Assembly (NCBI GenBank): GCA_944385535.1
Contig: CALWXR010000002.1
Coordinates: 39,657-103,656, forward strand
DNA length: 64,000 nucleotides
Reading direction: 5' to 3'
Origin: an uncultured Oscillospiraceae bacterium
Lineage (GTDB): Bacteria; Bacillota; Clostridia; Oscillospirales; Oscillospiraceae
Shown here: piece after piece, positions 1 through 64,000 of the stretch
How positions within the stretch are numbered: position 1 is the stretch's first letter
Layout: every line of letters begins with the position of its first letter
Notes under the pieces: generated by a model
Told to the model about the DNA's origin: nothing
Databases searched by the model: none
What the model saw: the letters and a program-made list of their open reading frames with translations, nothing else
Position numbers and translations under genes: made by a program

Positions 1-278
1 TGGATGAGCACACCGCCGCCCTGGATCCGGCTACCGCGGAAAAGGTGCTGGATTTGACAAAACAAATCGTGGCGGAGAATCAGATCACCTGCCTGATGAT
101 TACCCACAACATCCCCTCCGCCCTGAGCTTAGGGAATCGAACCGTTATGATGAAGGACGGAAAGATTGTTCTGGAGATTGCCGGAGAAGAGCGGGCGGCC
201 ATGACCACGGAAAAGCTTCTGCAGGCCTTCCACCAGCAGGGCATCAGCAACGACCGGATCCTGTTCAGCGCCGATTGA
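1..278 (+). CDS. ABC transporter ATP-binding protein, C-terminal fragment
   Basis: This is the 3' end of an ATPase gene cut by the window edge; the reading frame starts at base 3. The first residues are DEHTAALDP, the Walker B and D-loop region, and the H-loop histidine follows in MITHN. The wording DEHTAALDP is typical of the COG1101-type ATPases that pair with TrpX/BMP-like binding proteins and a membrane permease, an attribution from family knowledge. The partners would lie upstream outside the window. It is followed by a hairpin terminator at 308-332. Confidence 0.85.
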   Translation, partial: DEHTAALDPATAEKVLDLTKQIVAENQITCLMITHNIPSALSLGNRTVMMKDGKIVLEIAGEERAAMTTEKLLQAFHQQGISNDRILFSAD

Positions 279-307
279 CGCTACTAATTATTATAGGAAA
301 AACATAG

Positions 308-332
308 ACCGCGCCTCCTTACGAGGCGCGGT
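308..332. terminator. Convergent hairpin terminator
   Basis: A near-perfect stem CCGCGCCTC / GAGGCGCGG with a 5-base loop lies between the ABC ATPase (plus) and rqcH (minus). T-rich sequence follows on the plus side and an A-rich stretch precedes it, so it could end transcripts from both sides. Confidence 0.75.
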
Positions 333-336
333 TTGC

Positions 337-2094
337 TTATTCGTTTCCATCCTCCGGGGCGGCGTTCAAGGCGTCCACCACGATGTGGGCATAGGGATTG
401 GCGATCACCGTTTTATAGGTGTGGTAGATCACCATGCCCGGCTTGCCGTTGGGGATCTTCTTCACCTGTTTTACCGGCGTTACATCCACGGCGATGTTCT
501 GACCGCCGACGGATTCGGAGTAGTAGGCCGCCAGCTGGGCCGCCTGGGTGATGGTATTGTCCGGGGGCGTGGTTCCGCCGCAGGAGATGATTACGTGGGA
601 ACCGTGAACCTTGCTGGCATGGCACCAAAGGTCATCCTTTCGGGCTAGGCGGAAGGTCAGCTCCTCGTTCTGCCGGTTGTTCCGGCCTACGTAGATGGGA
701 TAGCCGTCGGTGCTCTCAAAGCGCATGGGGGGCAGCTTGCCCTGCTTCATCCGCTTTTTCCCGGACTCCGGCCGGAGATAGCCTTCCTCCTGAAGCTCCC
801 GGCGGATCTCCTCCAGTTCCGCCTCGCTCTGGGCCCGGTTCAGTTCCTCCAGTACGCTTTTCAGGTAATCCAATTCGCTGGTTCCCAACGCAATCTGTTT
901 TTTCAGTTCCTTTTCGGCATTTTTCATCCGGGCGTAGTCTTTGTAGTATTTCGCCGCGTTCTGCTGGGGAGACAGCACCGGGGAAATGGGGATCTCCACA
1001 GGCGTCATATTTTCATCGTAAAAGTCCTCGCAGGTGACCGAAGTCTGTCCCTTGACAATCCGGTGGAGGTTGGCGGTGAGAATATCTCCCAGCTGCCGAA
1101 GCCGCTCCCGGTCATAGGTAGCTTCCAGCTCCTTTTCCTGAATGGCCAGCTTTCTGGTCAGGCGGGTGCACAGGTTCTGCACCGTTTTTCGAAGGTGCTG
1201 CCCCTTTTGCCGCATAACGTCCCGCCGGTCCCGGAGGGTATAGTACATGTCCAGCAGGGCGGCAAAGGACTCCGCCTGCTGGCAGGAACTGTATTGCCGG
1301 ATGGGGCAGAAGGCGAACTGCTTGGGACTTCCGTCCCCCAGGGCATAGTAGTATGGGGCCGGATGGGCCGTATGCTCCCGGAAAAACAGCTCCAGCTTTT
1401 CCGCCGCCCCGGAAATCTCCAGCCCGCTCACCCGGGCGTCGGTGTCTCCGGCGGCGAACAGCGACGCTTCCCGGCACACCAGGGGAGACAGTCCTCCCAG
1501 CGCGTCCATCAGCCGGTCCGCCAGCACATCCGCCCCCGGGGCGGTGAGCAGGGCCCTGTAGTCCACATGGCCGCTCTTGGGATCCTGCTTTTCCACCGGC
1601 CCGGGGGGCTGGTACAGAAGTCCCGGCAGGGCGGGCCGGCGGGCGCTTTCGTCCAGGCCGATCCGCCGCAGGCAGTCCAGGATCCGTCCCTCCGGGGATA
1701 ATAAATAAACGTTGCAGGTTCTGCCCATCAGCTCCACCATCAGCGTCTTTTCCACAGGAAAGCCCATTTCGTCGGTGCCCTCAAAGGTGAAGGCGGCGGC
1801 CCGCTCCATGGGGGGCTGGGCAATCCGGGCCAGCCTGGCGCCCAGAAGATGCTTGCGCATCAGCATGCAGAACATAGGCGGCTCCGCCGGATTTTCCGGG
1901 GAGGCGGAAGTCAGATGCAGCCGGGGGCTGGTGGGATTGGCGGCAATGAGCAGCTTCTCCCGGCCTTCCCGACAGCGAAGATGAAGCAGGATCGTATCCC
2001 GGCTGGGCTGGTGAATTTTCTCCACCCGGGCGCCCATACAGCGCCGCTCCACCTCGCCGAGAACCGCGCCTAAGAATATCGCGTCAAATGCCAT
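337..2094 (-). CDS. rqcH: RqcH/NFACT-family ribosome quality control protein
   Basis: The 585-residue product has the layout of the NFACT family (Rqc2/RqcH; older name fibronectin-binding protein A). The N-terminal NFACT-N part includes ALPGLLYQPP near residue 155. A charged central coiled-coil region follows (about 290-430), and the C-terminal NFACT-R domain carries DLWCHASKVHGSHVII from about residue 488. In Bacillus, RqcH binds obstructed 50S subunits and recruits tRNA-Ala to add alanine tails to stalled chains. The length is normal for the family. It lies just downstream of mrnC on the same strand. The start at 2094 gives the expected MAFDAIFL opening. Confidence 0.93.
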   Translation of the reverse strand: MAFDAIFLGAVLGEVERRCMGARVEKIHQPSRDTILLHLRCREGREKLLIAANPTSPRLHLTSASPENPAEPPMFCMLMRKHLLGARLARIAQPPMERAAAFTFEGTDEMGFPVEKTLMVELMGRTCNVYLLSPEGRILDCLRRIGLDESARRPALPGLLYQPPGPVEKQDPKSGHVDYRALLTAPGADVLADRLMDALGGLSPLVCREASLFAAGDTDARVSGLEISGAAEKLELFFREHTAHPAPYYYALGDGSPKQFAFCPIRQYSSCQQAESFAALLDMYYTLRDRRDVMRQKGQHLRKTVQNLCTRLTRKLAIQEKELEATYDRERLRQLGDILTANLHRIVKGQTSVTCEDFYDENMTPVEIPISPVLSPQQNAAKYYKDYARMKNAEKELKKQIALGTSELDYLKSVLEELNRAQSEAELEEIRRELQEEGYLRPESGKKRMKQGKLPPMRFESTDGYPIYVGRNNRQNEELTFRLARKDDLWCHASKVHGSHVIISCGGTTPPDNTITQAAQLAAYYSESVGGQNIAVDVTPVKQVKKIPNGKPGMVIYHTYKTVIANPYAHIVVDALNAAPEDGNE

Positions 2095-2115
2095 AATGCC
2101 TCCTAATCCTGTCCG

Positions 2116-2523
2116 TCAAGCTTCGGACTGTGTAAGTATATGAAACAGCTGATTCAGCCGCTGGGTATTCCCGGAAAGATACAGCGCCCCGAACAAAGCC
2201 TCCAGCCCTGTGGCCTTGGCGTATTCCGCGGGGGTGGCGGATTTGGGCACCGCGTGGACGTGGGCGTTTTTCCCCCGGCGGTAATAGGCCCGTTCCTCTT
2301 CCGTCAGCAGGGGCAGCAGCTTGTCGGCAAACCTGGCCTGGGTGGATGCCTTCACCATGGATATGGTGTCCCGGTGGAGCTGGGCCACGGTTTTCTCCCC
2401 CTGGGCGCACAGGTAGGCCCGGCAAAGGATCTCATAGACGCAGTCTCCCATATGGGCCAGGCCCAGATTGGAAATGGCGTCGATCTGGGCTTTGGTCATG
2501 TTCATTTCAAAATAGTTTTCCAT
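2116..2523 (-). CDS. mrnC: Mini-ribonuclease 3
   Basis: The 135-residue protein matches Mini-III RNase, a dimeric RNase III catalytic domain without the dsRNA-binding domain. The opening LGLAHMGDCVYEILCRAYL is the conserved helix with the metal-binding Asp. In Bacillus subtilis the enzyme matures 23S rRNA. Family members normally sit near cysS; here the gene lies between a Gx-type transporter gene (22-bp overlap with its 3' end) and rqcH. This suggests one transcript with rqcH. Confidence 0.93.
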   Translation of the reverse strand: MENYFEMNMTKAQIDAISNLGLAHMGDCVYEILCRAYLCAQGEKTVAQLHRDTISMVKASTQARFADKLLPLLTEEERAYYRRGKNAHVHAVPKSATPAEYAKATGLEALFGALYLSGNTQRLNQLFHILTQSEA

Positions 2524-3008
2524 AATTTCCCCCGATCAACCAGGAATTGGGCGCAAAGCCCGGTAAACAATCCGGTGAAGATGCTGATAACCCCCATCAC
2601 CGGCAGATAAACGATCAGCTCCGGGGTGCCGGTGAGCAAAATCGCGACCACCATCTGCCCCACACTGTGGGCCAGGGCGCCGAACACGCCCGCCACCCAA
2701 AGCTGCCTTTTCTTTAATATCCTTTTCAAAGCGATGGTCACGGCAATGGCGCAGACACCGCCCCCGGCAGAGTAAAAAACAGTGCTGAAATTCCCGGCGA
2801 ACACCGCCCCCAGAAAGATCCGTGCGAACAGCACCGCCGCCCCCTCCCGGCTTCCCAGGGTGAACACGGTGAACACGGTGACAATGTTGGCAAGCCCCAG
2901 CTTCACCCCGGGAATGGGCACCACCGCCGGGATCTGAGCCTCCACCATAAAAATCGTCAGGGCAATGGCGGTGAGCAATGCCAGAGACGTAAGCTTTTTG
3001 GTTTTCAT
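2502..3008 (-). CDS. Gx transporter family membrane protein
   Basis: This is a hydrophobic protein of about 168 residues with five or six membrane segments. It shows the signature PIPGVKLGLANIVTVF and a GNFSTVFYS-like loop of the Gx transporter family (also annotated heptaprenyl diphosphate synthase component I). These proteins resemble ECF-type substrate-binding units; the substrate here is unknown. I placed the start at MKTKKLTSLALL (3008), after an AGGAAC stretch, rather than at an upstream ATG at 3038. The 3' end overlaps mrnC by 22 bp, so the two are probably co-transcribed. Confidence 0.85.
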   Translation of the reverse strand: MKTKKLTSLALLTAIALTIFMVEAQIPAVVPIPGVKLGLANIVTVFTVFTLGSREGAAVLFARIFLGAVFAGNFSTVFYSAGGGVCAIAVTIALKRILKKRQLWVAGVFGALAHSVGQMVVAILLTGTPELIVYLPVMGVISIFTGLFTGLCAQFLVDRGKLWKTILK

Positions 3009-3259
3009 GTTCCTCCCGCCTTTTTTGATATCATCCAATAGAATACCAGATTTTTAGCCGGTTGTAAAGGATTTGGGGCAACCGGAACCGGGGAAAACGG
3101 GGGGATCTTCCCGGCGATGCTTCCCGGATTCTTTTTCTTTTTCACTTCCGGTATGGTATGGTTACTGCGGGTGGGGACGGAGAACGTCTCCTGCCGGAAA
3201 AGTTTCCTCTTCCCATTTGCCCGGTTATCCGTTATGATAACGGGAAAGGAGGGAATCGC

Positions 3260-3772
3260 ATGGACGATCGGTATTTTATGGAGCAGGCGCTGGCTCTGGC
3301 CCGGGAGGCGTTCGCGGACGGAGAGGTGCCGGTGGGGTGCGTCATTGTCCGAAACGGCGAGATCGTAGGCCGGGGCCGGAACCGGCGGGAAAAGGACAAG
3401 TCCGCTCTGGCCCACGCGGAGCTGGAGGCCATTGAGGAAAGCTGCCGCCGTCTTGGAGGCTGGCGGCTGTGGGAATGCACCCTGTACGTGACCTTAGAGC
3501 CCTGCCCCATGTGCGCGGGCGCCATTGTCAACGCCCGGATCCCCCGGGTGGTTTACGGGGCGTCTGATAAAAAATGCGGGGCGGTGGATTCGGTATGCAG
3601 CCTGTTTTCCATGAACTTCAACCATCACCCGGTGGTGGAACGGGGCCTGCTGGCGGAAGAATGCGGGGCCCTGCTGACAGAGTTTTTTCAAAAGCTGCGG
3701 CTGGAGCTGCGGGACAGGCCCAAGTGGAGGCCCAAGCAGAGACAAGCACCCCCGGATCCCGCCGGAGGGTGA
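3260..3772 (+). CDS. tadA: tRNA adenosine(34) deaminase
   Basis: TadA converts A34 to inosine in tRNA-Arg(ACG). The 170-residue product has the zinc deaminase motifs: HAE at residues 52-54, with the catalytic Glu, and PCPMC at 81-85, with the two zinc Cys. VVYGASDKKCGA and FFQKLR, typical of TadA, follow. An in-frame upstream extension exists to 3158, but the ATG at 3260 gives the normal MDDRYFMEQALALA opening and has GGAGGG just upstream. Convergent partners are absent; spoIIP follows 38 bp downstream on the same strand. Confidence 0.96.
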   Translation: MDDRYFMEQALALAREAFADGEVPVGCVIVRNGEIVGRGRNRREKDKSALAHAELEAIEESCRRLGGWRLWECTLYVTLEPCPMCAGAIVNARIPRVVYGASDKKCGAVDSVCSLFSMNFNHHPVVERGLLAEECGALLTEFFQKLRLELRDRPKWRPKQRQAPPDPAGG

Positions 3773-3810
3773 AAGGAAGATCCTTTCGATTTTACCAAAG
3801 GGGGCGGCTT

Positions 3811-4824
3811 ATGCAGGAACAATCCAGAGCCCGCCGGGTAGGCGCGGCGGCCATTCTCTGCGCCCTTGTGCTGCGGCTGTTCGCCTCCGGGCTGCCTGAA
3901 AAGCTGTGCGCCTGGCTGACAGAGCCGGAGACCTTCGCTTTTCTGACATATTTGGAAACCGGACGAACTGTCCGGTTTTCCCCATCTATAGAGGCCTATT
4001 CCCCGGATTTCATGGAATCTCCCCCGCCGGCGACGGAAACCCCGGCCCAAAGCGCCCTTCCCTGCTTTTCCGATGAAAGCCTGGTGGATGTGTACTATGC
4101 CTGCTCCAAGGAGCCGGACATTGGTTCCCTGCTGGAAAAAAATCTTTCCTGGGACTTGACGGAAGGGGGGCCTGCCGTGCTGATCCTCCACACCCACACT
4201 ACGGAAAGCTATACAAAGCAGGATGAGGACTACCAGGAAACCTCCGACTACCGCACCCTGGATGAAGGGTACAACATGCTTTCCATCGGACGGCGGGTGC
4301 TGGAAAACCTGGCTCAGGCGGGGATCACCGCCATTCATGACACGGCTTTTCACGATTATCCGTCCTATAATGGTTCTTATGTAGACGCCCGAGAATCCAT
4401 CCGGGCCTATTTGGAGGAATACCCCACCATCCGGCTGGTGCTGGATCTGCACCGGGACGCCTCGGAGGGGGCAAACGGCCAGCTTCGCACGGAGGCCATC
4501 GTGGACGGCAAAACCTCCGCCCAGCTGATGCTGGTGGTGGGCACCAATTACGAGGGCTATGAAGAAAATTTATCCCTGGCCCTGAAGCTTCACGCCCAGC
4601 TGGAAACCCAGGCCCCGGGCATCACCCGGCCCCTGCAGCTGCGAAGCCAGCGGTTTAACCATGACCTAAGCGCCGGAGGGCTGCTGGTGGAGGTGGGCGG
4701 CGCGGGAAACACCCACGCGGAAGCCCTGCTGGCGGCGGATCAGCTGGCCGGCGCCATCATCGCCCTGGCAAAGGGAACCGAAGCCCCGGCGGAAGAATCC
4801 TCTACAGAAAGTTCCACCACATAA
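3811..4824 (+). CDS. spoIIP: Stage II sporulation protein P
   Basis: SpoIIP is a membrane-anchored amidase/endopeptidase that with SpoIID and SpoIIM degrades septal peptidoglycan during forespore engulfment. The 337-residue protein has one N-terminal membrane segment (about 10-27) and a Pro/Thr-rich linker. The amidase domain opens with HTHTTESYT at 127-135 and contains a DLHRDAS zinc-ligand motif and a C-terminal VEVGGAGNT motif. The start at 3811 has a GGGGGCGG ribosome site. The last 23 bp overlap, tail to tail, with the convergent DUF4363 gene. Confidence 0.94.
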   Translation: MQEQSRARRVGAAAILCALVLRLFASGLPEKLCAWLTEPETFAFLTYLETGRTVRFSPSIEAYSPDFMESPPPATETPAQSALPCFSDESLVDVYYACSKEPDIGSLLEKNLSWDLTEGGPAVLILHTHTTESYTKQDEDYQETSDYRTLDEGYNMLSIGRRVLENLAQAGITAIHDTAFHDYPSYNGSYVDARESIRAYLEEYPTIRLVLDLHRDASEGANGQLRTEAIVDGKTSAQLMLVVGTNYEGYEENLSLALKLHAQLETQAPGITRPLQLRSQRFNHDLSAGGLLVEVGGAGNTHAEALLAADQLAGAIIALAKGTEAPAEESSTESSTT

Positions 4825-5182
4825 GCCCGTGGGCCTGGCCCATGGCCTCCACCTTCCGGGACAGCTCCCGGCACCCGGCGGCAAATTCCCCGGACAGCCG
4901 AAGCTGCGCCCATACCTCCAATCTGGAAAACAAAGCGTCGATCTCTTCCATAGGGTTGTGGTCGGCAAAGCAGGCGGCAACCTGGCGGCAGCCGTCCCAG
5001 CCTTCCCAGGCCGCGTTCAAAGCCGCCGCCCCGCCTTCCCAATCCCCGGCCAGCGCCAGTTCCGCGGCATTGTCCAACTCCCGGGCAATGGGCCTTTGGC
5101 ACCGGTCCATATACCATCCGGCGGCCAGGCTCAGGATCAGCAGGAGCAGAAGCAGGGCAAGCCCGATCCAGCTTCGTTTCAT
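4802..5182 (-). CDS. DUF4363 family membrane-anchored protein
   Basis: The 126-residue protein has a single N-terminal membrane anchor (IGLALLLLLLILSLAAGWYM) and a helical outer domain of the DUF4363 type. Function is unknown. In spore formers this family regularly follows a DUF421 gene, and here the two overlap by 4 bp (ATGA), so translational coupling is likely. I chose the ATG at 5182 because it gives the Lys/Arg-then-membrane-helix opening; an upstream frame extension lacks this. The 3' end runs 23 bp into the spoIIP 3' end on the other strand. Confidence 0.8.
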   Translation of the reverse strand: MKRSWIGLALLLLLLILSLAAGWYMDRCQRPIARELDNAAELALAGDWEGGAAALNAAWEGWDGCRQVAACFADHNPMEEIDALFSRLEVWAQLRLSGEFAAGCRELSRKVEAMGQAHGLMWWNFL

Positions 5183-5856
5183 GACCGCCCCTCCTTTCCC
5201 AGCCAAACCACCTTCCCCGCCTGGTCCACGGTCAGCAGCAGGGTGTCGGGCAGCGTGGCGCTCTGGCTTTCCAGGGTCTTTTGAAGCCAACGCTCATCCT
5301 TCCCCGCTTTTTTCAGATTGTCCCGGGAAAGGTAGCCGTCCTCCACAATGGTCACTGGCAGCAGCTGATCCTTCACCTGGATCCCCGCCTCCCGGGCGCT
5401 GGCAGGCCGGTATTTGGGGAAGGGAAACACGGACAGGTTTCCGTCGGTCTCCAAAATGGCATATTGCACCGTGCGGATGTCCAGCACGTCCTTCTCCCGC
5501 AGATGGCCCGTCAGCTCGTCCAGAGTCACCCGGGTCCGGCGGAGATTCTCCTGGAGCAAACGGCCGTTTTCAATCAGGATCACCGGCTTGCCGCACAGGA
5601 ACTTCCGCATCGGCACGCTGAACATAATCAGCCCGGACAGCACCAGCTCCGTACCCAGCACCGTGAGAATGGGCACCAGGCCGGAATATAGGGGAATGGC
5701 CCCGTCCTGCATGGGGATGGAGGCCAGGTTGGCCAGCAGCATGGTCACCACAAACTCCGTAGGCTCCATTTCCCCGATCTGCCGCTTGCCCATCAGCCGG
5801 ACGCAGAAGATCAGCACCAGATACAGCACAATGGTACGCCCGTAAGACAAAATCAA
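5179..5856 (-). CDS. DUF421 (YetF-like) membrane protein
   Basis: The 225-residue protein has three membrane helices at the N-terminus, with the family signature VRLMGKRQIGEMEPTEFVVTM. They are followed by two alpha/beta YetF-type soluble units that include GKPVILIENGRL. B. subtilis relatives are YetF, YdfR and YrbG; some affect spore germination or stress, but the biochemistry is not established. It is the first gene of a pair with the DUF4363 gene. Confidence 0.88.
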   Translation of the reverse strand: MILSYGRTIVLYLVLIFCVRLMGKRQIGEMEPTEFVVTMLLANLASIPMQDGAIPLYSGLVPILTVLGTELVLSGLIMFSVPMRKFLCGKPVILIENGRLLQENLRRTRVTLDELTGHLREKDVLDIRTVQYAILETDGNLSVFPFPKYRPASAREAGIQVKDQLLPVTIVEDGYLSRDNLKKAGKDERWLQKTLESQSATLPDTLLLTVDQAGKVVWLGKEGRS

Positions 5857-5918
5857 AACCCGTCACCTCTTGGTTAGTGTTCCAAAAAGGCGGCGGGTTT
5901 ATGCATGGGTATGGACGC

Positions 5919-6182
5919 TTACATCAGGCTCAGGGAAAAGCCCAGGATCTGGGCCAGAACGGCATAGCCGGTGAGGCAGACGCACTTTTCCCCGTCTCCC
6001 CCGACGAACCGGGCGGCAAGAAACCATATGGCTGTCAGACTCCAAAGACAGCCCGGCACCACCAACGATCCGGCGGAGAAGAGCCCATGTATGAGCAGCA
6101 CTGCCCCAAACACGGCGCAGGAGAGAACAAAGGCCAAACTCACCCCGGCCTTCCTTTTGACCGCTTCCAACAGATTGTTCAT
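5919..6182 (-). CDS. Small hypothetical membrane protein
   Basis: The 87-residue product has an amphipathic start (MNNLLEAVKRKAG) and about three hydrophobic stretches, so it is probably a small integral membrane protein. An AAGGGGGT ribosome site is placed well for the ATG at 6182. I recognise no family. It stands alone between the DUF421 gene and the CooT locus, and its role is unknown. Confidence 0.6.
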   Translation of the reverse strand: MNNLLEAVKRKAGVSLAFVLSCAVFGAVLLIHGLFSAGSLVVPGCLWSLTAIWFLAARFVGGDGEKCVCLTGYAVLAQILGFSLSLM

Positions 6183-6309
6183 ATGGTGTTACCCCCTTTT
6201 GCAAGCATATGTCTTTCTTCTTTTATTATGCCCCAGGGGGGTCCCCCCCTCTACCCGGATTCTGTAACGAACAGGAAAAATTTCTGTAAAGGAGGATCCA
6301 GGCAAAGAA

Positions 6310-6337
6310 AAGCGCCCGGCAGGTCTGCCAGGCGCTT
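6310..6337 (-). terminator. Rho-independent terminator after cooT
   Basis: The stem AAGCGCCTGGCAG / CTGCCGGGCGCTT on the minus strand is followed by TTCTTT, just after the cooT stop codon. Confidence 0.8.
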
Positions 6338-6343
6338 GCTTTG

Positions 6344-6541
6344 TCACATGGGTGCGGCTTCTTTTACAACGGCCACTCCGTCCACCAGGTTTGCCATTTC
6401 CAGAGTGCCCTCAATGGCCATCTGGCGCTCCATCAGGTCGGTGAGGATCACGCAGCCGTCCCGGCATTCGATCTTCATCACATTGCGCATCATCACCGTC
6501 TCCGGGGTCAGGGTGTTTTTATAAACGGTAGAAAGGCACAT
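6344..6541 (-). CDS. CooT-family nickel-binding protein
   Basis: The 65-residue protein begins MCLSTVY and matches the CooT family, small dimeric proteins whose N-terminal Cys2 binds Ni(II) in the Rhodospirillum carbon monoxide dehydrogenase system. A CLS start and a short beta-rich body are all that can be seen. It lies 11 bp downstream of a His-rich protein gene and ends at a terminator, so both should be on one transcript from the promoter at 7010-7038. The context points to nickel or cobalt handling. Confidence 0.8.
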   Translation of the reverse strand: MCLSTVYKNTLTPETVMMRNVMKIECRDGCVILTDLMERQMAIEGTLEMANLVDGVAVVKEAAPM

Positions 6542-6552
6542 AACAATTCTCC

Positions 6553-6981
6553 TTACTTCACATCCAGGCTGCTGAGCACCACGCTCAGGCGCATATTGCC
6601 TTTTTCAAAATCGGACACGGCGGCCATGACCTGCTCGTAGGCGGTGTGGCTGCCGGCCTTGTCCAGCTGGGCCGCCAGATCCGCCAGCTCCTTGGCGTGG
6701 GCGGCGTTGTGGCCCACCATGTACTTCATCAGGGCCACCAGCTCCTCCATGGGGGTGTGCTCGCAGCCGCTTTCGCAGGAGCCGCAGTTATGGGCGCAGC
6801 CGTGGTCATGGGTATGGGCCTGGCCCTCTTCGTGAAGGTGGTCATGGTCGTGAGGATGGTTGTGGTCATGGCTGTGGGTGTGGCTGTGCTCGTGGGTGTG
6901 GGCAGCGCCGTTGTGTGTGTGTTCGTGGGTATGGGAATGGACGTGGGCGCCGCCGGAAACATGGTCGTGGTCGATATGCAT
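6553..6981 (-). CDS. Histidine-rich metal-binding protein
   Basis: The 142-residue protein carries about 26 His in its first 75 residues, in HxHxH runs, then a Cys-rich patch (CAHNCGSCESGC). A roughly 65-residue helical domain follows (MEELVALMKYMVGHNAAHAKELADLAAQL). The His part looks like a nickel/cobalt/zinc store or chaperone; the metal is an inference. The start at 6981 has GGAGGAGC upstream; a longer open frame upstream would run through the promoter and was discarded. It is co-directional with cooT and divergent from the CsoR-type regulator. Confidence 0.8.
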   Translation of the reverse strand: MHIDHDHVSGGAHVHSHTHEHTHNGAAHTHEHSHTHSHDHNHPHDHDHLHEEGQAHTHDHGCAHNCGSCESGCEHTPMEELVALMKYMVGHNAAHAKELADLAAQLDKAGSHTAYEQVMAAVSDFEKGNMRLSVVLSSLDVK

Positions 6982-7009
6982 AAATGCTCCTCCTTGGGAT
7001 TTTTCTTCT

Positions 7010-7103
7010 ATTATAGCCATGAAAACATGCCCTGTCAAAACATTTATTTTCGGGGAAATATCCCCCGGCGGGGCTTGCGGAACGGCTAAAAAGGCGGTAT
7101 AAT
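7010..7103. promoter_or_regulatory. Divergent promoters and CsoR-type operator candidate
   Basis: On the minus strand a consensus promoter, TTGACA (7033-7038), 17 bp, TATAAT (7010-7015), drives the His-rich/cooT pair. On the plus strand TTGCGG (7075-7080), 17 bp, TATAAT (7098-7103) drives the regulator gene. Between the two -35 boxes lies the palindrome CGGGGAAATATCCCCCG (7051-7067). G/C-tract inverted repeats of this kind are the operators of CsoR/RcnR proteins, so autoregulated, metal-released repression of both transcripts is likely. Confidence 0.75.
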
Positions 7104-7146
7104 ACCAAAATAAGATTTTTGACTGACAAAGAAAGCAGGTGAGCCA

Positions 7147-7500
7147 ATGGAAGCCCATCACGACGATTCCCATCCCCATGAGCATGACGCCCAGCATGCC
7201 TATTACCACGCCCATGGGATCCCCCATTCCCATGGTCACGTCCATGAGAACCAAAAGGCGGTGATCAACCGGCTGTCCCGGGCCATTGGCCATTTGGAAA
7301 AGGTCAGACGCATGGTGGAGGAGGGCTGCGACTGTTCCGAAGTCCTGATCCAGCTGGCGGCGGTTCGTTCCGCTTTGGACAACACCGGCAAGGTGATTTT
7401 AAAAGACCACATGCGCCACTGCATGGTAGACGCGGTAGCCGCCGGAGACGAAGGGGCCATCGACGATCTGTGCCAGGCTATTGATAAGTTTATGAAGTAA
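7147..7500 (+). CDS. CsoR/RcnR-family metal-sensing repressor with His-rich N-terminus
   Basis: The 117-residue protein has a C-terminal DUF156 (CsoR/RcnR) four-helix-bundle domain from about residue 35. The metal ligands of the Cu(I) sensor CsoR are present: C63, H88 and C92. H91 is also present; it sits where RcnR uses a His. The first 33 residues add 12 His, which is not usual for CsoR and favours Ni/Co/Zn sensing as in RcnR-type proteins. The gene is divergent from the His-rich/cooT pair with a candidate operator between. Which metal it senses cannot be told from sequence. Confidence 0.88.
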   Translation: MEAHHDDSHPHEHDAQHAYYHAHGIPHSHGHVHENQKAVINRLSRAIGHLEKVRRMVEEGCDCSEVLIQLAAVRSALDNTGKVILKDHMRHCMVDAVAAGDEGAIDDLCQAIDKFMK

Positions 7501-7579
7501 CCCCAATTGGAACGGCCGGGGCGGAAGCGGGCCGTAGCATCCCTTGGGAATAAAATAGGAAACGGAAGGAAACGAAGGT

Positions 7580-8986
7580 ATGATGAAGGCTCGATCCATT
7601 GCGCAGGAAAGAAGCAGAGCGTGGTATATCATCTCCACGGCGTTTACGATAGCGTTGATCTCGTTGCTGTTTTATGTACTGAACTATCTTACCCCCATGT
7701 ATGGCGACGACTATTCCTACGTCAACTCCTTTGCCACGGAGCAAAGAATCACCTCGGTGTGGCAGATCCCGGAGTCCCAGTTCGCCCACTACTTTTCTAT
7801 GAACGGCAGAGTGGTTACCCACGCCCTTGCCCAGGTATTCCTGCTTCTGGGAGACGATTTGTTTAACCTTCTGAATGTGGCTGGTTTTCTGTTTCTGTTG
7901 TTTCTCATCCATTTTCACGCCTATGGCACGTGGAAGGTAACCCAGATCTGGAAACTGGCCCTGGCAGCCATGCTGCTGTTTCTGTGCGCCCCTGCCTTTG
8001 GACAGAGTTTTCTGTGGATTACCGGCTCGTCCAATTATCTGTATGGCCCCATAATTGTTCTATGTTTTCTCATTCCCTACAGGGTACAGGTACAAGCCGG
8101 CGTTACCGCCTATTCCCGAGGGAAGGAGATCCTGCTGGCCCTGGCGGCGCTGGCAGCGGGGCTGATCGCCGGCTGGACAAATGAGAATACCTCGGTAGCC
8201 CTGGTGGCCATGATCCTGGGCTTCCTGGTGGTATACCGCATCAACCATGTCCGGTATCATGCCTGGCACTTTGCCGGACTGGCCGGAAGCGCCATCGGCT
8301 GTTATATGCTGATCACCGGCCCGGGGATCCAAAACCGCTGGAATACCTTCGGCGGCTTTGACTCCTGGAAGGCATGTGTCTATCGGGGAATTCGTTATAC
8401 CCGCACAATGGTGGATTATCTGGATCTGATCATCCTTCTGTTCCTGCTTTTGCTGGCCGCTTATTTGATCAAAAAAGGGGTGCGCATGACAAAGGTAAAG
8501 GGGAAGGAAAAGATCCTGCTGTTTCAGGACAGCCTTCCGACCTTGGTTTATTTGCTGGGCTTTTTTGGCTCGGTCTACTCCATGGTCGTGGCGCCCTGGT
8601 TCTCTGACAGAGTATGGAGCGGCTGTATCATACTGGCGCTGGTCACGTTGGGGAACCTGGACGCCTTGGTAGACGCTTCCAAGGTAAAAAAGGGCGTGAC
8701 CCTGGTGGTTTTTCTCTGTATTCTGGTTCTGTTTTGCGGTCGCTTCCATGACGCGTATCTGGAGCTGGACGATCTGCATACCCAGTTTGAAGAGCGTGAA
8801 GAAACCATCCTGGCGGCGGTTGCGGCGGGGGAAAGCACTGTTTCGGTACCCCGGCTTTGCGGGATTACCGGATATTCCTGCATAACCCAAGAGGGCGACT
8901 TGGAAGCGGACAGCGACAGCTGGAGAAATATCACCATGGCCAGATACTATGGGATTGATGAGATCCAGTGCAATAACGCGGAATGA
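7580..8986 (+). CDS. DUF6056-type polytopic membrane protein
   Basis: The 468-residue product has about ten hydrophobic helices. Near the N-terminus it has the loop GDDYSYVNSF, followed by HYFSMNGRVVTH, which recall DUF6056 proteins and the acidic first loop of GT-C glycosyltransferases. A WTNENTS motif sits near residue 200. A role in surface polysaccharide or teichoic acid decoration is an inference from this fold and from the convergent LTA-synthase-like neighbour. The C-terminal 60 residues are soluble. Confidence 0.7.
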   Translation: MMKARSIAQERSRAWYIISTAFTIALISLLFYVLNYLTPMYGDDYSYVNSFATEQRITSVWQIPESQFAHYFSMNGRVVTHALAQVFLLLGDDLFNLLNVAGFLFLLFLIHFHAYGTWKVTQIWKLALAAMLLFLCAPAFGQSFLWITGSSNYLYGPIIVLCFLIPYRVQVQAGVTAYSRGKEILLALAALAAGLIAGWTNENTSVALVAMILGFLVVYRINHVRYHAWHFAGLAGSAIGCYMLITGPGIQNRWNTFGGFDSWKACVYRGIRYTRTMVDYLDLIILLFLLLLAAYLIKKGVRMTKVKGKEKILLFQDSLPTLVYLLGFFGSVYSMVVAPWFSDRVWSGCIILALVTLGNLDALVDASKVKKGVTLVVFLCILVLFCGRFHDAYLELDDLHTQFEEREETILAAVAAGESTVSVPRLCGITGYSCITQEGDLEADSDSWRNITMARYYGIDEIQCNNAE

Positions 8987-9004
8987 TCCTATTGTAATGA
9001 TAAT

Positions 9005-9037
9005 AAATCCCAACCCGCTTACGGCAGGTTGGGATTT
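9005..9037. terminator. Convergent Rho-independent terminator
   Basis: The stem AAATCCCAACC / GGTTGGGATTT is followed by T residues on the plus side and preceded by A-rich sequence that serves the minus side. It lies between the DUF6056 gene and the LTA-synthase-like gene. Confidence 0.8.
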
Positions 9038-9070
9038 TTGCTTTTTGAAAAATGGGCACGGCGCACCTTG

Positions 9071-10897
9071 TCAGGGCCAGGGATCATACAGTTTCTGGTC
9101 CCGGTTTTGCTGCAGGTTGTGATATTCCAGATAAAAGTAGTTGTCCACCGCCCGGGCATAGGCCAGCCCCGCATCCTCGTCATAAGAATAGAGGTTTCCA
9201 TCCCGGTCGTAGTAGCTTCCGTAGGCGGTCAGGATGGGTACCTGCTCTTTCAGCTGAAGCATATAGCTGTAGTAGGGGCTGAGCTTCATCCCGGCGATAT
9301 CCAGCAGGGTTGGAACCACATAGTTCATGCTCATAGTACCCAGTTCCTGCTGCTCCAGAGGGAAATTGGCCCAGATATACAACGGCACCGAGCGAAGGAG
9401 CAGATTCTTTTCCTCGGCGGAAAGTTCCTTGTCTGCAATGGACGCGGCAAACGAGGGGGCGTGATCACCCATCATGCAGATGATTACCGGCCGGTCCACT
9501 TGGGAAAAGTAGTCCGTCAGATCCCGGAAGGCTTGATCGCTCTGGGAAATGCAGGTTAAAAATTCGTCCACAGCTCCGTCATATTCCCCAAAGTCTCCGC
9601 TTGCGTGGACCGTATCATACTGAGCATCGTTGTCGTCCCAGGCGCCGTGATTCTGGATCGTCAAAAGGTAGTGAAACCGGGGCTGATCCTCCGGATCCTC
9701 TTCATACCAGCGGATCAGATTCTGATATACGCTTTCGTCGGTAAAATGATCCCGATTATAATAGATCTCCATATCCTGAAAATCATCGAAAAAGTGGATA
9801 TTCCCGAAGCCCAGCGCCGAATACGCGCTTGTCCTGGAGTAATTGGCTCCAGGTTCGCTGTGGCTGCCGGTGGTGACGTAACCCAGAGCGTTCATGTGAG
9901 AAACGACGCTGTTGGCATTGTTCAGATCCAGGGTGTTGAAGGGCGTAATCCCCGGCATGAGCTGCAAGGAGTTGCTGGTAAGCAGTTCGTACTCGGAGCT
10001 GTTGGTTCCTCCTCCGGCGCTGGGGATCACCGCGTATCCGCAAAGCAGATTGTCCATGCTATGAATATTGGTAAGATAATCCCCATCTGCTTCCAAATCC
10101 GTAATCAAAGATAGGTCATAGAAGCTTTCGTTTAAAATCAGGATGACGTCCGGAGCGGCGGAATCTTCCCCCTGTGGCGCGCCGATCTCAATGGCCTGTA
10201 CCGCCTCTTGGGAGTACCCTTCCGGCTGGTTCGCCACTTGGAACAAATTGCAAAAGCTTTCCACCGTGCAGGCAGTATAGCCGTACCGAAAATACGCTTC
10301 ACTCCACAGCCAGCCAATGGTTTTTTTCGGCTTTACCGGATGGTCGCTGAAATATCCGAAATACATGACCAGGCAGCAAAGCACTGCCAAAATCCCATCC
10401 CGCAGCAGAATTCTCTTCCAGGACAGCTTTTCCTGGGGCACAAACCGGCGTACCAGCAGGCAGGCCGCCGTCACCGTCAGGAACGCCAGGATCAACAGGA
10501 TCACGGCCCGGTCAATGGACAGGTCATAGCTGGAGATTACATTCAGCGCGGTCAGGGCGTTGCGCAGCAGCTGAAAGGACAGGGGCATGCCGTGGTACAT
10601 GAGCACAAAGTAGTTCGCCACAGAAATCACAAAGCACAGGATATTCAGCAGCAGGCAGGCCAGCCACAGCCGGTTACACAGGATCCACAGCGCTGCCAGC
10701 AAGGCGCCCAGGGTCAGGATATTCAGGAAAAGGTTATCCAAAGGAAAACTGAGAAAATGGGACACCGCACCCATTTCTCTTGTCACCGTAGCGAATTCCA
10801 GCATGATGAAGCAGATGAGCAGCGTGTACATCACCAGGGCGGCGAGAAAGATCCCCCGTGGGATTTTGGAAAAAGGAAGTTTACTTTGTTCTTTCAT
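9071..10897 (-). CDS. LTA synthase-family sulfatase
   Basis: The 608-residue protein has five N-terminal membrane helices (about 15-180) and an outer sulfatase-type domain of the LtaS/phosphoglycerol transferase family. DVILILNESFYD opens the domain, GGGTNSSEYELL holds the likely nucleophilic Thr, and MMGDHAPSF holds metal-binding Asp/His. LtaS relatives transfer glycerol phosphate from phosphatidylglycerol to build lipoteichoic acid or modify surface glycans. The start at 10897 (MKEQSKLPFS) precedes the first helix; an upstream frame extension to 10954 is not convincing. The gene is monocistronic by context. Confidence 0.88.
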   Translation of the reverse strand: MKEQSKLPFSKIPRGIFLAALVMYTLLICFIMLEFATVTREMGAVSHFLSFPLDNLFLNILTLGALLAALWILCNRLWLACLLLNILCFVISVANYFVLMYHGMPLSFQLLRNALTALNVISSYDLSIDRAVILLILAFLTVTAACLLVRRFVPQEKLSWKRILLRDGILAVLCCLVMYFGYFSDHPVKPKKTIGWLWSEAYFRYGYTACTVESFCNLFQVANQPEGYSQEAVQAIEIGAPQGEDSAAPDVILILNESFYDLSLITDLEADGDYLTNIHSMDNLLCGYAVIPSAGGGTNSSEYELLTSNSLQLMPGITPFNTLDLNNANSVVSHMNALGYVTTGSHSEPGANYSRTSAYSALGFGNIHFFDDFQDMEIYYNRDHFTDESVYQNLIRWYEEDPEDQPRFHYLLTIQNHGAWDDNDAQYDTVHASGDFGEYDGAVDEFLTCISQSDQAFRDLTDYFSQVDRPVIICMMGDHAPSFAASIADKELSAEEKNLLLRSVPLYIWANFPLEQQELGTMSMNYVVPTLLDIAGMKLSPYYSYMLQLKEQVPILTAYGSYYDRDGNLYSYDEDAGLAYARAVDNYFYLEYHNLQQNRDQKLYDPWP

Positions 10898-10954
10898 GGT
10901 CCATCCATTCTGTTCAAAAAAATATCTAAAACCGAACCGGCAAGGTGAAAACAC

Positions 10955-10976
10955 CCCGCCCCTTGTTTGGGGCGGG
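10955..10976 (-). terminator. Terminator after pfp
   Basis: On the minus strand the stem CCGCCCC / GGGGCGG is followed by TGTTTTCA, 18 bases after the phosphofructokinase stop codon. Confidence 0.75.
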
Positions 10977-10993
10977 AGTATCCGATCGGGGGC

Positions 10994-12238
10994 TTACTTG
11001 GCGAAAACCTTCTTCAGCTTGACGAAGCGGGGCAGGCCGTCTTCCTTGACCATGCCGGTCTCGCCCTGGATCAGGGGCAGGCAGTAGTCGATGAAGCCCT
11101 GGTTCACGCCGTTGCCTTCTTCGTTGATCCACTCCAGGGGCACCTTCTTCTCGGTGTTGGCCACCACGGACAGGTCGAACAGCTCCGGCTCGCACTTGTA
11201 GCCATTTTCATCCCGGGTGCACTTGAAGCCCACCATCTTGTCGGTGATGCCCGCCACGGCGGACTCCACGGCCACCTTGCCGGACATAAAGGACTCGGCG
11301 ATGTCGGTGCCGGAGGCGCAGTGGGCGGCGCAGCGCTGCAGCAGGCTCAGCTCGATGGGACGAACCTTGCAGCCCAGCTCCGCCTTGATGATATCGGTCA
11401 GCCGGGAAGCCAGGCCGCCCAGCTGGGCATGGCCGAAGCCGTCGGTGCCGGAGGTCTTGGCCTCGGATACGAAGGTTCCGTCGGCGTAGTGGATGCCCTC
11501 GGAAACGGCAACCAGGCAGTTCTTCTTTTCATCGTAGATCCGCTTCACGTCGGCGATGAACTGCTCCATGTTAAAGTCCACCTCGGGCAGATAGATCAGG
11601 TCGGGGCCGTCGCCCTTCACGTTGGCCAGGGCGGCGGCGGCGGTCAGCCAGCCGGCGTGACGGCCCATGCACTCAATGACGGTGACCATGCCGGTGTCGT
11701 ACACCTGGCTGTCCCGGGAGACTTCCATGAAGGAGGTGGCGATGTACTTGGCGGCGGAGGCGAAGCCGGGGCAGTGGTCGGTGCCGGCCAGGTCGTTGTC
11801 AATGGTCTTGGGCACGCCCATAACCCGGCACTCATAGCCCACCCGGCTCATATACTTGGAGATCTTGTTGCAGGTGTCCATGGAGTCGTTGCCGCCGTTG
11901 TAGAAGAAGTAGCGCACGTCGTACTTCTGGAAAATCTCCAGAATCCGCTTGTAGTCGGTGTCGTCCACATCGGGATCGGCAATCTTATAGCGGCAGGAGC
12001 CCAGGGCGGAGGAGGGGGTGTGGAGCATGTTCTCCAGTTCAGCGGTGTCTTCCTCGTCCATAATCATCAGCTGGTCGTTGAGAACGCCTTTGATGCCGTG
12101 GTAAGCGCCGTAGACCTTGGTGATGTTGGGGTTTTCCAGACCGGTTTTGATCACGCCGTAAGCGGAGCAGTTGATCACGGAAGAAGGGCCGCCGGACTGG
12201 CCGATGATCAGAGAACCTACGAGAGTCTTTTCGGACAT
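10994..12238 (-). CDS. pfp: 6-phosphofructokinase, PPi-dependent type
   Basis: This enzyme makes fructose 1,6-bisphosphate from fructose 6-phosphate in glycolysis, reversibly if PPi is the donor. The 414-residue protein has GQSGGPSSVIN near residue 13, GGNDSMDT near 110 and PKTIDNDL near 150. The Lys in PKTIDND and an Asp after GGN are features of PPi-type enzymes. The donor call is therefore likely but not proven, because the GGND form is not the textbook GGDD. The start at 12238 (MSEKTLVG) is preceded by GGAGGT. It is divergent from fba, the next enzyme of the pathway. Confidence 0.9.
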   Translation of the reverse strand: MSEKTLVGSLIIGQSGGPSSVINCSAYGVIKTGLENPNITKVYGAYHGIKGVLNDQLMIMDEEDTAELENMLHTPSSALGSCRYKIADPDVDDTDYKRILEIFQKYDVRYFFYNGGNDSMDTCNKISKYMSRVGYECRVMGVPKTIDNDLAGTDHCPGFASAAKYIATSFMEVSRDSQVYDTGMVTVIECMGRHAGWLTAAAALANVKGDGPDLIYLPEVDFNMEQFIADVKRIYDEKKNCLVAVSEGIHYADGTFVSEAKTSGTDGFGHAQLGGLASRLTDIIKAELGCKVRPIELSLLQRCAAHCASGTDIAESFMSGKVAVESAVAGITDKMVGFKCTRDENGYKCEPELFDLSVVANTEKKVPLEWINEEGNGVNQGFIDYCLPLIQGETGMVKEDGLPRFVKLKKVFAK

Positions 12239-12349
12239 TAGTATTACCTCCAATAAACATTGTATTACAAAATTCAGGTTTGATGGATACGCATCCTGTC
12301 CATCAAAAGAAATTATATCACGCAAGGGAGTAAATGGCAAATATTTTTA

Positions 12350-12377
12350 TTGAAATAAAAGGAAAATGTGATATAAT
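12350..12377 (+). promoter_or_regulatory. fba promoter
   Basis: TTGAAA (12350-12355), 16 bp, TATAAT (12372-12377), about 50 bases before the fba start codon. Confidence 0.75.
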
Positions 12378-12430
12378 GGAAATCGAAAAATACGGACGCA
12401 AGTCCGTAATATGAGAAAGGATTGATTCCA

Positions 12431-13399
12431 ATGGCTCTTGTTACTACTACCGAGATGTTCAAGAAGGCATATAACGGCGGCTACGCTGTGGGCGCTTTCA
12501 ACGTGAACAATATGGAAATCGTTCAGGGCATCACCGAGGCCTGCCGGGAGGAGAAGGCTCCCGTGATTCTGCAGGTTTCCAAGGGCGCCCGTGCTTATGC
12601 CAATCACACCTACCTGGTGAAGCTGGTGGAGGCCGCTGTGATCGAGTGCCCCGAGATCCCCATCGCCCTGCACCTGGACCATGGCGACAGCTTCGAGACC
12701 TGCAAGTCCTGCATCGACGGCGGCTTCACCTCCGTCATGATCGACGCTTCCTCCAAGTCCTTTGAGGAGAACATTGCCATTACCAAGAAGGTCGTAGAGT
12801 ATGCCCATGACCACGGCGTTGTGGTCGAGGCGGAGCTGGGCTCCCTGGCCGGCATTGAGGACGAGGTGAACGTGTCCGCCGAGGCCGCTTCCTACACCCG
12901 TCCTGAAGAGGTGGAGGAGTTCGTTACCCGCACCGGCTGTGACTCCCTGGCCATCGCCATCGGCACCAGCCACGGCGCTTACAAGTTCACCCCCGAGCAG
13001 TGCACCGTCAACGAGCAGGGCATTCTGGTGCCCCCCGCTCTGCGCTTCGATGTGCTGGAGGAAGTGACCCGCCGTCTGCCCGGTTTCCCCATCGTGCTCC
13101 ACGGCTCCTCTTCCGTGCCCCAGGAGTATGTAAAGATGGTCAACGCCCACGGCGGCAAGATGCCCAACGCCATCGGCGTGCCCGAAGAGCAGCTGCGCAA
13201 GGCCGCCAGCCTGTCTGTGTGCAAGATCAACATCGACTCCGACCTGCGTCTGGCTATGACCGGTACCATCCGTCAGTTCTTCGACGAGCATCCTGAGAAG
13301 TTCGACCCCCGCGAGTACCTGAAGCCCGCCCGTGCCAACATCAAGGAACTGGTTCGCCACAAGCTGGTGAACGTCCTGGGCTGCGCCGGCAAGGCCTGA
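12431..13399 (+). CDS. fba: Class II fructose-1,6-bisphosphate aldolase
   Basis: The enzyme splits fructose 1,6-bisphosphate into dihydroxyacetone phosphate and glyceraldehyde 3-phosphate using zinc. The 322-residue protein has GAFNVNNMEIVQG at the start, LHLDHGDSFE with the zinc His and catalytic Asp, VEAELGSLAGIED, IGTSHGAYKF and LHGSSSVP. The ATG at 12431 gives the usual MALVTTTEMF opening and has AGAAAGGA upstream. It has its own promoter and terminator and is divergent from pfp, so the two enzymes of successive steps share one 190-bp control region. Confidence 0.96.
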   Translation: MALVTTTEMFKKAYNGGYAVGAFNVNNMEIVQGITEACREEKAPVILQVSKGARAYANHTYLVKLVEAAVIECPEIPIALHLDHGDSFETCKSCIDGGFTSVMIDASSKSFEENIAITKKVVEYAHDHGVVVEAELGSLAGIEDEVNVSAEAASYTRPEEVEEFVTRTGCDSLAIAIGTSHGAYKFTPEQCTVNEQGILVPPALRFDVLEEVTRRLPGFPIVLHGSSSVPQEYVKMVNAHGGKMPNAIGVPEEQLRKAASLSVCKINIDSDLRLAMTGTIRQFFDEHPEKFDPREYLKPARANIKELVRHKLVNVLGCAGKA

Positions 13400-13434
13400 T
13401 TCCAAGCGCTTCGCTGATTTCCCGACAACCCGCA

Positions 13435-13469
13435 AAAGACCTCCCGAGAGATCGGGAGGTCTTTTTTTG
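13435..13469 (+). terminator. fba terminator
   Basis: The stem AGACCTCCCGA / TCGGGAGGTCT with a short loop is followed by seven T residues. Confidence 0.9.
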
Positions 13470-13508
13470 GAAACAGGATAGAAAAATTCTGTTTTTTTGA
13501 AGAAAGAG

Positions 13509-13536
13509 TTGCGCTTCCGGGTTTTTGTGTTAAAAT
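13509..13536 (+). promoter_or_regulatory. Promoter of the 13.6-16.4 kb envelope operon
   Basis: TTGCGC (13509-13514), 16 bp, TAAAAT (13531-13536), about 70 bases upstream of the first gene of the three-gene run. Confidence 0.6.
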
Positions 13537-13603
13537 ATTCTTATTAATCAAGTCCCTGGAAAAGGGTGCCGGTTTTGTATGGAAGGAAAGGAAACGGGAG
13601 TTT

Positions 13604-14239
13604 ATGAATGGAATGAACAGACGGCTGTCCGGGGTGCTGTGGCTGCTGGGCATCGGAATCGCGGCGGCGGGAATTGTCCTGGCTTTTTTGGGAATCGGGG
13701 CGGAGCCGGTGATGGGGGAGCCTCCCCGGCAGGCCCGGGAGCAGGCGGCGACGGTGCTGGACGCGGTGCTGGCCGGAGATTATGAGACTGCTGCCCGGGG
13801 GATGTACGGATGTCCGGATTTGGGCGTCGATCGGGCGCCGGAGACTCCCGCAGGGGCGCTGCTGTGGGACGCTTTCGTGGAGAGCCTGGATTATGAGCTG
13901 GCGGAATCCTGTCAGGCCGGCGAGAACGGCGTGACCCAGGAGGTTCGCCTGACCTGCCTGGATCTGTCCGCTGTGACCGGTCAATTGCAGCGGCGGCTGA
14001 ACGAGGCACTGGAGGAACGCGAGGCCCGGGAAGATCCCGGGATCTACGATGAAAACGGCCGCTTCCTGCAGGAGGTGGTGGATCAGGCTATGTACCAGGC
14101 GGCTCAGGAATGCGTTGCCCTGGATGCCGTTACCAAGACACTGGAGCTGCAGCTGGAGCTGACCTATGCCGACGGCCGATGGTGGGTCATGCCGGAGGAG
14201 GATCTGCTGCAGGCCATTGTGCCGGCGCTGGAAGGATAA
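13604..14239 (+). CDS. Hypothetical membrane-anchored NTF2-like protein
   Basis: The 211-residue protein has one N-terminal membrane helix (about 8-30) and an outer domain in which a repeated AREQAATVLDAVLAGDYETAARGMYG-like helix pair is followed by beta strands. The end YADGRWWVMPEEDLLQAI recalls NTF2-like/DUF4878-type domains. No catalytic residues are evident. It opens a tight operon: 12 bp separate it from the glycosidase-like gene. The function is unknown, and a partner role for the next protein is only suggested by linkage. Confidence 0.65.
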   Translation: MNGMNRRLSGVLWLLGIGIAAAGIVLAFLGIGAEPVMGEPPRQAREQAATVLDAVLAGDYETAARGMYGCPDLGVDRAPETPAGALLWDAFVESLDYELAESCQAGENGVTQEVRLTCLDLSAVTGQLQRRLNEALEEREAREDPGIYDENGRFLQEVVDQAMYQAAQECVALDAVTKTLELQLELTYADGRWWVMPEEDLLQAIVPALEG

Positions 14240-14251
14240 GGGGGCCGGAAG

Positions 14252-15409
14252 ATGAAACGGAACAATAACCGGCTTTCCGCGCTGCTTACCGGGGCGGTCT
14301 GCCTGCTGTTGGTGGTGTGCCTGGGATATCTGCTGGGACTTCTGGTCCGCAATGTGGGCGTCCCCGGCCGGAGCGTCCGTCGGTCCGCCATGGAGCTGGC
14401 AGCAGTGGATCGGTTCGATATGCAGCTGAGCAACATGCTGGCGGATGTGTATGTGTCGGGGCAGACGGTTCAGGCGAAAAAGGTCTATTGGCTCAATGAC
14501 AGCGATCCCGTCGCGCCGGAGCCGAATCCGGCAGGCTACGGTCAGAGCGATGATCCCGCCGCCCTTCAGGAGGTTCTGGACAGAGCCTGGGAGATGCTGG
14601 ATATCCAAGACCCGATTTTCACCGCCGAAACCCCCATTATGCCCGGCTCCGCCGTGTACTACTATCTGGATGAAACAATCTTCGCCGTCACCTGGAAGCA
14701 GGTCATGGATAATTGCGTATATACCTTCTCCGAGGTGAAGGTAGCCCACCCCTCCCAGTTCCGCCGGTTTTTAGCGGGGGACAAGTTCGGCAACGACCAG
14801 CAGCTGCTCACCTCGGAAATGGCCTCTACCGTCAATGCGGTGGTGGCCTCCAGCGGCGATTTCTACGGCTTCCGGTTTTTCGGCGTGGTGGTCTACAACG
14901 GCGTGGTGGAGCGCAGCATCGACCGGTTTGCCCAGACCTGCTATGTGGATGAAAAGGGCGACCTGATCTTTATGGACGAAAGTCAGTTCGACGGCCAGCC
15001 GGAAAAGGCCCAGGCCTTTGTGGATGAACATCAGATCCGCTTCTCCCTGGCCTTCGGCCCGGTGCTGATCGACGAGGGGCAGTTAAAAACCGTGAACCAT
15101 TACGACCTGGGCCAGATCCACGGCCGGTATTCCCGGGCGGCACTGTGTCAGCGGGGGGAACGGCATTATGTTCTGACGGCGGCCAACTATGAGGGAGACT
15201 ACCGCTCGGTGCCCACCCTCCGCGAGTTTTCCCAGCGTCTGCATGAGATCGGCTTTGAAAAGGCCTACGCCCTGGACGGCGGCCAGACCGCAGCCATTGT
15301 GATGAACGATACTCTGATCAACAAGGTCAGCTACGGCGCGGAGCGGAAGATCAGTGACATTATCTATTTCGCCACGGCGATTCCGAAAGGAGGACAGAGC
15401 AATGGATAA
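14252..15409 (+). CDS. Phosphodiester glycosidase (NAGPA)-domain protein
   Basis: The 385-residue protein has an N-terminal membrane helix (about 9-32) and a C-terminal NAGPA-type domain. The latter is recognisable from RAALCQRGERHYVLTAANYEG and LREFSQRLHEIGFEKAYALDGGQTAAIVMND, ending with a SDIIYFATAIP strand. The human relative removes GlcNAc from phosphodiesters; bacterial homologues act on exopolysaccharide or wall glycan phosphodiesters, but the substrate here is unknown. Its stop overlaps the start of the Lgt-like gene by 8 bp, which suggests coupled translation. Confidence 0.82.
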   Translation: MKRNNNRLSALLTGAVCLLLVVCLGYLLGLLVRNVGVPGRSVRRSAMELAAVDRFDMQLSNMLADVYVSGQTVQAKKVYWLNDSDPVAPEPNPAGYGQSDDPAALQEVLDRAWEMLDIQDPIFTAETPIMPGSAVYYYLDETIFAVTWKQVMDNCVYTFSEVKVAHPSQFRRFLAGDKFGNDQQLLTSEMASTVNAVVASSGDFYGFRFFGVVVYNGVVERSIDRFAQTCYVDEKGDLIFMDESQFDGQPEKAQAFVDEHQIRFSLAFGPVLIDEGQLKTVNHYDLGQIHGRYSRAALCQRGERHYVLTAANYEGDYRSVPTLREFSQRLHEIGFEKAYALDGGQTAAIVMNDTLINKVSYGAERKISDIIYFATAIPKGGQSNG

Positions 15410-16439
15410 AATCGCATGGATCTCGGGAGATACCTTTGTATACTGGTACAGCCTGATCCTGACACTGGGAGTGCTGGCAGGGATGTGCGTATTCATGGGG
15501 CTGTTCCTGCGCTCCGGGGGAAGCCTGCCGGCCGGGCTGGTGTTTCTCGCCGCGGCCGTTGTCCTGAGCCTTGTGCTGTCCAGGCTGGTACATTGGTACT
15601 GCCGCCCTACGGCTTACGAGAGCCTGGCGAAGGCCATGACCGATCTGTCCGGCGGCGGATATGCCTTGTGCGGCGTCTTTGCCGGGTGCGTTTTCACCGC
15701 CCTGGCCCTGCGGCTGATGGGGATAGTGAAGGATCTGCCCGGTGTGCTGGACTGCCTGGCTCTGGCCGGGTCGCTGGCCATTGCGGTGGGCCGTCTGGCC
15801 TGCCTGTACAGCGGCGCGGATCGGGGAGCGGAGATCTCCGGAGTTACCTCCCTGCCCCTGGTGTATCCGGTGGTGAATCCGGTCAGCGGCGCAGCGGAAT
15901 ACCGGTTTGCCACCTTCCTGTTCCAGGCCGTTGTCGCGGCGGCGTTGTTTGGGGTGCTGTCGGCCTACCGGCGGTGGGGGAGGAAGCGGCTGCCCGGAGA
16001 TGTGGCCCTGCTGTTTATGGCATGGTACGGGGCATCTCAGATTTTGTGGGACAGTACCCGCTATGACTCGCTGTTTCTTCGCAGCAACGGCTTTGTCAGC
16101 GTGGCGCAGATCCTGAGCGCCCTGGCGCTGGTGACGGCGCTGGTGACCTTCAGCCTCCGGATGTGGAAAAGGCGGGGCTGGCAGCTGTGGTATGTGCCCA
16201 TGTGGCTGAGCGTACTGGGAATGCTGGCTGGCGCGGGATATATGGAGTACTACGTCCAGCGCCACGGCAATCAGGCCCTGTTCGCCTATACGGTGATGGG
16301 CGCCTGCCTGCTGGGCCTGGTGGGAATGAGCTGGTGGATTCACGCCCTGGGCACAGCCGGAAGCCCCGAAGGCGGCGGATGCCTGGCCGGCAGCAAGATC
16401 GGTTCCGTTCCGGCGGAATACGAAAACCACCGGCTGTAA
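15402..16439 (+). CDS. Lgt-family paralogue, active-site His replaced
   Basis: The 345-residue membrane protein has about eight helices and aligns by eye with prolipoprotein diacylglyceryl transferase. AVGRLACLYSGADRG lies where Lgt has GR-x-x-NF-x-NGE, and WDSTRYDSLFLRSNGFVSVAQILSAL matches the C-terminal Lgt block. However, the HGG motif with catalytic His103 of E. coli Lgt is replaced by ALCGVFAG (Cys), and the Asn/Glu residues after GR differ. It may therefore have another transferase or binding role. It ends an operon with a NAGPA-domain protein. Confidence 0.75.
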   Translation: MDKIAWISGDTFVYWYSLILTLGVLAGMCVFMGLFLRSGGSLPAGLVFLAAAVVLSLVLSRLVHWYCRPTAYESLAKAMTDLSGGGYALCGVFAGCVFTALALRLMGIVKDLPGVLDCLALAGSLAIAVGRLACLYSGADRGAEISGVTSLPLVYPVVNPVSGAAEYRFATFLFQAVVAAALFGVLSAYRRWGRKRLPGDVALLFMAWYGASQILWDSTRYDSLFLRSNGFVSVAQILSALALVTALVTFSLRMWKRRGWQLWYVPMWLSVLGMLAGAGYMEYYVQRHGNQALFAYTVMGACLLGLVGMSWWIHALGTAGSPEGGGCLAGSKIGSVPAEYENHRL

Positions 16440-16449
16440 AGCCGGTGGT
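16426..16449 (+). terminator. Hairpin at the end of the Lgt-like gene
   Basis: The stem ACCACCGGC / GCCGGTGGT spans the stop codon of the Lgt-like gene. It lacks a clear T-run, so termination strength is uncertain. Confidence 0.5.
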
Positions 16450-16483
16450 CCAGAGCGTCGAAAAGCTTTCTGGGCGTTCCGCA

Positions 16484-16516
16484 AAAAAGCGGCGTGACCG
16501 GATTGGTCACGCCGTT
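16484..16516 (-). terminator. Terminator of the rpsF-ssb-rpsR operon
   Basis: On the minus strand AACGGCGTGACC / GGTCACGCCG is followed by CTTTTTTG, 13 bases beyond the rpsR stop codon. Confidence 0.9.
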
Positions 16517-16528
16517 ATAATTTGCGGA

Positions 16529-16765
16529 TCAGTCAGCCACGTAGGGCAGCAGAGCGATCTGACGGGCCCGCTTGATGGCGGTGGTCAGGTCACGCTGATG
16601 GGCAGCGCAGGTGCCGGTGGTACGGCGGGGCAGGATCTTGCCGCGCTCGGACATGTAACGGCGGAGCTTGGCGGTATCCTTATAGTCGATGGCGGTCACC
16701 TTATCGACGCAAAACGCGCAAACCTTCTTACGCTTGCGCTGACGCATACGCTGTTCGTTAGCCAT
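16529..16765 (-). CDS. rpsR: 30S ribosomal protein S18
   Basis: S18 sits on the platform of the 30S subunit in contact with S6. The 78-residue protein shows KVCAFCVDK, then [33 protein letters not shown], the standard S18 body. It keeps C16, C19 and a C near 53, a zinc-ribbon type (C+) S18. The start at 16765 has GGAGGGAA upstream. It is the last gene of the conserved rpsF-ssb-rpsR operon and ends at a strong terminator. Confidence 0.97.
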
Positions 16766-16811
16766 GGAATTTCCCTCCTTGTAAGTCTGGTAGAAAAGTT
16801 CAAAAAATGAA

Positions 16812-17318
16812 TCAGAAGGGCAGCTGGGCGTCGTCATCCTCCAGCATGGCGAAATCCGAAGCCGGAGCGCTGGCGGGGGCAGAATAGCTGCCATAGTTAG
16901 GAGCAGGGGCGCTGTAGCTGCTTCCGGCATTTCCATAGGCGTTCCCCGGGTTCCCGTAGGAATTGCCGCCGTAGCTGGAATTGCCCTCGCTGCTGCGCTT
17001 GCTCTCGCCGAAGTATACGTTGTCAGCAACGACTTCGGCGCTGCGGCGCTTGTTGCCTTCTTTGTCGGTCCAGCCTCTGATCTGAAGCCGGCCGGAAACC
17101 ACGATCATGCTGCCCTTGGTGAAATACTTGGACACAAACTCGCCGGTCTGACGCCAAGCCACGCAGTCAATGAAGTCGGTTTCTCTTTCGCCGCCGTCTC
17201 TGCCGCCGAAGTCACGGTCAACAGCCACGGTGAAGCTGGCAACGGCAATGCCGCTGGCAGTACGGCGAAGTTCGGGATCTCGGGTCAGACGACCCATGAT
17301 GACGATGTGGTTGAGCAT
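16812..17318 (-). CDS. ssb: Single-stranded DNA-binding protein
   Basis: The 168-residue protein has the OB-fold ([41 protein letters not shown]) to about residue 108, followed by a Gly/Ser/Tyr/Asn-rich linker. It ends in the acidic tip DDDAQLPF that docks replication and repair partners. It coats single-stranded DNA at forks and gaps. It lies between rpsF and rpsR and starts 3 bp after the rpsF stop codon, so it is expressed with the ribosomal genes. Confidence 0.97.
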
Positions 17319-17321
17319 AAT

Positions 17322-17618
17322 TTACGCCTCCACAGCGGTGGTCAGGCAGCGCATAACGCCTTCGGTGATCTTCATCACACGCTCCAGCTCCGCGGGGAAC
17401 TCGGGCTTGCTTTCGAAGTTCATCAGAACGTAGTAGCCCTCGGTCAGGTCGTTGATCTCGTAAGCCAGCCGACGCTTGCCCCACTCGTCAACGCTGAGCA
17501 GAGTGCCCTCCGCCTCCACCATTGCCTTGAACTTTTCCACAAGTGCTGCGATGCCCTCCTCGCCCAGGGTGGGGTCGATGATGTAGAGCACCTCATACTT
17601 ACCGGTAATCTTAGCCAT
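17322..17618 (-). CDS. rpsF: 30S ribosomal protein S6
   Basis: S6 pairs with S18 on the 30S platform. The 98-residue protein opens MAKITGKYEVLYIIDPTLGEE and contains WGKRRLAYEINDLTEGYYVLMNFES, the S6 signature. It is first in the operon. The ATG at 17618 lies after AAAAGGAGGTG; an upstream frame extension has no support. A consensus promoter and a leader hairpin precede it. Confidence 0.97.
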   Translation of the reverse strand: MAKITGKYEVLYIIDPTLGEEGIAALVEKFKAMVEAEGTLLSVDEWGKRRLAYEINDLTEGYYVLMNFESKPEFPAELERVMKITEGVMRCLTTAVEA

Positions 17619-17646
17619 GTTGATTGCACCTCCTTTTGGACTTTTG

Positions 17647-17667
17647 GCCCACGGTCGCGCCGTGAGC
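17647..17667 (-). promoter_or_regulatory. rpsF leader hairpin, candidate S6:S18 site
   Basis: In the rpsF 5' leader an 8-bp stem GCUCACGG / CCGUGGGC closes a CGCGA loop. S6:S18 leader motifs of other bacteria autoregulate this operon through a hairpin containing a CCG; here CCG is present in the 3' arm. The match to the known motif is only partial, so this is a candidate. Confidence 0.4.
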
Positions 17668-17696
17668 AAGGATTGTCCGCATTCGCAGACTGATTC

Positions 17697-17725
17697 ATTT
17701 TATCGAATTATTTTCGAAAAGTCAA
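17697..17725 (-). promoter_or_regulatory. rpsF operon promoter
   Basis: On the minus strand TTGACT (17720-17725), 17 bp, TAAAAT (17697-17702). The -35 box overlaps the dapF stop codon region, so ribosomal and dap transcription units are contiguous with no terminator seen between them. Confidence 0.8.
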
Positions 17726-18522
17726 GAGTTTTCCGGAAAAAACTTTTCGATTTCCCGAACATTTACCACTTCTGTCGGGCCTTCCAGCAGGATTTTGTCA
17801 ATTTCCTCCCCCTGGCCGCCGATGGTCACCTTCAGGGTGCCGCCGGGATTGTGGGCGGTGAGAACCCCCTGTGGCAGCTTCCCTTGCCGCCGCAGCACCG
17901 CCGCCACGCTGCCGGTGCCGGTGCCGCAGGCCAGGGTGAAGTCCTCCACCCCCCGCTCGAAGGTGAGAACCCTCACCTCCCCGGGGCCCATCACCTGGTA
18001 GAAATTCACATTGGCCCCTTTGGGGAAGGCGGGGTCAAAGCGCAGAGAGCGCATCCGCTCCCGAAGGCGGTCCTTGTCCCCCCACAGATCTCCGTCATAC
18101 CGGACTACCCCGTGGGGAACGCCGGGACTGCCCAGCTCCACGTAGGCCACATCCTCTTTCCGGTTCAGATCCAGCACGCTGGGGTTGTTCAGCTGCACCC
18201 GATACTCGCTTTCGCTGAGCCGCCAGCCGGGAACCAGCCCCGCGTCGGTCTGCACCACCATGGTTTCCCCGGCAATGCCAAGATCGTAGGCGAACCGGCA
18301 GACGCACCGGGCGCCGTTGCCGCACATCTCCCCCCGGGTGCCGTCGGCGTTGTAAAAATGGAGCCGGAAGTCGGCCGCCTGGGAATTATCCACCGCCATG
18401 AAGCCGTCGGCCTGTTCCAGCTTGCACAGCTCCACCGCCAATTTGGGAAAGTCTAATTCCATCCCCCGGACGTCGATGACCATAAAATCATTGCCCGCCC
18501 CGTTCATATAATATACCTGCAT
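17722..18522 (-). CDS. dapF: Diaminopimelate epimerase
   Basis: DapF interconverts LL- and meso-diaminopimelate for lysine and peptidoglycan. The 266-residue protein has both catalytic Cys motifs, RGEMCGNGARC near residue 80 and ACGTGTGSVA near 217, plus the opening YYMNGAGNDF. I chose the ATG at 18522 because it gives this opening; an in-frame extension to 18738 runs into the repeat upstream. dapA and dapB lie upstream on the same strand, but a repeat element of about 340 bp separates dapB from dapF. Confidence 0.95.
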   Translation of the reverse strand: MQVYYMNGAGNDFMVIDVRGMELDFPKLAVELCKLEQADGFMAVDNSQAADFRLHFYNADGTRGEMCGNGARCVCRFAYDLGIAGETMVVQTDAGLVPGWRLSESEYRVQLNNPSVLDLNRKEDVAYVELGSPGVPHGVVRYDGDLWGDKDRLRERMRSLRFDPAFPKGANVNFYQVMGPGEVRVLTFERGVEDFTLACGTGTGSVAAVLRRQGKLPQGVLTAHNPGGTLKVTIGGQGEEIDKILLEGPTEVVNVREIEKFFPENS

Positions 18523-18568
18523 AGAGTACCCCCTTGCGCTCATAAGACAGGCGGCCCCAGGGGCCGCC

Positions 18569-18908
18569 TCAGACTGTCGAGAAAGTAAGTTTCCCTGTAG
18601 AAGTTTAGAAACACACACCGCGGCAAAGCCTCCGAAGTGTAAAGAGAGGTGGGCAGGCGAAGCCTGCTCGGAGGGATTGAAGCGGCAGAATGTTCCCTCT
18701 TTGCCGGAGTGCGGGCGAATCCGTACATTGTACCGCACAATCCCTCAGTCACAAATCAAAGATTTGTGACAGCTCGCTGCGGCGAGCCCGGTCGCGGCTC
18801 TGACTGCCCACTTACGCAGTCATTCACTACCGCGACTGCGCGACCCTTACCCTTTACACAAGGGAGCCTTGGGCGCTGTAAGCGCCAGAAGCTTTTTCAA
18901 CACTCTGA
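18569..18908. repeat. Family 1 TIR element, copy A, within the dap cluster
   Basis: This 340-bp block fills the 413-bp gap between dapF and dapB. Its ends are inverted repeats: TCAGACTGTCGAGAAA on the left and TTTTTCAACACTCTGA on the right. Its inner 190 bp match, with few changes, the copy at 44563-44822 in inverted orientation. On each side lies a palindrome, GCGGCCCCAGGGGCCGC (18551-18567) and GCGACCCCCAGGGGCCGC (18910-18927). They differ by one substitution and one inserted base. No convincing gene is inside; an open frame shared with the other copy looks incidental. Confidence 0.8.
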
Positions 18909-18935
18909 GGCGACCCCCAGGGGCCGCTTGAAGTT

Positions 18936-19655
18936 TCATCCCAGCATGCTCTCCATATTGTACAGCCCCGCTCCCTTGCCTTCCATGAACCGGGCGGCTT
19001 CCACCGCGCCGTCGGCCAGCATCCCCCGGGTCACCGCCTCGTGCTTCAGGGTCAGGATCTGGGTGCCGGTGTGGATGTGCACCTCATGGACGCCCACCAC
19101 GGTTCCCATCCGCAATGAGGAAATGCCGATCTCGTTTTTCGTCCGCTTACATTCCCCGGCCCGGCCGCAGTTTGCCTGAGCCTCCGGGCGAACCTCCCGG
19201 ATGGCGTTATAGAGCATCAGGGCGGTGCCGCTGGGGGCGTCCACCTTCCGGTTGTGGTGAACCTCCACAATTTCAATGTCCGCTTCCGGGAAATATCCGG
19301 CGGTTTCCTTGGCCAGGCGGCACAGCACCGCGATGCCTAAGCTCATATTCCCGGAGAAAAACACCGGGATCTCTTTGGCCGCTTCGGCGATCAGCGCCTT
19401 TTCTTCTTCCGTGTGGCCGGTGGTGCCGATCACCGCCGCCCCGCCGATGGCTTTGGCGTAGCGGAGCACATCCGCCGCGGCGCTGTGGTGGGAAAAGTCA
19501 ATGACCACATCCGCCTCCACCGGGCCCAGGGCGTCGAAGGTTTTGCACACGCCGTTTTCTCCGTCCAGGCTGACCCGGCCAACCACTTCCGCTCCCAGCC
19601 GCGCGTCGATCAGCTTTCCCATGGCGCCGTTGGCGCCGCAAAGTACCGCTCTCAT
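18936..19655 (-). CDS. dapB: 4-hydroxy-tetrahydrodipicolinate reductase
   Basis: DapB reduces the DapA product with NAD(P)H in the diaminopimelate/lysine pathway. The 239-residue protein has a Rossmann opening (MRAVLCGANGAMGKLI), VIDFSHHSA, VIGTTGHT and the catalytic EVHHNRKVDAPSGTA. Its start overlaps the dapA stop by 4 bp, so translation is coupled. Its stop codon lies 9 bp from the flanking palindrome of the repeat element. Confidence 0.96.
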   Translation of the reverse strand: MRAVLCGANGAMGKLIDARLGAEVVGRVSLDGENGVCKTFDALGPVEADVVIDFSHHSAAADVLRYAKAIGGAAVIGTTGHTEEEKALIAEAAKEIPVFFSGNMSLGIAVLCRLAKETAGYFPEADIEIVEVHHNRKVDAPSGTALMLYNAIREVRPEAQANCGRAGECKRTKNEIGISSLRMGTVVGVHEVHIHTGTQILTLKHEAVTRGMLADGAVEAARFMEGKGAGLYNMESMLG

Positions 19656-20539
19656 ACCCGGATCCCCAGCTTTCTCATTTCCTCATACAGCTTTTCCCGG
19701 GGGCCCTCCTCCATGGGGGTCAGGGGCAGCCGCAGAATGTCCTGGCACAAGCCCATGGCGGACACCGCCGCCTTGGCGGGAATGGGGTTGACCTGGCTGA
19801 ACAGGGCGTTGGTCAGACCAAGCAGCTTGCACTGCCACCGGGCGGCGGCGGCATAGTCTCCGGCCTTGCAGGCGTCGGCCATGGCCACCGCCTCCCTGGG
19901 AACCACGTTGGACAGCACGCTGATGGTACCGGCGGCGCCCATGGCCATCATAGACACGGTCAGGGCGTCCTCGCCGGAATATACGTCCATCTTATCGCCG
20001 CATAAAGACAAAATCTCAATGGCCTGAAGCACATTGCCGGTGGCTTCCTTCACCGCCACAATGTTGGGATGCTCCGCCAGGGCCGCCACGGTCTGGGGCA
20101 GCAGATTGCAGCCGGTACGGCCGGGCACGTTGTAGAGCACCACCGGCACGGTGGAGGCGTCGGCCACAGCGGTAAAGTGCTGAATGAGGCCCATCTGGGT
20201 GGCCTTATTGTAATAGGGGGTCACCACCAGCACCCCGTCCGCCCCCGCTTCGCAGGCGTTGCGGGTGTTGTGGAGCACATGCTGGGTGTTGTTGGTGCCG
20301 GTACCGGCGATTACCGGCACCCGCTTTGCCACCTTCTCCACGGTGTAGGCAATGACCTTTTTCTGATCCTCCGGCTCAATGGTGGCGTTTTCGCCGGTGG
20401 TGCCCATGACCACAATGGCGTTGATGCCGCTTTCAATCTGAAACTCCAGGAGCCGCCCCAATGCCTCATAATCAATGCCGGTTTGAGTCATGGGGGTCAC
20501 AATGGCGGTGGCCATGCCTGTAAAAAGGGTATTCTTCAT
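19652..20539 (-). CDS. dapA: 4-hydroxy-tetrahydrodipicolinate synthase
   Basis: DapA condenses pyruvate with aspartate semialdehyde by a Schiff base on Lys. The 295-residue protein has MGTTGENATI, the YNVPGRTGCNL motif with the catalytic Tyr, and AVKEATGN with the Schiff-base Lys near residue 163. It opens the dapA-dapB pair; a GGAGAGACAAG ribosome site lies upstream of 20539. Confidence 0.97.
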   Translation of the reverse strand: MKNTLFTGMATAIVTPMTQTGIDYEALGRLLEFQIESGINAIVVMGTTGENATIEPEDQKKVIAYTVEKVAKRVPVIAGTGTNNTQHVLHNTRNACEAGADGVLVVTPYYNKATQMGLIQHFTAVADASTVPVVLYNVPGRTGCNLLPQTVAALAEHPNIVAVKEATGNVLQAIEILSLCGDKMDVYSGEDALTVSMMAMGAAGTISVLSNVVPREAVAMADACKAGDYAAAARWQCKLLGLTNALFSQVNPIPAKAAVSAMGLCQDILRLPLTPMEEGPREKLYEEMRKLGIRV

Positions 20540-20571
20540 AGTCTTGTCTCTCCTTTGCCTGTTTCAGGGAT

Positions 20572-21219
20572 TCATACCTTGAATTGGTTGAAGTACTCGT
20601 AAAGCGGGATCAGCTTTTGGAAAAAGTCAGATACTTCCTCCTGCAGTCCCGGCCCGAATATCTCCGGCCCGGGGGCTTTTTCACGCACACAGCCGATCTG
20701 GCCCTTCCATGAAAAATAGGGGGCCAGGGCGGGGTTGTCCGTGGCCTTCGGGCGTTTATAGCGTTCCGCCGTAATCGGCTGTCCCACCGCCTGCTCCGTC
20801 CGGGCGATTAAGTCCAGAAACGGAGCCGGATGCGCGGTGATCTGCCGGCGGAAATCCTCCATGGTCGCGGTCCTGGGCTTCCAGTAGAAGAAGCCGTAGG
20901 AAATTTCATCCGGGTTGATCTCAAAATAAAGGCAGGGATTCTCCGCCCACCATTCCACGTCCTGGCGGATGCAGATCCACAGACTTTCCTTGTAAGGCTC
21001 CGGCGGGTGCATCCGGGCGTCCCGGTAGATCCGGCTGACCTTCAGCACATTCCCCGGCCGGTCAAGAAAGGGGGCAAACAGGGCCTGCCCCAGCGCCTTC
21101 ATAGGCTCATACAGGGTGGTCACATACTGCTTCTTATGCTCCAGGAACCAGTCCCGGTTGTTGTTCATACGAATTCCCCACAGAAAATCAATGGTTTCCG
21201 GGGTAAACCCTGTAAACAT
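20572..21219 (-). CDS. DUF2461 domain protein
   Basis: The 215-residue protein belongs to the DUF2461/TIGR02453 family. It has the opening FTGFTPETIDFLWGIRMNNNRDWF, the central SRIYRDARMHPPEPYKESLW and YFEINPDEISYGFFYW. Function is unknown across the family. The ATG at 21219 follows GAGGCGATC, and a start at 21249 would overlap the neighbouring phosphoesterase gene. It is just downstream of that gene on the same strand, so they are probably co-transcribed. Confidence 0.88.
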   Translation of the reverse strand: MFTGFTPETIDFLWGIRMNNNRDWFLEHKKQYVTTLYEPMKALGQALFAPFLDRPGNVLKVSRIYRDARMHPPEPYKESLWICIRQDVEWWAENPCLYFEINPDEISYGFFYWKPRTATMEDFRRQITAHPAPFLDLIARTEQAVGQPITAERYKRPKATDNPALAPYFSWKGQIGCVREKAPGPEIFGPGLQEEVSDFFQKLIPLYEYFNQFKV

Positions 21220-21245
21220 CAGATCGCCTCTTTTCCAACAATGGG

Positions 21246-21929
21246 TCATACACGATATTTATACAGATCTTCCGACTCCCAATGCTTCTGGCGGGTCTTG
21301 TAGATCACCTGTCCCAGATCCTTCGCGGAAACCTGGGGATCCGGGATGTCCAGCACATAGCGTTCCGTGGCGTTGATCAGAGTGGTGCCCTGGTAATCCC
21401 GGGCCCGCTCCGAGGGGCCGTAACGCATATGTACATGGCCGTGAACCAGATATCGGGGATGGTATTTGTCCAGCAGCTCCCGCAGGGATTCAAAGCCCCA
21501 GTGGGCGGGATCGTCCCCGTCCCCCAGGCCGTAGGGCGGGGCGTGGGTCACCACAATGTCCACGCCTCCCAGCCGCCACAGCTGCCAGCGGAGCTTTTGG
21601 ATCCGGCGGCGCATTTGGGCTTCGGAGTATTGGTGCGCCCCGGGATGATACCGGCGGCATCCTCCCAGTCCCAGGATCCGCAGACCGTTGTAGGTGACGA
21701 TATGACCGTCGATGCAGTCGCACCCGTCCGGCGGCACCTGGTTATAGTTGACGTCATGGTTGCCGTGGACATACAGCAGGGGGCACCGGGCCATGGTCAC
21801 AAGAAAGCTCAGGTATTTGGCGTTCAGGTCGCCGCAGGAGAGGATCAGGTCGTATTCCTTCAGCCGCCCCGGGACATAGTGATCCCACAGCGCGGCGCAT
21901 TCTTCATCAGAAACGGTCAAAATCTTCAC
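21246..21929 (-). CDS. Calcineurin-type metallophosphoesterase
   Basis: The 227-residue protein shows the metallophosphoesterase blocks ILSCGDLNAKYL, VHGNHDVNYNQ, VVTHAPPYGLGDGDD and VHGHVHMRYG. The usual first block D-x-H is altered to VSDEECAALWDHY, so one metal ligand differs from the classic enzymes. The substrate is unknown. It precedes the DUF2461 gene. Confidence 0.88.
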   Translation of the reverse strand: MKILTVSDEECAALWDHYVPGRLKEYDLILSCGDLNAKYLSFLVTMARCPLLYVHGNHDVNYNQVPPDGCDCIDGHIVTYNGLRILGLGGCRRYHPGAHQYSEAQMRRRIQKLRWQLWRLGGVDIVVTHAPPYGLGDGDDPAHWGFESLRELLDKYHPRYLVHGHVHMRYGPSERARDYQGTTLINATERYVLDIPDPQVSAKDLGQVIYKTRQKHWESEDLYKYRV

Positions 21930-22040
21930 GGGTCTACGCTCCTATTCTGCCGGGATTTTATCTTGATTATAGGGATCTGCCAAAGGCATGGAAGGGCAGG
22001 TCTTATACAATCTCTTCAGGCGTCTGCCATAACCGGCGGC

Positions 22041-23984
22041 TTATTCAGCAGGCACCGGATAAACGCCCAGGTTCCGAACCATGCCTTGAGAAATGGGCAG
22101 AATGTCCTCAAATTCCGGGATGCTGCCAATGATGTTGTCGCACAGATAGTCCATATGCAGCAGATACTCCGGAGAGAAGTGGTGGGTGCCGTCGTTTTTC
22201 ACGGTGCCGTCCTGGGCCACCACCCGGCGGAAGAAGGGATCGATGGTGCCGTCGGACAATCCCTTTCGCAGGATCTGGGCCATCTGCCGGACGCCTACCG
22301 GAAGCTTGTCGGAAAGGCTTACGTCAATGACGCCGCTGTCCATGCCCAGCCAGTAATTCAGGGCGGTGGACTCCCCCTTTTCCCGCTTCCAGCCTCCGGC
22401 GAAAATGCTGCGAATGACAAACTCATAGAACTTGCCCCATATCCAGGTGGGCGCGCCCAGAGGGATCAGCTCTCCCCGGTCGGACATCAGGTAGGTGCCG
22501 TAGTTGCAGAAGTCCAGATACATTTTGGACTGGGAGGGGGCGTCCCGGTTGGACAGGACCCGGATCCCGTCCGCCAGCAGATCCGCCTGGGGGGTGCCCG
22601 CCACGCAGGACCACCGCAGCTCGATCTGGGCCCGGGGGTTGGTCATCTGCGCGCCCAGGGCAAAGGCGTTGATGGAGGCAGGCACGCCGAAAATGGGATA
22701 GGAGGCGATATAGCCGATCCGGTTATTCTGGGCCATGGCTCCGGCAATGGCGCCGGTAATGAACTTGGCCTCGTATATCCGCCCGTAGTAAGTACGGATG
22801 CTGGTATAGGACTGATTTACGGAGCAGTTTAAGAAGCGAACCCTGGGATGCTTCACCGCCGCCTTTAATGTGGCCAGAACCAGGGGAGGCGCGGTGGTGA
22901 ATACCACCTGAGCCCCGTCCTCCACGGCATGCTCAATGGCCTCTTCCGCCCGTTCGGTGTTGTCAGCGTTAAAATAGCTGCGCACGGTGATCCGGTCGCC
23001 GAATACATTTTCCAGATGCTCCCGGCCCCTGTCGTGGCCCACCGCCCAGGTGCTTTTTGTAGGATTCAGCTGATGGACAAAGGCCACATTCAGATGATCG
23101 GTGCTCGCGGAGATGATCCGGTTCAGAATGCCGGTTTTGGTGGCGTCCTCCGCCTTGGTCTGCACCTTCACCGCTTCCTCTTTGTTGGCGGTGGACATCA
23201 TATCCTTGCGCAGATCGTCCACACTTTTCTTCAGCTCCGGGGTGCTCAGCCGCCCCAGATCCTGGAAGGGGTACAGCTCCAGCCACAGAAGCAGGGCTTC
23301 CTCCGGCAGGATCTCCGGGGATACCCGTTCCCCGGGCTTCCGGAAGACGTCACGGAAATAATGGAAGTAGGCGCTGAAGGTGCGCCGCTCGGACTCCGTC
23401 CAGACCTCCCCGGCTTTTTTGCCCAGGTGGGACAGGAGCTTGGCGTAGTCTCCCGGGCGGCGGAACTGGATGGTGTACAGCTTGGATACCTTGTAAAACT
23501 CCAAAAACTCATAGTATGCCTTGATCCGGGGCTCCTCCGACATGGGAGGGAGCACCCGCTTTACATTGCCGGGGATCCGGGGCGCGCCGAAGTGACGAAG
23601 CACGCTGACCCGCTTATTTCCCTCCTGGACATAGAAATCTCCCAGGTATTCATAGCAGCTGATGGGGTCGGTGATTCCCGTGTCCTCCAAATGGGCCTTG
23701 CACAGATTGACCCACTTGGTTCCGAACTCGCTTTTGCTGTCCAGCAGAGGCTGAAACGAGGCGGTAAAGGCGGTGATCCGTCCGGCGGACTTGGTGCCGA
23801 TGATCCGCTCCGAGGGGATCTCCACCAGCCCCACATCCACCACCGCGTCGGTGGAGATTTCCGGCAGAATTTCATCCAGCACCGCCGGGTAGGGGGAGCG
23901 GTTCTCCATCAGAAGTTCCCGGTATTCCTTTTGTCCCTGGCGCAGGGCCAGACTGTATTCCTCTAGTGCAGCTTGGGTCGACAT
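22041..23984 (-). CDS. Cytosolic BMP-type protein with ParB-like N-terminal domain
   Basis: The 647-residue protein has no signal peptide. Residues of about 50-200 resemble a ParB/Srx-type domain: VDVGLVEIPSERIIGTKSAGR and YVQEGNKRVSVLRHFGA, where EGNKR is a ParB-like ENGHRR counterpart. A helical linker follows. From about 300 on it is a basic-membrane-protein (BMP/PnrA, Med-like) periplasmic-binding fold: NVAFVHQLNPTKSTWAVGHDRGREHLE, YIASYPIFGVPASINAF and TWIWGKFYEFV. BMP proteins normally bind nucleosides outside the cell. A ParB-like fusion without a secretion signal suggests an internal ligand sensor. Related proteins are annotated as BMP substrate-binding proteins in Clostridia. Confidence 0.75.
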   Translation of the reverse strand: MSTQAALEEYSLALRQGQKEYRELLMENRSPYPAVLDEILPEISTDAVVDVGLVEIPSERIIGTKSAGRITAFTASFQPLLDSKSEFGTKWVNLCKAHLEDTGITDPISCYEYLGDFYVQEGNKRVSVLRHFGAPRIPGNVKRVLPPMSEEPRIKAYYEFLEFYKVSKLYTIQFRRPGDYAKLLSHLGKKAGEVWTESERRTFSAYFHYFRDVFRKPGERVSPEILPEEALLLWLELYPFQDLGRLSTPELKKSVDDLRKDMMSTANKEEAVKVQTKAEDATKTGILNRIISASTDHLNVAFVHQLNPTKSTWAVGHDRGREHLENVFGDRITVRSYFNADNTERAEEAIEHAVEDGAQVVFTTAPPLVLATLKAAVKHPRVRFLNCSVNQSYTSIRTYYGRIYEAKFITGAIAGAMAQNNRIGYIASYPIFGVPASINAFALGAQMTNPRAQIELRWSCVAGTPQADLLADGIRVLSNRDAPSQSKMYLDFCNYGTYLMSDRGELIPLGAPTWIWGKFYEFVIRSIFAGGWKREKGESTALNYWLGMDSGVIDVSLSDKLPVGVRQMAQILRKGLSDGTIDPFFRRVVAQDGTVKNDGTHHFSPEYLLHMDYLCDNIIGSIPEFEDILPISQGMVRNLGVYPVPAE

Positions 23985-24034
23985 GACAACCTCCTGATCA
24001 GAAATATGCGGAAAGGCTTATTTTCATTATGATA

Positions 24035-24062
24035 ATGATACCATAAATTTCGGAATTTGCAA
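24035..24062 (-). promoter_or_regulatory. Promoter of the ParB/BMP gene
   Basis: On the minus strand TTGCAA (24057-24062), 16 bp, TATCAT (24035-24040), 50 bases before the start codon. Confidence 0.55.
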
Positions 24063-24189
24063 CGGCAATGTGGTTTTTCTCGGTTTTTGCGCAATCAGGG
24101 AGGGGACAAACGTATTTCCTTGGCGAACATGCCGGGGAGGGCCGCCCCGGGCCGTAAGGAATTCTTAAGGTCAGGAGCGGGGATACGGC

Positions 24190-24218
24190 TTGTTTTTCCG
24201 GCGGAAAAAGAGTACAAT
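24190..24218 (+). promoter_or_regulatory. Promoter of the MoxR operon
   Basis: TTGTTT (24190-24195), 17 bp, TACAAT (24213-24218), followed by AAGGAGG and the MoxR start codon at 24248. Confidence 0.65.
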
Positions 24219-24247
24219 GATAAAAAATCATTAAGGAGGAACCACCC

Positions 24248-25198
24248 ATGCCCACGAAAGAAAACGCCGTCATCGGCTCTGCCCAGCAGATTCTGGCCCA
24301 GGTACGCAAGGTGGTGGTGGGAAAAGACCCGGTGCTGCTTTGGGTGCTGGCAGCCATTCTGGCCCGGGGCCATATTCTTCTGGAGGATGTGCCGGGCGTG
24401 GGCAAGACCACCATGGCTCTGGCTTTTTCCCGGGCGCTGGATTTACAGTACAACCGGGTTCAGTTTACCCCGGATGTGCTGCCTTCCGATGTGACCGGAT
24501 ATTCCGTCCCTGACGGCACGGGGGAAATGCGCTACCAGACGGGAGCGGTGATCTGCAACCTGTTTTTGGCGGACGAGCTGAACCGGGCCACCTCCCGTAC
24601 CCAGTCCGCCCTGCTGGAGGCCATGGAGGAAAACCAGGTCACCGTGGACGGGATCAGCCATCCCTTGCCCCAGCCCTTTGTGGTCATCGCCACCCAGAAT
24701 CCCACCGGCGCCGCCGGCACCCAGCTGCTGCCGGACAGCCAGATGGACCGGTTTATGATTCGGCTCTCCTTGGGCTATCCCAGCCCTAAGGATGAGGCCG
24801 CCATGGTTCGCACCCGCCAGGGAACCAATCCCCTGCAAAATCTGAGCGCCCTCATGACCCGGGAGGAGCTGATCCGGCTTCAGGATACGGTGGAGCAGAC
24901 CTTCTTAAGCGACAGCGTGGTATCCTATATTATAACCCTGATCACCGCCACTCGAAACAATTCCTATATTCTGCGGGGGGCCAGCCCCCGGGCCACCCTG
25001 GCGGTCACCGCCATGGCCAAGGCGGTGGCCCAGCTGCGGGGCCGGGATTATGTAACCCCCGGGGATGTGAAGGAGGTATTTTCCCACACCGTCGCCCACC
25101 GTCTGCTGATGTCTTCCAAGGCGGAGGCCCAGGGGACGTCGCCGGAGACGGTGCTTCAGGAGATCCTGGCCGCCGCGCCCGCCCCCCGGCTTCGCTGA
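24248..25198 (+). CDS. MoxR-family AAA ATPase
   Basis: The 316-residue protein has Walker A (DVPGVGKTTMA), the FTPDVLPSDVTG block, Walker B (FLADELNRATSRTQSALLEAMEE) and the sensor ATQNPTGAAGTQLLP, all diagnostic of MoxR/RavA-like ATPases. Such proteins act as chaperones for a partner complex. Here DUF58 and transglutaminase-like genes follow within 1 bp and by overlap. That conserved triad is often linked to envelope or secreted-protein maturation, but the client is unknown. Confidence 0.93.
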   Translation: MPTKENAVIGSAQQILAQVRKVVVGKDPVLLWVLAAILARGHILLEDVPGVGKTTMALAFSRALDLQYNRVQFTPDVLPSDVTGYSVPDGTGEMRYQTGAVICNLFLADELNRATSRTQSALLEAMEENQVTVDGISHPLPQPFVVIATQNPTGAAGTQLLPDSQMDRFMIRLSLGYPSPKDEAAMVRTRQGTNPLQNLSALMTREELIRLQDTVEQTFLSDSVVSYIITLITATRNNSYILRGASPRATLAVTAMAKAVAQLRGRDYVTPGDVKEVFSHTVAHRLLMSSKAEAQGTSPETVLQEILAAAPAPRLR

Positions 25199-25199
25199 T

Positions 25200-26126
25200 A
25201 TGCCGGGGCGCAGATTGTGGTACCTGGCAGTCCTGGCAGGCTGCGGGGTATTTTATATCGCCTATGGGGAATGGTTCTCTTCCGTTGCCCTGCTGGTTGT
25301 GCTGCTGCTTCCTCTGCTGAGCCTGGGACTGAGCCTGGGGGCCATTTGGAGCTTCCATATGGAGCCGGAGGGGCCGGACTGGCTGGGCCTGCATGAGGGC
25401 GGGGAGGTTTGGGCCTTGGGATGCAGCGCCTTTCCCATGCCCCCCTTCCGGGGGAAGCTGCGGCTGTGCCACTGCATCACCGGCCAGACCCGGCGGTATT
25501 CCGACCGGGAGGGTCTGCCCACCGCCCACTGCGGCGGAATCCGGGTAACGGTGGAAAAGGGACGGGTCTGCGACTACCTGGGGCTGTTTTCCTTTCCTGT
25601 CCGCTCTCTGGGGCAAAAAACCATTCTCGTTCGCCCAAAGCCCCTGCCCATCGGGGATCTGCCCAGCCCGGAGCGGTACATGGCCATGGCGTGGCGGCCC
25701 AAATTCGGGGGCGGCTTCGGAGAAAATCACGAACTGCGGCTGTACCGTCCCGGGGACAGCCTGAATCAGATTCATTGGAAGCTTACCGCCAAAACCGGCA
25801 AGTGGATGCTTCGGGAGCCTATGGAGCCTGTCCGGGGCCTGGTTCTGGCGACCATGAATCTGCGGGGAACGCCGGAGGAACTGGACCGGAAATTGGGACG
25901 GCTGCTGTGGCTGGGGAACTTCCTGCTGAGCAAGGAGCTCTCCTTTGAGATCCGGGCGCTCACCGGAGACGGCCTGACGGCGCTTCCTGTGAAAACCCAG
26001 CAGGATCTTTCCAAAGCCATGGACACCCTGCTGTGCGCCCCGGCGGCCCGGGCCGGGGATATCCGGCAGCAGGACATCCGTGCCTCCTGGCACTATCACA
26101 TCGGAGGTGAGCCGGATGAAACATAA
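25200..26126 (+). CDS. DUF58 domain membrane protein
   Basis: The 308-residue protein has two N-terminal membrane helices (about 7-50). An outer beta region follows, then the DUF58 motif GENHELRLYRPGDSLNQIHWKLTAKTGKWMLRE, near residue 180. DUF58 proteins have a vWA-like fold and work with MoxR ATPases. The gene begins one base after the MoxR stop codon and overlaps the next gene by 11 bp. Confidence 0.9.
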   Translation: MPGRRLWYLAVLAGCGVFYIAYGEWFSSVALLVVLLLPLLSLGLSLGAIWSFHMEPEGPDWLGLHEGGEVWALGCSAFPMPPFRGKLRLCHCITGQTRRYSDREGLPTAHCGGIRVTVEKGRVCDYLGLFSFPVRSLGQKTILVRPKPLPIGDLPSPERYMAMAWRPKFGGGFGENHELRLYRPGDSLNQIHWKLTAKTGKWMLREPMEPVRGLVLATMNLRGTPEELDRKLGRLLWLGNFLLSKELSFEIRALTGDGLTALPVKTQQDLSKAMDTLLCAPAARAGDIRQQDIRASWHYHIGGEPDET

Positions 26127-28176
26127 CCCCTGGCAGTCAGCGGGGAATGCCGCTGTGGTGGCCCTGATGCTCAGTATTGGCGCGTCTTTTTCCATGGTCA
26201 CCGGCTTTGAACTGACGGTGAGCGCCTCCTGGCTGATTGTGGCGTGCTGCCTGACTGCCTGCGCCGCCTCCGCCGCCTTCTGCCTGAAGCGGGGCGGCTG
26301 GCTGGTGCTGGGCCTGTGGGGGATTGCCGTGGGGTATTTTTGGCGGCAGGGGCAGGCTTGGGAGCAGCTGCTGCAGCTGATTCAGCGGATCAGCTATGTT
26401 TATGACAAAGCCTACCACTGGGGCGCTTTGACCCTGACGGATGCCCCTTGGGACGCGGGCAGGGCCGATCTGCCCATGGGGATTCTGGCTGGGGCGGTGG
26501 CCACCGCCGCCGCCTGGAGCATATGCCGGGGGAAAAGCGGCTTTTTCCCAGCCCTGCTGTCCCTGCTGCCCCTGTGGGCCTGCGTGGTGGTCACGGATAC
26601 GGTTCCCGCCTCCTGGGCGCTGTACCTTCTGCTGCTGGGGTTGATTCTGCTGATTCTCCCCGGGGAAGTGCGCAGGAACAGCCCCGTTCAGGGCCGGCGG
26701 CTCACCGCCGCGGCCGCCCTGCCTGCGGCCTTTCTGCTGGCCTTTATTTTCTGGCTGATGCCCAGAGACGGCTATGAAAACCACGCCCAACAGGTTCAGG
26801 CCCAGCTGTACGCCTGGATTTCGAATATACCGGAAACTGCCGCTTCCGCCGCCCAGAGGGTGACCGTCGTCTGGACGGAGGAGCGCCAGCCGGAGAAGCT
26901 TCGGCTGGATCAATTGGGCCGCCGGATCCAGTCCACGGCCACTGTGATGGAGGTCACCGCGGAGACGGACGATACGCTGTATCTGCGGGGGCAGGATTAT
27001 GACCGTTATGACGGAACCGGATGGCAGATAACCGGCTCCCGGGTGGAAGCCTTCGCCTCCTCCGGGCCGGATCTGGGCCGGGTATCCATCCGCACTGCGG
27101 CCCTGCCCCAGGTGCTGTACGTGCCCTGCTATCCCGGCGGCGGCGTCACCCTCACCGGGGGCAGCGTAAGTAACACCTGGGAGCAGAGGGAGTATTCCTT
27201 CCGCCGAACCGGCCCGCCCTCAGGCTGGCAGGAAGCGGAGGATCTTCCCAACGGGAACGGAACCACGGAGTACCTGGATCTGCCGGAGAATACCCGCCGG
27301 GAAGCCCGGGAGCTGCTTGCCGCCGTCCTCACCGGAGAGGAGACCATTGTGGAAACGGCCCGGAAAATCGGGGATTATGTCCGGGGCTGCGCCCGGTATG
27401 ACTTAAATCCCTCCCGCATGGATTCGGAAGAGGAGGACTTTGCCCTGTGGTTTCTTCAGGAGGCGGAAGCAGGCTACTGCATGCACTTTGCCTCTTCCGC
27501 CGTGGTGCTGCTTCGGGCCGCCGGTGTGGAAGCCCGGTACGTCAGCGGCTATATGATCCGTGCCGAGGCAGGGCAGACCGTCCCCGTCACCGGAGAAAAC
27601 GCCCATGCCTGGGCGGAATACTATGTGCCCTCCCTGGATATCTGGCTGGTGCTGGAGGCTACCCCCGCCGACCCGGATGCCTCCCAGCAGACCGGGGAGA
27701 CATCTGCGACGGCCCCCTCCCAGGAGGAAACCGCCGGGCAGACCGCCCCGGGCCAAAGGGAACCTCAGTATGAGACACTGCCCCCGGCTTCTCAGCCGGA
27801 GGAGCAGCCGGCCCCGGAGGAGAGGCGGATATCTCTGTGGAGCGTCGCCTGGCTGCTTGCCTTTGCCGGGGCGGCGGCAGTCTGTGAACTCCAGCGAAGG
27901 ATCCGGCGGAAGCTTCGCTGCCCCCGCCGCCGGAAAGACCCCAACGGGCAAGCCCTGGACAAGTGGCGGGAAGCCAACCTTCTGGCCGGACGGGCCCAGG
28001 TAACGGTGCCGGAAGAACTGCGGACGCTGGCGGAAAAGGCCAGGTTCAGCCAGCATACCCTGACGGAGGAAGAGCTGGAGCGGTTTGACCGCTTCCTGGA
28101 GGAAGCCCGGGAGCGCCTGAAGGAGAAGCCCTGGTACCGGCGGCTGGTGGATCGATACCTTTACGCCTTGGATTGA
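26116..28176 (+). CDS. Transglutaminase-like (TgpA-type) membrane protein
   Basis: The 686-residue protein has six N-terminal membrane helices (to about residue 225) and an outer transglutaminase-like domain. In the latter, EAGYCMHFASSAVVLLRAAG holds the catalytic Cys, NAHAWAEYY the His, and DIWLVLEATP the Asp region. A Pro/Gln-rich stretch, a further helix (about 573-590) and a cytosolic tail follow. This is the TgpA/DUF3488 layout. The ATG at 26116 follows GGAGGTGAGCCGG and sits inside the end of the DUF58 gene. Cross-linking or protease activity on envelope substrates is an inference. Confidence 0.9.
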   Translation: MKHNPWQSAGNAAVVALMLSIGASFSMVTGFELTVSASWLIVACCLTACAASAAFCLKRGGWLVLGLWGIAVGYFWRQGQAWEQLLQLIQRISYVYDKAYHWGALTLTDAPWDAGRADLPMGILAGAVATAAAWSICRGKSGFFPALLSLLPLWACVVVTDTVPASWALYLLLLGLILLILPGEVRRNSPVQGRRLTAAAALPAAFLLAFIFWLMPRDGYENHAQQVQAQLYAWISNIPETAASAAQRVTVVWTEERQPEKLRLDQLGRRIQSTATVMEVTAETDDTLYLRGQDYDRYDGTGWQITGSRVEAFASSGPDLGRVSIRTAALPQVLYVPCYPGGGVTLTGGSVSNTWEQREYSFRRTGPPSGWQEAEDLPNGNGTTEYLDLPENTRREARELLAAVLTGEETIVETARKIGDYVRGCARYDLNPSRMDSEEEDFALWFLQEAEAGYCMHFASSAVVLLRAAGVEARYVSGYMIRAEAGQTVPVTGENAHAWAEYYVPSLDIWLVLEATPADPDASQQTGETSATAPSQEETAGQTAPGQREPQYETLPPASQPEEQPAPEERRISLWSVAWLLAFAGAAAVCELQRRIRRKLRCPRRRKDPNGQALDKWREANLLAGRAQVTVPEELRTLAEKARFSQHTLTEEELERFDRFLEEARERLKEKPWYRRLVDRYLYALD

Positions 28177-28197
28177 CCATAGGAAAAGGAGATTGTT

Positions 28198-28479
28198 ATG
28201 GAATCGAAATTCATTGCCGCCTGGGAGGAAAACCGGAAAAAAGCCGCTGAGCTGGGAGTGAACATGCGCCCGGTGGCCCCGGAGGAAGCTATGAAAGCCG
28301 CCCGCCGGATCCTGTCCGGCAGACGGCTCAGCGACGGCTTTCAGCAGCTTGGCGCCCGGGGACGGCTGGACTTAAGCCTGGAAGCCCTGGCGGTGGACAA
28401 GCGGTTTACCCTTCTGTTTTCCGACGAGGAGGCCAACGAAGCCCTGACACGCTTACTGGAGGCCGGCTATTTCTTTTGA
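28198..28479 (+). CDS. Small hypothetical protein
   Basis: The 93-residue, soluble, mostly helical protein (MESKFIAAWEENRKKAAELG) has no recognised domain. A GGAGATTGTT ribosome site precedes it, and it lies 21 bp after the transglutaminase gene, so it is probably the last gene of that operon. Its transcript would end at the hairpin at 28494-28527, which lacks a T-run because a repeat element follows directly. Confidence 0.65.
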   Translation: MESKFIAAWEENRKKAAELGVNMRPVAPEEAMKAARRILSGRRLSDGFQQLGARGRLDLSLEALAVDKRFTLLFSDEEANEALTRLLEAGYFF

Positions 28480-28493
28480 ATCACAGCGCAAGC

Positions 28494-28764
28494 AAGGGGT
28501 TGTCTCTAAAAGCTGAGACAACCCCTTCAGGCTGTTGAAAAACCCCTTCGGGGCTTTTCAACAAAGGAGTTGCAGTCTGCTTCGCGCACTCCCTGTGCGC
28601 CTATGGCTCACAACTCCCACACTGCGCAGCCTGAGATGTATTTTCTGCCAGGTACACGCCCCGGCAGAAAATGATTGAATCTTTTTTGCCGCTGCGGCGG
28701 CAAATTCTGCGAAGCTTTTTCGACACTCTGAAGGGATTGTCTCTAAAAGCTGAGACAACCCCTT
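28494..28764. repeat. Family 1 TIR element, copy B, with duplicated flanking hairpin
   Basis: A 34-bp hairpin (GGTTGTCTC, loop TAAAAGCT, GAGACAACC) occurs at 28494-28527 and again at 28731-28764 with one change. Only the second copy is followed by a T-run (GTTTTTTATTTTT). Between them lies an element of about 205 bp (28527-28731) with ends TCAGGCTGTTGAAAAA and TTTTTCGACACTCTGA, the same terminal inverted repeats as copies A and C but a different interior. This looks like insertion into a transcription terminator with duplication of the hairpin. No gene is visible inside. Confidence 0.82.
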
Positions 28765-28769
28765 GTTTT

Positions 28770-29210
28770 TTATTTTTCCAAAGCTATGACCTTATCGATC
28801 CGGCGCCGGTGCCGCTCTTCTCCGGAAAACTCCGTGCCCAGCCAGGTGTCCACGATCTCCAGGGCCAGGTTTTCTCCCACCACGCCGGCGCCCAGGGCCA
28901 TCATATTGGCGTCGTTGTGGAGCCGGGTCATTTTGGCGGACCAGGGATCCGACAGCAGGGCGCAGCGTACGCCGCGGATCTTGTTGGCGGAGATGGATAC
29001 GCCGATGCCGGTGGTGCACAGCACGATGCCCTTCTCGCACTGCCCCGAGACCACCGCTTTGGCGGCGGCGGCGGCAAAGTCGGGATAGTCGCAGCTGTCC
29101 GGGCTGTAGGTGCCGCAGTCCAGAACCTGGTGGCCCTGCTTTTCCAGATGGGCCGCAAGGATGTTCTTCAGGGCGAACCCGCCGTGATCACAGCCGATTG
29201 AAATCTTCAT
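28770..29210 (-). CDS. rpiB: Ribose 5-phosphate isomerase B
   Basis: RpiB interconverts ribose 5-phosphate and ribulose 5-phosphate. The 146-residue protein has IGCDHGGFALKN, LDCGTYSPDSCDYPDFA, GIVLCTTGIGVSISANKIRGVRCAL with the active-site Cys, and HNDANMMALGAGVVG. The length is standard. It lies 40 bp downstream of the SDR gene on the same strand and shares its 3' side with the duplicated hairpin. Confidence 0.96.
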   Translation of the reverse strand: MKISIGCDHGGFALKNILAAHLEKQGHQVLDCGTYSPDSCDYPDFAAAAAKAVVSGQCEKGIVLCTTGIGVSISANKIRGVRCALLSDPWSAKMTRLHNDANMMALGAGVVGENLALEIVDTWLGTEFSGEERHRRRIDKVIALEK

Positions 29211-29249
29211 CTTCCATTCTCTCCTTGTAAATAATTCATTTTCACGCGG

Positions 29250-29948
29250 TCAAATCACATAGCCGCCGTTTACCGGCAGCACCTGGCCGGTGACGAACTC
29301 CGCCTGGGCCAGATATTCTATGGCCTTCGCCACGTCCATGGGGGTTCCGTTGCGGCCTACGCAGCCTTCCCGGGCCATATCCGCCAGGATCTCGGGATCC
29401 ACGTGGGCGCACATGTCCGTTTCGATCACCCCGGGAGCCACGCAGTTGACCCGGATGCCGCTGGGGCCCAGCTCCTTGGCCAGGGCCTTGGTCAGGGCGA
29501 TGACCGCCCCCTTGGTGGCGGAGTAGGCCGCCTCGCAGGAAGCGCCCACCTGCCCCCACATGCTGGACAGGGTGACGATGCTGCCCCGCTGCTTTTTCAG
29601 GAAAAAGGGCATGGCGGCGTTGACACAGTGGTAAACGCCCTTCACATTTACCGCGAAGATCCGATCCCAGTCCCCTTCGGACATGTCGCGCATCAGCCCA
29701 AAGCGGGAGATCCCGGCGTTGCAAACCAGGATGTCCACATCCTCTATCTGCCGGAAGGCCGCCGCAACCGCCCCGCCGTCCGCCACATCGCAGCACACAG
29801 CCGCCGCGCCGGTTTTTTCCGCTGCGGCCCGGGCCGCCAAGTGATTCTTTTCATAGAAAAAGGTTACCCGATCTCCCCGGGCGGCAAACAGCTCCACCGT
29901 TGCGGCGCCGATCCCCCGGGAACCGCCGGTGATCACAACACTTGCCAA
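29250..29948 (-). CDS. SDR-family reductase (FabG/YmfI-like)
   Basis: The 232-residue short-chain dehydrogenase has the NAD(P) motif TGGSRGIG near residue 7, CNAGI near 88, the catalytic Ser in SSMWG, and Y-x-x-x-K in AYSATKGA. The tail is VNGGYVI. The SSMWGQVGASCE wording is seen in the elongation factor P 5-aminopentanone reductase (YmfI) group rather than ordinary FabG, so that role is plausible but not certain. It is upstream of rpiB on the same strand. Confidence 0.82.
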   Translation of the reverse strand: MASVVITGGSRGIGAATVELFAARGDRVTFFYEKNHLAARAAAEKTGAAAVCCDVADGGAVAAAFRQIEDVDILVCNAGISRFGLMRDMSEGDWDRIFAVNVKGVYHCVNAAMPFFLKKQRGSIVTLSSMWGQVGASCEAAYSATKGAVIALTKALAKELGPSGIRVNCVAPGVIETDMCAHVDPEILADMAREGCVGRNGTPMDVAKAIEYLAQAEFVTGQVLPVNGGYVI

Positions 29949-29973
29949 TTTTCTTACCTCCGTACGGCAAAAT

Positions 29974-30000
29974 ATCGGGCTGCCGCCGTGGCAGCCCGAT
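29974..30000 (-). terminator. Terminator after the S1-domain gene
   Basis: The minus-strand stem ATCGGGCTGC / GCAGCCCGAT with a 7-base loop is followed by ATTTTG, 8 bases past the stop codon of the S1 gene. Confidence 0.75.
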
Positions 30001-30007
30001 GGCTATG

Positions 30008-30472
30008 TTATCTTCTTCTGCTCTTGGTCCGATGGTCGGAGTACTGCTTGATGGAGGAGATCTTGCTGTCGGATTCAGACAGGAAGGCCTTCAGCTTTTC
30101 CTCAAAGAGCTGGTCGGCGGTTTTGGGGGCCGCAGGCGGAACCGGAGCGCGCTGGGGCCGGTTCTGAGAGGCATTCCGGGAATTGCCGCCCTCCTGGCGG
30201 TTGGATCGGGGACTCCGGGAACCGCTGTCCCGGGCGGGCTTGGGCTCCAGGCGCTTGATGGAAAGATTGATCTTCCCATTCTCCGTGCCGATGACCATGA
30301 CCTTTACATCCTGCCCCTCGGTCAGATGCTGCCGAATGTCGCTGACATAGGCATTGGCAACCTCAGAAATATGTACCATGCCGGTCTTGTTCTCCGGCAG
30401 GGAAATAAAGGCGCCGAAATTGGTGATAGACTTGACTTTTCCTTCTAAAATGGCTCCTACGGTTAACTCCAT
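30008..30472 (-). CDS. S1 RNA-binding domain protein (YabR-like)
   Basis: The 154-residue protein has an S1 domain over the first 75 residues (VGAILEGKVKSITNFGAFISLPENKTGMVHISEV), followed by a basic, disordered Arg/Ser/Asn-rich tail and a C-terminal helix. It follows yabP-yabQ-divIC exactly as yabR does in Bacillus subtilis, so I read it as the YabR orthologue. The function is unclear but probably RNA-related. Confidence 0.88.
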   Translation of the reverse strand: MELTVGAILEGKVKSITNFGAFISLPENKTGMVHISEVANAYVSDIRQHLTEGQDVKVMVIGTENGKINLSIKRLEPKPARDSGSRSPRSNRQEGGNSRNASQNRPQRAPVPPAAPKTADQLFEEKLKAFLSESDSKISSIKQYSDHRTKSRRR

Positions 30473-30523
30473 GTTTGCTTTGCTTCCTCCATATGTTCTA
30501 GGCGTTTATCTTGCCCGATTCAC

Positions 30524-30829
30524 TTATTCCGCCGGATTCACGTCAATGAGAATATCGTCCGGATCCACCAATCCCAGCTCCTCCCGGGCGATCTGGCGCA
30601 CGCTGTTTACCGCGTCGTAATTGTCGATCTTTCCCTGGAGATCCTCGTTCGCGTGTTCCAGGGCGGCGGCTTCTCCCCGCATTTCTTCGGTTTCCGCCTG
30701 AATCGCGCCGTGAACCCAGCTCAGGGCGACCAAAGTCGCCGTAGAAAACAGGATCAAAACGATCACCAGGATCTTCAGTACAGGTGAGCTGGCGCGCAGA
30801 ACCACTTTTCCCTTGCGCTTTTCTTTCAT
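30524..30829 (-). CDS. divIC: Septum formation initiator DivIC/FtsB-like
   Basis: The 101-residue protein has a short basic cytosolic tail, one membrane helix (about 17-37) and a coiled coil (AETEEMRGEAAALEHANEDLQGKI). It closes with the family block VRQIAREELGLVDPDDIL. DivIC works with FtsL and DivIB in the divisome. The position between yabQ and the S1 gene matches the Bacillus order. The yabQ frame stays open across almost the whole gene in another frame. Confidence 0.88.
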   Translation of the reverse strand: MKEKRKGKVVLRASSPVLKILVIVLILFSTATLVALSWVHGAIQAETEEMRGEAAALEHANEDLQGKIDNYDAVNSVRQIAREELGLVDPDDILIDVNPAE

Positions 30830-31283
30830 TGGGGATACCTCCGTTGCTGTGCCGGTTCTTCCGACGATGATTCCATTTTATTGTAACCCATTTTTCCCCA
30901 GATGCAAACAAAATTTTTGCAAAATGAAAAATTTTTTTTGCGGGCAGCAGCAGAATCCGCCGAATCTCCCTGAAAACCTGCCAGAACCTGGAAAATACCG
31001 GCCTGAGCAAGGCGCCCAGGGTCATTTCCCAGGCCGCGCCCCCCGCCGCCATCCCCAAGAGAAGCCCGATCCGCACTTCTCCCGCGCAGAGGGCGAAGCA
31101 TACGTACAGCCAGGCCCAGAGGGCGCCCGCCACAAACAGCCCGTCCGCCAAAAGGGTGTGCCGGGGCCGGAGAGGACGCAGGAATCCATAGTACGCCCCC
31201 AGCAGGGCCCCCATCAGAACACTGCCCGCAAACCGCCCGGCGGCAAGGGCCGGGGCCGTCAACCGAACAGGCGGCGCTTCCAT
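30543..31283 (-). CDS. yabQ: Spore cortex protein YabQ with unusual open 3' extension
   Basis: Residues 1-150 fit YabQ, a polytopic membrane protein of the mother cell needed for cortex formation. The helices include FAGSVLMGALLGAYYGFLR, then LLADGLFVAGALWAWLYVCFAL and GEVRIGLLLGMAAGG, and end in KKIFHFAKILFASGEKW. After about residue 150 the frame runs on for some 95 codons through divIC in a different frame, giving Arg/Gly-rich nonsense-like sequence. Either a stop was lost or there is a frameshift. A TTG at 31262 is an alternative start; the ATG overlaps yabP by 25 bp. Confidence 0.75.
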   Translation of the reverse strand: MEAPPVRLTAPALAAGRFAGSVLMGALLGAYYGFLRPLRPRHTLLADGLFVAGALWAWLYVCFALCAGEVRIGLLLGMAAGGAAWEMTLGALLRPVFSRFWQVFREIRRILLLPAKKIFHFAKILFASGEKWVTIKWNHRRKNRHSNGGIPNERKAQGKSGSARQLTCTEDPGDRFDPVFYGDFGRPELGSRRDSGGNRRNAGRSRRPGTRERGSPGKDRQLRRGKQRAPDRPGGAGIGGSGRYSH

Positions 31284-31525
31284 CCGCCGCTTTGCCGTGG
31301 CTCTTCATACACCAGAGAGGAAACGGTGCCGTCCACCTGCACCTGTCCGCCCTCCAGGGATAGGGTTTTCAGCTGCAATTCCCGGCCCTGAACGATCAGC
31401 GTTCCCAGGGAGGTTTGCAGCACCACCGCCCCATCATCAAAGCTGACCACTTCCGTTACGCCGGTCATGGTCAGCTGCCGCCGGTCGTTGAGGCTGAGTT
31501 TGTGGGGCAGTCGCTCTTCCGTCAT
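31259..31525 (-). CDS. yabP: Sporulation protein YabP
   Basis: The 88-residue protein has the YabP/YqfC fold signature: HKLSLNDRRQLTMTGVTEVVSFDDGAVVLQT, then LIVQGRELQLKTLSLEGGQVQVDGTVSSLVY. YabP is needed for spore cortex assembly. The ATG at 31525 is 7 bases from GGAGGG, better placed than the ATG at 31531. Upstream, GCATAT and CATAGCCT, 15 bases apart, loosely resemble a sigma-E promoter. It heads the yabP-yabQ-divIC-yabR set. Confidence 0.92.
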   Translation of the reverse strand: MTEERLPHKLSLNDRRQLTMTGVTEVVSFDDGAVVLQTSLGTLIVQGRELQLKTLSLEGGQVQVDGTVSSLVYEEPRQSGGWKRRLFG

Positions 31526-31577
31526 AGCCATCCCTCCTTGACAAAGGCTATGCAAAAACGGAAGCGGATATGCCCCG

Positions 31578-31606
31578 TTGACACAGCCTTCAAATCCGGG
31601 TATACT
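31578..31606 (+). promoter_or_regulatory. Promoter of the DUF308 gene
   Basis: TTGACA (31578-31583), 17 bp, TATACT (31601-31606), about 47 bases before the start codon at 31653. It is close to consensus. Confidence 0.8.
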
Positions 31607-31652
31607 GATATGGAAATGTGACTGCCGAAACAACCAGCAGGAGGGATTATGT

Positions 31653-32177
31653 ATGGATAAGAATAAACTGTTGACGCTGCTTTCCCGATTGATGACGCCG
31701 GTGCTGCTGATCGTTCTGGGACTGGTCCTGCTGGTCAACCCGGACTCCGCCTCCGCCCTGGCGGCAAAGGTGCTGGGCTGGGTGCTGGTGATCGCGGGTA
31801 TTGGGTTCGGCATTGGGGCCGTGACCAGGCCGGTGGGCACGGCGGGCAAAGTCCTGGGGGCGGTGGTGTGCCTGGCTCTTGGGGTCTGGCTGCTGCGCAA
31901 TCCCCTGGCCCTGGCGGCGGGCATCGGGCGGTTTGCCGGGATCCTGCTGGTCATTCGGGCCGTACAGGATCTGCTTTGGGAACGGCGCGCCCTTCCGGTG
32001 ATCACCCTGGTCATCGGCGTGGTGCTGATCCTGCTGCCCATGACCACCTCCCGGGTGGTTCTGAGCCTGTGCGGCGTTGCGGTAGCGGCTCTGGGCGTCA
32101 TTATGCTGCTGCAGCGGCTGAAAGAGGATCGGGAGCCCACGGATTTTGACGGCCCGGACATCATCGACGCATTATGA
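31653..32177 (+). CDS. DUF308 (HdeD-type) membrane protein
   Basis: The 174-residue protein has six hydrophobic helices in the paired pattern of the HdeD/DUF308 family (VLLIVLGLVLLVNPDSASALAAKVLGWVLVIAGI). E. coli HdeD is linked with acid resistance; a function here is not known. The start at 31653 follows GGAGGGATT. It overlaps the phosphopantetheinyl transferase gene by 4 bp. Confidence 0.82.
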   Translation: MDKNKLLTLLSRLMTPVLLIVLGLVLLVNPDSASALAAKVLGWVLVIAGIGFGIGAVTRPVGTAGKVLGAVVCLALGVWLLRNPLALAAGIGRFAGILLVIRAVQDLLWERRALPVITLVIGVVLILLPMTTSRVVLSLCGVAVAALGVIMLLQRLKEDREPTDFDGPDIIDAL

Positions 32178-32689
32178 TCCTCGGCGGATGTGATCTGAAC
32201 GGCCGCAGCGGCCACGAAGCCGGACGGGCCCTTTTGTCAGAGCTTTATCTCCGGGAAACCGGGGAAGCCCTTCCGCCCATTTTGATTGCCCCGGGCGGGA
32301 AGCCCTACTTTGAAAACAGCCCCTGGCATTTTTCCATCACCCATACAAAACGCCGGGCCTTCTGCGTTCTGTCCCGGGGGGAGGTGGGGATCGACGCGGA
32401 GGAACTGGATCGGAACATCCAATTAAAGCTGGCGGAGAAGATCCTGTCCCCGGGGGAAAAGGCCCAGTATGACGCGGCCCCGGACAAGACAAGGGCCCTT
32501 CTGACCTTCTGGGTGCTGAAAGAGGCCTTGGTCAAGCTTACGGGAGAAGGCCTCCGGGGTTATCCCAACCATACGAACTTTTCTCTGACGGATCCCCGGG
32601 TTCGGGAGATCCGGGGCTGTCTGGTGGCGATTCTGGAAGAGCCGATACCGCCGGAAGGCGGGGAGAGGAGCGGAACCCATGTTATTTGA
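32174..32689 (+). CDS. 4'-phosphopantetheinyl transferase superfamily protein
   Basis: These enzymes move phosphopantetheine from CoA to a Ser of carrier proteins. The 171-residue product has FSITHTKRRAFCVLS, GIDAEEL with a magnesium ligand, and FWVLKEALVKLTGEGL with the W-x-x-KEA block, the Sfp-type order. It is short for Sfp, closer to a compact or half-size form. It sits between the DUF308 and TatD genes with 4-bp and 11-bp overlaps; no carrier-protein gene is close by. Confidence 0.85.
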   Translation: MILGGCDLNGRSGHEAGRALLSELYLRETGEALPPILIAPGGKPYFENSPWHFSITHTKRRAFCVLSRGEVGIDAEELDRNIQLKLAEKILSPGEKAQYDAAPDKTRALLTFWVLKEALVKLTGEGLRGYPNHTNFSLTDPRVREIRGCLVAILEEPIPPEGGERSGTHVI

Positions 32690-33443
32690 TACCCATGCCC
32701 ATATGGACGACCGGGCCTTTGATACGGATCGGGAGGCCCTGCTGTCCTCCCTGCCGGAGCAGGGCGTGGCGCTGCTGATGAATCCGGGATGCAGTCTGGC
32801 TTCCTCCCGGAACGCCGCCCGGCTGGCCCGGGAATATGACTACATCTACGCCGCCGCGGGCAGCCACCCGGACGCGGCCGATGAAGTAAACGAGGACGTT
32901 CTGGAAGCGTACAGAGTGTTATGTAAACAAAATCCCAAGATCAAGGCCATTGGCGAAATCGGCCTGGACTATCACTACGAGGACATTCCGAGACACATCC
33001 AGCTTGCGGCCTTCCGGGCCCAGATGGCCCTGGCCCGGGAATTGGATCTGCCGGTGATCGTCCACGAGCGGGAAGCCCACGAGGACGGCATGGCGGTGGT
33101 TGGGGAATTTCCCCAGGTCACCGGGGTGTTCCACTGCTATTCCGGCTCGGCGGAAATGGCCCGCCAGCTGGTAAGCAAGGGCTGGTACATCGGCTTTACC
33201 GGGGTGCTCACCTTCAAGAACGCCCGAAAAGCCGTTGAAGTGGCCCGGAGCGTTCCCCTGGATCGGATTGTGCTGGAAACCGACTGCCCCTACATGGCGC
33301 CGGAGCCCTTCCGGGGCAGGCGAAACGACCCGGGCAAGCTCTACCGAATGGCGGAAACGCTGGCGCAGCTTCGGGGCCTGCCGGTGGAAGAGATCCGGGC
33401 CGTCACCCTGGAAAACGGGAAGCGGCTGTATCGGATCGTCTAA
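32679..33443 (+). CDS. TatD-family metal-dependent DNase
   Basis: The 254-residue TIM-barrel hydrolase has the metal ligands DTHAHMDD, GEIGLDYHY, VIVHEREAHED, VFHCYSGS and LETDCPYMAP. TatD proteins are 3'-5' exonucleases. The start overlaps the transferase gene by 11 bp, and it closes the operon at the terminator 33472-33513. Confidence 0.93.
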   Translation: MLFDTHAHMDDRAFDTDREALLSSLPEQGVALLMNPGCSLASSRNAARLAREYDYIYAAAGSHPDAADEVNEDVLEAYRVLCKQNPKIKAIGEIGLDYHYEDIPRHIQLAAFRAQMALARELDLPVIVHEREAHEDGMAVVGEFPQVTGVFHCYSGSAEMARQLVSKGWYIGFTGVLTFKNARKAVEVARSVPLDRIVLETDCPYMAPEPFRGRRNDPGKLYRMAETLAQLRGLPVEEIRAVTLENGKRLYRIV

Positions 33444-33471
33444 AGGCCGTTCTTTCCTTACAGAAAGCATA

Positions 33472-33513
33472 AAAACAGCCGCTGCTCAAAAGCTGAGCCG
33501 CGGCTGTTTTTTT
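33472..33513 (+). terminator. Terminator after tatD
   Basis: The stem AACAGCCGCTGCTC / GAGCCGCGGCTGTT is followed by a run of T. Confidence 0.88.
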
Positions 33514-33560
33514 GCTTCATACGGATTCTCTTTTAAATATTAGAGAATCCTATGAGACGG

Positions 33561-33652
33561 GAATATGAGATTTTCCATTCCGAAAATCACATATTCAGCA
33601 GCGCCGTAAGGCGATGCCTTCTTGATGAAAGTGAAATACTGTAATCAAGAAG
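33561..33652. repeat. Two strong palindromes between tatD and spoVT
   Basis: GAATATGAGATTTTC pairs with GAAAATCACATATTC at 33561-33596, and CTTCTTGAT pairs with ATCAAGAAG at 33618-33652. The second lies 6 bases past the spoVT stop codon and could act as its transcript end, although no clear T-run is present. Nothing else is seen in this gap. Confidence 0.5.
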
Positions 33653-33657
33653 CAGTA

Positions 33658-34200
33658 TCAGGGCTCCATCTGCATACCCAGAAACCCGGCGACGGTTTTG
33701 ACCAGCCCCTGATCCGCCTCATGAAGCGGGCTGTCGCCATCATCCAGCAGCAGCATGACGCAGCCTATCAGATCCCCTTGGGAAAGAATGGGAGCGGCCA
33801 CGCCCAGATGATAGTTTTCCGCCGCGTCCGTTATGGGAATGAGGGCATCCCCCGACTGGTACAGATAGTTTTTTCGCTGCTCCATGATTTTTTCCAGCTC
33901 CTGGGAATTGGGCTTGTCCAGCAGCTCCCGCTTGGGCGCCCCATGGAGGGCAATGATGCTGTCCCGATCCGCCACAGCGGCGATCCGCCCGGTGGCGGTG
34001 CCGATGGACTCGCACACCTGGGCCGCAAACTCCTGCAGATCCCCCATAGGCGAATACTTCCGAAAAATCACCCCGCCGTCCTTCTCCGTATAAATCTCCA
34101 GGGGGTCGCCCTCCCGGATTCTCAGGGTGCGGCGGATTTCTTTTGGTATGACGATTCGGCCCAGGTCATCCACCCGGCGAACGATTCCTGTTGCTTTCAT
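33658..34200 (-). CDS. spoVT: Stage V sporulation protein T
   Basis: SpoVT is a forespore transcription factor that modulates sigma-G genes. The 180-residue protein has an AbrB-type swapped-hairpin DNA-binding domain (MKATGIVRRVDDLGRIVIPKEIRRTLRI) and a C-terminal GAF domain from about residue 55. The ATG at 34200 follows GGAGAGGAAG. The 373 bp between this start and cas3 hold its upstream region and the cas promoter; I found no clear sigma-G promoter, only a TGAATA without a good -10. Confidence 0.95.
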   Translation of the reverse strand: MKATGIVRRVDDLGRIVIPKEIRRTLRIREGDPLEIYTEKDGGVIFRKYSPMGDLQEFAAQVCESIGTATGRIAAVADRDSIIALHGAPKRELLDKPNSQELEKIMEQRKNYLYQSGDALIPITDAAENYHLGVAAPILSQGDLIGCVMLLLDDGDSPLHEADQGLVKTVAGFLGMQMEP

Positions 34201-34421
34201 AATTTCTTCCTCTCCTTGCTTGACGTTTCCTTGGGTAGTGTTTGCAGGAAATGGGGAATTATGCAGTTGGCTGCTTAATGGATCACTTCCTTTCGTTGTG
34301 GCCAAACATGCCTCCGCCAGACGACGATATGAATCCATTGTTGCTTACACGGATATTCCACATATTGTGCTCGGTATTCATAAAAACGCTGCCATGATGT
34401 CTGTACAGAGGACACTTTCTG

Positions 34422-34489
34422 TTGCAATTCATCTAAATATAATATAAAATAGATTTAGCATTTTATGAAATTATTTAAACGGTCCGTTT
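34422..34489 (+). promoter_or_regulatory. cas operon promoter region with palindrome
   Basis: TTGCAA (34422-34427), 17 bp, TAAAAT (34445-34450) is a likely promoter about 125 bases before cas3. Downstream, AAACGGTCCGTTT (34477-34489) is a 13-base palindrome that could be an operator in the cas leader. This AT-rich block stands out from the GC-rich surroundings. Confidence 0.55.
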
Positions 34490-34573
34490 TATTGTACCAA
34501 AGAAATGATAGTATTTCCACAAAGAAAGCTGCAGGGCGACCAACTGCCCTGTTTTGCAGTAGAGGTGACCAAC

Positions 34574-39260
<4,687 letters not shown>

Positions 39261-39268
<8 letters not shown>

Positions 39269-40187
39269 AGCCATCCAGAACCGTTATGAATTTGTGATTC
39301 TGTTCGATGTGGAAAACGGGAACCCCAACGGAGACCCGGACGCCGGCAATTTGCCTCGGGTGGATCCGGAAACGGGCCTGGGCATCGTCACCGACGTGTG
39401 CTTGAAACGGAAGATCCGCAACTATGTGGAAACCGTCAAGGAAGACGCCCCCGGTTGGCGGATCTATGTGAAAGACGGCGTCCCGCTGAATCGCAGCGAC
39501 AATGAAGGCTTCCTCCAGGTGGGCATTGAAAATGCCGCTACACAGAAACCGGAAGAACTGAAAAAGAAGATCAAAGCAAAGAAGGAAGCCGGTACGGATG
39601 TAGACCGGCTGGTGCGGGACTTTATGTGCCTGAATTTCTTTGACATCCGAACCTTCGGTGCGGTGATGACCACCATGGTCAAGGGCGCCCTGAACTGCGG
39701 CCAGATCCGAGGCCCGGTGCAGCTGGGATTTGCCAGAAGCGTAGAGCCGGTGGTGCCTCAGGAGGTTACCATCACCCGCGTGGCCATTACCACTGAAGCA
39801 GACGCCGAGAAAAAAGGCACCGAAATGGGCCGCAAGTACATCGTGCCCTACGGTCTGTACCGGTGCGAAGGCTATATCTCCGCCAATTTGGCAAGAAAGA
39901 CCACTGGTTTTTCCCAGGAGGATCTGGCCTTGCTGTGGGAAGCCATTTTGAATATGTTCGAGCATGACCGTTCTGCCGCCCGGGGCAACATGGCAGTGCG
40001 GGAACTGATCGTATTCAAGCACGACAGTGAGCTGGGCAATGCCCCTGCCTGGAAGTTGTTTGACGCGGTGAAAGTCAGCCGTGCGAACCCGGAGGATATC
40101 GCTTCTGCCCGTTCCTTCCGGGATTATGTGGTCACTGTAGAGGAAGCAGCTTTGCCAGAGGGCATCACCTGTATCCGGATGGGGTGA
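39261..40187 (+). CDS. cas7c: Cas7, type I-C (Csd2) backbone subunit
   Basis: Cas7 forms the helical backbone on the crRNA. The 308-residue protein opens with EFVILFDVENGNPNGDPDAGNLPRVDPETGLGIVTDVCLKRKIRNYV, the hallmark Csd2 start, and has FFDIRTFGAVMTT and GQIRGPVQLGFARSVEPVVPQEVTITR. The ribosome site AAGGAGGACAAGG lies in the cas8c end. Confidence 0.96.
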
Positions 40188-40846
40188 TCTGGCAGGAGGA
40201 GGATTATCTCCAGCTTTCCGGTTTGCAGCACTTCCGATTCTGCCGGCGCCAATGGGCTCTGATCCATATTGAACAGCAGTGGGCGGAGAATTACCGCACC
40301 GTAGACGGAATCCTCATGCACGAAAACGCCCATGACAATGATTTTCGGGAAAGCCGGGGAAACCGGATCATCACCCGGGGTGTCAGCGTCTTTTCTCCCA
40401 CCCTTGGCATGTCCGGTCAATGCGATGTGCTGGAATATCACAGGGGAAGCCGGGGAATCCCCCTGCCGAACCGGGAGGATTTGTGGCAGCCCTATCCGGT
40501 GGAGTATAAGCGCGGCGAACCCCGGGGAGACACCGGAGACGCCCTCCAGCTCTGTGCCCAGGCCTTGTGCCTGGAGGAAATGCTCTGCTGTTCCATTCCG
40601 GAAGGCGCCCTGTATTACGGTCAGATCCGCCGACGGGTTCCGGTGGCGTTCACAGAGGGCCTTCGGGAAGCGGTTCGGGACAATCTGGAACAGATGCACG
40701 ACTTGTACCGCCGCAGACATACCCCGAAAGTCAAACCAACCAAGTCCTGCAATGCCTGTTCTCTGAAAGATCTTTGCCTGCCGAAGCTGATGAAAAGCCG
40801 TTCCGTGCCTGCCTACCTGAAAGCCGCTTTGGAGGAGAAGCCATGA
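40184..40846 (+). CDS. cas4: Cas4 exonuclease (adaptation)
   Basis: Cas4 trims prespacers and helps select the PAM with Cas1-Cas2. The 220-residue protein has the first iron-sulfur Cys in SGLQHFRFCRRQWALIHIEQQW and the RecB-type VEYKRGEPRGD active site. Three Cys close the cluster at SCNACSLKDLC. The start is a GTG at 40184 that overlaps the cas7 stop codon by 4 bases, so coupled translation is likely. Confidence 0.94.
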   Translation: MIWQEEDYLQLSGLQHFRFCRRQWALIHIEQQWAENYRTVDGILMHENAHDNDFRESRGNRIITRGVSVFSPTLGMSGQCDVLEYHRGSRGIPLPNREDLWQPYPVEYKRGEPRGDTGDALQLCAQALCLEEMLCCSIPEGALYYGQIRRRVPVAFTEGLREAVRDNLEQMHDLYRRRHTPKVKPTKSCNACSLKDLCLPKLMKSRSVPAYLKAALEEKP

Positions 40847-41874
40847 AACAACTGCTGAATACTTTGTTTGTCACCTCTGAGGATATCTACCTTTCTCTGG
40901 AAGGAGAAAATGTATTGGCAAACCGGGACAAGCAGGTTCTTGCCCGGTATCCTCTGCATATGCTGCAAAACATCGTCAGCTTTTCCTATGCGGGGGCCTC
41001 CCCCGCGCTGCTGGGCGTCTGCGCCCAGCGGGAGATCGGTTTCGCCTTTTGTACGCCGAGAGGACGGTTTCTCGCCCGTATTTGCGGGGAGAACACCGGA
41101 AATGTGCTGCTGCGTCGGGAACAGTACCGACTTGCGGATGACGAAGCAAGGAGCTGCGCCGTTGCCCGGAATATGGTATTTGGAAAACTCCACAACAGCC
41201 GTTGGAGCGTTGAACGGACGAAACGGGACCATGGCATGCGGGTGGATGCCCGGCGGCTCAGCGACGCCAGCGGGGAATTGCAATCGCTGCTGACCCCGGT
41301 CACAGAGGTAACGGAATTGGATGCCTTGCGGGGTGTGGAGGGCGTGGGCGCCGCAGCTTACTTTGGGGTGTTCGATGAGATGATTCTCAACCGTAAGGAA
41401 GACTTTTTCTTCCGGGGAAGAAACCGGCGGCCGCCTCTTGACCGGGTCAACGCCATGCTGTCCTTTGCCTATACGCTGCTGACCCACGACTGTGCTTCGG
41501 CTCTGGAAAGCGTGGGGTTGGACGCCTATGTGGGGTTTCTCCACCGGGACCGGCCGGGCAGAACGTCCCTGGCCCTGGACCTGATGGAAGAACTGCGGCC
41601 CTGTATGGCAGACCGTTTTGTCCTGACCATAATCAACAACCGCATGATCCGCCCGGAGGATTTTCAGGTTCAGGACAGCGGCGCCGTTTTGCTCAACGAG
41701 GATGGACGCAGAGCGTTCTTGAAAGCCTGGCAAGAAAAGAAAAAGGAAACCCTGACCCACCCGTTTCTGGGCGAAAAGCTGGCTTGGGGGATGATTCCCT
41801 ATGTTCAGGCCCTTCTTCTGGCCCGATATCTGCGGGGGGATCTGGATGGGTATCCGCCTTTTTTATGGAAGTGA
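40843..41874 (+). CDS. cas1: Cas1 integrase, type I-C
   Basis: Cas1 joins new spacers to the leader end of the array. The 343-residue protein opens MKQLLNTLFVTSEDIYLSLEGENVLA. It has the metal-binding Glu in LRGVEGVGAAAYFGVFDEMI, the His in LTHDCASALESVGLDAYVGFLH, and the Asp in LDLMEELRPCMADRFVL. All are present, so an active enzyme is expected. The ATG at 40843 overlaps the cas4 stop by 4 bp and follows GGAGGAGAAG. Confidence 0.96.
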   Translation: MKQLLNTLFVTSEDIYLSLEGENVLANRDKQVLARYPLHMLQNIVSFSYAGASPALLGVCAQREIGFAFCTPRGRFLARICGENTGNVLLRREQYRLADDEARSCAVARNMVFGKLHNSRWSVERTKRDHGMRVDARRLSDASGELQSLLTPVTEVTELDALRGVEGVGAAAYFGVFDEMILNRKEDFFFRGRNRRPPLDRVNAMLSFAYTLLTHDCASALESVGLDAYVGFLHRDRPGRTSLALDLMEELRPCMADRFVLTIINNRMIRPEDFQVQDSGAVLLNEDGRRAFLKAWQEKKKETLTHPFLGEKLAWGMIPYVQALLLARYLRGDLDGYPPFLWK

Positions 41875-41878
41875 TGCA

Positions 41879-42169
41879 ATGCTGGTATTGATTACCTATG
41901 ATGTTAACACCGAGGACGCCGCCGGACGGAAACGTCTGCGCAGAATCGCGAAAGAGTGCGTAAACTACGGCCAGAGGGTGCAGAATTCTGTATTTGAGTG
42001 CCTGCTGGACGCAGCCCAGTGCCGGAAACTTCAGGCAACGCTCTGCGCCATCATGGACAAAGAGAAGGACAGCCTTCGGTTTTACTATCTGGGAAACCGC
42101 TACGAGAAGAAGATCGAGCATTTCGGCGCCAAGCAGACCTACCAGCCGGAGGAACCGCTGATTCTCTGA
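41879..42169 (+). CDS. cas2: Cas2
   Basis: Cas2 is the central dimer of the integration complex. The 96-residue protein has the ferredoxin-like start MLVLITYDVNTEDAAGRKRLRRIAKECVNYGQRVQNSVFEC and the tail DSLRFYYLGNRYEKKIEHFG. The length is standard. It lies 4 bp after cas1 and is the last cas gene before the leader and array. Confidence 0.95.
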   Translation: MLVLITYDVNTEDAAGRKRLRRIAKECVNYGQRVQNSVFECLLDAAQCRKLQATLCAIMDKEKDSLRFYYLGNRYEKKIEHFGAKQTYQPEEPLIL

Positions 42170-42340
42170 CTGCGAAGGGGAAGTAAACAGCGTTTTCCGG
42201 GGAACTTCGCACCGGGTTTTGGACGCTTTTGGATGGGCGGAAGTCATTTTGAAAGCGCTCTGCCCATAATAATAGGCGCACACCGCGGCAAAAATCATGT
42301 ATTTGTCAAAGATACAGGTCTTTAATTGTGCATCTTTGCT
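42170..42340 (+). promoter_or_regulatory. CRISPR leader
   Basis: The 171 bp between cas2 and the first repeat contain no gene. The last 90 bp are AT-rich, and ATGGGCGGA pairs with TCTGCCCAT at 42233-42267. TTTGTC (42303-42308) and TAATTG (42323-42328) are a weak promoter candidate next to the array. Position next to cas2 and repeat orientation make this the leader end. Confidence 0.7.
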
Positions 42341-43710
42341 GTCGCTCCCCCCACGGGGAGCGTGGATTGAAATCCATGGCTGGAACTGGCCAACGGCTGA
42401 AATATCGTCGCTCCCCCCACGGGGAGCGTGGATTGAAATATGAAATGAACATGCCCCCTGTCGATGTTGCAGCAGTCGCTCCCCCCACGGGGAGCGTGGA
42501 TTGAAATTGACCTGCTTGCAGATCAGGCTGCCGCATTGGATGTCGCTCCCCCCACGGGGAGCGTGGATTGAAATAAAAATGTTTTCGTGCCTGCCATCGG
42601 AAACCACAGTCGCTCCCCCCACGGGGAGCGTGGATTGAAATTGGACAGATGCGACCGGATGCCGGACAAGACCAGTCGCTCCCCCCACGGGGAGCGTGGA
42701 TTGAAATCGTTTTGCTCTGCGTCGGTAATCCAGCCGTACCCGTCGCTCCCCCCACGGGGAGCGTGGATTGAAATTCCACCCGGCGCGAAATTTCCCACGC
42801 TATCAGCAGTCGCTCCCCCCACGGGGAGCGTGGATTGAAATAGCCATTGCAGAATGTTTGAATGAATATGCCTGGTCGCTCCCCCCACGGGGAGCGTGGA
42901 TTGAAATGTCAACTATCCCGAAGATCAGCGATACCGCCGCGTCGCTCCCCCCACGGGGAGCGTGGATTGAAATCCCACTAACTGCTGCGGCACTGTGAAC
43001 TATGCTTGTCGCTCCCCCCACGGGGAGCGTGGATTGAAATATTTCTTGTGGTGCAAATATGGTTTGCTCCTGCAGTCGCTCCCCCCACGGGGAGCGTGGA
43101 TTGAAATTGCTGATTCAGGTGGTTGCAGCTGTGTTCGGCTTGTCGCTCCCCCCACGGGGAGCGTGGATTGAAATCTCGAATTGCGCCTCATACCAGAGCC
43201 AAGCACAAGTCGCTCCCCCCACGGGGAGCGTGGATTGAAATCTTTTCGGCGGGCTTCTTTGCCTCGTCCATCAAGTCGCTCCCCCCACGGGGAGCGTGGA
43301 TTGAAATTTCTGACGGCGCTTTGATGACCATGCCCGTACAGTCGCTCCCCCCACGGGGAGCGTGGATTGAAATATTATGGACGATGACGGCTCTATTGGC
43401 AGAGAAAGTCGCTCCCCCCACGGGGAGCGTGGATTGAAATGTCTGAAAGGTATCTGCAAGAATTGCGCTCCCCGTGTCGCTCCCCCCACGGGGAGCGTGG
43501 ATTGAAATCCCCCTGCGCCTCTGCCAGAGCGTCCTCATACGCGTCGCTCCCCCCACGGGGAGCGTGGATTGAAATTGGCACACATCTTTCAGAAGAAACA
43601 AAAGAAAAATTGTCGCTCCCCCCACGGGGAGCGTGGATTGAAATACTTAGCCCTGGGTTGTCCGTCATCTCGAAGTGGTCGCTCCCCCCACGGGGAGCGT
43701 GGATTGAAAT
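42341..43710 (+). CRISPR. Type I-C CRISPR array, 21 repeats and 20 spacers
   Basis: The 33-bp repeat starts GTCGCTCCCCCCACGGGG and ends AGCGTGGATTGAAAT, with the stem GCTCCCC / GGGGAGC, the standard I-C form. I count 21 copies beginning at 42341, 42407, 42475, 42542 and on to 43678. All look identical, including the last, so no degenerate trailer repeat is seen. The spacers are 33-36 bp and all different. Uniform repeats, intact cas genes and varied spacers suggest an active system. Confidence 0.98.
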
Positions 43711-43863
43711 ACTCGGGGTCAGCGCAGAGCCTTTCGCTTCCAGCGGCCGCTATATAACATTTGATAGTTCCCGCTTTGTTTTTGTTTATAGACTTGGTTG
43801 ACAGCCGTTTGTCAAATCAAATAGGCAGACATAATGAGCGGTTTGATTGGGAAGGAAACGATC

Positions 43864-44406
43864 ATGAATCATATAGACTTTGACAAACTCAAATTGGAGT
43901 TCTTAACACCGGACAATATCGCCCAGGTAAAAGCGATTCATCGTGAAGACATCAGCGAAGCGTGGGTGGATAATGCAGATGTTATTATGGAATACACGCA
44001 ATACGGATTGGAGCACGGGTGTATCGGTCATACCTATGCAGTGCTGTGGGAGAATGTGTACATCGGTGTGATTTTGTTAGGGGAAGCGATTCCTTGGGAA
44101 ACCGATCCCCGCGAAATGGGAGAAACCCCTTTTTACAGGTTGATGGGTTTTATCCTTGACAACCGTTATCGCAATCTGGGTATTGGCGGTTGTGTATTAG
44201 AAACCGTCATTATGAAGATATATAACGAATATGGCGTAAGACCCATTGCTTTGGGCGTTCACAAAGACAATAACGGTGCCGCTCGCTTCTATGAACGACA
44301 CGGCTTTATAAAAACGCAAGCAATGGAGGGGAATGATTACTACTATATTCGTTATCCAAATTCAACTTGCAGCAGACAAAACGCCAAGGACAGCGGCGTT
44401 TTATAA
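43864..44406 (+). CDS. GNAT-family N-acetyltransferase
   Basis: The 180-residue protein has the GNAT acetyl-CoA motif as LDNRYRNLGIGGCVLETVIMKIYNEYG and the trailing LGVHKDNNGAARFYERHGF. The substrate is unknown. The ATG at 43864 follows GGGAAGG; an ATG at 43834 is possible. The gene is clearly richer in A and T than its neighbours and uses A/T-ending codons, so it was probably acquired. It lies just past the CRISPR array. Confidence 0.85.
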   Translation: MNHIDFDKLKLEFLTPDNIAQVKAIHREDISEAWVDNADVIMEYTQYGLEHGCIGHTYAVLWENVYIGVILLGEAIPWETDPREMGETPFYRLMGFILDNRYRNLGIGGCVLETVIMKIYNEYGVRPIALGVHKDNNGAARFYERHGFIKTQAMEGNDYYYIRYPNSTCSRQNAKDSGVL

Positions 44407-44540
44407 GGCGCTTGGTTTCTGTGAAATGTCAGAGATTTGATAATGGCGGCACGATCCGTTATTCGGAATATTACCGAAACGCCTTTTCGGATATTTATTA
44501 AGGAAAAGCAAGGATCTTTGTATGAATGCGATCATATTCC

Positions 44541-44842
44541 AAGCGTGGGAAACTCCACGCAACAGAGTGTTGAAAAAGCTTCCGGAACTTGCAGCGCTAA
44601 AGGCCCCCTTTGCACAATCCCCCAGTCACGGCTTCGCCGTGACTGGGGGATTGTGCGGTACAATGTGCGAATTCGCCCGCACTCCGGCAAAGAGAGAACA
44701 TTCTGCCGCGTCAATCCCTCCGAGCAGGCTTCGCCTGCCCACCTCCCTTTACACTTCGGAGGCTTTGGCGCGGTGCTTGTTTATAAATTCCTACGGGGAA
44801 CCTTACTTTCTCGACAGCCTGAAGCGTGGGAAACTCCACGCA
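44541..44842. repeat. Family 1 TIR element, copy C, with duplicated flanking hairpin
   Basis: The 21-base sequence AAGCGTGGGAAACTCCACG+CA, a small hairpin, occurs at 44541-44561 and at 44822-44842. Between them lies an element of about 260 bp (44563-44822) with ends CAGAGTGTTGAAAAA and TTTCTCGACAGCCTGA. The interior matches copy A in inverted orientation, with an added internal palindrome CACAATCCCCCAGTCACGGC / GCCGTGACTGGGGGATTGTG at 44614-44658. The remainder of the 44407-44967 gap shows no gene. Confidence 0.82.
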
Positions 44843-44967
44843 GATTAACGGAGTCTTTGCCTGTGAGAAAGCGGTAAAGGTTGACCGTGTGGCAATGATT
44901 TCCGATTCTCCAAACCCCCCGCCCTTTCGGATCGGTTCCTTGAAAGGCCAATGGCGGTGAATCCTTT

Positions 44968-45498
44968 TTACCTTTGGGCAGCCCCGGCGATTTCCGCTTC
45001 GGTTGCGGGCGTTGTCCACTTCCCAAAGACCTGGGAGTCTATGGACGGAATATAACCCATATCGGTGTATCCCAACTTCCGGAGCAGACTTCTGCTGGCC
45101 CCGTTCTCCGGGTCTGTGAAGCAGATAAAGTCCCACGCCGGGTAACGTTCATGGAGCATATTTATGAGGGCGGACAGACTTTCGTAAGCATAGCCCTTTC
45201 GGTGGTGGCGATAGGAGATGGTATAGCCCAGGGAAATGGTTCCCTTCTCCGGCATCACCACGATTTCCCCAATCATCTCGTCCGTGTCCTTTCGGGCGAC
45301 GGCGACCAGACAGGCCGCGTCCACGCCAAGCACATCCTTTTTCCGTTTTTCCACTAAGGCAGCAATGCCCTCCAAGTCCTTTGTCTGCCCCCGCTGATAT
45401 TTGGCGCAGAGTTCGTTGCTGCGGTAGTCGTGCATAACCGCCCCGTCCTCAGGCTTTACATTGCGCAGGATCAGCCGCTGTGTTTCCAAAAAATTCAA
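44968..45498 (-). CDS. GNAT-family N-acetyltransferase (RimJ/RimL type)
   Basis: The 176-residue protein opens METQRLILR-like (FLETQRLILRNVKPEDGAVM) and has TISLGYTISYRHHRKGYAYESLSALINML and NGASRSLLRKLGYTDMGY, as in RimJ/RimL-like and antibiotic-type acetyltransferases. The substrate is unknown. It is flanked by repeat material on both sides. Confidence 0.86.
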   Translation of the reverse strand: MNFLETQRLILRNVKPEDGAVMHDYRSNELCAKYQRGQTKDLEGIAALVEKRKKDVLGVDAACLVAVARKDTDEMIGEIVVMPEKGTISLGYTISYRHHRKGYAYESLSALINMLHERYPAWDFICFTDPENGASRSLLRKLGYTDMGYIPSIDSQVFGKWTTPATEAEIAGAAQR

Positions 45499-45564
45499 GG
45501 CCCAGGCCCCCTTTCAGAATTGTGCCGTCAATCTGCCGTTGGGATTGTGAAACATGTCCCCTGA

Positions 45565-45652
45565 TGAATGGGTACGGTGCCCCAGCCGGTGGGCAGCATC
45601 CCAATGAATGTCTGCTGAATAAGTTGCGACCGCGACTTGTTCAGCAGACATT
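45565..45652. repeat. Family 3 repeat fragment and adjoining hairpin
   Basis: Bases 45565-45607 match the core of the long repeat at 55718-55760 (GAATGGGTACGGTGCCC, GCAGCATCCCAAT). A long hairpin follows: AATGTCTGCTGAATAAGT pairs with GACTTGTTCAGCAGACATT at 45607-45652. No gene is visible between 45499 and the tRNA. Confidence 0.6.
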
Positions 45653-45669
45653 TGTGCGCCGGCATGGGC

Positions 45670-45716
45670 AAAAGCGAGTGTTCTTACAGCCTTTCAAATG
45701 CTGTAAGGACACTCGC
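45670..45716 (-). terminator. Terminator after tRNA-Leu
   Basis: On the minus strand GCGAGTGTCCTTACAGC pairs with GCTGTAAGAACACTCGC around a 9-base loop and is followed by TTTT. Confidence 0.85.
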
Positions 45717-45721
45717 CTTGG

Positions 45722-45802
45722 TGCGGGCAACAGGACTCGAACCTGCACGCTTTTGGCAGTGGAACCTAAATCCACCGAGTCTACCAATTCCACCATGCCC
45801 GC
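45722..45802 (-). tRNA. tRNA-Leu (anticodon UAG)
   Basis: The minus strand folds as a class II tRNA with acceptor GCGGGCA / TGCCCGC and discriminator A. The anticodon stem GTGGA / TCCAC encloses loop TTTAGGT (anticodon TAG). A short variable arm precedes the T arm GCAGG-TTCGAGT-CCTGT. No CCA is encoded. It is followed by a strong terminator and lies upstream of dnaA on the opposite strand. Confidence 0.93.
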
Positions 45803-45947
45803 GTTTTTCTTCATTCCCGCTTCCGGTTAAGACGGCCTTATTTTATCACAGGATGGGGATGGTTGTCAATGAATTTTGCCTGTTCCCGGCCGCTTTCCTT
45901 CCCTGGGGAAAGCGGCGGTTCTATAATCTCATTTCACCAAAAAAGCC

Positions 45948-45976
45948 TTGTTTTTTCTGTTGAAATGTGATAAAAT
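45948..45976 (+). promoter_or_regulatory. dnaA promoter
   Basis: TTGTTT (45948-45953), 17 bp, TAAAAT (45971-45976), about 80 bases before dnaA, whose ATG follows GAAAGGAGC. Confidence 0.7.
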
Positions 45977-46055
45977 TTAGGGTGAGTGATTCTGCCCAAA
46001 ATCCCCTGTTTTTTCCATTTTTTGGGCTCCATCCATATATGAAAGGAGCTGCCCT

Positions 46056-47369
46056 ATGTACTCATCTGCCTATGTGTGGGCAAAGGTTTTAAGCCACATG
46101 GAAGAGCGGCTGGGAGCCGTTACCGTATCGGCCTGGTTTGACGATGCGGAGGTTGTGGAACTGAATGAAAACAATTTGATTCTCTATTCTCCCTCGGATT
46201 TTCGCCGGGAGATCATCCGCCGCCGCTGTACCGATTACATTCACGACGCACTGAAGGAAGTGTTCAATTCCGACGCCAAGCTTTTGGTTTTCGGTGACGA
46301 GGAGCTGGCCTCCTTTAAGCAAAAGGGGAAGAGCGCTTCTTCCATGGATTTTAACCCCCAGTTCACCTTTGACAATTTCGTAGTGGGCCCCTCCAACCGG
46401 TTTGCCCACTCCGCTGCCATTGCCGTCAGCAAAACTCCGGGACAGGTGTATAACCCCTTGTTTATTTACGGCCCTCCCGGCGTGGGCAAGACCCATCTGC
46501 TTTACGCCATTGCCAACGGCATTCGTAAGGAAAAAACGGACGCCAACATCGTTTATATCAAGGGCGACCAATTTACCAACGAATTGATCGCCGCCATTCA
46601 GAATGGCAGAAACATTGAGTTTCGGAGCAAATACCGGGAAGCGGATCTGTTCCTCATTGACGATGTGCAGTTCATCGCCGGTAAGGAATCCACCCAGGAG
46701 GAATTTTTTCATACCTTTAATAAGCTTTACGAAGAGCACAAGCAGATCGTCATGACCTCCGACCGGAAGCCCAGCGATATGCTAACCCTGGAGGATCGGC
46801 TGAAAACCCGGTTTGAATGGGGCCTTTTGGCGGACGTGCAGCCGCCGGATTATGAGACCCGTATGGCCATTATCAAAAACAAGGCCAAAAACCTGGGGTT
46901 GAATCTGGATGACGAGGTATGCAACTACATTGCCATCAATGTGACCAACAACGTCCGGCAGATTGAAGGAACCGTTAAGAAAATCCTGGCCTACCGGGAT
47001 CTGAACAACATGCCTCTGGATCTGGCCCATGTTTCCCGGGCCATTGACGATATGTTCAAGTCCGAAGGCAACGCCCTGCCCACCCCCAGCCTGATTATCA
47101 GCCAGGTCTGCAAGTTCTATTCCATCGACGAAGCGATTCTTCGGGGCACTCAGAAAAACAAAGGCACCGCCGAAGCCCGTCAGGTTGCCATGTATTTGAT
47201 TCGGAAGCTTACCAATCTGAGCCTGCCCGACATCGGCAAGGAATTTGCCCGGGATCATTCTACTGTATTGTACGCCATACGGAAAGTCGAAGTCGCACTA
47301 AAAAACGGCGATACCGCCACCCAGAACAATATTCGGGACATTACCGCCAACATCAATTCCTGTCTGTGA
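46056..47369 (+). CDS. dnaA: Chromosomal replication initiator DnaA
   Basis: DnaA opens the origin and loads the helicase. The 437-residue protein has domain I (to about 90), then the AAA+ core with Walker A GPPGVGKTHLL near 146 and Walker B LFLIDDVQFI near 207. Domain IV contains the DnaA-box-binding signature FARDHSTVLYAIRKVE near 405. It is followed by a 240-bp gap full of DnaA boxes and by dnaN, the usual origin arrangement. Confidence 0.98.
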   Translation: MYSSAYVWAKVLSHMEERLGAVTVSAWFDDAEVVELNENNLILYSPSDFRREIIRRRCTDYIHDALKEVFNSDAKLLVFGDEELASFKQKGKSASSMDFNPQFTFDNFVVGPSNRFAHSAAIAVSKTPGQVYNPLFIYGPPGVGKTHLLYAIANGIRKEKTDANIVYIKGDQFTNELIAAIQNGRNIEFRSKYREADLFLIDDVQFIAGKESTQEEFFHTFNKLYEEHKQIVMTSDRKPSDMLTLEDRLKTRFEWGLLADVQPPDYETRMAIIKNKAKNLGLNLDDEVCNYIAINVTNNVRQIEGTVKKILAYRDLNNMPLDLAHVSRAIDDMFKSEGNALPTPSLIISQVCKFYSIDEAILRGTQKNKGTAEARQVAMYLIRKLTNLSLPDIGKEFARDHSTVLYAIRKVEVALKNGDTATQNNIRDITANINSCL

Positions 47370-47612
47370 ATTTCTCCACAGGGTCTGTGGAATGTGGAAA
47401 AAAAATCTGTGGAATTTTCTCGCCGAAATTTTTCTCCACATGGGCTGTGGAAAGAACCAAAAATTTTCACATTGGCCTGTGGAAAAAAATTTGTTGTCCC
47501 CCTAAATCAAAACCCACTTTTCCACATAAATTTCCCCTACTGCTGTTAATACTACCTGAACTTACTTACAGATATATATTTCCACTATCTTTTACAAGGA
47601 AGGAACCTGACT
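47370..47612. other. Chromosomal origin oriC, dnaA-dnaN intergenic region
   Basis: Eight DnaA-box-like 9-mers can be read. TTCTCCACA is at 47372 and 47432, TTTTCCACA at 47518, and reverse copies are at 47386, 47393, 47408, 47446 and 47478 (forms of TGTGGAA). They differ from TTATCCACA in having T or C at position 3. The strand and spacing mix is typical of an origin. An AT-rich stretch with GATATATATTT at 47540-47600 is the likely unwinding site. Confidence 0.85.
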
Positions 47613-48722
47613 ATGCGTTTTACCTGTGAAAAAAATATGCTGGTTACGGGACTGAATATCGCCAGCCGGGCGGTAGCTCAGAAAAGCACCCTTTCCGTCA
47701 TCGAGGGCATCCTCTGCAAAGCCGGCTTGGGTTTGAGTCTGACTGGTTATAATATGGAAACCGCCATTACCTATGAGATCGAAGCGGACGTGTCCGACCC
47801 CGGCGAATGCATTCTTCCCGCCAAGCTGTTCGGGGATATCATCCGCCGCCTGCCGGAAGGCCCGGTTACTGTGGTGGTGGACGAGAATTTCAAGGTTTCC
47901 ATTCGGGCGGGCTACGCTTCCTTTAACATCTCCGCCGAATCCTCTGAGGATTACCCGGAACTTCCCGATGTGAATGAAGGCAGAGCCGTTCCCATCCCCC
48001 AGTGCCGACTGAAGGAGCTGATTTCCGGCACCATTTTCTCCGTTTCGGAAAACCAGGGCCGTCCCATCCACACCGGCGTGAAATTTGAAGTGACCGACGA
48101 TGCCATTACCGCCGTAGCTGTGGATGGATTCCGTCTGGCCCGCCGCACCTGGCATCCGGAATCCGGCACCGGCCGGGAAATGAATTTCGTAGTTCCCTCC
48201 CAGGGACTGAAAGAGGTGGAAAAAATTCTCACCGACAGCGAGGAGGAAGCCGCCTTTACATTAGGATTAAAGCACATTCTGTTCCAGGTGGGCAGCGCCA
48301 CTTTGATCTGCCGGCTGCTGGAAGGGGACTTTTTGGATTGGCGCCGGGTGGTGCCCAGCAATTGTCCCATTCAGCTGGTTGCCAATGTAGCGGAGATTTC
48401 CTCCTCTGTGGAGCGGGTGGGCCTGATGGTTTCGGAAAAGTACAAAAGCCCCGTGCGCTGCGTGTTCGGTCACAATGAGCTGCTGATGCGCACCAATACC
48501 ACCATCGGCGCCGCGGAGGATCGGTGCTCTATTGCCGGAGACGGCAAGGAATTGGAGATCGGCTTTAATGTGCGCTATCTGTCCGACGCCCTCCGGGCGG
48601 TGCCTTCTGAAGAGGTGACCCTGGAGCTGACCAACGGCTTAAGCCCCATTGTGCTCACCCCCGCCGATGACAAGCAGGATTATGCCTATATGGTTCTGCC
48701 GGTTCGGATCAAAAACAGCTGA
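47613..48722 (+). CDS. dnaN: DNA polymerase III beta subunit (sliding clamp)
   Basis: The 369-residue protein has three clamp domains: opening MRFTCEKNMLVTGLNIASRAVAQKSTLSVIEGILC, middle FSVSENQGRPIHTGVKFEV, and the C-terminal end YMVLPVRIKN with the partner-binding pocket. It tethers the polymerase to DNA. AAGGAAGG precedes the ATG. It lies downstream of oriC. Confidence 0.97.
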   Translation: MRFTCEKNMLVTGLNIASRAVAQKSTLSVIEGILCKAGLGLSLTGYNMETAITYEIEADVSDPGECILPAKLFGDIIRRLPEGPVTVVVDENFKVSIRAGYASFNISAESSEDYPELPDVNEGRAVPIPQCRLKELISGTIFSVSENQGRPIHTGVKFEVTDDAITAVAVDGFRLARRTWHPESGTGREMNFVVPSQGLKEVEKILTDSEEEAAFTLGLKHILFQVGSATLICRLLEGDFLDWRRVVPSNCPIQLVANVAEISSSVERVGLMVSEKYKSPVRCVFGHNELLMRTNTTIGAAEDRCSIAGDGKELEIGFNVRYLSDALRAVPSEEVTLELTNGLSPIVLTPADDKQDYAYMVLPVRIKNS

Positions 48723-48739
48723 TTTTTGAGGTATTGATC

Positions 48740-48991
48740 ATGAAGGTTGTAGTGAAACGAAAAGAGGATGGCGTACCTGTGGAGATTTCCACAGCGTTTA
48801 TCAAGCTGCAGGACGCTATGAAATTGGCAAACCTGGTCTACTCCGGCGGCGAGGCCAAGTCCCTGATCCAGGAGGAACAGGTAAAGGTAAACGGGGAAAT
48901 CTGCACCATGCGGGGCAAAAAGCTGTATCCCGGGGATACCTTTGAATTTATGTGTGGAAAATACCGGATCCGTGGCCATGAAGCTGAATGA
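48740..48991 (+). CDS. yaaA: S4-domain RNA-binding protein YaaA
   Basis: The 83-residue protein has the S4 domain (IKLQDAMKLANLVYSGGEAKSLIQEEQVKVNGE, then GKKLYPGDTFEF). YaaA of Bacillus lies in the same place between dnaN and recF and is associated with ribosome work. GAGGT precedes the ATG at 48740. It overlaps recF by 14 bp. Confidence 0.92.
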   Translation: MKVVVKRKEDGVPVEISTAFIKLQDAMKLANLVYSGGEAKSLIQEEQVKVNGEICTMRGKKLYPGDTFEFMCGKYRIRGHEAE

Positions 48992-50078
48992 ACTGTATCT
49001 GCGTTCCTTTCGCAATTATGAGGAGTGCAGCCTCTCCTTTGCGTCCGGGGTGAACCTGATCGTGGGAGACAACGCCCAGGGAAAGACCAACCTTTTGGAG
49101 GCCATTTCCTATCTGGGAAGCGGCAGAAGCTTCCGCGCCCAAAAAACCGGGGAAATGATCCGGTTCAACGCGGATTTCGCGGAATTGCAGGGCTCGGTCT
49201 TTTCCCAGGAGCGGGAGCAAACCCTGCGCTGGCTGCTGTTTTCCGGTAAGCGGCCCCGTCAGATCTTTCAAAACGGGGTAAAAAAGAAAAGCGCCGGAGA
49301 GCTGGCCGGGGTGCTGCCTACGGTATTGTTCTGCCCGGAGGATCTCATGATCCTGAAAATGGGCTCCAGCCAGCGGCGGCGATTTGGAGATATGGCGTTA
49401 TGTCAACTAAGGCCCAATTATGACGCCGCTCTGACGGAATACAACCGGATCCTGGAGCAGAAAAGCCGGATCTTAAAGGATCAATTTGAAAACCCAAAAG
49501 TGCTGGATATTCTGCCGGAATATAACCTGCGTCTTTGCCAGGTGGGGGCTCTGCTGATCTCCTACCGGGCAAGATTTTATGAAGGATTGGCCAAGGCGGC
49601 GGGAAATTATCATCACCAATTTTCCGGCGGATGTGAGGACTTCACCCTGGAATACAAAACGGTTTCCACGGTGGAGAATCCCTTTGCGCCCATTGGGAAG
49701 CTGACAGAGGACCTGCTGGACCATCTGCAGCGGCACTACCGGGCGGAGTTGGAAACCGGGCAGTGTCTTACCGGCCCCCACAAGGATGACTTTACCGTTC
49801 GATTGTGCGGCGTGGATTTGAAGGCCTACGGCTCCCAGGGACAGACCCGGACGGCGGCTATCAGCTTAAAGCTCGCCCAGCGGGAACTGATGGGCCGGGA
49901 ATGGGGCGAAGAGCCGGTGCTGCTGCTGGACGATGTGCTCAGCGAGCTGGATCCCGGGCGGCAGGACTTTGTGCTCAACCAGATCGTCTCCGGCCAGGTG
50001 TTCATTACCTGCTGTGAGCCGGGCCGGTTTACCAAGCTGGGAAAAACCATTGAAATTCGTAAGGGAAGCCTATTGTGA
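48978..50078 (+). CDS. recF: DNA replication and repair protein RecF
   Basis: RecF helps load RecA at gapped DNA. The 366-residue protein has Walker A VGDNAQGKTN near residue 32, SYLGSGRSFR, FCPEDLMILKMGSSQRRRF, LTGPHKDDF, the signature YGSQGQTRTAAISLKLAQ and Walker B LLLDDVLSELD. The ATG at 48978 (MKLNELYLRSFRNYE) lies inside the end of yaaA. Confidence 0.97.
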   Translation: MKLNELYLRSFRNYEECSLSFASGVNLIVGDNAQGKTNLLEAISYLGSGRSFRAQKTGEMIRFNADFAELQGSVFSQEREQTLRWLLFSGKRPRQIFQNGVKKKSAGELAGVLPTVLFCPEDLMILKMGSSQRRRFGDMALCQLRPNYDAALTEYNRILEQKSRILKDQFENPKVLDILPEYNLRLCQVGALLISYRARFYEGLAKAAGNYHHQFSGGCEDFTLEYKTVSTVENPFAPIGKLTEDLLDHLQRHYRAELETGQCLTGPHKDDFTVRLCGVDLKAYGSQGQTRTAAISLKLAQRELMGREWGEEPVLLLDDVLSELDPGRQDFVLNQIVSGQVFITCCEPGRFTKLGKTIEIRKGSLL

Positions 50079-50164
50079 GATCAGGGCGTCAGGGAAAGCG
50101 TTTGCAATCGCGAGGGTTTTCCCCGGCGTCTGAAGGCGGCTCACCACACCTTATTGGAGGATTT

Positions 50165-52096
50165 ATGTCTGACGAAACGAAAGTAACACAAGAATACGGC
50201 GCGGAGCAGATCCAGGTTCTGGAAGGACTGGAAGCGGTTCGCAAGCGTCCGGGTATGTATATCGGTTCCACCTCATCTTCCGGATTGCACCATCTGGTCT
50301 ATGAGATCGTGGACAACGCCATTGACGAAGCCCTGGCGGGATACTGTAAGCACATTACCGTAACCATCAACCCCGGGGATTCCATCACCGTCACCGACGA
50401 CGGCCGGGGCATTCCCGTGGACATTCAGCCCCAGACCGGCCGCCCCGCTTTGGAGGTGGTGTACACCGTGCTCCACGCCGGCGGTAAGTTTGGCGGGGGC
50501 GGCTACAAGGTCTCCGGCGGCCTCCACGGCGTGGGCGCTTCCGTAGTCAACGCCCTGTCCCAGTGGCTCCGTGTCCGGGTTCACAAAAACGGAAATATCT
50601 ATGAAATGAAATTTGCCCGGGGCGCCATCACCCAGGAAATGACCATTGTGGGGAAAACTGACCGTTCCGGTACGGAGGTCACCTTCCAGCCGGATCCGGA
50701 GATGTTTGACACCCTGGTATACGATTACGAAATCCTTCACGAGCGTATGCGGGAGGAGGCCTTTCTGAACGCGGGCCTTTCCATCACCATCACCGACGAC
50801 CGGGATGATGAAAAGCAGATCAGCGATACCATGTGCTATGAAGGCGGTATCCGGGAATTTGCCGTATGGTGCAACCGGAACAAGACGGCCCTCCACGAAG
50901 ATGTGATCTATATGAGCGGAAACAAGGGAGACGCCTCCGCGGAGATCGCCGTTCAGTATAACGACGGGTACAACGAATTTCTCCTTTCCTTTGCTAACGA
51001 CGTGCGCACCCCGGAAGGCGGCATGCACGAGACCGGCTTTAAGACGGCTCTGACCCGGGTTCTCAATAACTACGGCCTGAAAAACGGCATTCTCAAGGGG
51101 GACGACAAGGTTTCCGGCGACGACTGCCGGGAGGGCATTACCGCCATTATCTCCGTGAAGCTTACCGACGCCCAGTTCGAGGGTCAGACCAAGGCCAAAT
51201 TGGGCAACGCTTATATCCGTACCCTGGTGGATCAGGTGGTGAGCGACCAGCTGGCTACCTACTTTGAAGAGCATCCTGCCACCGCCAAGGCCATTTTGGA
51301 CAAGGCCATGATGGCCTCCCGGGCCAGAGAGGCCGCCCGGAAGGCGAGAGAATCCATTCGCCGGAAAACCGGACTGGAATCCGGCCAGATGCCCGATAAG
51401 CTTCAGGACTGCAACGAGCGGGATCCCAGCCTGTGCGAGATATACATCGTGGAGGGCGACTCCGCGGCGGGCTCTGCCATTCAGGGCAGAGACTCCCGGT
51501 TCCAGGCGATTCTGGCCATGTGGGGCAAAATGCTCAACGTGGAAAAGGCCAGAGCCGATAAAATCTACGGCAACGATAAGCTGTATCCCCTGATCGTGGC
51601 CCTGGGCGCGGGCATTGGCGAGGAATTCGACATTGAAAAGCTGCGCTACCACAAGGTCATTATCATGGCGGATGCGGACGTGGACGGCGCTCATATTCGT
51701 ACCCTTCTGCTGACCTTCTTCTTCCGGTATATGCGGCCGCTGATCGAGCATGGGTATGTGTACTCCGCCGTGCCCCCTCTGTACAAGCTGACCAGAGGCA
51801 GAAGCGTGAAGGTGGCCTATTCCGACGAGCAGCGAGACCAGGTGTCCGCGCAAATGCGCGCCGACAATCCCAACGCCAAGGTGGACATCAGCCGGTTCAA
51901 GGGCTTGGGCGAAATGGATCCCCATGAGCTGTGGGAGACCACCATGGATCCGGAAAAGCGGAGCCTGCGGCGGATCACTCTGGAGGACGCCAGAAGGGCG
52001 GACGAGATTTTCACCATCCTCATGGGCGAGCAGGTAGAGCCACGTAAGGATTGGATCGAGCAAAACGCCAAGTACGCCGTCAACATCGACATTTGA
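50165..52096 (+). CDS. gyrB: DNA gyrase subunit B
   Basis: GyrB is the ATPase and Toprim half of gyrase. The 643-residue protein has the GHKL site EIVDNAIDEALAG and GRGIPV, GGLHGVGASVVNAL, the Toprim EGDSAAGSA, and MADADVDGAHIRTLLLTFFFR. It ends with ENAKYA-like EQNAKYAVNIDI. The ATG at 50165 follows GGAGGATTT. Confidence 0.97.
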   Translation: MSDETKVTQEYGAEQIQVLEGLEAVRKRPGMYIGSTSSSGLHHLVYEIVDNAIDEALAGYCKHITVTINPGDSITVTDDGRGIPVDIQPQTGRPALEVVYTVLHAGGKFGGGGYKVSGGLHGVGASVVNALSQWLRVRVHKNGNIYEMKFARGAITQEMTIVGKTDRSGTEVTFQPDPEMFDTLVYDYEILHERMREEAFLNAGLSITITDDRDDEKQISDTMCYEGGIREFAVWCNRNKTALHEDVIYMSGNKGDASAEIAVQYNDGYNEFLLSFANDVRTPEGGMHETGFKTALTRVLNNYGLKNGILKGDDKVSGDDCREGITAIISVKLTDAQFEGQTKAKLGNAYIRTLVDQVVSDQLATYFEEHPATAKAILDKAMMASRAREAARKARESIRRKTGLESGQMPDKLQDCNERDPSLCEIYIVEGDSAAGSAIQGRDSRFQAILAMWGKMLNVEKARADKIYGNDKLYPLIVALGAGIGEEFDIEKLRYHKVIIMADADVDGAHIRTLLLTFFFRYMRPLIEHGYVYSAVPPLYKLTRGRSVKVAYSDEQRDQVSAQMRADNPNAKVDISRFKGLGEMDPHELWETTMDPEKRSLRRITLEDARRADEIFTILMGEQVEPRKDWIEQNAKYAVNIDI

Positions 52097-52148
52097 TTGA
52101 TATTCCGGGAAGGAACGTTTCCCGTCTTGAAAATTGGAGGTGCTTCTT

Positions 52149-54659
52149 TTGGCACATAACCGCAGCTATAAACCCGAGGACATCCGTTTTCCGGATCAGG
52201 TGATTACCGAAAGCAACCTGGTGGAGGAAATGGAGAAGTCCTATATTGAATACGCCATGTCCGTAATCGTGGGCCGGGCCCTGCCGGACGTGCGGGACGG
52301 ATTAAAGCCGGTGCACCGCCGGATCCTGTACACCATGTACGAAAGCGGCCTGACCTCTGACAAGCCCTTTAAAAAGTCGGCTACCTGTGTGGGCGACGTG
52401 CTGGGCAAATACCATCCCCACGGCGACGCTTCCGTGTACGACGCCATGGTTCGTCTGGCTCAGAATTTTTCCATGCGCTACATGCTGGTGGACGGCCACG
52501 GCAACTTCGGTTCCGTGGACGGCGACCCTCCGGCAGCCTACCGTTACACCGAAGCCCGGCTGAGCAAAATCTCCAACGAGATGCTTCGGGACATTGACAA
52601 GGATACCGTAGACTGGGATCCCAACTTTGACGAAAGCCGTAAAGAACCCCGGGTACTGCCCAGCCGGTTCCCCAACCTGCTGGTGAACGGTTCCTCCGGT
52701 ATCGCCGTTGGCATGGCTACCAATATCCCGCCCCACAATCTGTGGGAGGTAATCAATGCCTGCGTCTGCGTGCTGGACGATCCGGAGGCCACCATGGCAG
52801 ACCTGATGGAGCATATTTCCGGCCCGGATTTCCCCACCGGCGGCATTATTATGGGCCGCAGCGGCATCCGGGCAGCCTATGCCACCGGCCGGGGCAAGGT
52901 GGTGGTTCGGGCCAAAACCGAGTTTGAAGAGTTCGGCAAGGACCGGGTGCGGATCATCGTCAGCGAGCTGCCTTACCAGGTGAATAAGCGCCAGCTGATC
53001 AAGACCATCAGCGAGCAGGTGAAGGATAAGCGCCTGGAGGGCATTTCCGATCTCCGGGACGAGACGGACCGGAACGGTATGCGGATGGTCATCGAGCTGA
53101 AAAAGGACGCCAATCCCCAGGTGGTGCTGAACAACCTGTTCAAGCAGACCGCCCTTCAGTCCAGCTTCGGCATTATCATGCTGGCGCTGGTGGACAACCA
53201 GATGCAGCCGAAAATTCTGTCCCTGCGGCAGATCATTGACGAATACCTGAAGCATCAGCAGGAGATCCTGACCCGGCGGACCCAGTATGACCTGAAGAAG
53301 GCAAGAGAGCGGGCCCATCTGCTGGAAGGATTGCTGATCGCCCAGGACAACATCGACGAAGTCATTCATATCATCCGCACCTCCTACGACGACGCCAAGC
53401 AGAAGCTGATGGAGCGGTTCAGCCTGGACGATATTCAGGCACAGGCCATTCTGGATATGCGGCTGAAGGCGCTGCAAGGACTGGACCGGGAGAAGCTGGA
53501 AAGCGAATACAAGGAGTTGATGGAAAAAATCAACTACTTCCTGGAGCTTCTGGCGGATCCTGCCAAGCTGCGGGGCGTCCTGCGGCAGGAGCTGATTGAG
53601 ATCCGGGATAAGTTCGGCGATGAACGGAAAACGGTGATTCAGGACATTGAAGATGAGATCGACATTGAGGATCTGATCGAGGAGGAGGTCTGCGCCTTCA
53701 CGCTGTCCAACCAGGGCTATGTAAAGCGGATGCCTGTGGACACCTACCGGACCCAGAGCCGGGGAGGACGGGGCGTGAACGCTCAGAACCTGAAGGAGGA
53801 GGACTATGTGAAGTCTCTGATCATTGCCTCCACCCATGACCATATGCTCTTCTTTACAGACCGGGGGAGAGTCCACCACCGGAAGGGCTACCAGATCCCG
53901 GAGGCGGGCCGGACTGCCCGGGGCACCGCCATTGTAAACGTACTGCCTTTGGATCCCGGCGAGTCGGTCACCGCGGTGGTCATTACCCGGGAGTTTGACG
54001 ATGAAGAGTTCCTGATGATGGTCACCCGGAAGGGCACCGTTAAGCGGATCCCCTTCATCGCCCTGAAAACCAACCGGAAAACCGGCATTCGGGCCATCAC
54101 CTTGGATGACGACGATCATCTGATTAATGTGATCCGCACCAACGGTAATGACAATATCCTGCTGGCTACCGCCCAGGGTATGGCGATCTGCTTCAGCGAG
54201 ACCGATGTGCGGCCCATGGGCCGGGACGCCTCCGGCGTTCGGGGCATTCATCTGAGCGACGGAGACTTTGTTGTGGGCGCGGAAAAGGCGGAGGAGGGCA
54301 AGACCCTGCTCACCGTTACTGTCAACGGCTACGGCAAGCGCACGGAGCTGAGCGAATATCTGCGCACCGGCCCCAACGGGGAAAAGACCCCCCAGAGCCG
54401 GGGCGGCAAGGGCCTGAAGAACTACAACATCACCTCCAAGACCGGCAATGTGGCCGGCTGCCGTGTGGTGGGCGTAAACGACGACGTGATGCTCATTGAA
54501 AACGGCGGCGTGATCATCCGGATTCCCGCGTCCAGCATCAATGTGTACAAGCGGGACGTGCAGGGCGTGATCGTCATGCGCCTGGAAGAGGGCAGTCATG
54601 TGGTGTCCCTGGAGCGGGTGGAAAGCATTGAAGAAGGGGAGGCAGCCCCGGAAGAATGA
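52149..54659 (+). CDS. gyrA: DNA gyrase subunit A
   Basis: GyrA cuts and rejoins DNA. The 836-residue protein has [27 protein letters not shown], the [22 protein letters not shown], the catalytic Tyr in [10 protein letters not shown], and a C-terminal wheel with the GyrA-box QSRGGRGV (residues 538-545 region). The start is a TTG at 52149, 8 bases after GGAGG; an in-frame codon further up is less well placed. Ala is found where E. coli has Ser83, an exchange linked with lower quinolone sensitivity. Confidence 0.96.
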
Positions 54660-55099
54660 AAACCGTGACCCTTTATACCGACGGCGCTTGTTCCGGCAAC
54701 CCCGGCCCCGGAGGCTGGGGCGCCATCCTGGAGTTCAACGGCCGCGAAAAAGAACTGTCCGGCGGGGAAAATAACACCACCAACAACCGCATGGAGCTGA
54801 CTGCGGTGATCCGGGGATTAGAAGCGTTGAAAGAGCCCTGCGTCGTGGAGCTGTACTCCGACAGTAAGTATGTGATTGACGCACTGGAAAAGGGCTGGGC
54901 CTGGGGCTGGAAAAAGCGGGGCTGGATCAAATCTGACAAAAAGCCCGCCTTGAACCCGGATCTGTGGGAGCAGCTTCTGGCCTTAACCCAGAAGCATGAA
55001 GTCCATTACCACTGGGTCAAGGGCCACGCCGAGAATCCCAAAAACAACCGGTGTGATGAGCTGGCGGTGCGTCAGTGGAAAATGCTGAAGGAGGGGTAA
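54656..55099 (+). CDS. rnhA: Ribonuclease HI
   Basis: RNase HI removes RNA from RNA-DNA hybrids. The 147-residue protein has the four acidic active-site residues in [37 protein letters not shown] and NNRCDELAV. It overlaps the gyrA stop by 4 bp (ATGA), so it is translated with gyrase. Confidence 0.96.
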
Positions 55100-55102
55100 G
55101 GA

Positions 55103-55345
55103 ATGTATCTGGCCATCGGCAGCGATATGGCGGTGCGGGACAAGTCCATCATCGGCATTTTTGACCTGGACAACACCTCCACCTCCAAGCGCACCCGGGA
55201 GTTTTTAAAAAAGGCGGAAAAGGAGGGGGAAGTGGTTCCCTGTGACGATCTTCCAAAATCCTTTGTTCTGACCTCAGAATACGGCTTTACCAGAGTCCGG
55301 CTGACTTCCTTAAGCAGCCGGGTGCTGGAAAAGAGATTAAAGTAA
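55103..55345 (+). CDS. RemB-like DUF370 protein
   Basis: The 80-residue protein matches the DUF370 family (RemA/RemB): MYLAIGSDMAVRDKSIIGIFDLDNTSTSKRTREFLKKAE and FVLTSEYGFTRVRLTSLSSRVL. RemA activates biofilm matrix genes; RemB (YaaB) lies between recF and gyrB in Bacillus. Here the gene sits after gyrA-rnhA, 3 bp past rnhA, so the order is rearranged. Confidence 0.88.
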   Translation: MYLAIGSDMAVRDKSIIGIFDLDNTSTSKRTREFLKKAEKEGEVVPCDDLPKSFVLTSEYGFTRVRLTSLSSRVLEKRLK

Positions 55346-55378
55346 CATCACCCGGCGGGCAATGCCCGCCGGGTGATG
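55346..55378 (+). terminator. Terminator after the gyrase operon
   Basis: CATCACCCGGCGGGC pairs perfectly with GCCCGCCGGGTGATG around AAT; the T-run is short (CTTTG). Confidence 0.8.
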
Positions 55379-55550
55379 CTTTGCAATGGATTCTGATTCA
55401 TGTCAAACGCTTGACTTTTTTTATCGAATATGCTCATCTGGTTAACTCAGCTTCCGCAAGAAACCAATTATTTTGTCAGAAAGTATGATACAAATGCGGG
55501 AAAGGTTTGACCCCTCCCTTGTCCAGGTGCTCCCCTACCCTGCCGGGGGC

Positions 55551-55867
55551 CTTCCTTTCTTGTCTCGGCAAGAAAGGAAGCAAAGAAGCCGGCCGGGGAG
55601 GCGCTGAACGCTGGCCAGCTCCCGCGCCCATCATCCGCGGCGATTCGCCGCCCGCCCTCCCCGGACCCCTCCCGGCGCGCTCTTGGTAAGTGCCGGTATA
55701 CCCTTTCTCCGTTGAATGGGTACGGTGCCCGAATCGGTACACAGCATCCCAATCACTGCCCAGCCTTAAGCCTGCATTTTTTCAGGGAGGCCCGGAGGAA
55801 CCAACGAACATTCCTCTCTCACCGGCACTGGCAGAGCCTTTGCTGATCCAAGTTGATAAGCATATTA
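55551..55867. repeat. Family 3 long repeat, copy 1
   Basis: Bases 55614-55867 match, in inverted orientation and with few changes, 63748-64000 at the window end. A 30-bp perfect inverted repeat (CTTCCTTTCTTG / CAAGAAAGGAAG) lies at 55551-55580. Short open frames here are Arg/Pro/Gly-rich and not convincing. The rest of the 55379-55917 gap shows nothing I can name. Confidence 0.8.
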
Positions 55868-55917
55868 TCGAATATAAAAAACAAGGAGACGCCGGAGGCG
55901 TCTCCTGTAAGTTTTGA

Positions 55918-58038
55918 TTACTGGTTTGCCATTTCCTTCAGGGCGTCCTTGCGGCTGAAGTTGGCCCGGCCCTTTTCATCGAAGCCCATGAACTTCACCC
56001 AGGTCATGTCGCCCAGGTTCAGCACGTCTTCCACCTTTTCTACCCGGCGGTTATCCAGCTTGGAAATGTGAACCATGCCGTCATGGCCGGGGGCGATTTC
56101 CACGAAGGCGCCGATGGGCAGGATGCGGACTACCTTGCCGTAGTACAGCTTGCCGACCTCGGGCACGAAGCAGATATCGTCGATCATCTGCTTGGCGGCA
56201 TAGGCGGCGGAGGCGTCTACCGCGGAGATGAACACAGAGCCGTCGTCCTCGATATCCACCTTGGCCCCGGTGTCGGCGCAGATCTTCTGGATGGTCTTGC
56301 CGCCGGAACCGATGATCTCCCGGATCTTGTCCACGGGAACCTTCATGGACAGCATCTTGGGGGCGTATTCGGAAACCTCGGGACGGGGAGCGGCAATGGC
56401 CTTCAGCATAACTTCGCTGAGGATCTCCAGGCGGGCCTTCCGGCAGCGCTCCAGAGCGTCGGCAATGATTTCCATGGTCAGGCCCTTGTTCTTCAGGTCC
56501 ATCTGAATGGCGGTGATGCCTTCGGTGGTACCGGCCACCTTAAAGTCCATTTCGCCGTGGAAGTCCTCTACGCCCTGGATATCGGTGAAGGTTCTCCATT
56601 CGCCGGTCTCCTGGTCGGAGATCAGGCCGCAGGAAATGCCCGCAACCGGCCGCTTAATGGGCACGCCCGCGTCCATAAGGGCCAGGGTGGAGCCGCAGAT
56701 GGAGCCCTGGGAGGTGGAGCCGTTGGAGGACAGCACCTCAGACACCACACGGATGGCGTAGGGGAACTCCTCCACAGAGGGGATCACAGGCAGCAGGGCC
56801 TTTTCCGCCAGAGCGCCGTGACCGATCTCCCGGCGGGAGGTGGAGCGGGCGGCCCGGGCTTCGCCGGTGGAGAAGGAGGGGAAGTTGTAGTGATGGATAT
56901 ACCGCTTGGTCTCTTCGGGATAGATGGTGTCCAGCTTCTGGGCGGCGGACAGGGGATTCAGGGTGCAGATGGACAGCACCTGGGTCTGACCACGGGAGAA
57001 CAGGCCGCTGCCGTGGACTCTGGGCAGAACGCCCACTTCCGCGTCCAGGGGACGGATGTCGTCCATGCCCCGGCCGTCCACACGCTTGCCCTGAAGCAGC
57101 CACTTCTTGACAACCTTCTTCTGCATCTTGTACAGGCAGACCTCAATGTGGGTCTCGAAATCCTCGTACTTCTCAGCGAACTTATCGGCAAAGTCCAGGC
57201 GGGCAGCGGTGAGCCGCTCCTCCCGAACGTTCTTGTCGTCGGTGTCCAGGGCGTACTCAATCTGATCCAGGCCGTAGTTCATCAGATCGTCCAGCAGATC
57301 GTGGTTGACGGCGGCCTTCTCAAAGGTGAACTTGGGCTTGCCGATCTCAGCCACAATGCCGTTGATGAACTTGACGATCTCCATGTTGGTCTCGTGGGCA
57401 ATGCGAATGGCCTCGTAGACAACGGACTCAGGGGCTTCGTTGGCTTCGGTCTCGATCATGACCACCTTCTCAAAGGTGGAGGAGATGCAAACGAAGCAGT
57501 CGCAGGCCTCCCGCTCGTCAGAAGAGGGATTGATGATATACTTGCCGTTCAGGTGCGCCACATTGGTGGTGGCAACAGGGCCGTTCCAGGGCACGTCGGA
57601 GGTGGCGATGGCGATGGAAGCGCCCAGGGAAGCCACGATTTCCACAGGATTGTCGTAGTCGTTGGCCAGCACGGTGCAGGTGACCACGGTGTCGTTGCGC
57701 AGTTCCTCGTCAAATAGAGGACGCATGGGCCGGTCAATGATCCGGCTGTTCAGAATGCCCCGCTCGGAGGGCTTGCCCTCCCGGCGGTTGAAGGAGCCGG
57801 GGATCCGGCCCACGGCGTACATCCGCTCTTCAAACTCAATGGTCAGAGGGAAGTAGTCGATACCGGCCTTGGGAATGGGGTTGCAGGTGCAGGTGACCAG
57901 CACCACGGTGTCGCCGTAGCGGCAGATGCACTCGGCGTTGGCCAGCTCGGCCACCTTACCGGTTTCCACGGTAAAGGGACGGCCGCCGATTTCCATCTCG
58001 TAAACGTGATGGTTGGGATATTGCTTACGGGTAATCAT
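55918..58038 (-). CDS. pnp: Polyribonucleotide nucleotidyltransferase
   Basis: PNPase degrades RNA 3' to 5' with phosphate. The 706-residue protein has two RNase PH cores (MYAVGRIPGSFNRREGKPSERGILNSRIIDRP; RTDGRGMDDIRPL-like RVDGRGMDDIRPL). A KH domain (IREIIGSGGKTIQKICADTGAKVDIEDDG) and an S1 domain (GKVVRILPIGAFVEIAPGHDGMVHIS) follow. It is downstream of rpsO as in many bacteria. A long leader hairpin precedes it. Confidence 0.97.
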   Translation of the reverse strand: MITRKQYPNHHVYEMEIGGRPFTVETGKVAELANAECICRYGDTVVLVTCTCNPIPKAGIDYFPLTIEFEERMYAVGRIPGSFNRREGKPSERGILNSRIIDRPMRPLFDEELRNDTVVTCTVLANDYDNPVEIVASLGASIAIATSDVPWNGPVATTNVAHLNGKYIINPSSDEREACDCFVCISSTFEKVVMIETEANEAPESVVYEAIRIAHETNMEIVKFINGIVAEIGKPKFTFEKAAVNHDLLDDLMNYGLDQIEYALDTDDKNVREERLTAARLDFADKFAEKYEDFETHIEVCLYKMQKKVVKKWLLQGKRVDGRGMDDIRPLDAEVGVLPRVHGSGLFSRGQTQVLSICTLNPLSAAQKLDTIYPEETKRYIHHYNFPSFSTGEARAARSTSRREIGHGALAEKALLPVIPSVEEFPYAIRVVSEVLSSNGSTSQGSICGSTLALMDAGVPIKRPVAGISCGLISDQETGEWRTFTDIQGVEDFHGEMDFKVAGTTEGITAIQMDLKNKGLTMEIIADALERCRKARLEILSEVMLKAIAAPRPEVSEYAPKMLSMKVPVDKIREIIGSGGKTIQKICADTGAKVDIEDDGSVFISAVDASAAYAAKQMIDDICFVPEVGKLYYGKVVRILPIGAFVEIAPGHDGMVHISKLDNRRVEKVEDVLNLGDMTWVKFMGFDEKGRANFSRKDALKEMANQ

Positions 58039-58078
58039 GATAGAACCTCCTAAAGATTTTTCCCTTTCGGGTGTGGTT

Positions 58079-58145
58079 CGGGAGGTTTAGCACTTGAAAC
58101 TAACGCCGGACTCCGGCATCACTTTCAACTGCTAAAGTTCTCCCG
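58079..58145 (-). promoter_or_regulatory. Long stem-loop in the pnp leader
   Basis: A 67-nt sequence folds into a nearly continuous stem of about 28 pairs with few mismatches: CGGGAG, TTTAGCA, TTGAAA and GCCGG segments pair with their partners around a 3-base loop. It lies 40 bases upstream of the pnp start. In E. coli, an RNase III cut in a long pnp leader stem lets PNPase repress itself; a comparable switch is possible here. Confidence 0.7.
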
Positions 58146-58190
58146 AGATGAAAGAAATTGAATGGATGTGGGATCTTCCTGATAAGAATT

Positions 58191-58215
58191 CAGGGGCGAC
58201 TTACCGTCGCCCCTG
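58191..58215 (-). terminator. Hairpin between rpsO and pnp
   Basis: CAGGGGCGAC pairs with GTCGCCCCTG around GGTAA, just after the rpsO stop codon. AATTCTTATC follows, so it is a weak terminator or attenuator. Confidence 0.65.
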
Positions 58216-58223
58216 CAAATCTC

Positions 58224-58490
58224 TTACTTACGGATACCCAGCTTGGCGATGATAGCACGATACCGGTTGATGTCCTTCTTGGCCAGATAGTTCAGCAGGC
58301 TGCGGCGCTTACCGACCATCATCAGCAGACCACGACGGGAGTGGTTGTCGTGCTTGTGCACCCGCAGGTGATCCGTCAGCTCATTGATACGAGCGGTCAG
58401 GATGGCGATCTGAACCTCGGGAGAACCGGTGTCGCCTTCGTGGATGGCGTTTTCCAGGATGACCTGGGTTTTCTTTTCCTTCTGGATCAT
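58224..58490 (-). CDS. rpsO: 30S ribosomal protein S15
   Basis: S15 binds 16S rRNA in the central domain. The 88-residue protein has [51 protein letters not shown], the full S15 signature. The ATG at 58490 follows AAAGGTGGA; a frame extension to 58559 is not supported. It is upstream of pnp, with its own promoter. Confidence 0.97.
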
Positions 58491-58604
58491 GGATAATTTC
58501 CACCTTTCAATTATTTTCGCCCGGGAGCCAAGTAGAAGGCGGGTGGTGTTACCCTTCAACTGAGCAGCGGGCAGTGTGATTTTCTGGACGTAGCCAGCCT
58601 TTTA

Positions 58605-58633
58605 ATGGTATCATAAGTTTTCCCAAAAGTAAA
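58605..58633 (-). promoter_or_regulatory. rpsO promoter
   Basis: On the minus strand TTTACT (58628-58633), 17 bp, TACCAT (58605-58610). The leader to the rpsO start is about 110 nt. Confidence 0.65.
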
Positions 58634-58685
58634 GGATTATTTTCATATCCATTCCTTTTTTCCGGTAAACATCAGGTAAAAGCTA

Positions 58686-58720
58686 TAAAAAAGCCGAACC
58701 CTTCGGTTCGACTCTTTTTT
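58686..58720 (-). terminator. Terminator after rsmG
   Basis: AAAAAAGAGTCGAACC pairs with GGTTCGGCTTTTTT around GAAG on the minus strand, directly at the rsmG stop codon. The T-run is good. Confidence 0.85.
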
Positions 58721-59420
58721 ACAGCGGGGACTGTTTGATTTTGGCGTACCGCCGGGGGTACTGCTTAGGTGTGGGGGCGATCTTGCGCAGAACAATCACC
58801 GCGTGGCAGGTATCGTCGATGGGGTATTCCTTCACCGCTTCCAGCTTCAGCCCCAGCTTTTTTATGGCGTCGGCGGCTTCCGAAAGTTCTTCTTTGGCGG
58901 CGGAGCCTTTCATTGCCAGCACCGCCCCGCCTACCTTTACGTAAGGAGCGGTCAGCTCCAAAATGATATTCAGCCGGGCAACGGCCCGGGATACCGCAAA
59001 GTCATAGCTTTCCCGGCAGCTAGACACCGCTTCCTCCGCCCGGGCGGTGACGCATTTGGCTTCCACGCCCAGCTGAGGCAGGATCTGCTCCAGCCACTTC
59101 ATCCGCTTGCCCAGGCTGTCCAGCAGGGTGACGCTGGCTTCCGGGCAGGCAATGGCCAAAGGCACGCCGGGAAAGCCCGCGCCGCAGCCCACGTCGATGA
59201 TGGACTTGCCCCGCAGATCCACAGCGGCCAGTACGGTTAAAGAGTCCAGCAAATGGAGCTTGGCTACCTGAGCATCCTGGGTGATGGCGGTCAGGTTCAT
59301 CACCTCATTTTGCTTTACCATGGATTTGGCAAAGTCGCACAGGGTCTGGCGGCGCTCCTGGGGCAGATCCAGGCCCAATAAAGGCAATCCTTCGTCCAGT
59401 GTTTGTCTCATTGCGCTCAC
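58719..59420 (-). CDS. rsmG: 16S rRNA (guanine527-N7)-methyltransferase
   Basis: RsmG (GidB) methylates G527 of 16S rRNA; its loss gives low-level streptomycin resistance. The 233-residue protein has NLTAITQDAQVAKLHLLDSLTVL, the SAM motif IIDVGCGAGFPGVPLAIACPE, and VSRAVARLNIILEL. It overlaps the DUF3810 gene by 4 bp. In Bacillus rsmG lies on the other side of the origin; here it is about 10 kb from dnaA. Confidence 0.96.
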   Translation of the reverse strand: MSAMRQTLDEGLPLLGLDLPQERRQTLCDFAKSMVKQNEVMNLTAITQDAQVAKLHLLDSLTVLAAVDLRGKSIIDVGCGAGFPGVPLAIACPEASVTLLDSLGKRMKWLEQILPQLGVEAKCVTARAEEAVSSCRESYDFAVSRAVARLNIILELTAPYVKVGGAVLAMKGSAAKEELSEAADAIKKLGLKLEAVKEYPIDDTCHAVIVLRKIAPTPKQYPRRYAKIKQSPL

Positions 59421-60586
59421 CCTGCGTTGACGATGCCGCTTAAATCCACCTGATCCTCGTCAAAGGGATCGAAGGGAGATTCCTCTACGGTGATGGAGGG
59501 CAGCACCACAGTCTGAATGTGCCAGTTTACCAGAAGATCGCAAACCTCCCCATAGGAGTTAATGCCGCTTTCATTGCCGCTGACCTTCAAATAGGTGTCA
59601 TTGGCGGTGTTGGCCAGGTTGGTAGCGGCGGCGTCCTTGTGGGAGCTGAAAAAGCTGCTGTAGGCGTTCATGTCGTGCTTCAGCAAGTCGCTGATCCCAT
59701 CGCTCACCCGAGCGGCGGCGGCAGCGGCGGACTGACTGTTGATGCTGGACAGGGCGCTGTAGCAGTAGCGGAAGGCCATAAAGTAGCCGGAATACTGAAA
59801 CTCCGGATCGGAGTGTACGGAACAGGCCAGGAAGGCGGCAAAGTTGGCGTCCCGTTCCTGGGCGATGCACATCCGATGGGCTATTTCATGACACATGGTA
59901 AAGGGCAGGGTGGTGTCCGGGATCTGGGAATTGACGCAGGCTTCGCCGGTGAGGCCGAAGGTGACGCCGGTGATTCCCATGGAGGTGTACATATCCGCCC
60001 AGCCCAGCTTTTTCACCGGGACGGTGGAGCCGGCGAAAACAGAATAGGAATATTCATAGGTCAAGACTTGGAAGCCCTCTCCGGCCGTTTGGGCCAGGGT
60101 CTCAAAATCCGCGAATTCCACATTGCCATTGGCGTCCCGGTTGACGGTGCTTGCCAGGGCGTTTGCCAGATCCCGGTAGTATTCCGTTGCTTCGGTGAGC
60201 TCTTCTAAGTTGTAGCTGCTCACTTCCAGCCGCATGTCGTCAGCCAGATCTCCGGCATAGTAGTTAAGCCCCCAGCACATTGTGTGGAGCATATAAATGC
60301 AGGAGAAAACCGCCAGCACCCAACCGGCCCACTGAATGGGATTCCACTTCAGAACGATCATTAAAACGATGCTGGCCAGAATCAAAGCGCCCAGAGCTAC
60401 AGCCAGAAGCTGCCAAAGGGGATAATCCACCGCGGAAGTCCACTCTGCCAGATAATTCTGCAATGTGCGGATCACATAGGGATAGACCATATCCACCAGT
60501 GTGGCAAACCGCTGGCCAAACTGCATCATAACCCAAGTGATCCCGCCGAATATGGCAGCCACCAAATATCCGAACCAATATTTCAA
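59417..60586 (-). CDS. DUF3810 family membrane metallopeptidase-like protein
   Basis: The 389-residue protein has two or three N-terminal membrane helices (to about 105), then an outer domain with a zinc-protease-like motif TMCHEIAHRMCIAQERDANFAAFLAC, where HEIAH and a later Glu fit an HExxH site. This is the DUF3810 family; peptidase activity is inferred. It overlaps rsmG by ATGA, so the pair is coupled. Confidence 0.85.
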   Translation of the reverse strand: MKYWFGYLVAAIFGGITWVMMQFGQRFATLVDMVYPYVIRTLQNYLAEWTSAVDYPLWQLLAVALGALILASIVLMIVLKWNPIQWAGWVLAVFSCIYMLHTMCWGLNYYAGDLADDMRLEVSSYNLEELTEATEYYRDLANALASTVNRDANGNVEFADFETLAQTAGEGFQVLTYEYSYSVFAGSTVPVKKLGWADMYTSMGITGVTFGLTGEACVNSQIPDTTLPFTMCHEIAHRMCIAQERDANFAAFLACSVHSDPEFQYSGYFMAFRYCYSALSSINSQSAAAAAARVSDGISDLLKHDMNAYSSFFSSHKDAAATNLANTANDTYLKVSGNESGINSYGEVCDLLVNWHIQTVVLPSITVEESPFDPFDEDQVDLSGIVNAG

Positions 60587-60761
60587 AGGAAGTGCCTCCT
60601 TTCAGAATGCGCAAATCTGGATTTTATTAGTATAACACATTTTCTTCCCCTTGTCTGCCCCTAAATTTTTTAATTTTTTATGTAGTGCCTGATGAATAGG
60701 CTGAGGAAAGCGGCTTATTCCCCGCCGCAGGCGGAAAAATGGAAAAAGCCGTTATTTCCAA

Positions 60762-60864
60762 GGATTTTTTCCAATTCTGGCGCAAAAACCTTGGGCAGGA
60801 ATATGGGAAAACAGTCCGAAAAGCCTTGGCTTGCAATTACTTTTGCGCTGTTCAGTATACATTA
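60762..60864 (+). repeat. Family 2 repeat, full copy
   Basis: This stretch of about 103 bp starts GGATTTTTTCC, contains GGCGCAAAAACCTTG and ends with the 49-bp core CCGAAAAGCCTTGG...ACATTA. It aligns along its length with the inverted copy at 62843-62953. The surrounding gap from 60587 to 61111 otherwise holds only AT-rich sequence and the ribosome site of the next gene. Confidence 0.75.
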
Positions 60865-61111
60865 TGCGGATGGTTTCTGACTTTTGGCATATGGAAAAGA
60901 GGCGTCTGACCCGCCATGGGATTTATCTTGCATTTTACAACGGTGCATGGTAAAATAATAGAATCTATGATGTTTAAAGAAAAGGCAATGTTGTCAACGG
61001 ATTCATTATTGATTACCGATTATTTCAGCCTCCCCGGTGGGAGGGAATGGTGAAGAAGAAAACGAAGCTGAGCGCTGAGTTGACCACATTGACAGAAAAG
61101 GGGGGGCAGGC

Positions 61112-62845
61112 TTGAAACGACTTTTCATTGCGGCAATCTGCTGTATGGTTCTGCTGGGGATCGCGCCCATCAGCGCTTCCGCGGAAAGCAGCGCTACCCG
61201 GGTGGACAGCTACTGCACCGTCAATTCGGACGGGGATGTTTTGGTGAGCATGACGGTGACCCTGCGCTTGGAATCCACAGTGAACACGCTTAGTTTTCCA
61301 CTGCCTTTGGAGGCGACCAATATTTCCGTAGGCGGATCTTCCGCCAATATTTCAAAAACCACTTCCGCCACGTCGGTGGATGTAAGCCGGTATGTTCAGG
61401 GGATTGTGGGAGAGATATCCCTCCGGTTTGACTATACCCTGCCGGAGGCGGTAAAGGTGGTGGTTCCGGAAGAACCGGAAGACGCGGAACCTTATCTGCA
61501 GCTGGTGATCCCGCTGCTGTGCGGATTTGAATTTCCGGTGGAGAATCTGTCCTTTGTCATCACCATGCCCTCCGGGGAAATGCCCAACGCGCCGGAATTC
61601 ACCAGTATTTATCGCCAGGGAAGCATCGGCTCCGACTTGAGTGTGACGGTGGACAATAACCAGATCATCGGCTTTACCACCACAGGGCTGAATGACCACG
61701 ACGGCATCACCATGACCATGGTCGTGGCTCAGAGCATGTTCCCAACGGTCAGCACCTACATCCGGGAGGGCAACCCGGAGGTGGTGCCTATGCTGATCTG
61801 CGCCGGTGTGGCGCTGCTGTATTGGCTGATCTTTCTGCGGTGCCGGCCCATCCTGCGCAAGCGGAATGTCACACCTCCGGAGGGAATCACCGCCGGAGAA
61901 TTGGGCTGCCGGCTTACCCTGTCCGGCGGCGACTTGACGGCCATGGTCTTTTCCTGGGGACAATTGGGGTATCTTATCATCCATTTGGATGAAAGCGGCC
62001 GGGTCATGCTTCATAAGCGGATGGATATGGGCAACGAGCGCAGTCAGTTTGAAAACAAGGTGTTTCAGCAGCTTTTCGCCAACCGGAAGGTGGTGGACGC
62101 CACCGGCTATCCCTATGCCAAGCTTTGCCGGAAGGTGGCCGGGATCGTTCCCAGCGAACGGAATATGTACAAAGGCAATTCCGGGAATATGAAGATCTTT
62201 CGGGGCATTGCCTGCGGCACCCAGGTATTCTGCGGCGTGTGTGTGGCTATGAATATGACCACCGTTTTTCCCCTTCAGATTCTGCTGTCCATTATTTTGG
62301 GGGTGTTCGGCGCCGTGTCCGCCTGGCTGATCCAGGATGTGGCCTACCGCACCCATCTGCGGGGCAAGGTGCCGGTGTATATCGGTCTTGTATGTATGTT
62401 GATCTGGATTCTTCTTGGCTTTCTGTGCGGTGAGATCCTGGTGCCCCTTTGCAGTGTGCTGGGAGAGATGCTCCTGGGTTATTTTGCCGCCTACGGCGGA
62501 CGGCGCAGCGAGCTGGGACTCCATGATGCATCCCAGATTTTGGGCCTGCGGTATTACATTAAGCACATTCCCCGGGATCAGATCAGCAGCATTCTCAGCA
62601 GTGATCCAGATTATTTCTTCAATATGGCGCCCTATGCCCTGGCCCTGGGGGTCATCAACCCCTTCAGCAAAGCCTTCGGCCGCCGGAAGATGGATCAGTG
62701 TCCTTACCTGTTCGCCGGCGTTCATGGAAAACGTACGGCGGAGGACTGGGGCAGGATCATCGCGGACACCGCGGATAAAATGGACGCCAAGTCCAGAAAG
62801 ATGATGATCGAAAAGTTCACGGCCGTTCAGCTGCGGCTCAAATAA
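61112..62845 (+). CDS. DUF2207-like exported membrane protein
   Basis: The 577-residue protein has a signal peptide (MKRLFIAAICCMVLLGIAPISASAES) and a beta-rich outer domain to about residue 220. A membrane helix (VVPMLICAGVALLYWLIFL) and a cytosolic domain (GITAGELGCRLTLSGGDLTAMVFSWGQLGYL) follow, then further helices (about 370-455) and a Gly/Arg-containing tail. This order resembles DUF2207 proteins, whose function is unknown. The start is TTG at 61112 after AAAAGGGGGGG, the only one giving a signal peptide. It stands alone between two family 2 repeats. Confidence 0.75.
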   Translation: MKRLFIAAICCMVLLGIAPISASAESSATRVDSYCTVNSDGDVLVSMTVTLRLESTVNTLSFPLPLEATNISVGGSSANISKTTSATSVDVSRYVQGIVGEISLRFDYTLPEAVKVVVPEEPEDAEPYLQLVIPLLCGFEFPVENLSFVITMPSGEMPNAPEFTSIYRQGSIGSDLSVTVDNNQIIGFTTTGLNDHDGITMTMVVAQSMFPTVSTYIREGNPEVVPMLICAGVALLYWLIFLRCRPILRKRNVTPPEGITAGELGCRLTLSGGDLTAMVFSWGQLGYLIIHLDESGRVMLHKRMDMGNERSQFENKVFQQLFANRKVVDATGYPYAKLCRKVAGIVPSERNMYKGNSGNMKIFRGIACGTQVFCGVCVAMNMTTVFPLQILLSIILGVFGAVSAWLIQDVAYRTHLRGKVPVYIGLVCMLIWILLGFLCGEILVPLCSVLGEMLLGYFAAYGGRRSELGLHDASQILGLRYYIKHIPRDQISSILSSDPDYFFNMAPYALALGVINPFSKAFGRRKMDQCPYLFAGVHGKRTAEDWGRIIADTADKMDAKSRKMMIEKFTAVQLRLK

Positions 62846-62953
62846 TGTGTACGGAACAACGCAAAAGTCCTTGCAAGCCAAGGCTTTCTGGACTTTCTTG
62901 CGTTGTTCCGGTGCAAGGTTTTTGCGCCTTTCAGCGAAAAAATCTTGCACCTG
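62843..62953 (-). repeat. Family 2 repeat, inverted copy with hairpins
   Basis: The minus strand matches the copy at 60762-60864. On the plus strand, GGAACAACGCAAAAGTCC pairs with GGACTTTCTTGCGTTGTTCC at 62853-62910 and GTGCAAGGTTTTTGCGC pairs loosely with AAAAATCTTGCAC. The repeat starts at the stop codon of the DUF2207-like gene and may serve as its transcript end. Confidence 0.75.
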
Positions 62954-63074
62954 TTTGGATGGTGCGGCGCGCCGCACCATCCATAATACACATTGATACG
63001 CGCCTGAATTAAAAAAACGGTTGGAAAAGCGGCGGTGACGTAAGAAAACATTTATGTGAGAGAATCGGCGTAGT

Positions 63075-63712
63075 TTAGGCTACGCCGGTTTTCTTATCTT
63101 TTTGGGCTGCTTGGGATTGCTCCCTTGCTTCCTCAAAATCAAATGCACCAATGAAATTATAGACAATCTCAATTTCTCTAACCTTAATGCGCGGCTCGTT
63201 CTCGTCCGGCGTGTAAACCTCGGAGATATAAATTTTCTCCACAAACTCCCGGAGAACAGAAGCGTCAAGCTGCTGCATATCGGTGTACTTCCTGACCGCT
63301 GCAATAAACTGTCTGACATTGACTTTCTGCTTTTCCTGTTCCTTGACTTCCTGCCGCAGATGTTCGACAAGGTTTGTAAGGTTGGTCTGTTCCAGTTCAT
63401 AGTCACGGGACAGTTTAATGAAACGCTCGTCGGAGAGCTTACCGGAAATGTTGTCCTCATACAGTCGTTTGATGATAACATCCAGCTCTGCAATCCGCTT
63501 TTGCGATTGCGTCAAGGTATCTTTCTTTTGCGCCAGTTCCTTATCCCGTTCCCGCAGGCTTTGATCCGCCGCACGCTGCACAAAGTCGTCCTCATACTGC
63601 GTCACATACTGAATAGCTTCCCGCAGGTTCCGCAGCACGATTTCTTCAAGAACAACGCGACGGATAGAGTGCGTCGAACATAAGGTACGGTCTTTGCGAT
63701 ATACAATTAGTT
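63075..63712 (-). pseudogene. Serine recombinase remnant, C-terminal part only
   Basis: The frame encodes about 210 residues of the C-terminal part of a large serine recombinase of the Tn4451/Tn1549 type. It has LCSTHSIRRVVLEEIVLRNLREA, a coiled coil with KRLYEDNISGKLSDERFIKLSRDYELEQ, and the DUF4368-like end LREFVEKIYISEVYTPDENEPRIKVREIEIVYNFIG. The catalytic N-terminal resolvase domain and zinc ribbon are missing; the frame meets repeat sequence near 63712-63748. It is a broken trace of a mobile element and is less GC-rich than its surroundings. Confidence 0.85.
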
Positions 63713-63747
63713 TTAATGAGATATGCGAAAGGGTGGATAAAATATGG

Positions 63748-64000
63748 AATATGCTTATCGACTTTGTTCAGCAAAGGCTCAGCCAGTGCCGGTGAGAGAG
63801 GAATGTTCGTTGGTTCCTCCGAGCTTCCCTGAAAAATGGCGGGCTTAAGGCTGGGCAGTGATTGGGATGCTGCGTACCGATTCGGGCACCGTACCCATTC
63901 GGCGGCGAAAGGGTATACCGGCACTTACCAAGTGCGCGCCGGGAGGGGTCCGGGGAGGGCGGGCGGCGAATCGCCGCGGATGATGGGCGCGGGAGCTGGC
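63748..64000. repeat. Family 3 long repeat, copy 2, cut by window end
   Basis: This matches 55614-55867 in inverted orientation, from AATATGCTTATC through GCAAAGGCTCAGCCAGTGCCGG to the window edge, with scattered changes. The two copies enclose pnp-rpsO-rsmG-DUF3810-DUF2207 and could recombine to invert that 8-kb block. No gene is seen in it. Confidence 0.8.

What the first reader, a model, noticed from the sequence alone, without database searches (positions are those of the whole stretch)
28494..28764. TIR element lying between two copies of a terminator hairpin
A 34-bp hairpin is present on both sides of an element of about 205 bp with inverted ends TCAGGCTGTTGAAAAA and TTTTTCGACACTCTGA. 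Only the distal hairpin keeps a T-run, so the original terminator seems to have been split with the hairpin duplicated. Target duplications of 20-34 bp that span a full palindrome are not what common IS or MITE families make. With the copies at 18.6 and 44.5 kb, where the flanking palindrome is different but again duplicated, this points to a mobile element that recognises hairpins by shape rather than sequence. No such family is known to me.
Basis: partly seen in the sequence, partly recalled or inferred. Interest (0 to 1): 0.72.

Follow-up and report, generated by a model that had tools for sequence, protein, structure and literature searches.

The report
Mini-transposon that duplicates whole terminator hairpins
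A small mobile DNA element, whose ends match elements of the known IS1182 family, inserts at the foot of DNA hairpins that often look like gene-end terminators and leaves a full copy of the hairpin on each side, so the length of the duplication follows the target's shape rather than a fixed number.

Summary
A 34-nt palindrome flanks a 203-bp element; the window copies at 18.6 and 44.5 kb lie between two copies of other palindromes. I paired 23 elements in this genome: 16 have an ungapped whole-hairpin duplication of 20-35 nt, 2 more have one with indels, 3 have different hairpins on the two sides, 2 lack a hairpin on one side. They are MITEs of the IS1182 insertion-sequence family: autonomous elements with the same kind of ends carry IS1182 transposases (3 of 3 tested) and also duplicate whole hairpins. 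Three orthologous sites in other species of the genus hold one hairpin and no element. Near-identical filled and empty sites of two more distant IS1182 relatives show one hairpin becoming two. The 14 hairpin-duplicating transposases tested fall on one side of a well-supported branch, apart from an IS1272-type one; IS1272's published mode removes the hairpin. The new part is the mode, whole-hairpin duplication, which the papers I could read only draw as a hypothetical branch. Cruciform recognition is inferred, not shown.

The parts
28528..28730 (+). 203-bp non-autonomous element (MITE), in a sub-family of 6 in this genome; longest stop-free stretch 56 aa
28528..28542 (+). left terminal inverted repeat CAGGCTGTTGAAAAA (the T at 28527 may belong to the end or to the hairpin)
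28716..28730 (-). right terminal inverted repeat CAGAGTGTCGAAAAA
28494..28527 (.). left copy of the target hairpin (13-bp stem, 8-nt loop)
28731..28764 (.). right copy of the target hairpin, followed by the T-run; 1 mismatch to the left copy
18570..18907 (+). 338-bp MITE of the larger sub-family (15 members) with the same kind of ends
18549..18569 (.). left hairpin of the 18.6-kb copy
18908..18929. right hairpin of the 18.6-kb copy; same hairpin by eye with substitutions and an indel, not scored as a duplication by the ungapped test
44563..44821 (+). 259-bp MITE of the larger sub-family
44541..44562 (.). left hairpin of the 44.5-kb copy (22-nt duplication, 1 mismatch)
44822..44843 (.). right hairpin of the 44.5-kb copy

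Best explanation
The element is a MITE moved in trans by an IS1182-family DDE transposase. The transposase picks a DNA palindrome, often an intrinsic terminator between genes, by its fold. Most likely it works on the extruded cruciform: the two 3' ends of the element join the target at the 5' foot of the hairpin on each strand. In the cruciform these two points meet at the four-way junction whatever the stem length; on the duplex they are one palindrome apart. Gap repair then copies the whole hairpin on both sides, so the target duplication equals the hairpin. Shown: the elements, ends of the same kind on autonomous IS1182 elements, whole-hairpin duplications of varied sequence and length, and one hairpin at empty sites. 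Inferred: that the transposase itself reads a cruciform, the 5'-foot attack, the gap repair, and which transposase moved the window copies.
For: Own genome: 16 of 23 paired elements have an ungapped duplication whose length exceeds the hairpin span by 0-4 nt, all 16 with a stem on both sides; 2 more (C2:58226, C9:1445) by eye with indels. Random pairs of window positions reach the same score in 44 of 20000. 12 of the 16 have at least 5 T in the 10 nt beyond the outer foot on at least one side, against 6.5% of random single 10-mers. Same genus: of 23 PF13751 loci, 3 autonomous elements have a whole palindrome at both ends: L070 (25 nt), L069 (64 nt), L068 (25 nt, 1 mismatch; exact for 19). Wider: 7 of 21 related loci, one of them the L068 record again; Flavonifractor sp. 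An10, 25 of 38 element starts; a genome with 7 copies that differ from one another by at most 1-2 bases, 6 of 7 with exact 19-28 nt duplications. Transposases pass the NCBIfam IS1182 cut-off, 3 of 3 scanned. Own genome keeps a 653-bp 3' fragment, 85% identical to the IS in L114, whose outermost 26 bases equal L114's. Empty sites: 3 orthologous sites of the window insertion; phage Javan87 against Javan90, 26-nt hairpin once and twice; Listeria pLIS32 against 5 of 6 fetched plasmids, 21-nt hairpin once and twice. Tree: 14 of 14 hairpin-duplicating rows on one side of a branch, support 100/98. A 64-nt duplication is hard to make by a synapse on straight duplex DNA, which favours a folded target (inference).
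Against: No experiment shows a cruciform or transposase activity. 5 of 23 own-genome pairs do not fit: 3 have different hairpins on the two sides, 2 lack a hairpin on one side. Different hairpins also flank 4 of 21 related loci, 1 of 7 copies in G342 and Exiguobacterium L252; E. faecium L253 and L259 show a hairpin on the right only. 13 of 38 Flavonifractor starts showed no matching second hairpin. 4 of 16 own-genome duplicated hairpins have no T-run by my test. No intact IS1182 transposase gene was found in the window's genome, only a fragment with a stop; the genome is a draft. No same-species empty site was found for the window copy; the three orthologues are about 70% identical. A joined-flank search for one Flavonifractor site found no contiguous empty site in 20 genomes, its own included.
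Confidence: 0.82

Rival explanations
1. The transposase recognises the two halves of an inverted repeat in ordinary duplex DNA, as a symmetric dimer, and cuts at the outer edges; no cruciform is formed.
For: Would also give palindrome-length duplications; filled and empty sites do not tell the two apart.
Against: I see no shared sequence among the hairpins, and duplications run from 18 to 64 nt, which asks for a dimer of very variable reach.
Confidence: 0.15
2. The hairpin is recognised on single-stranded DNA, for example on the lagging strand at a replication fork, rather than as a cruciform in duplex DNA.
For: Hairpins fold readily on single strands; nothing here excludes it.
Against: A single-stranded target does not directly give two strand transfers one hairpin apart on opposite strands, as the duplications at filled sites suggest; inference.
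Confidence: 0.12
3. The hairpins belong to the element, or the terminators were duplicated by recombination independent of insertion.
For: Most elements come with two flanking hairpins.
Against: The hairpin sequence differs from insertion to insertion, and empty sites hold one copy.
Confidence: 0.01
4. Copies with different hairpins on the two sides arise when the two element ends join two different hairpins in one reaction, not from later recombination or misassembly.
For: The class recurs in a finished genome (50-bp mini-element at G061:C1:2975479-2975528), in a 1.05-Mb contig (L298) and in 3 of 23 own-genome pairs.
Against: Homologous recombination between copies gives the same end product, and several cases are draft assemblies.
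Confidence: 0.2

Closest known systems
IS1272 and TnSha1/TnSha2 (IS1182 family, staphylococci; PMC5678879, PMC4923244)
   Same: IS1182-family transposase, 16-bp ends, hairpin or terminator targets with no sequence consensus.
   Different: IS1272 replaces or partly deletes the hairpin and makes no duplication; here the whole hairpin is kept and copied. An IS1272-type transposase (L312, so named by me from its place beside fabI; the record says IS1182 family) lies outside the hairpin-duplicating group in the tree. Duplication is pathway b of Figure 13 of PMC5678879, drawn as a possibility.
IS1182 elements of Listeria plasmids, Streptococcus phages and Enterococcus (ISEfa7)
   Same: Transposases about 40-44% identical to that of L114; whole-hairpin duplications at L255, L256, L257 and L258; same side of the tree.
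   Different: Autonomous, with CAGACTGWAGACAAAG-type ends; of the two E. faecium copies looked at, both show a hairpin on one side only.
Autonomous IS1182 elements of Oscillospiraceae and kin (L108, L110, L113, L114, L124 and others)
   Same: Ends of the same kind, CAGNCTGTCGAAAAA and CAGNCTGTCGAGAAA in most, and the same hairpin duplication.
   Different: They carry the transposase; the window elements are 203-338 bp and carry none.
Group IIC introns (recalled, from no call)
   Same: Insert at terminator hairpins recognised by fold.
   Different: Retroelements without terminal inverted repeats or hairpin duplication; not tested here.

Membership tests
IS1182 insertion sequence family (as MITE derivative) | Transposase of the IS1182 type in autonomous partners | tested here: met
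   3 of 3 scanned same-genus transposases score 307.8-388.6 bits against NF033551, cut-off 270; the window elements carry no transposase
IS1182 insertion sequence family (as MITE derivative) | Terminal inverted repeats of the same kind as autonomous IS1182 elements | tested here: met
   MITE ends CAGRSTGTYGARAAA against IS ends mostly CAGNCTGTCGARAAA; same-genus L069 and L070 have a different variant, CAGTCTGTCAAAGAA and CAGCTTGTCAAAAAA
IS1182 insertion sequence family (as MITE derivative) | A source element in the same genome | tested here: inconclusive
   Only a 653-bp 3' fragment with an end of the same kind, 85% identical to L114
IS1182 insertion sequence family (as MITE derivative) | Palindromic target sites (published for some members) | tested here: met
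IS1272-type stem-loop replacement | Target hairpin removed, no target duplication | tested here: not met
   Hairpin kept and duplicated
MITE | Short, without a transposase gene, terminal inverted repeats, target duplication, many copies | tested here: met
   23 paired elements, 22 of 203-386 bp and one of 628 bp; longest stop-free stretch 109 aa; sub-families of 15, 6, 1 and 1
MITE | Moved in trans by the partner transposase | not testable with these tools
   needs a transposition assay

The most novel reading that the evidence does not exclude
One branch of IS1182 transposases reads the four-way junction of an extruded cruciform and joins both element ends at the 5' feet, so that duplication length is set by the fold of the target (18-64 nt seen) and not by the enzyme. 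The IS1272 side of the family attacks the other feet and deletes the hairpin. The switch between duplication and deletion is a property of the transposase lineage. By copying its own target, each insertion keeps a terminator beside the gene and makes two new landing sites.
Probability: 0.55. Interest if true: 0.75.

Novelty: new variant of a known kind. Interest (0 to 1): 0.6.

Why it matters
DDE transposases, as usually taught, make a duplication of fixed length set by the enzyme. Here the length follows the target's own palindrome, which could make these elements natural reporters of which palindromes fold in living cells. The mode is the counterpart to IS1272's hairpin removal inside one family, so the question of 5'-foot against 3'-foot attack can be tested by comparing two related enzymes. 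It also suggests how gut Clostridia can carry some tens of such elements at gene ends: a terminator hairpin is kept.

Tried and rejected
Hairpins as part of the element: rejected by one-hairpin empty sites. Chance palindromes: rejected by the random-position control and the random-pair control. A same-genus PF13751 element with ends identical to the MITEs: none among 23 loci, nearest L068. Autonomous copy in the own genome: only a fragment. Close empty site of the window insertion: the genus search covered the 136 genomes held; 120 of 136 matched some part, three of the listed matches cross the junction, at about 70% identity. Empty site for one Flavonifractor insertion (L206): no contiguous match in 20 genomes, its own included. 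A first tree lost 11 of 28 rows to a motif filter in my script and was rebuilt with 26 rows, L124 and L251 left out. L264 (90% identical Listeria plasmid) was not aligned by my script and counts neither way. Of 17 class-level loci, 3 show hairpin duplications by script (L268, L269, L272) and L277 by eye; L274 was skipped as too short, L275 and L270 gave no usable ends, L271 is the L298 place, L278 has a 10-nt repeat without hairpin, and L273, L276 and L279-L284 have none. My first genome pattern used a wrong code letter and was replaced by that. The review that mentions palindromic IS1182 targets is not held, so what it or ISfinder says of duplications was not seen; I recall, from no call, that ISfinder gives a wide duplication range for the family.

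Full report
The observation. Searches show the 34-nt palindrome at 28494-28527 and again at 28731-28764 with one mismatch, and between them a 203-bp element (28528-28730) with inverted ends. On the + strand the distal hairpin alone has a T-run after it. The copies at 18570-18907 and 44563-44821 are as described, with other palindromes on both sides; at 18.6 kb the two palindrome copies have drifted apart by substitutions and an indel. The left end motif with up to 3 mismatches is found 6 times in the window against 0.61 expected.

Survey of the genome. The window lies in a 2.85-Mb draft genome of 121 contigs. CAGRSTGTYGARAAA with up to one mismatch has 63 hits against 3 for the reversed control. 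Pairing ends in the stretches I had fetched gave 23 elements: 22 of 203-386 bp and one of 628 bp. They fall into sub-families of 15 and 6, with two single ones. Of the 23, 16 have an ungapped duplication of 20-35 nt that ends at the element; all 16 have a stem on both sides, and the duplication exceeds the hairpin span by 0-4 nt. C2:58226 and C9:1445 have the same hairpin on both sides by eye, with indels that the ungapped test misses. C30, C31 and C38 have a hairpin on each side but not the same one; C43 and C44 have none on the left. Ends at C20:4358 and C33:216, in different contigs, abut the same 33-nt hairpin, as expected for one element split by the assembly. Two further one-ended copies, C40:13327 (18 of 18 probe bases) and C35:20364 (14 of 18), also have a second copy of their hairpin downstream. 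At the level of single ends, 41 of the 58 with fetched flanks abut a stem of at least 8 net pairs, against 1.85% of 4000 random window positions. Of the 16 duplicated hairpins, 12 have at least 5 T within 10 nt beyond the outer foot on at least one side, against 6.5% of random single 10-mers, so many but not all look like intrinsic terminators.

Partner and family. The only PF13751 match in the genome is a broken 3' piece of a transposase with an end of the same kind 127 bp downstream. It is 85% identical over 653 bp to the IS in L114, and its outermost 26 bases equal those of L114. A PF13751 search over 61 genomes of the genus gave 24 places in 19 genomes, one of them the window's own fragment. 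In the other 23 loci, L065-L087, three autonomous elements show a whole palindrome at both ends: L068, L069 (64 nt) and L070 (25 nt). L068 has ends close to those of the MITEs; L069 and L070 have a different variant. Three of three of their proteins pass the NCBIfam IS1182 cut-off and match DDE transposase domains in Pfam. A scan of species genomes with the L068 transposase gave 21 loci; the record titles name Clostridia, Eubacteriales, Oscillospiraceae or genera that I take to belong there, except one titled only bacterium. Of the 21, 7 have the same hairpin on both sides (L108, L110, L113, L114, L115, L122, L124; L108 is the L068 place again), 4 have different hairpins (L109, L111, L112, L119), and the other 10 show one end only or are unclear.

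Other genomes. In Flavonifractor sp. An10, 44 end hits led to 37 regions with 38 element starts; 15 have a hairpin duplication by the pairing script, which prefers pairs with a duplication, and 10 more by search for a second copy of the hairpin, 25 of 38 in all; the IS among them, L208, is the L113 place again. In the class-level search 76 of 196 genomes have an IS1182 match, 18 of them over the cut-off. One, G342, has seven copies in one 1.05-Mb contig, each at most one base different from L299 over 1583 bases: six have exact duplications of 19-28 nt, each of another hairpin, and the seventh has two different hairpins. Ten relatives in phages and plasmids were fetched. Streptococcus phages YS387, phiJH1301-3 and Javan87 and Listeria pLIS32 duplicate hairpins; Exiguobacterium L252 has different hairpins; E. 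faecium L253 and L259 have one on the right only; L251, L254 and L260 gave no usable ends.

Empty sites. The left flank of the window insertion joined to its right flank was searched in the 136 held genomes of the genus. Three of the listed matches cross the junction: G118, G037 and G038, at about 70% identity, each with one hairpin of its own sequence between the small upstream gene and rpiB (by eye; for G037 also by folding). At near identity, phage Javan90 has one 26-nt hairpin where Javan87 has two around a 1538-bp insert, and four Listeria plasmids have one 21-nt hairpin where pLIS32 has two around 1522 bp; a fifth, from L. grayi, has one hairpin with the loop inverted. A sixth fetched plasmid, L264, was not aligned by my script. 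Twenty Listeria records matched in all, pLIS32 included; six others were fetched.

Phylogeny. With 26 transposases, the 14 that showed hairpin duplication lie on one side of a branch with support 100/98, together with L252 and E. faecium L253, which are not scored. An IS1272-type transposase from S. epidermidis (L312; I name it so from its place beside fabI, the record says only IS1182 family, and I did not study its insertion site) and nine elements without hairpin duplication lie outside. Two of these outsiders, L273 and L284, sit between flanks that are inverted repeats of each other, as an IS1272-like mode might leave. The rows were chosen for having a readable outcome and the root is a midpoint, so the tree shows clustering, not frequency or direction.

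Mechanism. What is shown: hairpin targets, no evident sequence consensus, duplication equal to the hairpin within a few bases, junction at the foot. What is inferred: extruded cruciform, attack at the 5' feet, gap repair. PMC5678879 (abstract, results sections 22 and 24, first part of the discussion and passages read) proposes removal of the hairpin after attack at the 3' feet and draws duplication after attack at the 5' feet as pathway b; I saw no example of it in what I read. PMC4923244 (passages and first part of the discussion read) reports partial deletion of hairpins and no duplication, and cites a review that some IS1182 members target palindromes. My searches for a published whole-hairpin duplication showed none in the listings, but they cover open papers only and I opened four of those listed: the two above, PMC9782665 (passages) and a prokaryote MITE review, PMC10969869, whose text does not hold the word IS1182 (passages).

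Verdict. The family is known and hairpin targeting in it is known; the duplication mode, its spread through one branch of the family and its MITE offspring are the new part, as far as I could search.

Noticed in passing
L277 and L266: The loop of the hairpin is inverted between the two copies beside the L277 element (agat against atct), and between a Listeria grayi plasmid and the other Listeria plasmids. Could be a trace of cruciform cutting or of exchange within the palindrome.
   Followed up: no
G000:C30, C31, C38; L109, L111, L112, L119; L298; L252; G061:C1:2975479-2975528: Elements flanked by two different hairpins; recombination between copies, misassembly, or the two ends joining two hairpins cannot be told apart here.
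   Followed up: partly
G061:C1:2975479-2975528 (Oscillibacter valericigenes, L142): A 50-bp element made of little more than end sequence of the IS, in a finished genome, with a different hairpin on each side.
   Followed up: partly
G062 (Flavonifractor sp. An10), e.g. L189, L200, L202, L207: A separate MITE group whose one end begins with a 32-bp palindrome of two end motifs; of 12 such starts, 10 have a second copy of their hairpin.
   Followed up: partly
G000:C31 right flank (C31:19476 onward) and L093: A 56-nt palindrome next to the C31 element resembles a sequence downstream of the small gene in G014; possibly a palindromic repeat family of the genus.
   Followed up: no
G000:C24:2962-3589: A 628-bp member of the 203-bp sub-family, with an insert of about 425 bp inside, still between duplicated hairpins.
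   Followed up: no
L273, L284: IS1182 elements on the IS1272 side of the tree whose flanks are inverted repeats of each other, as if inserted in the middle of a palindrome.
   Followed up: partly
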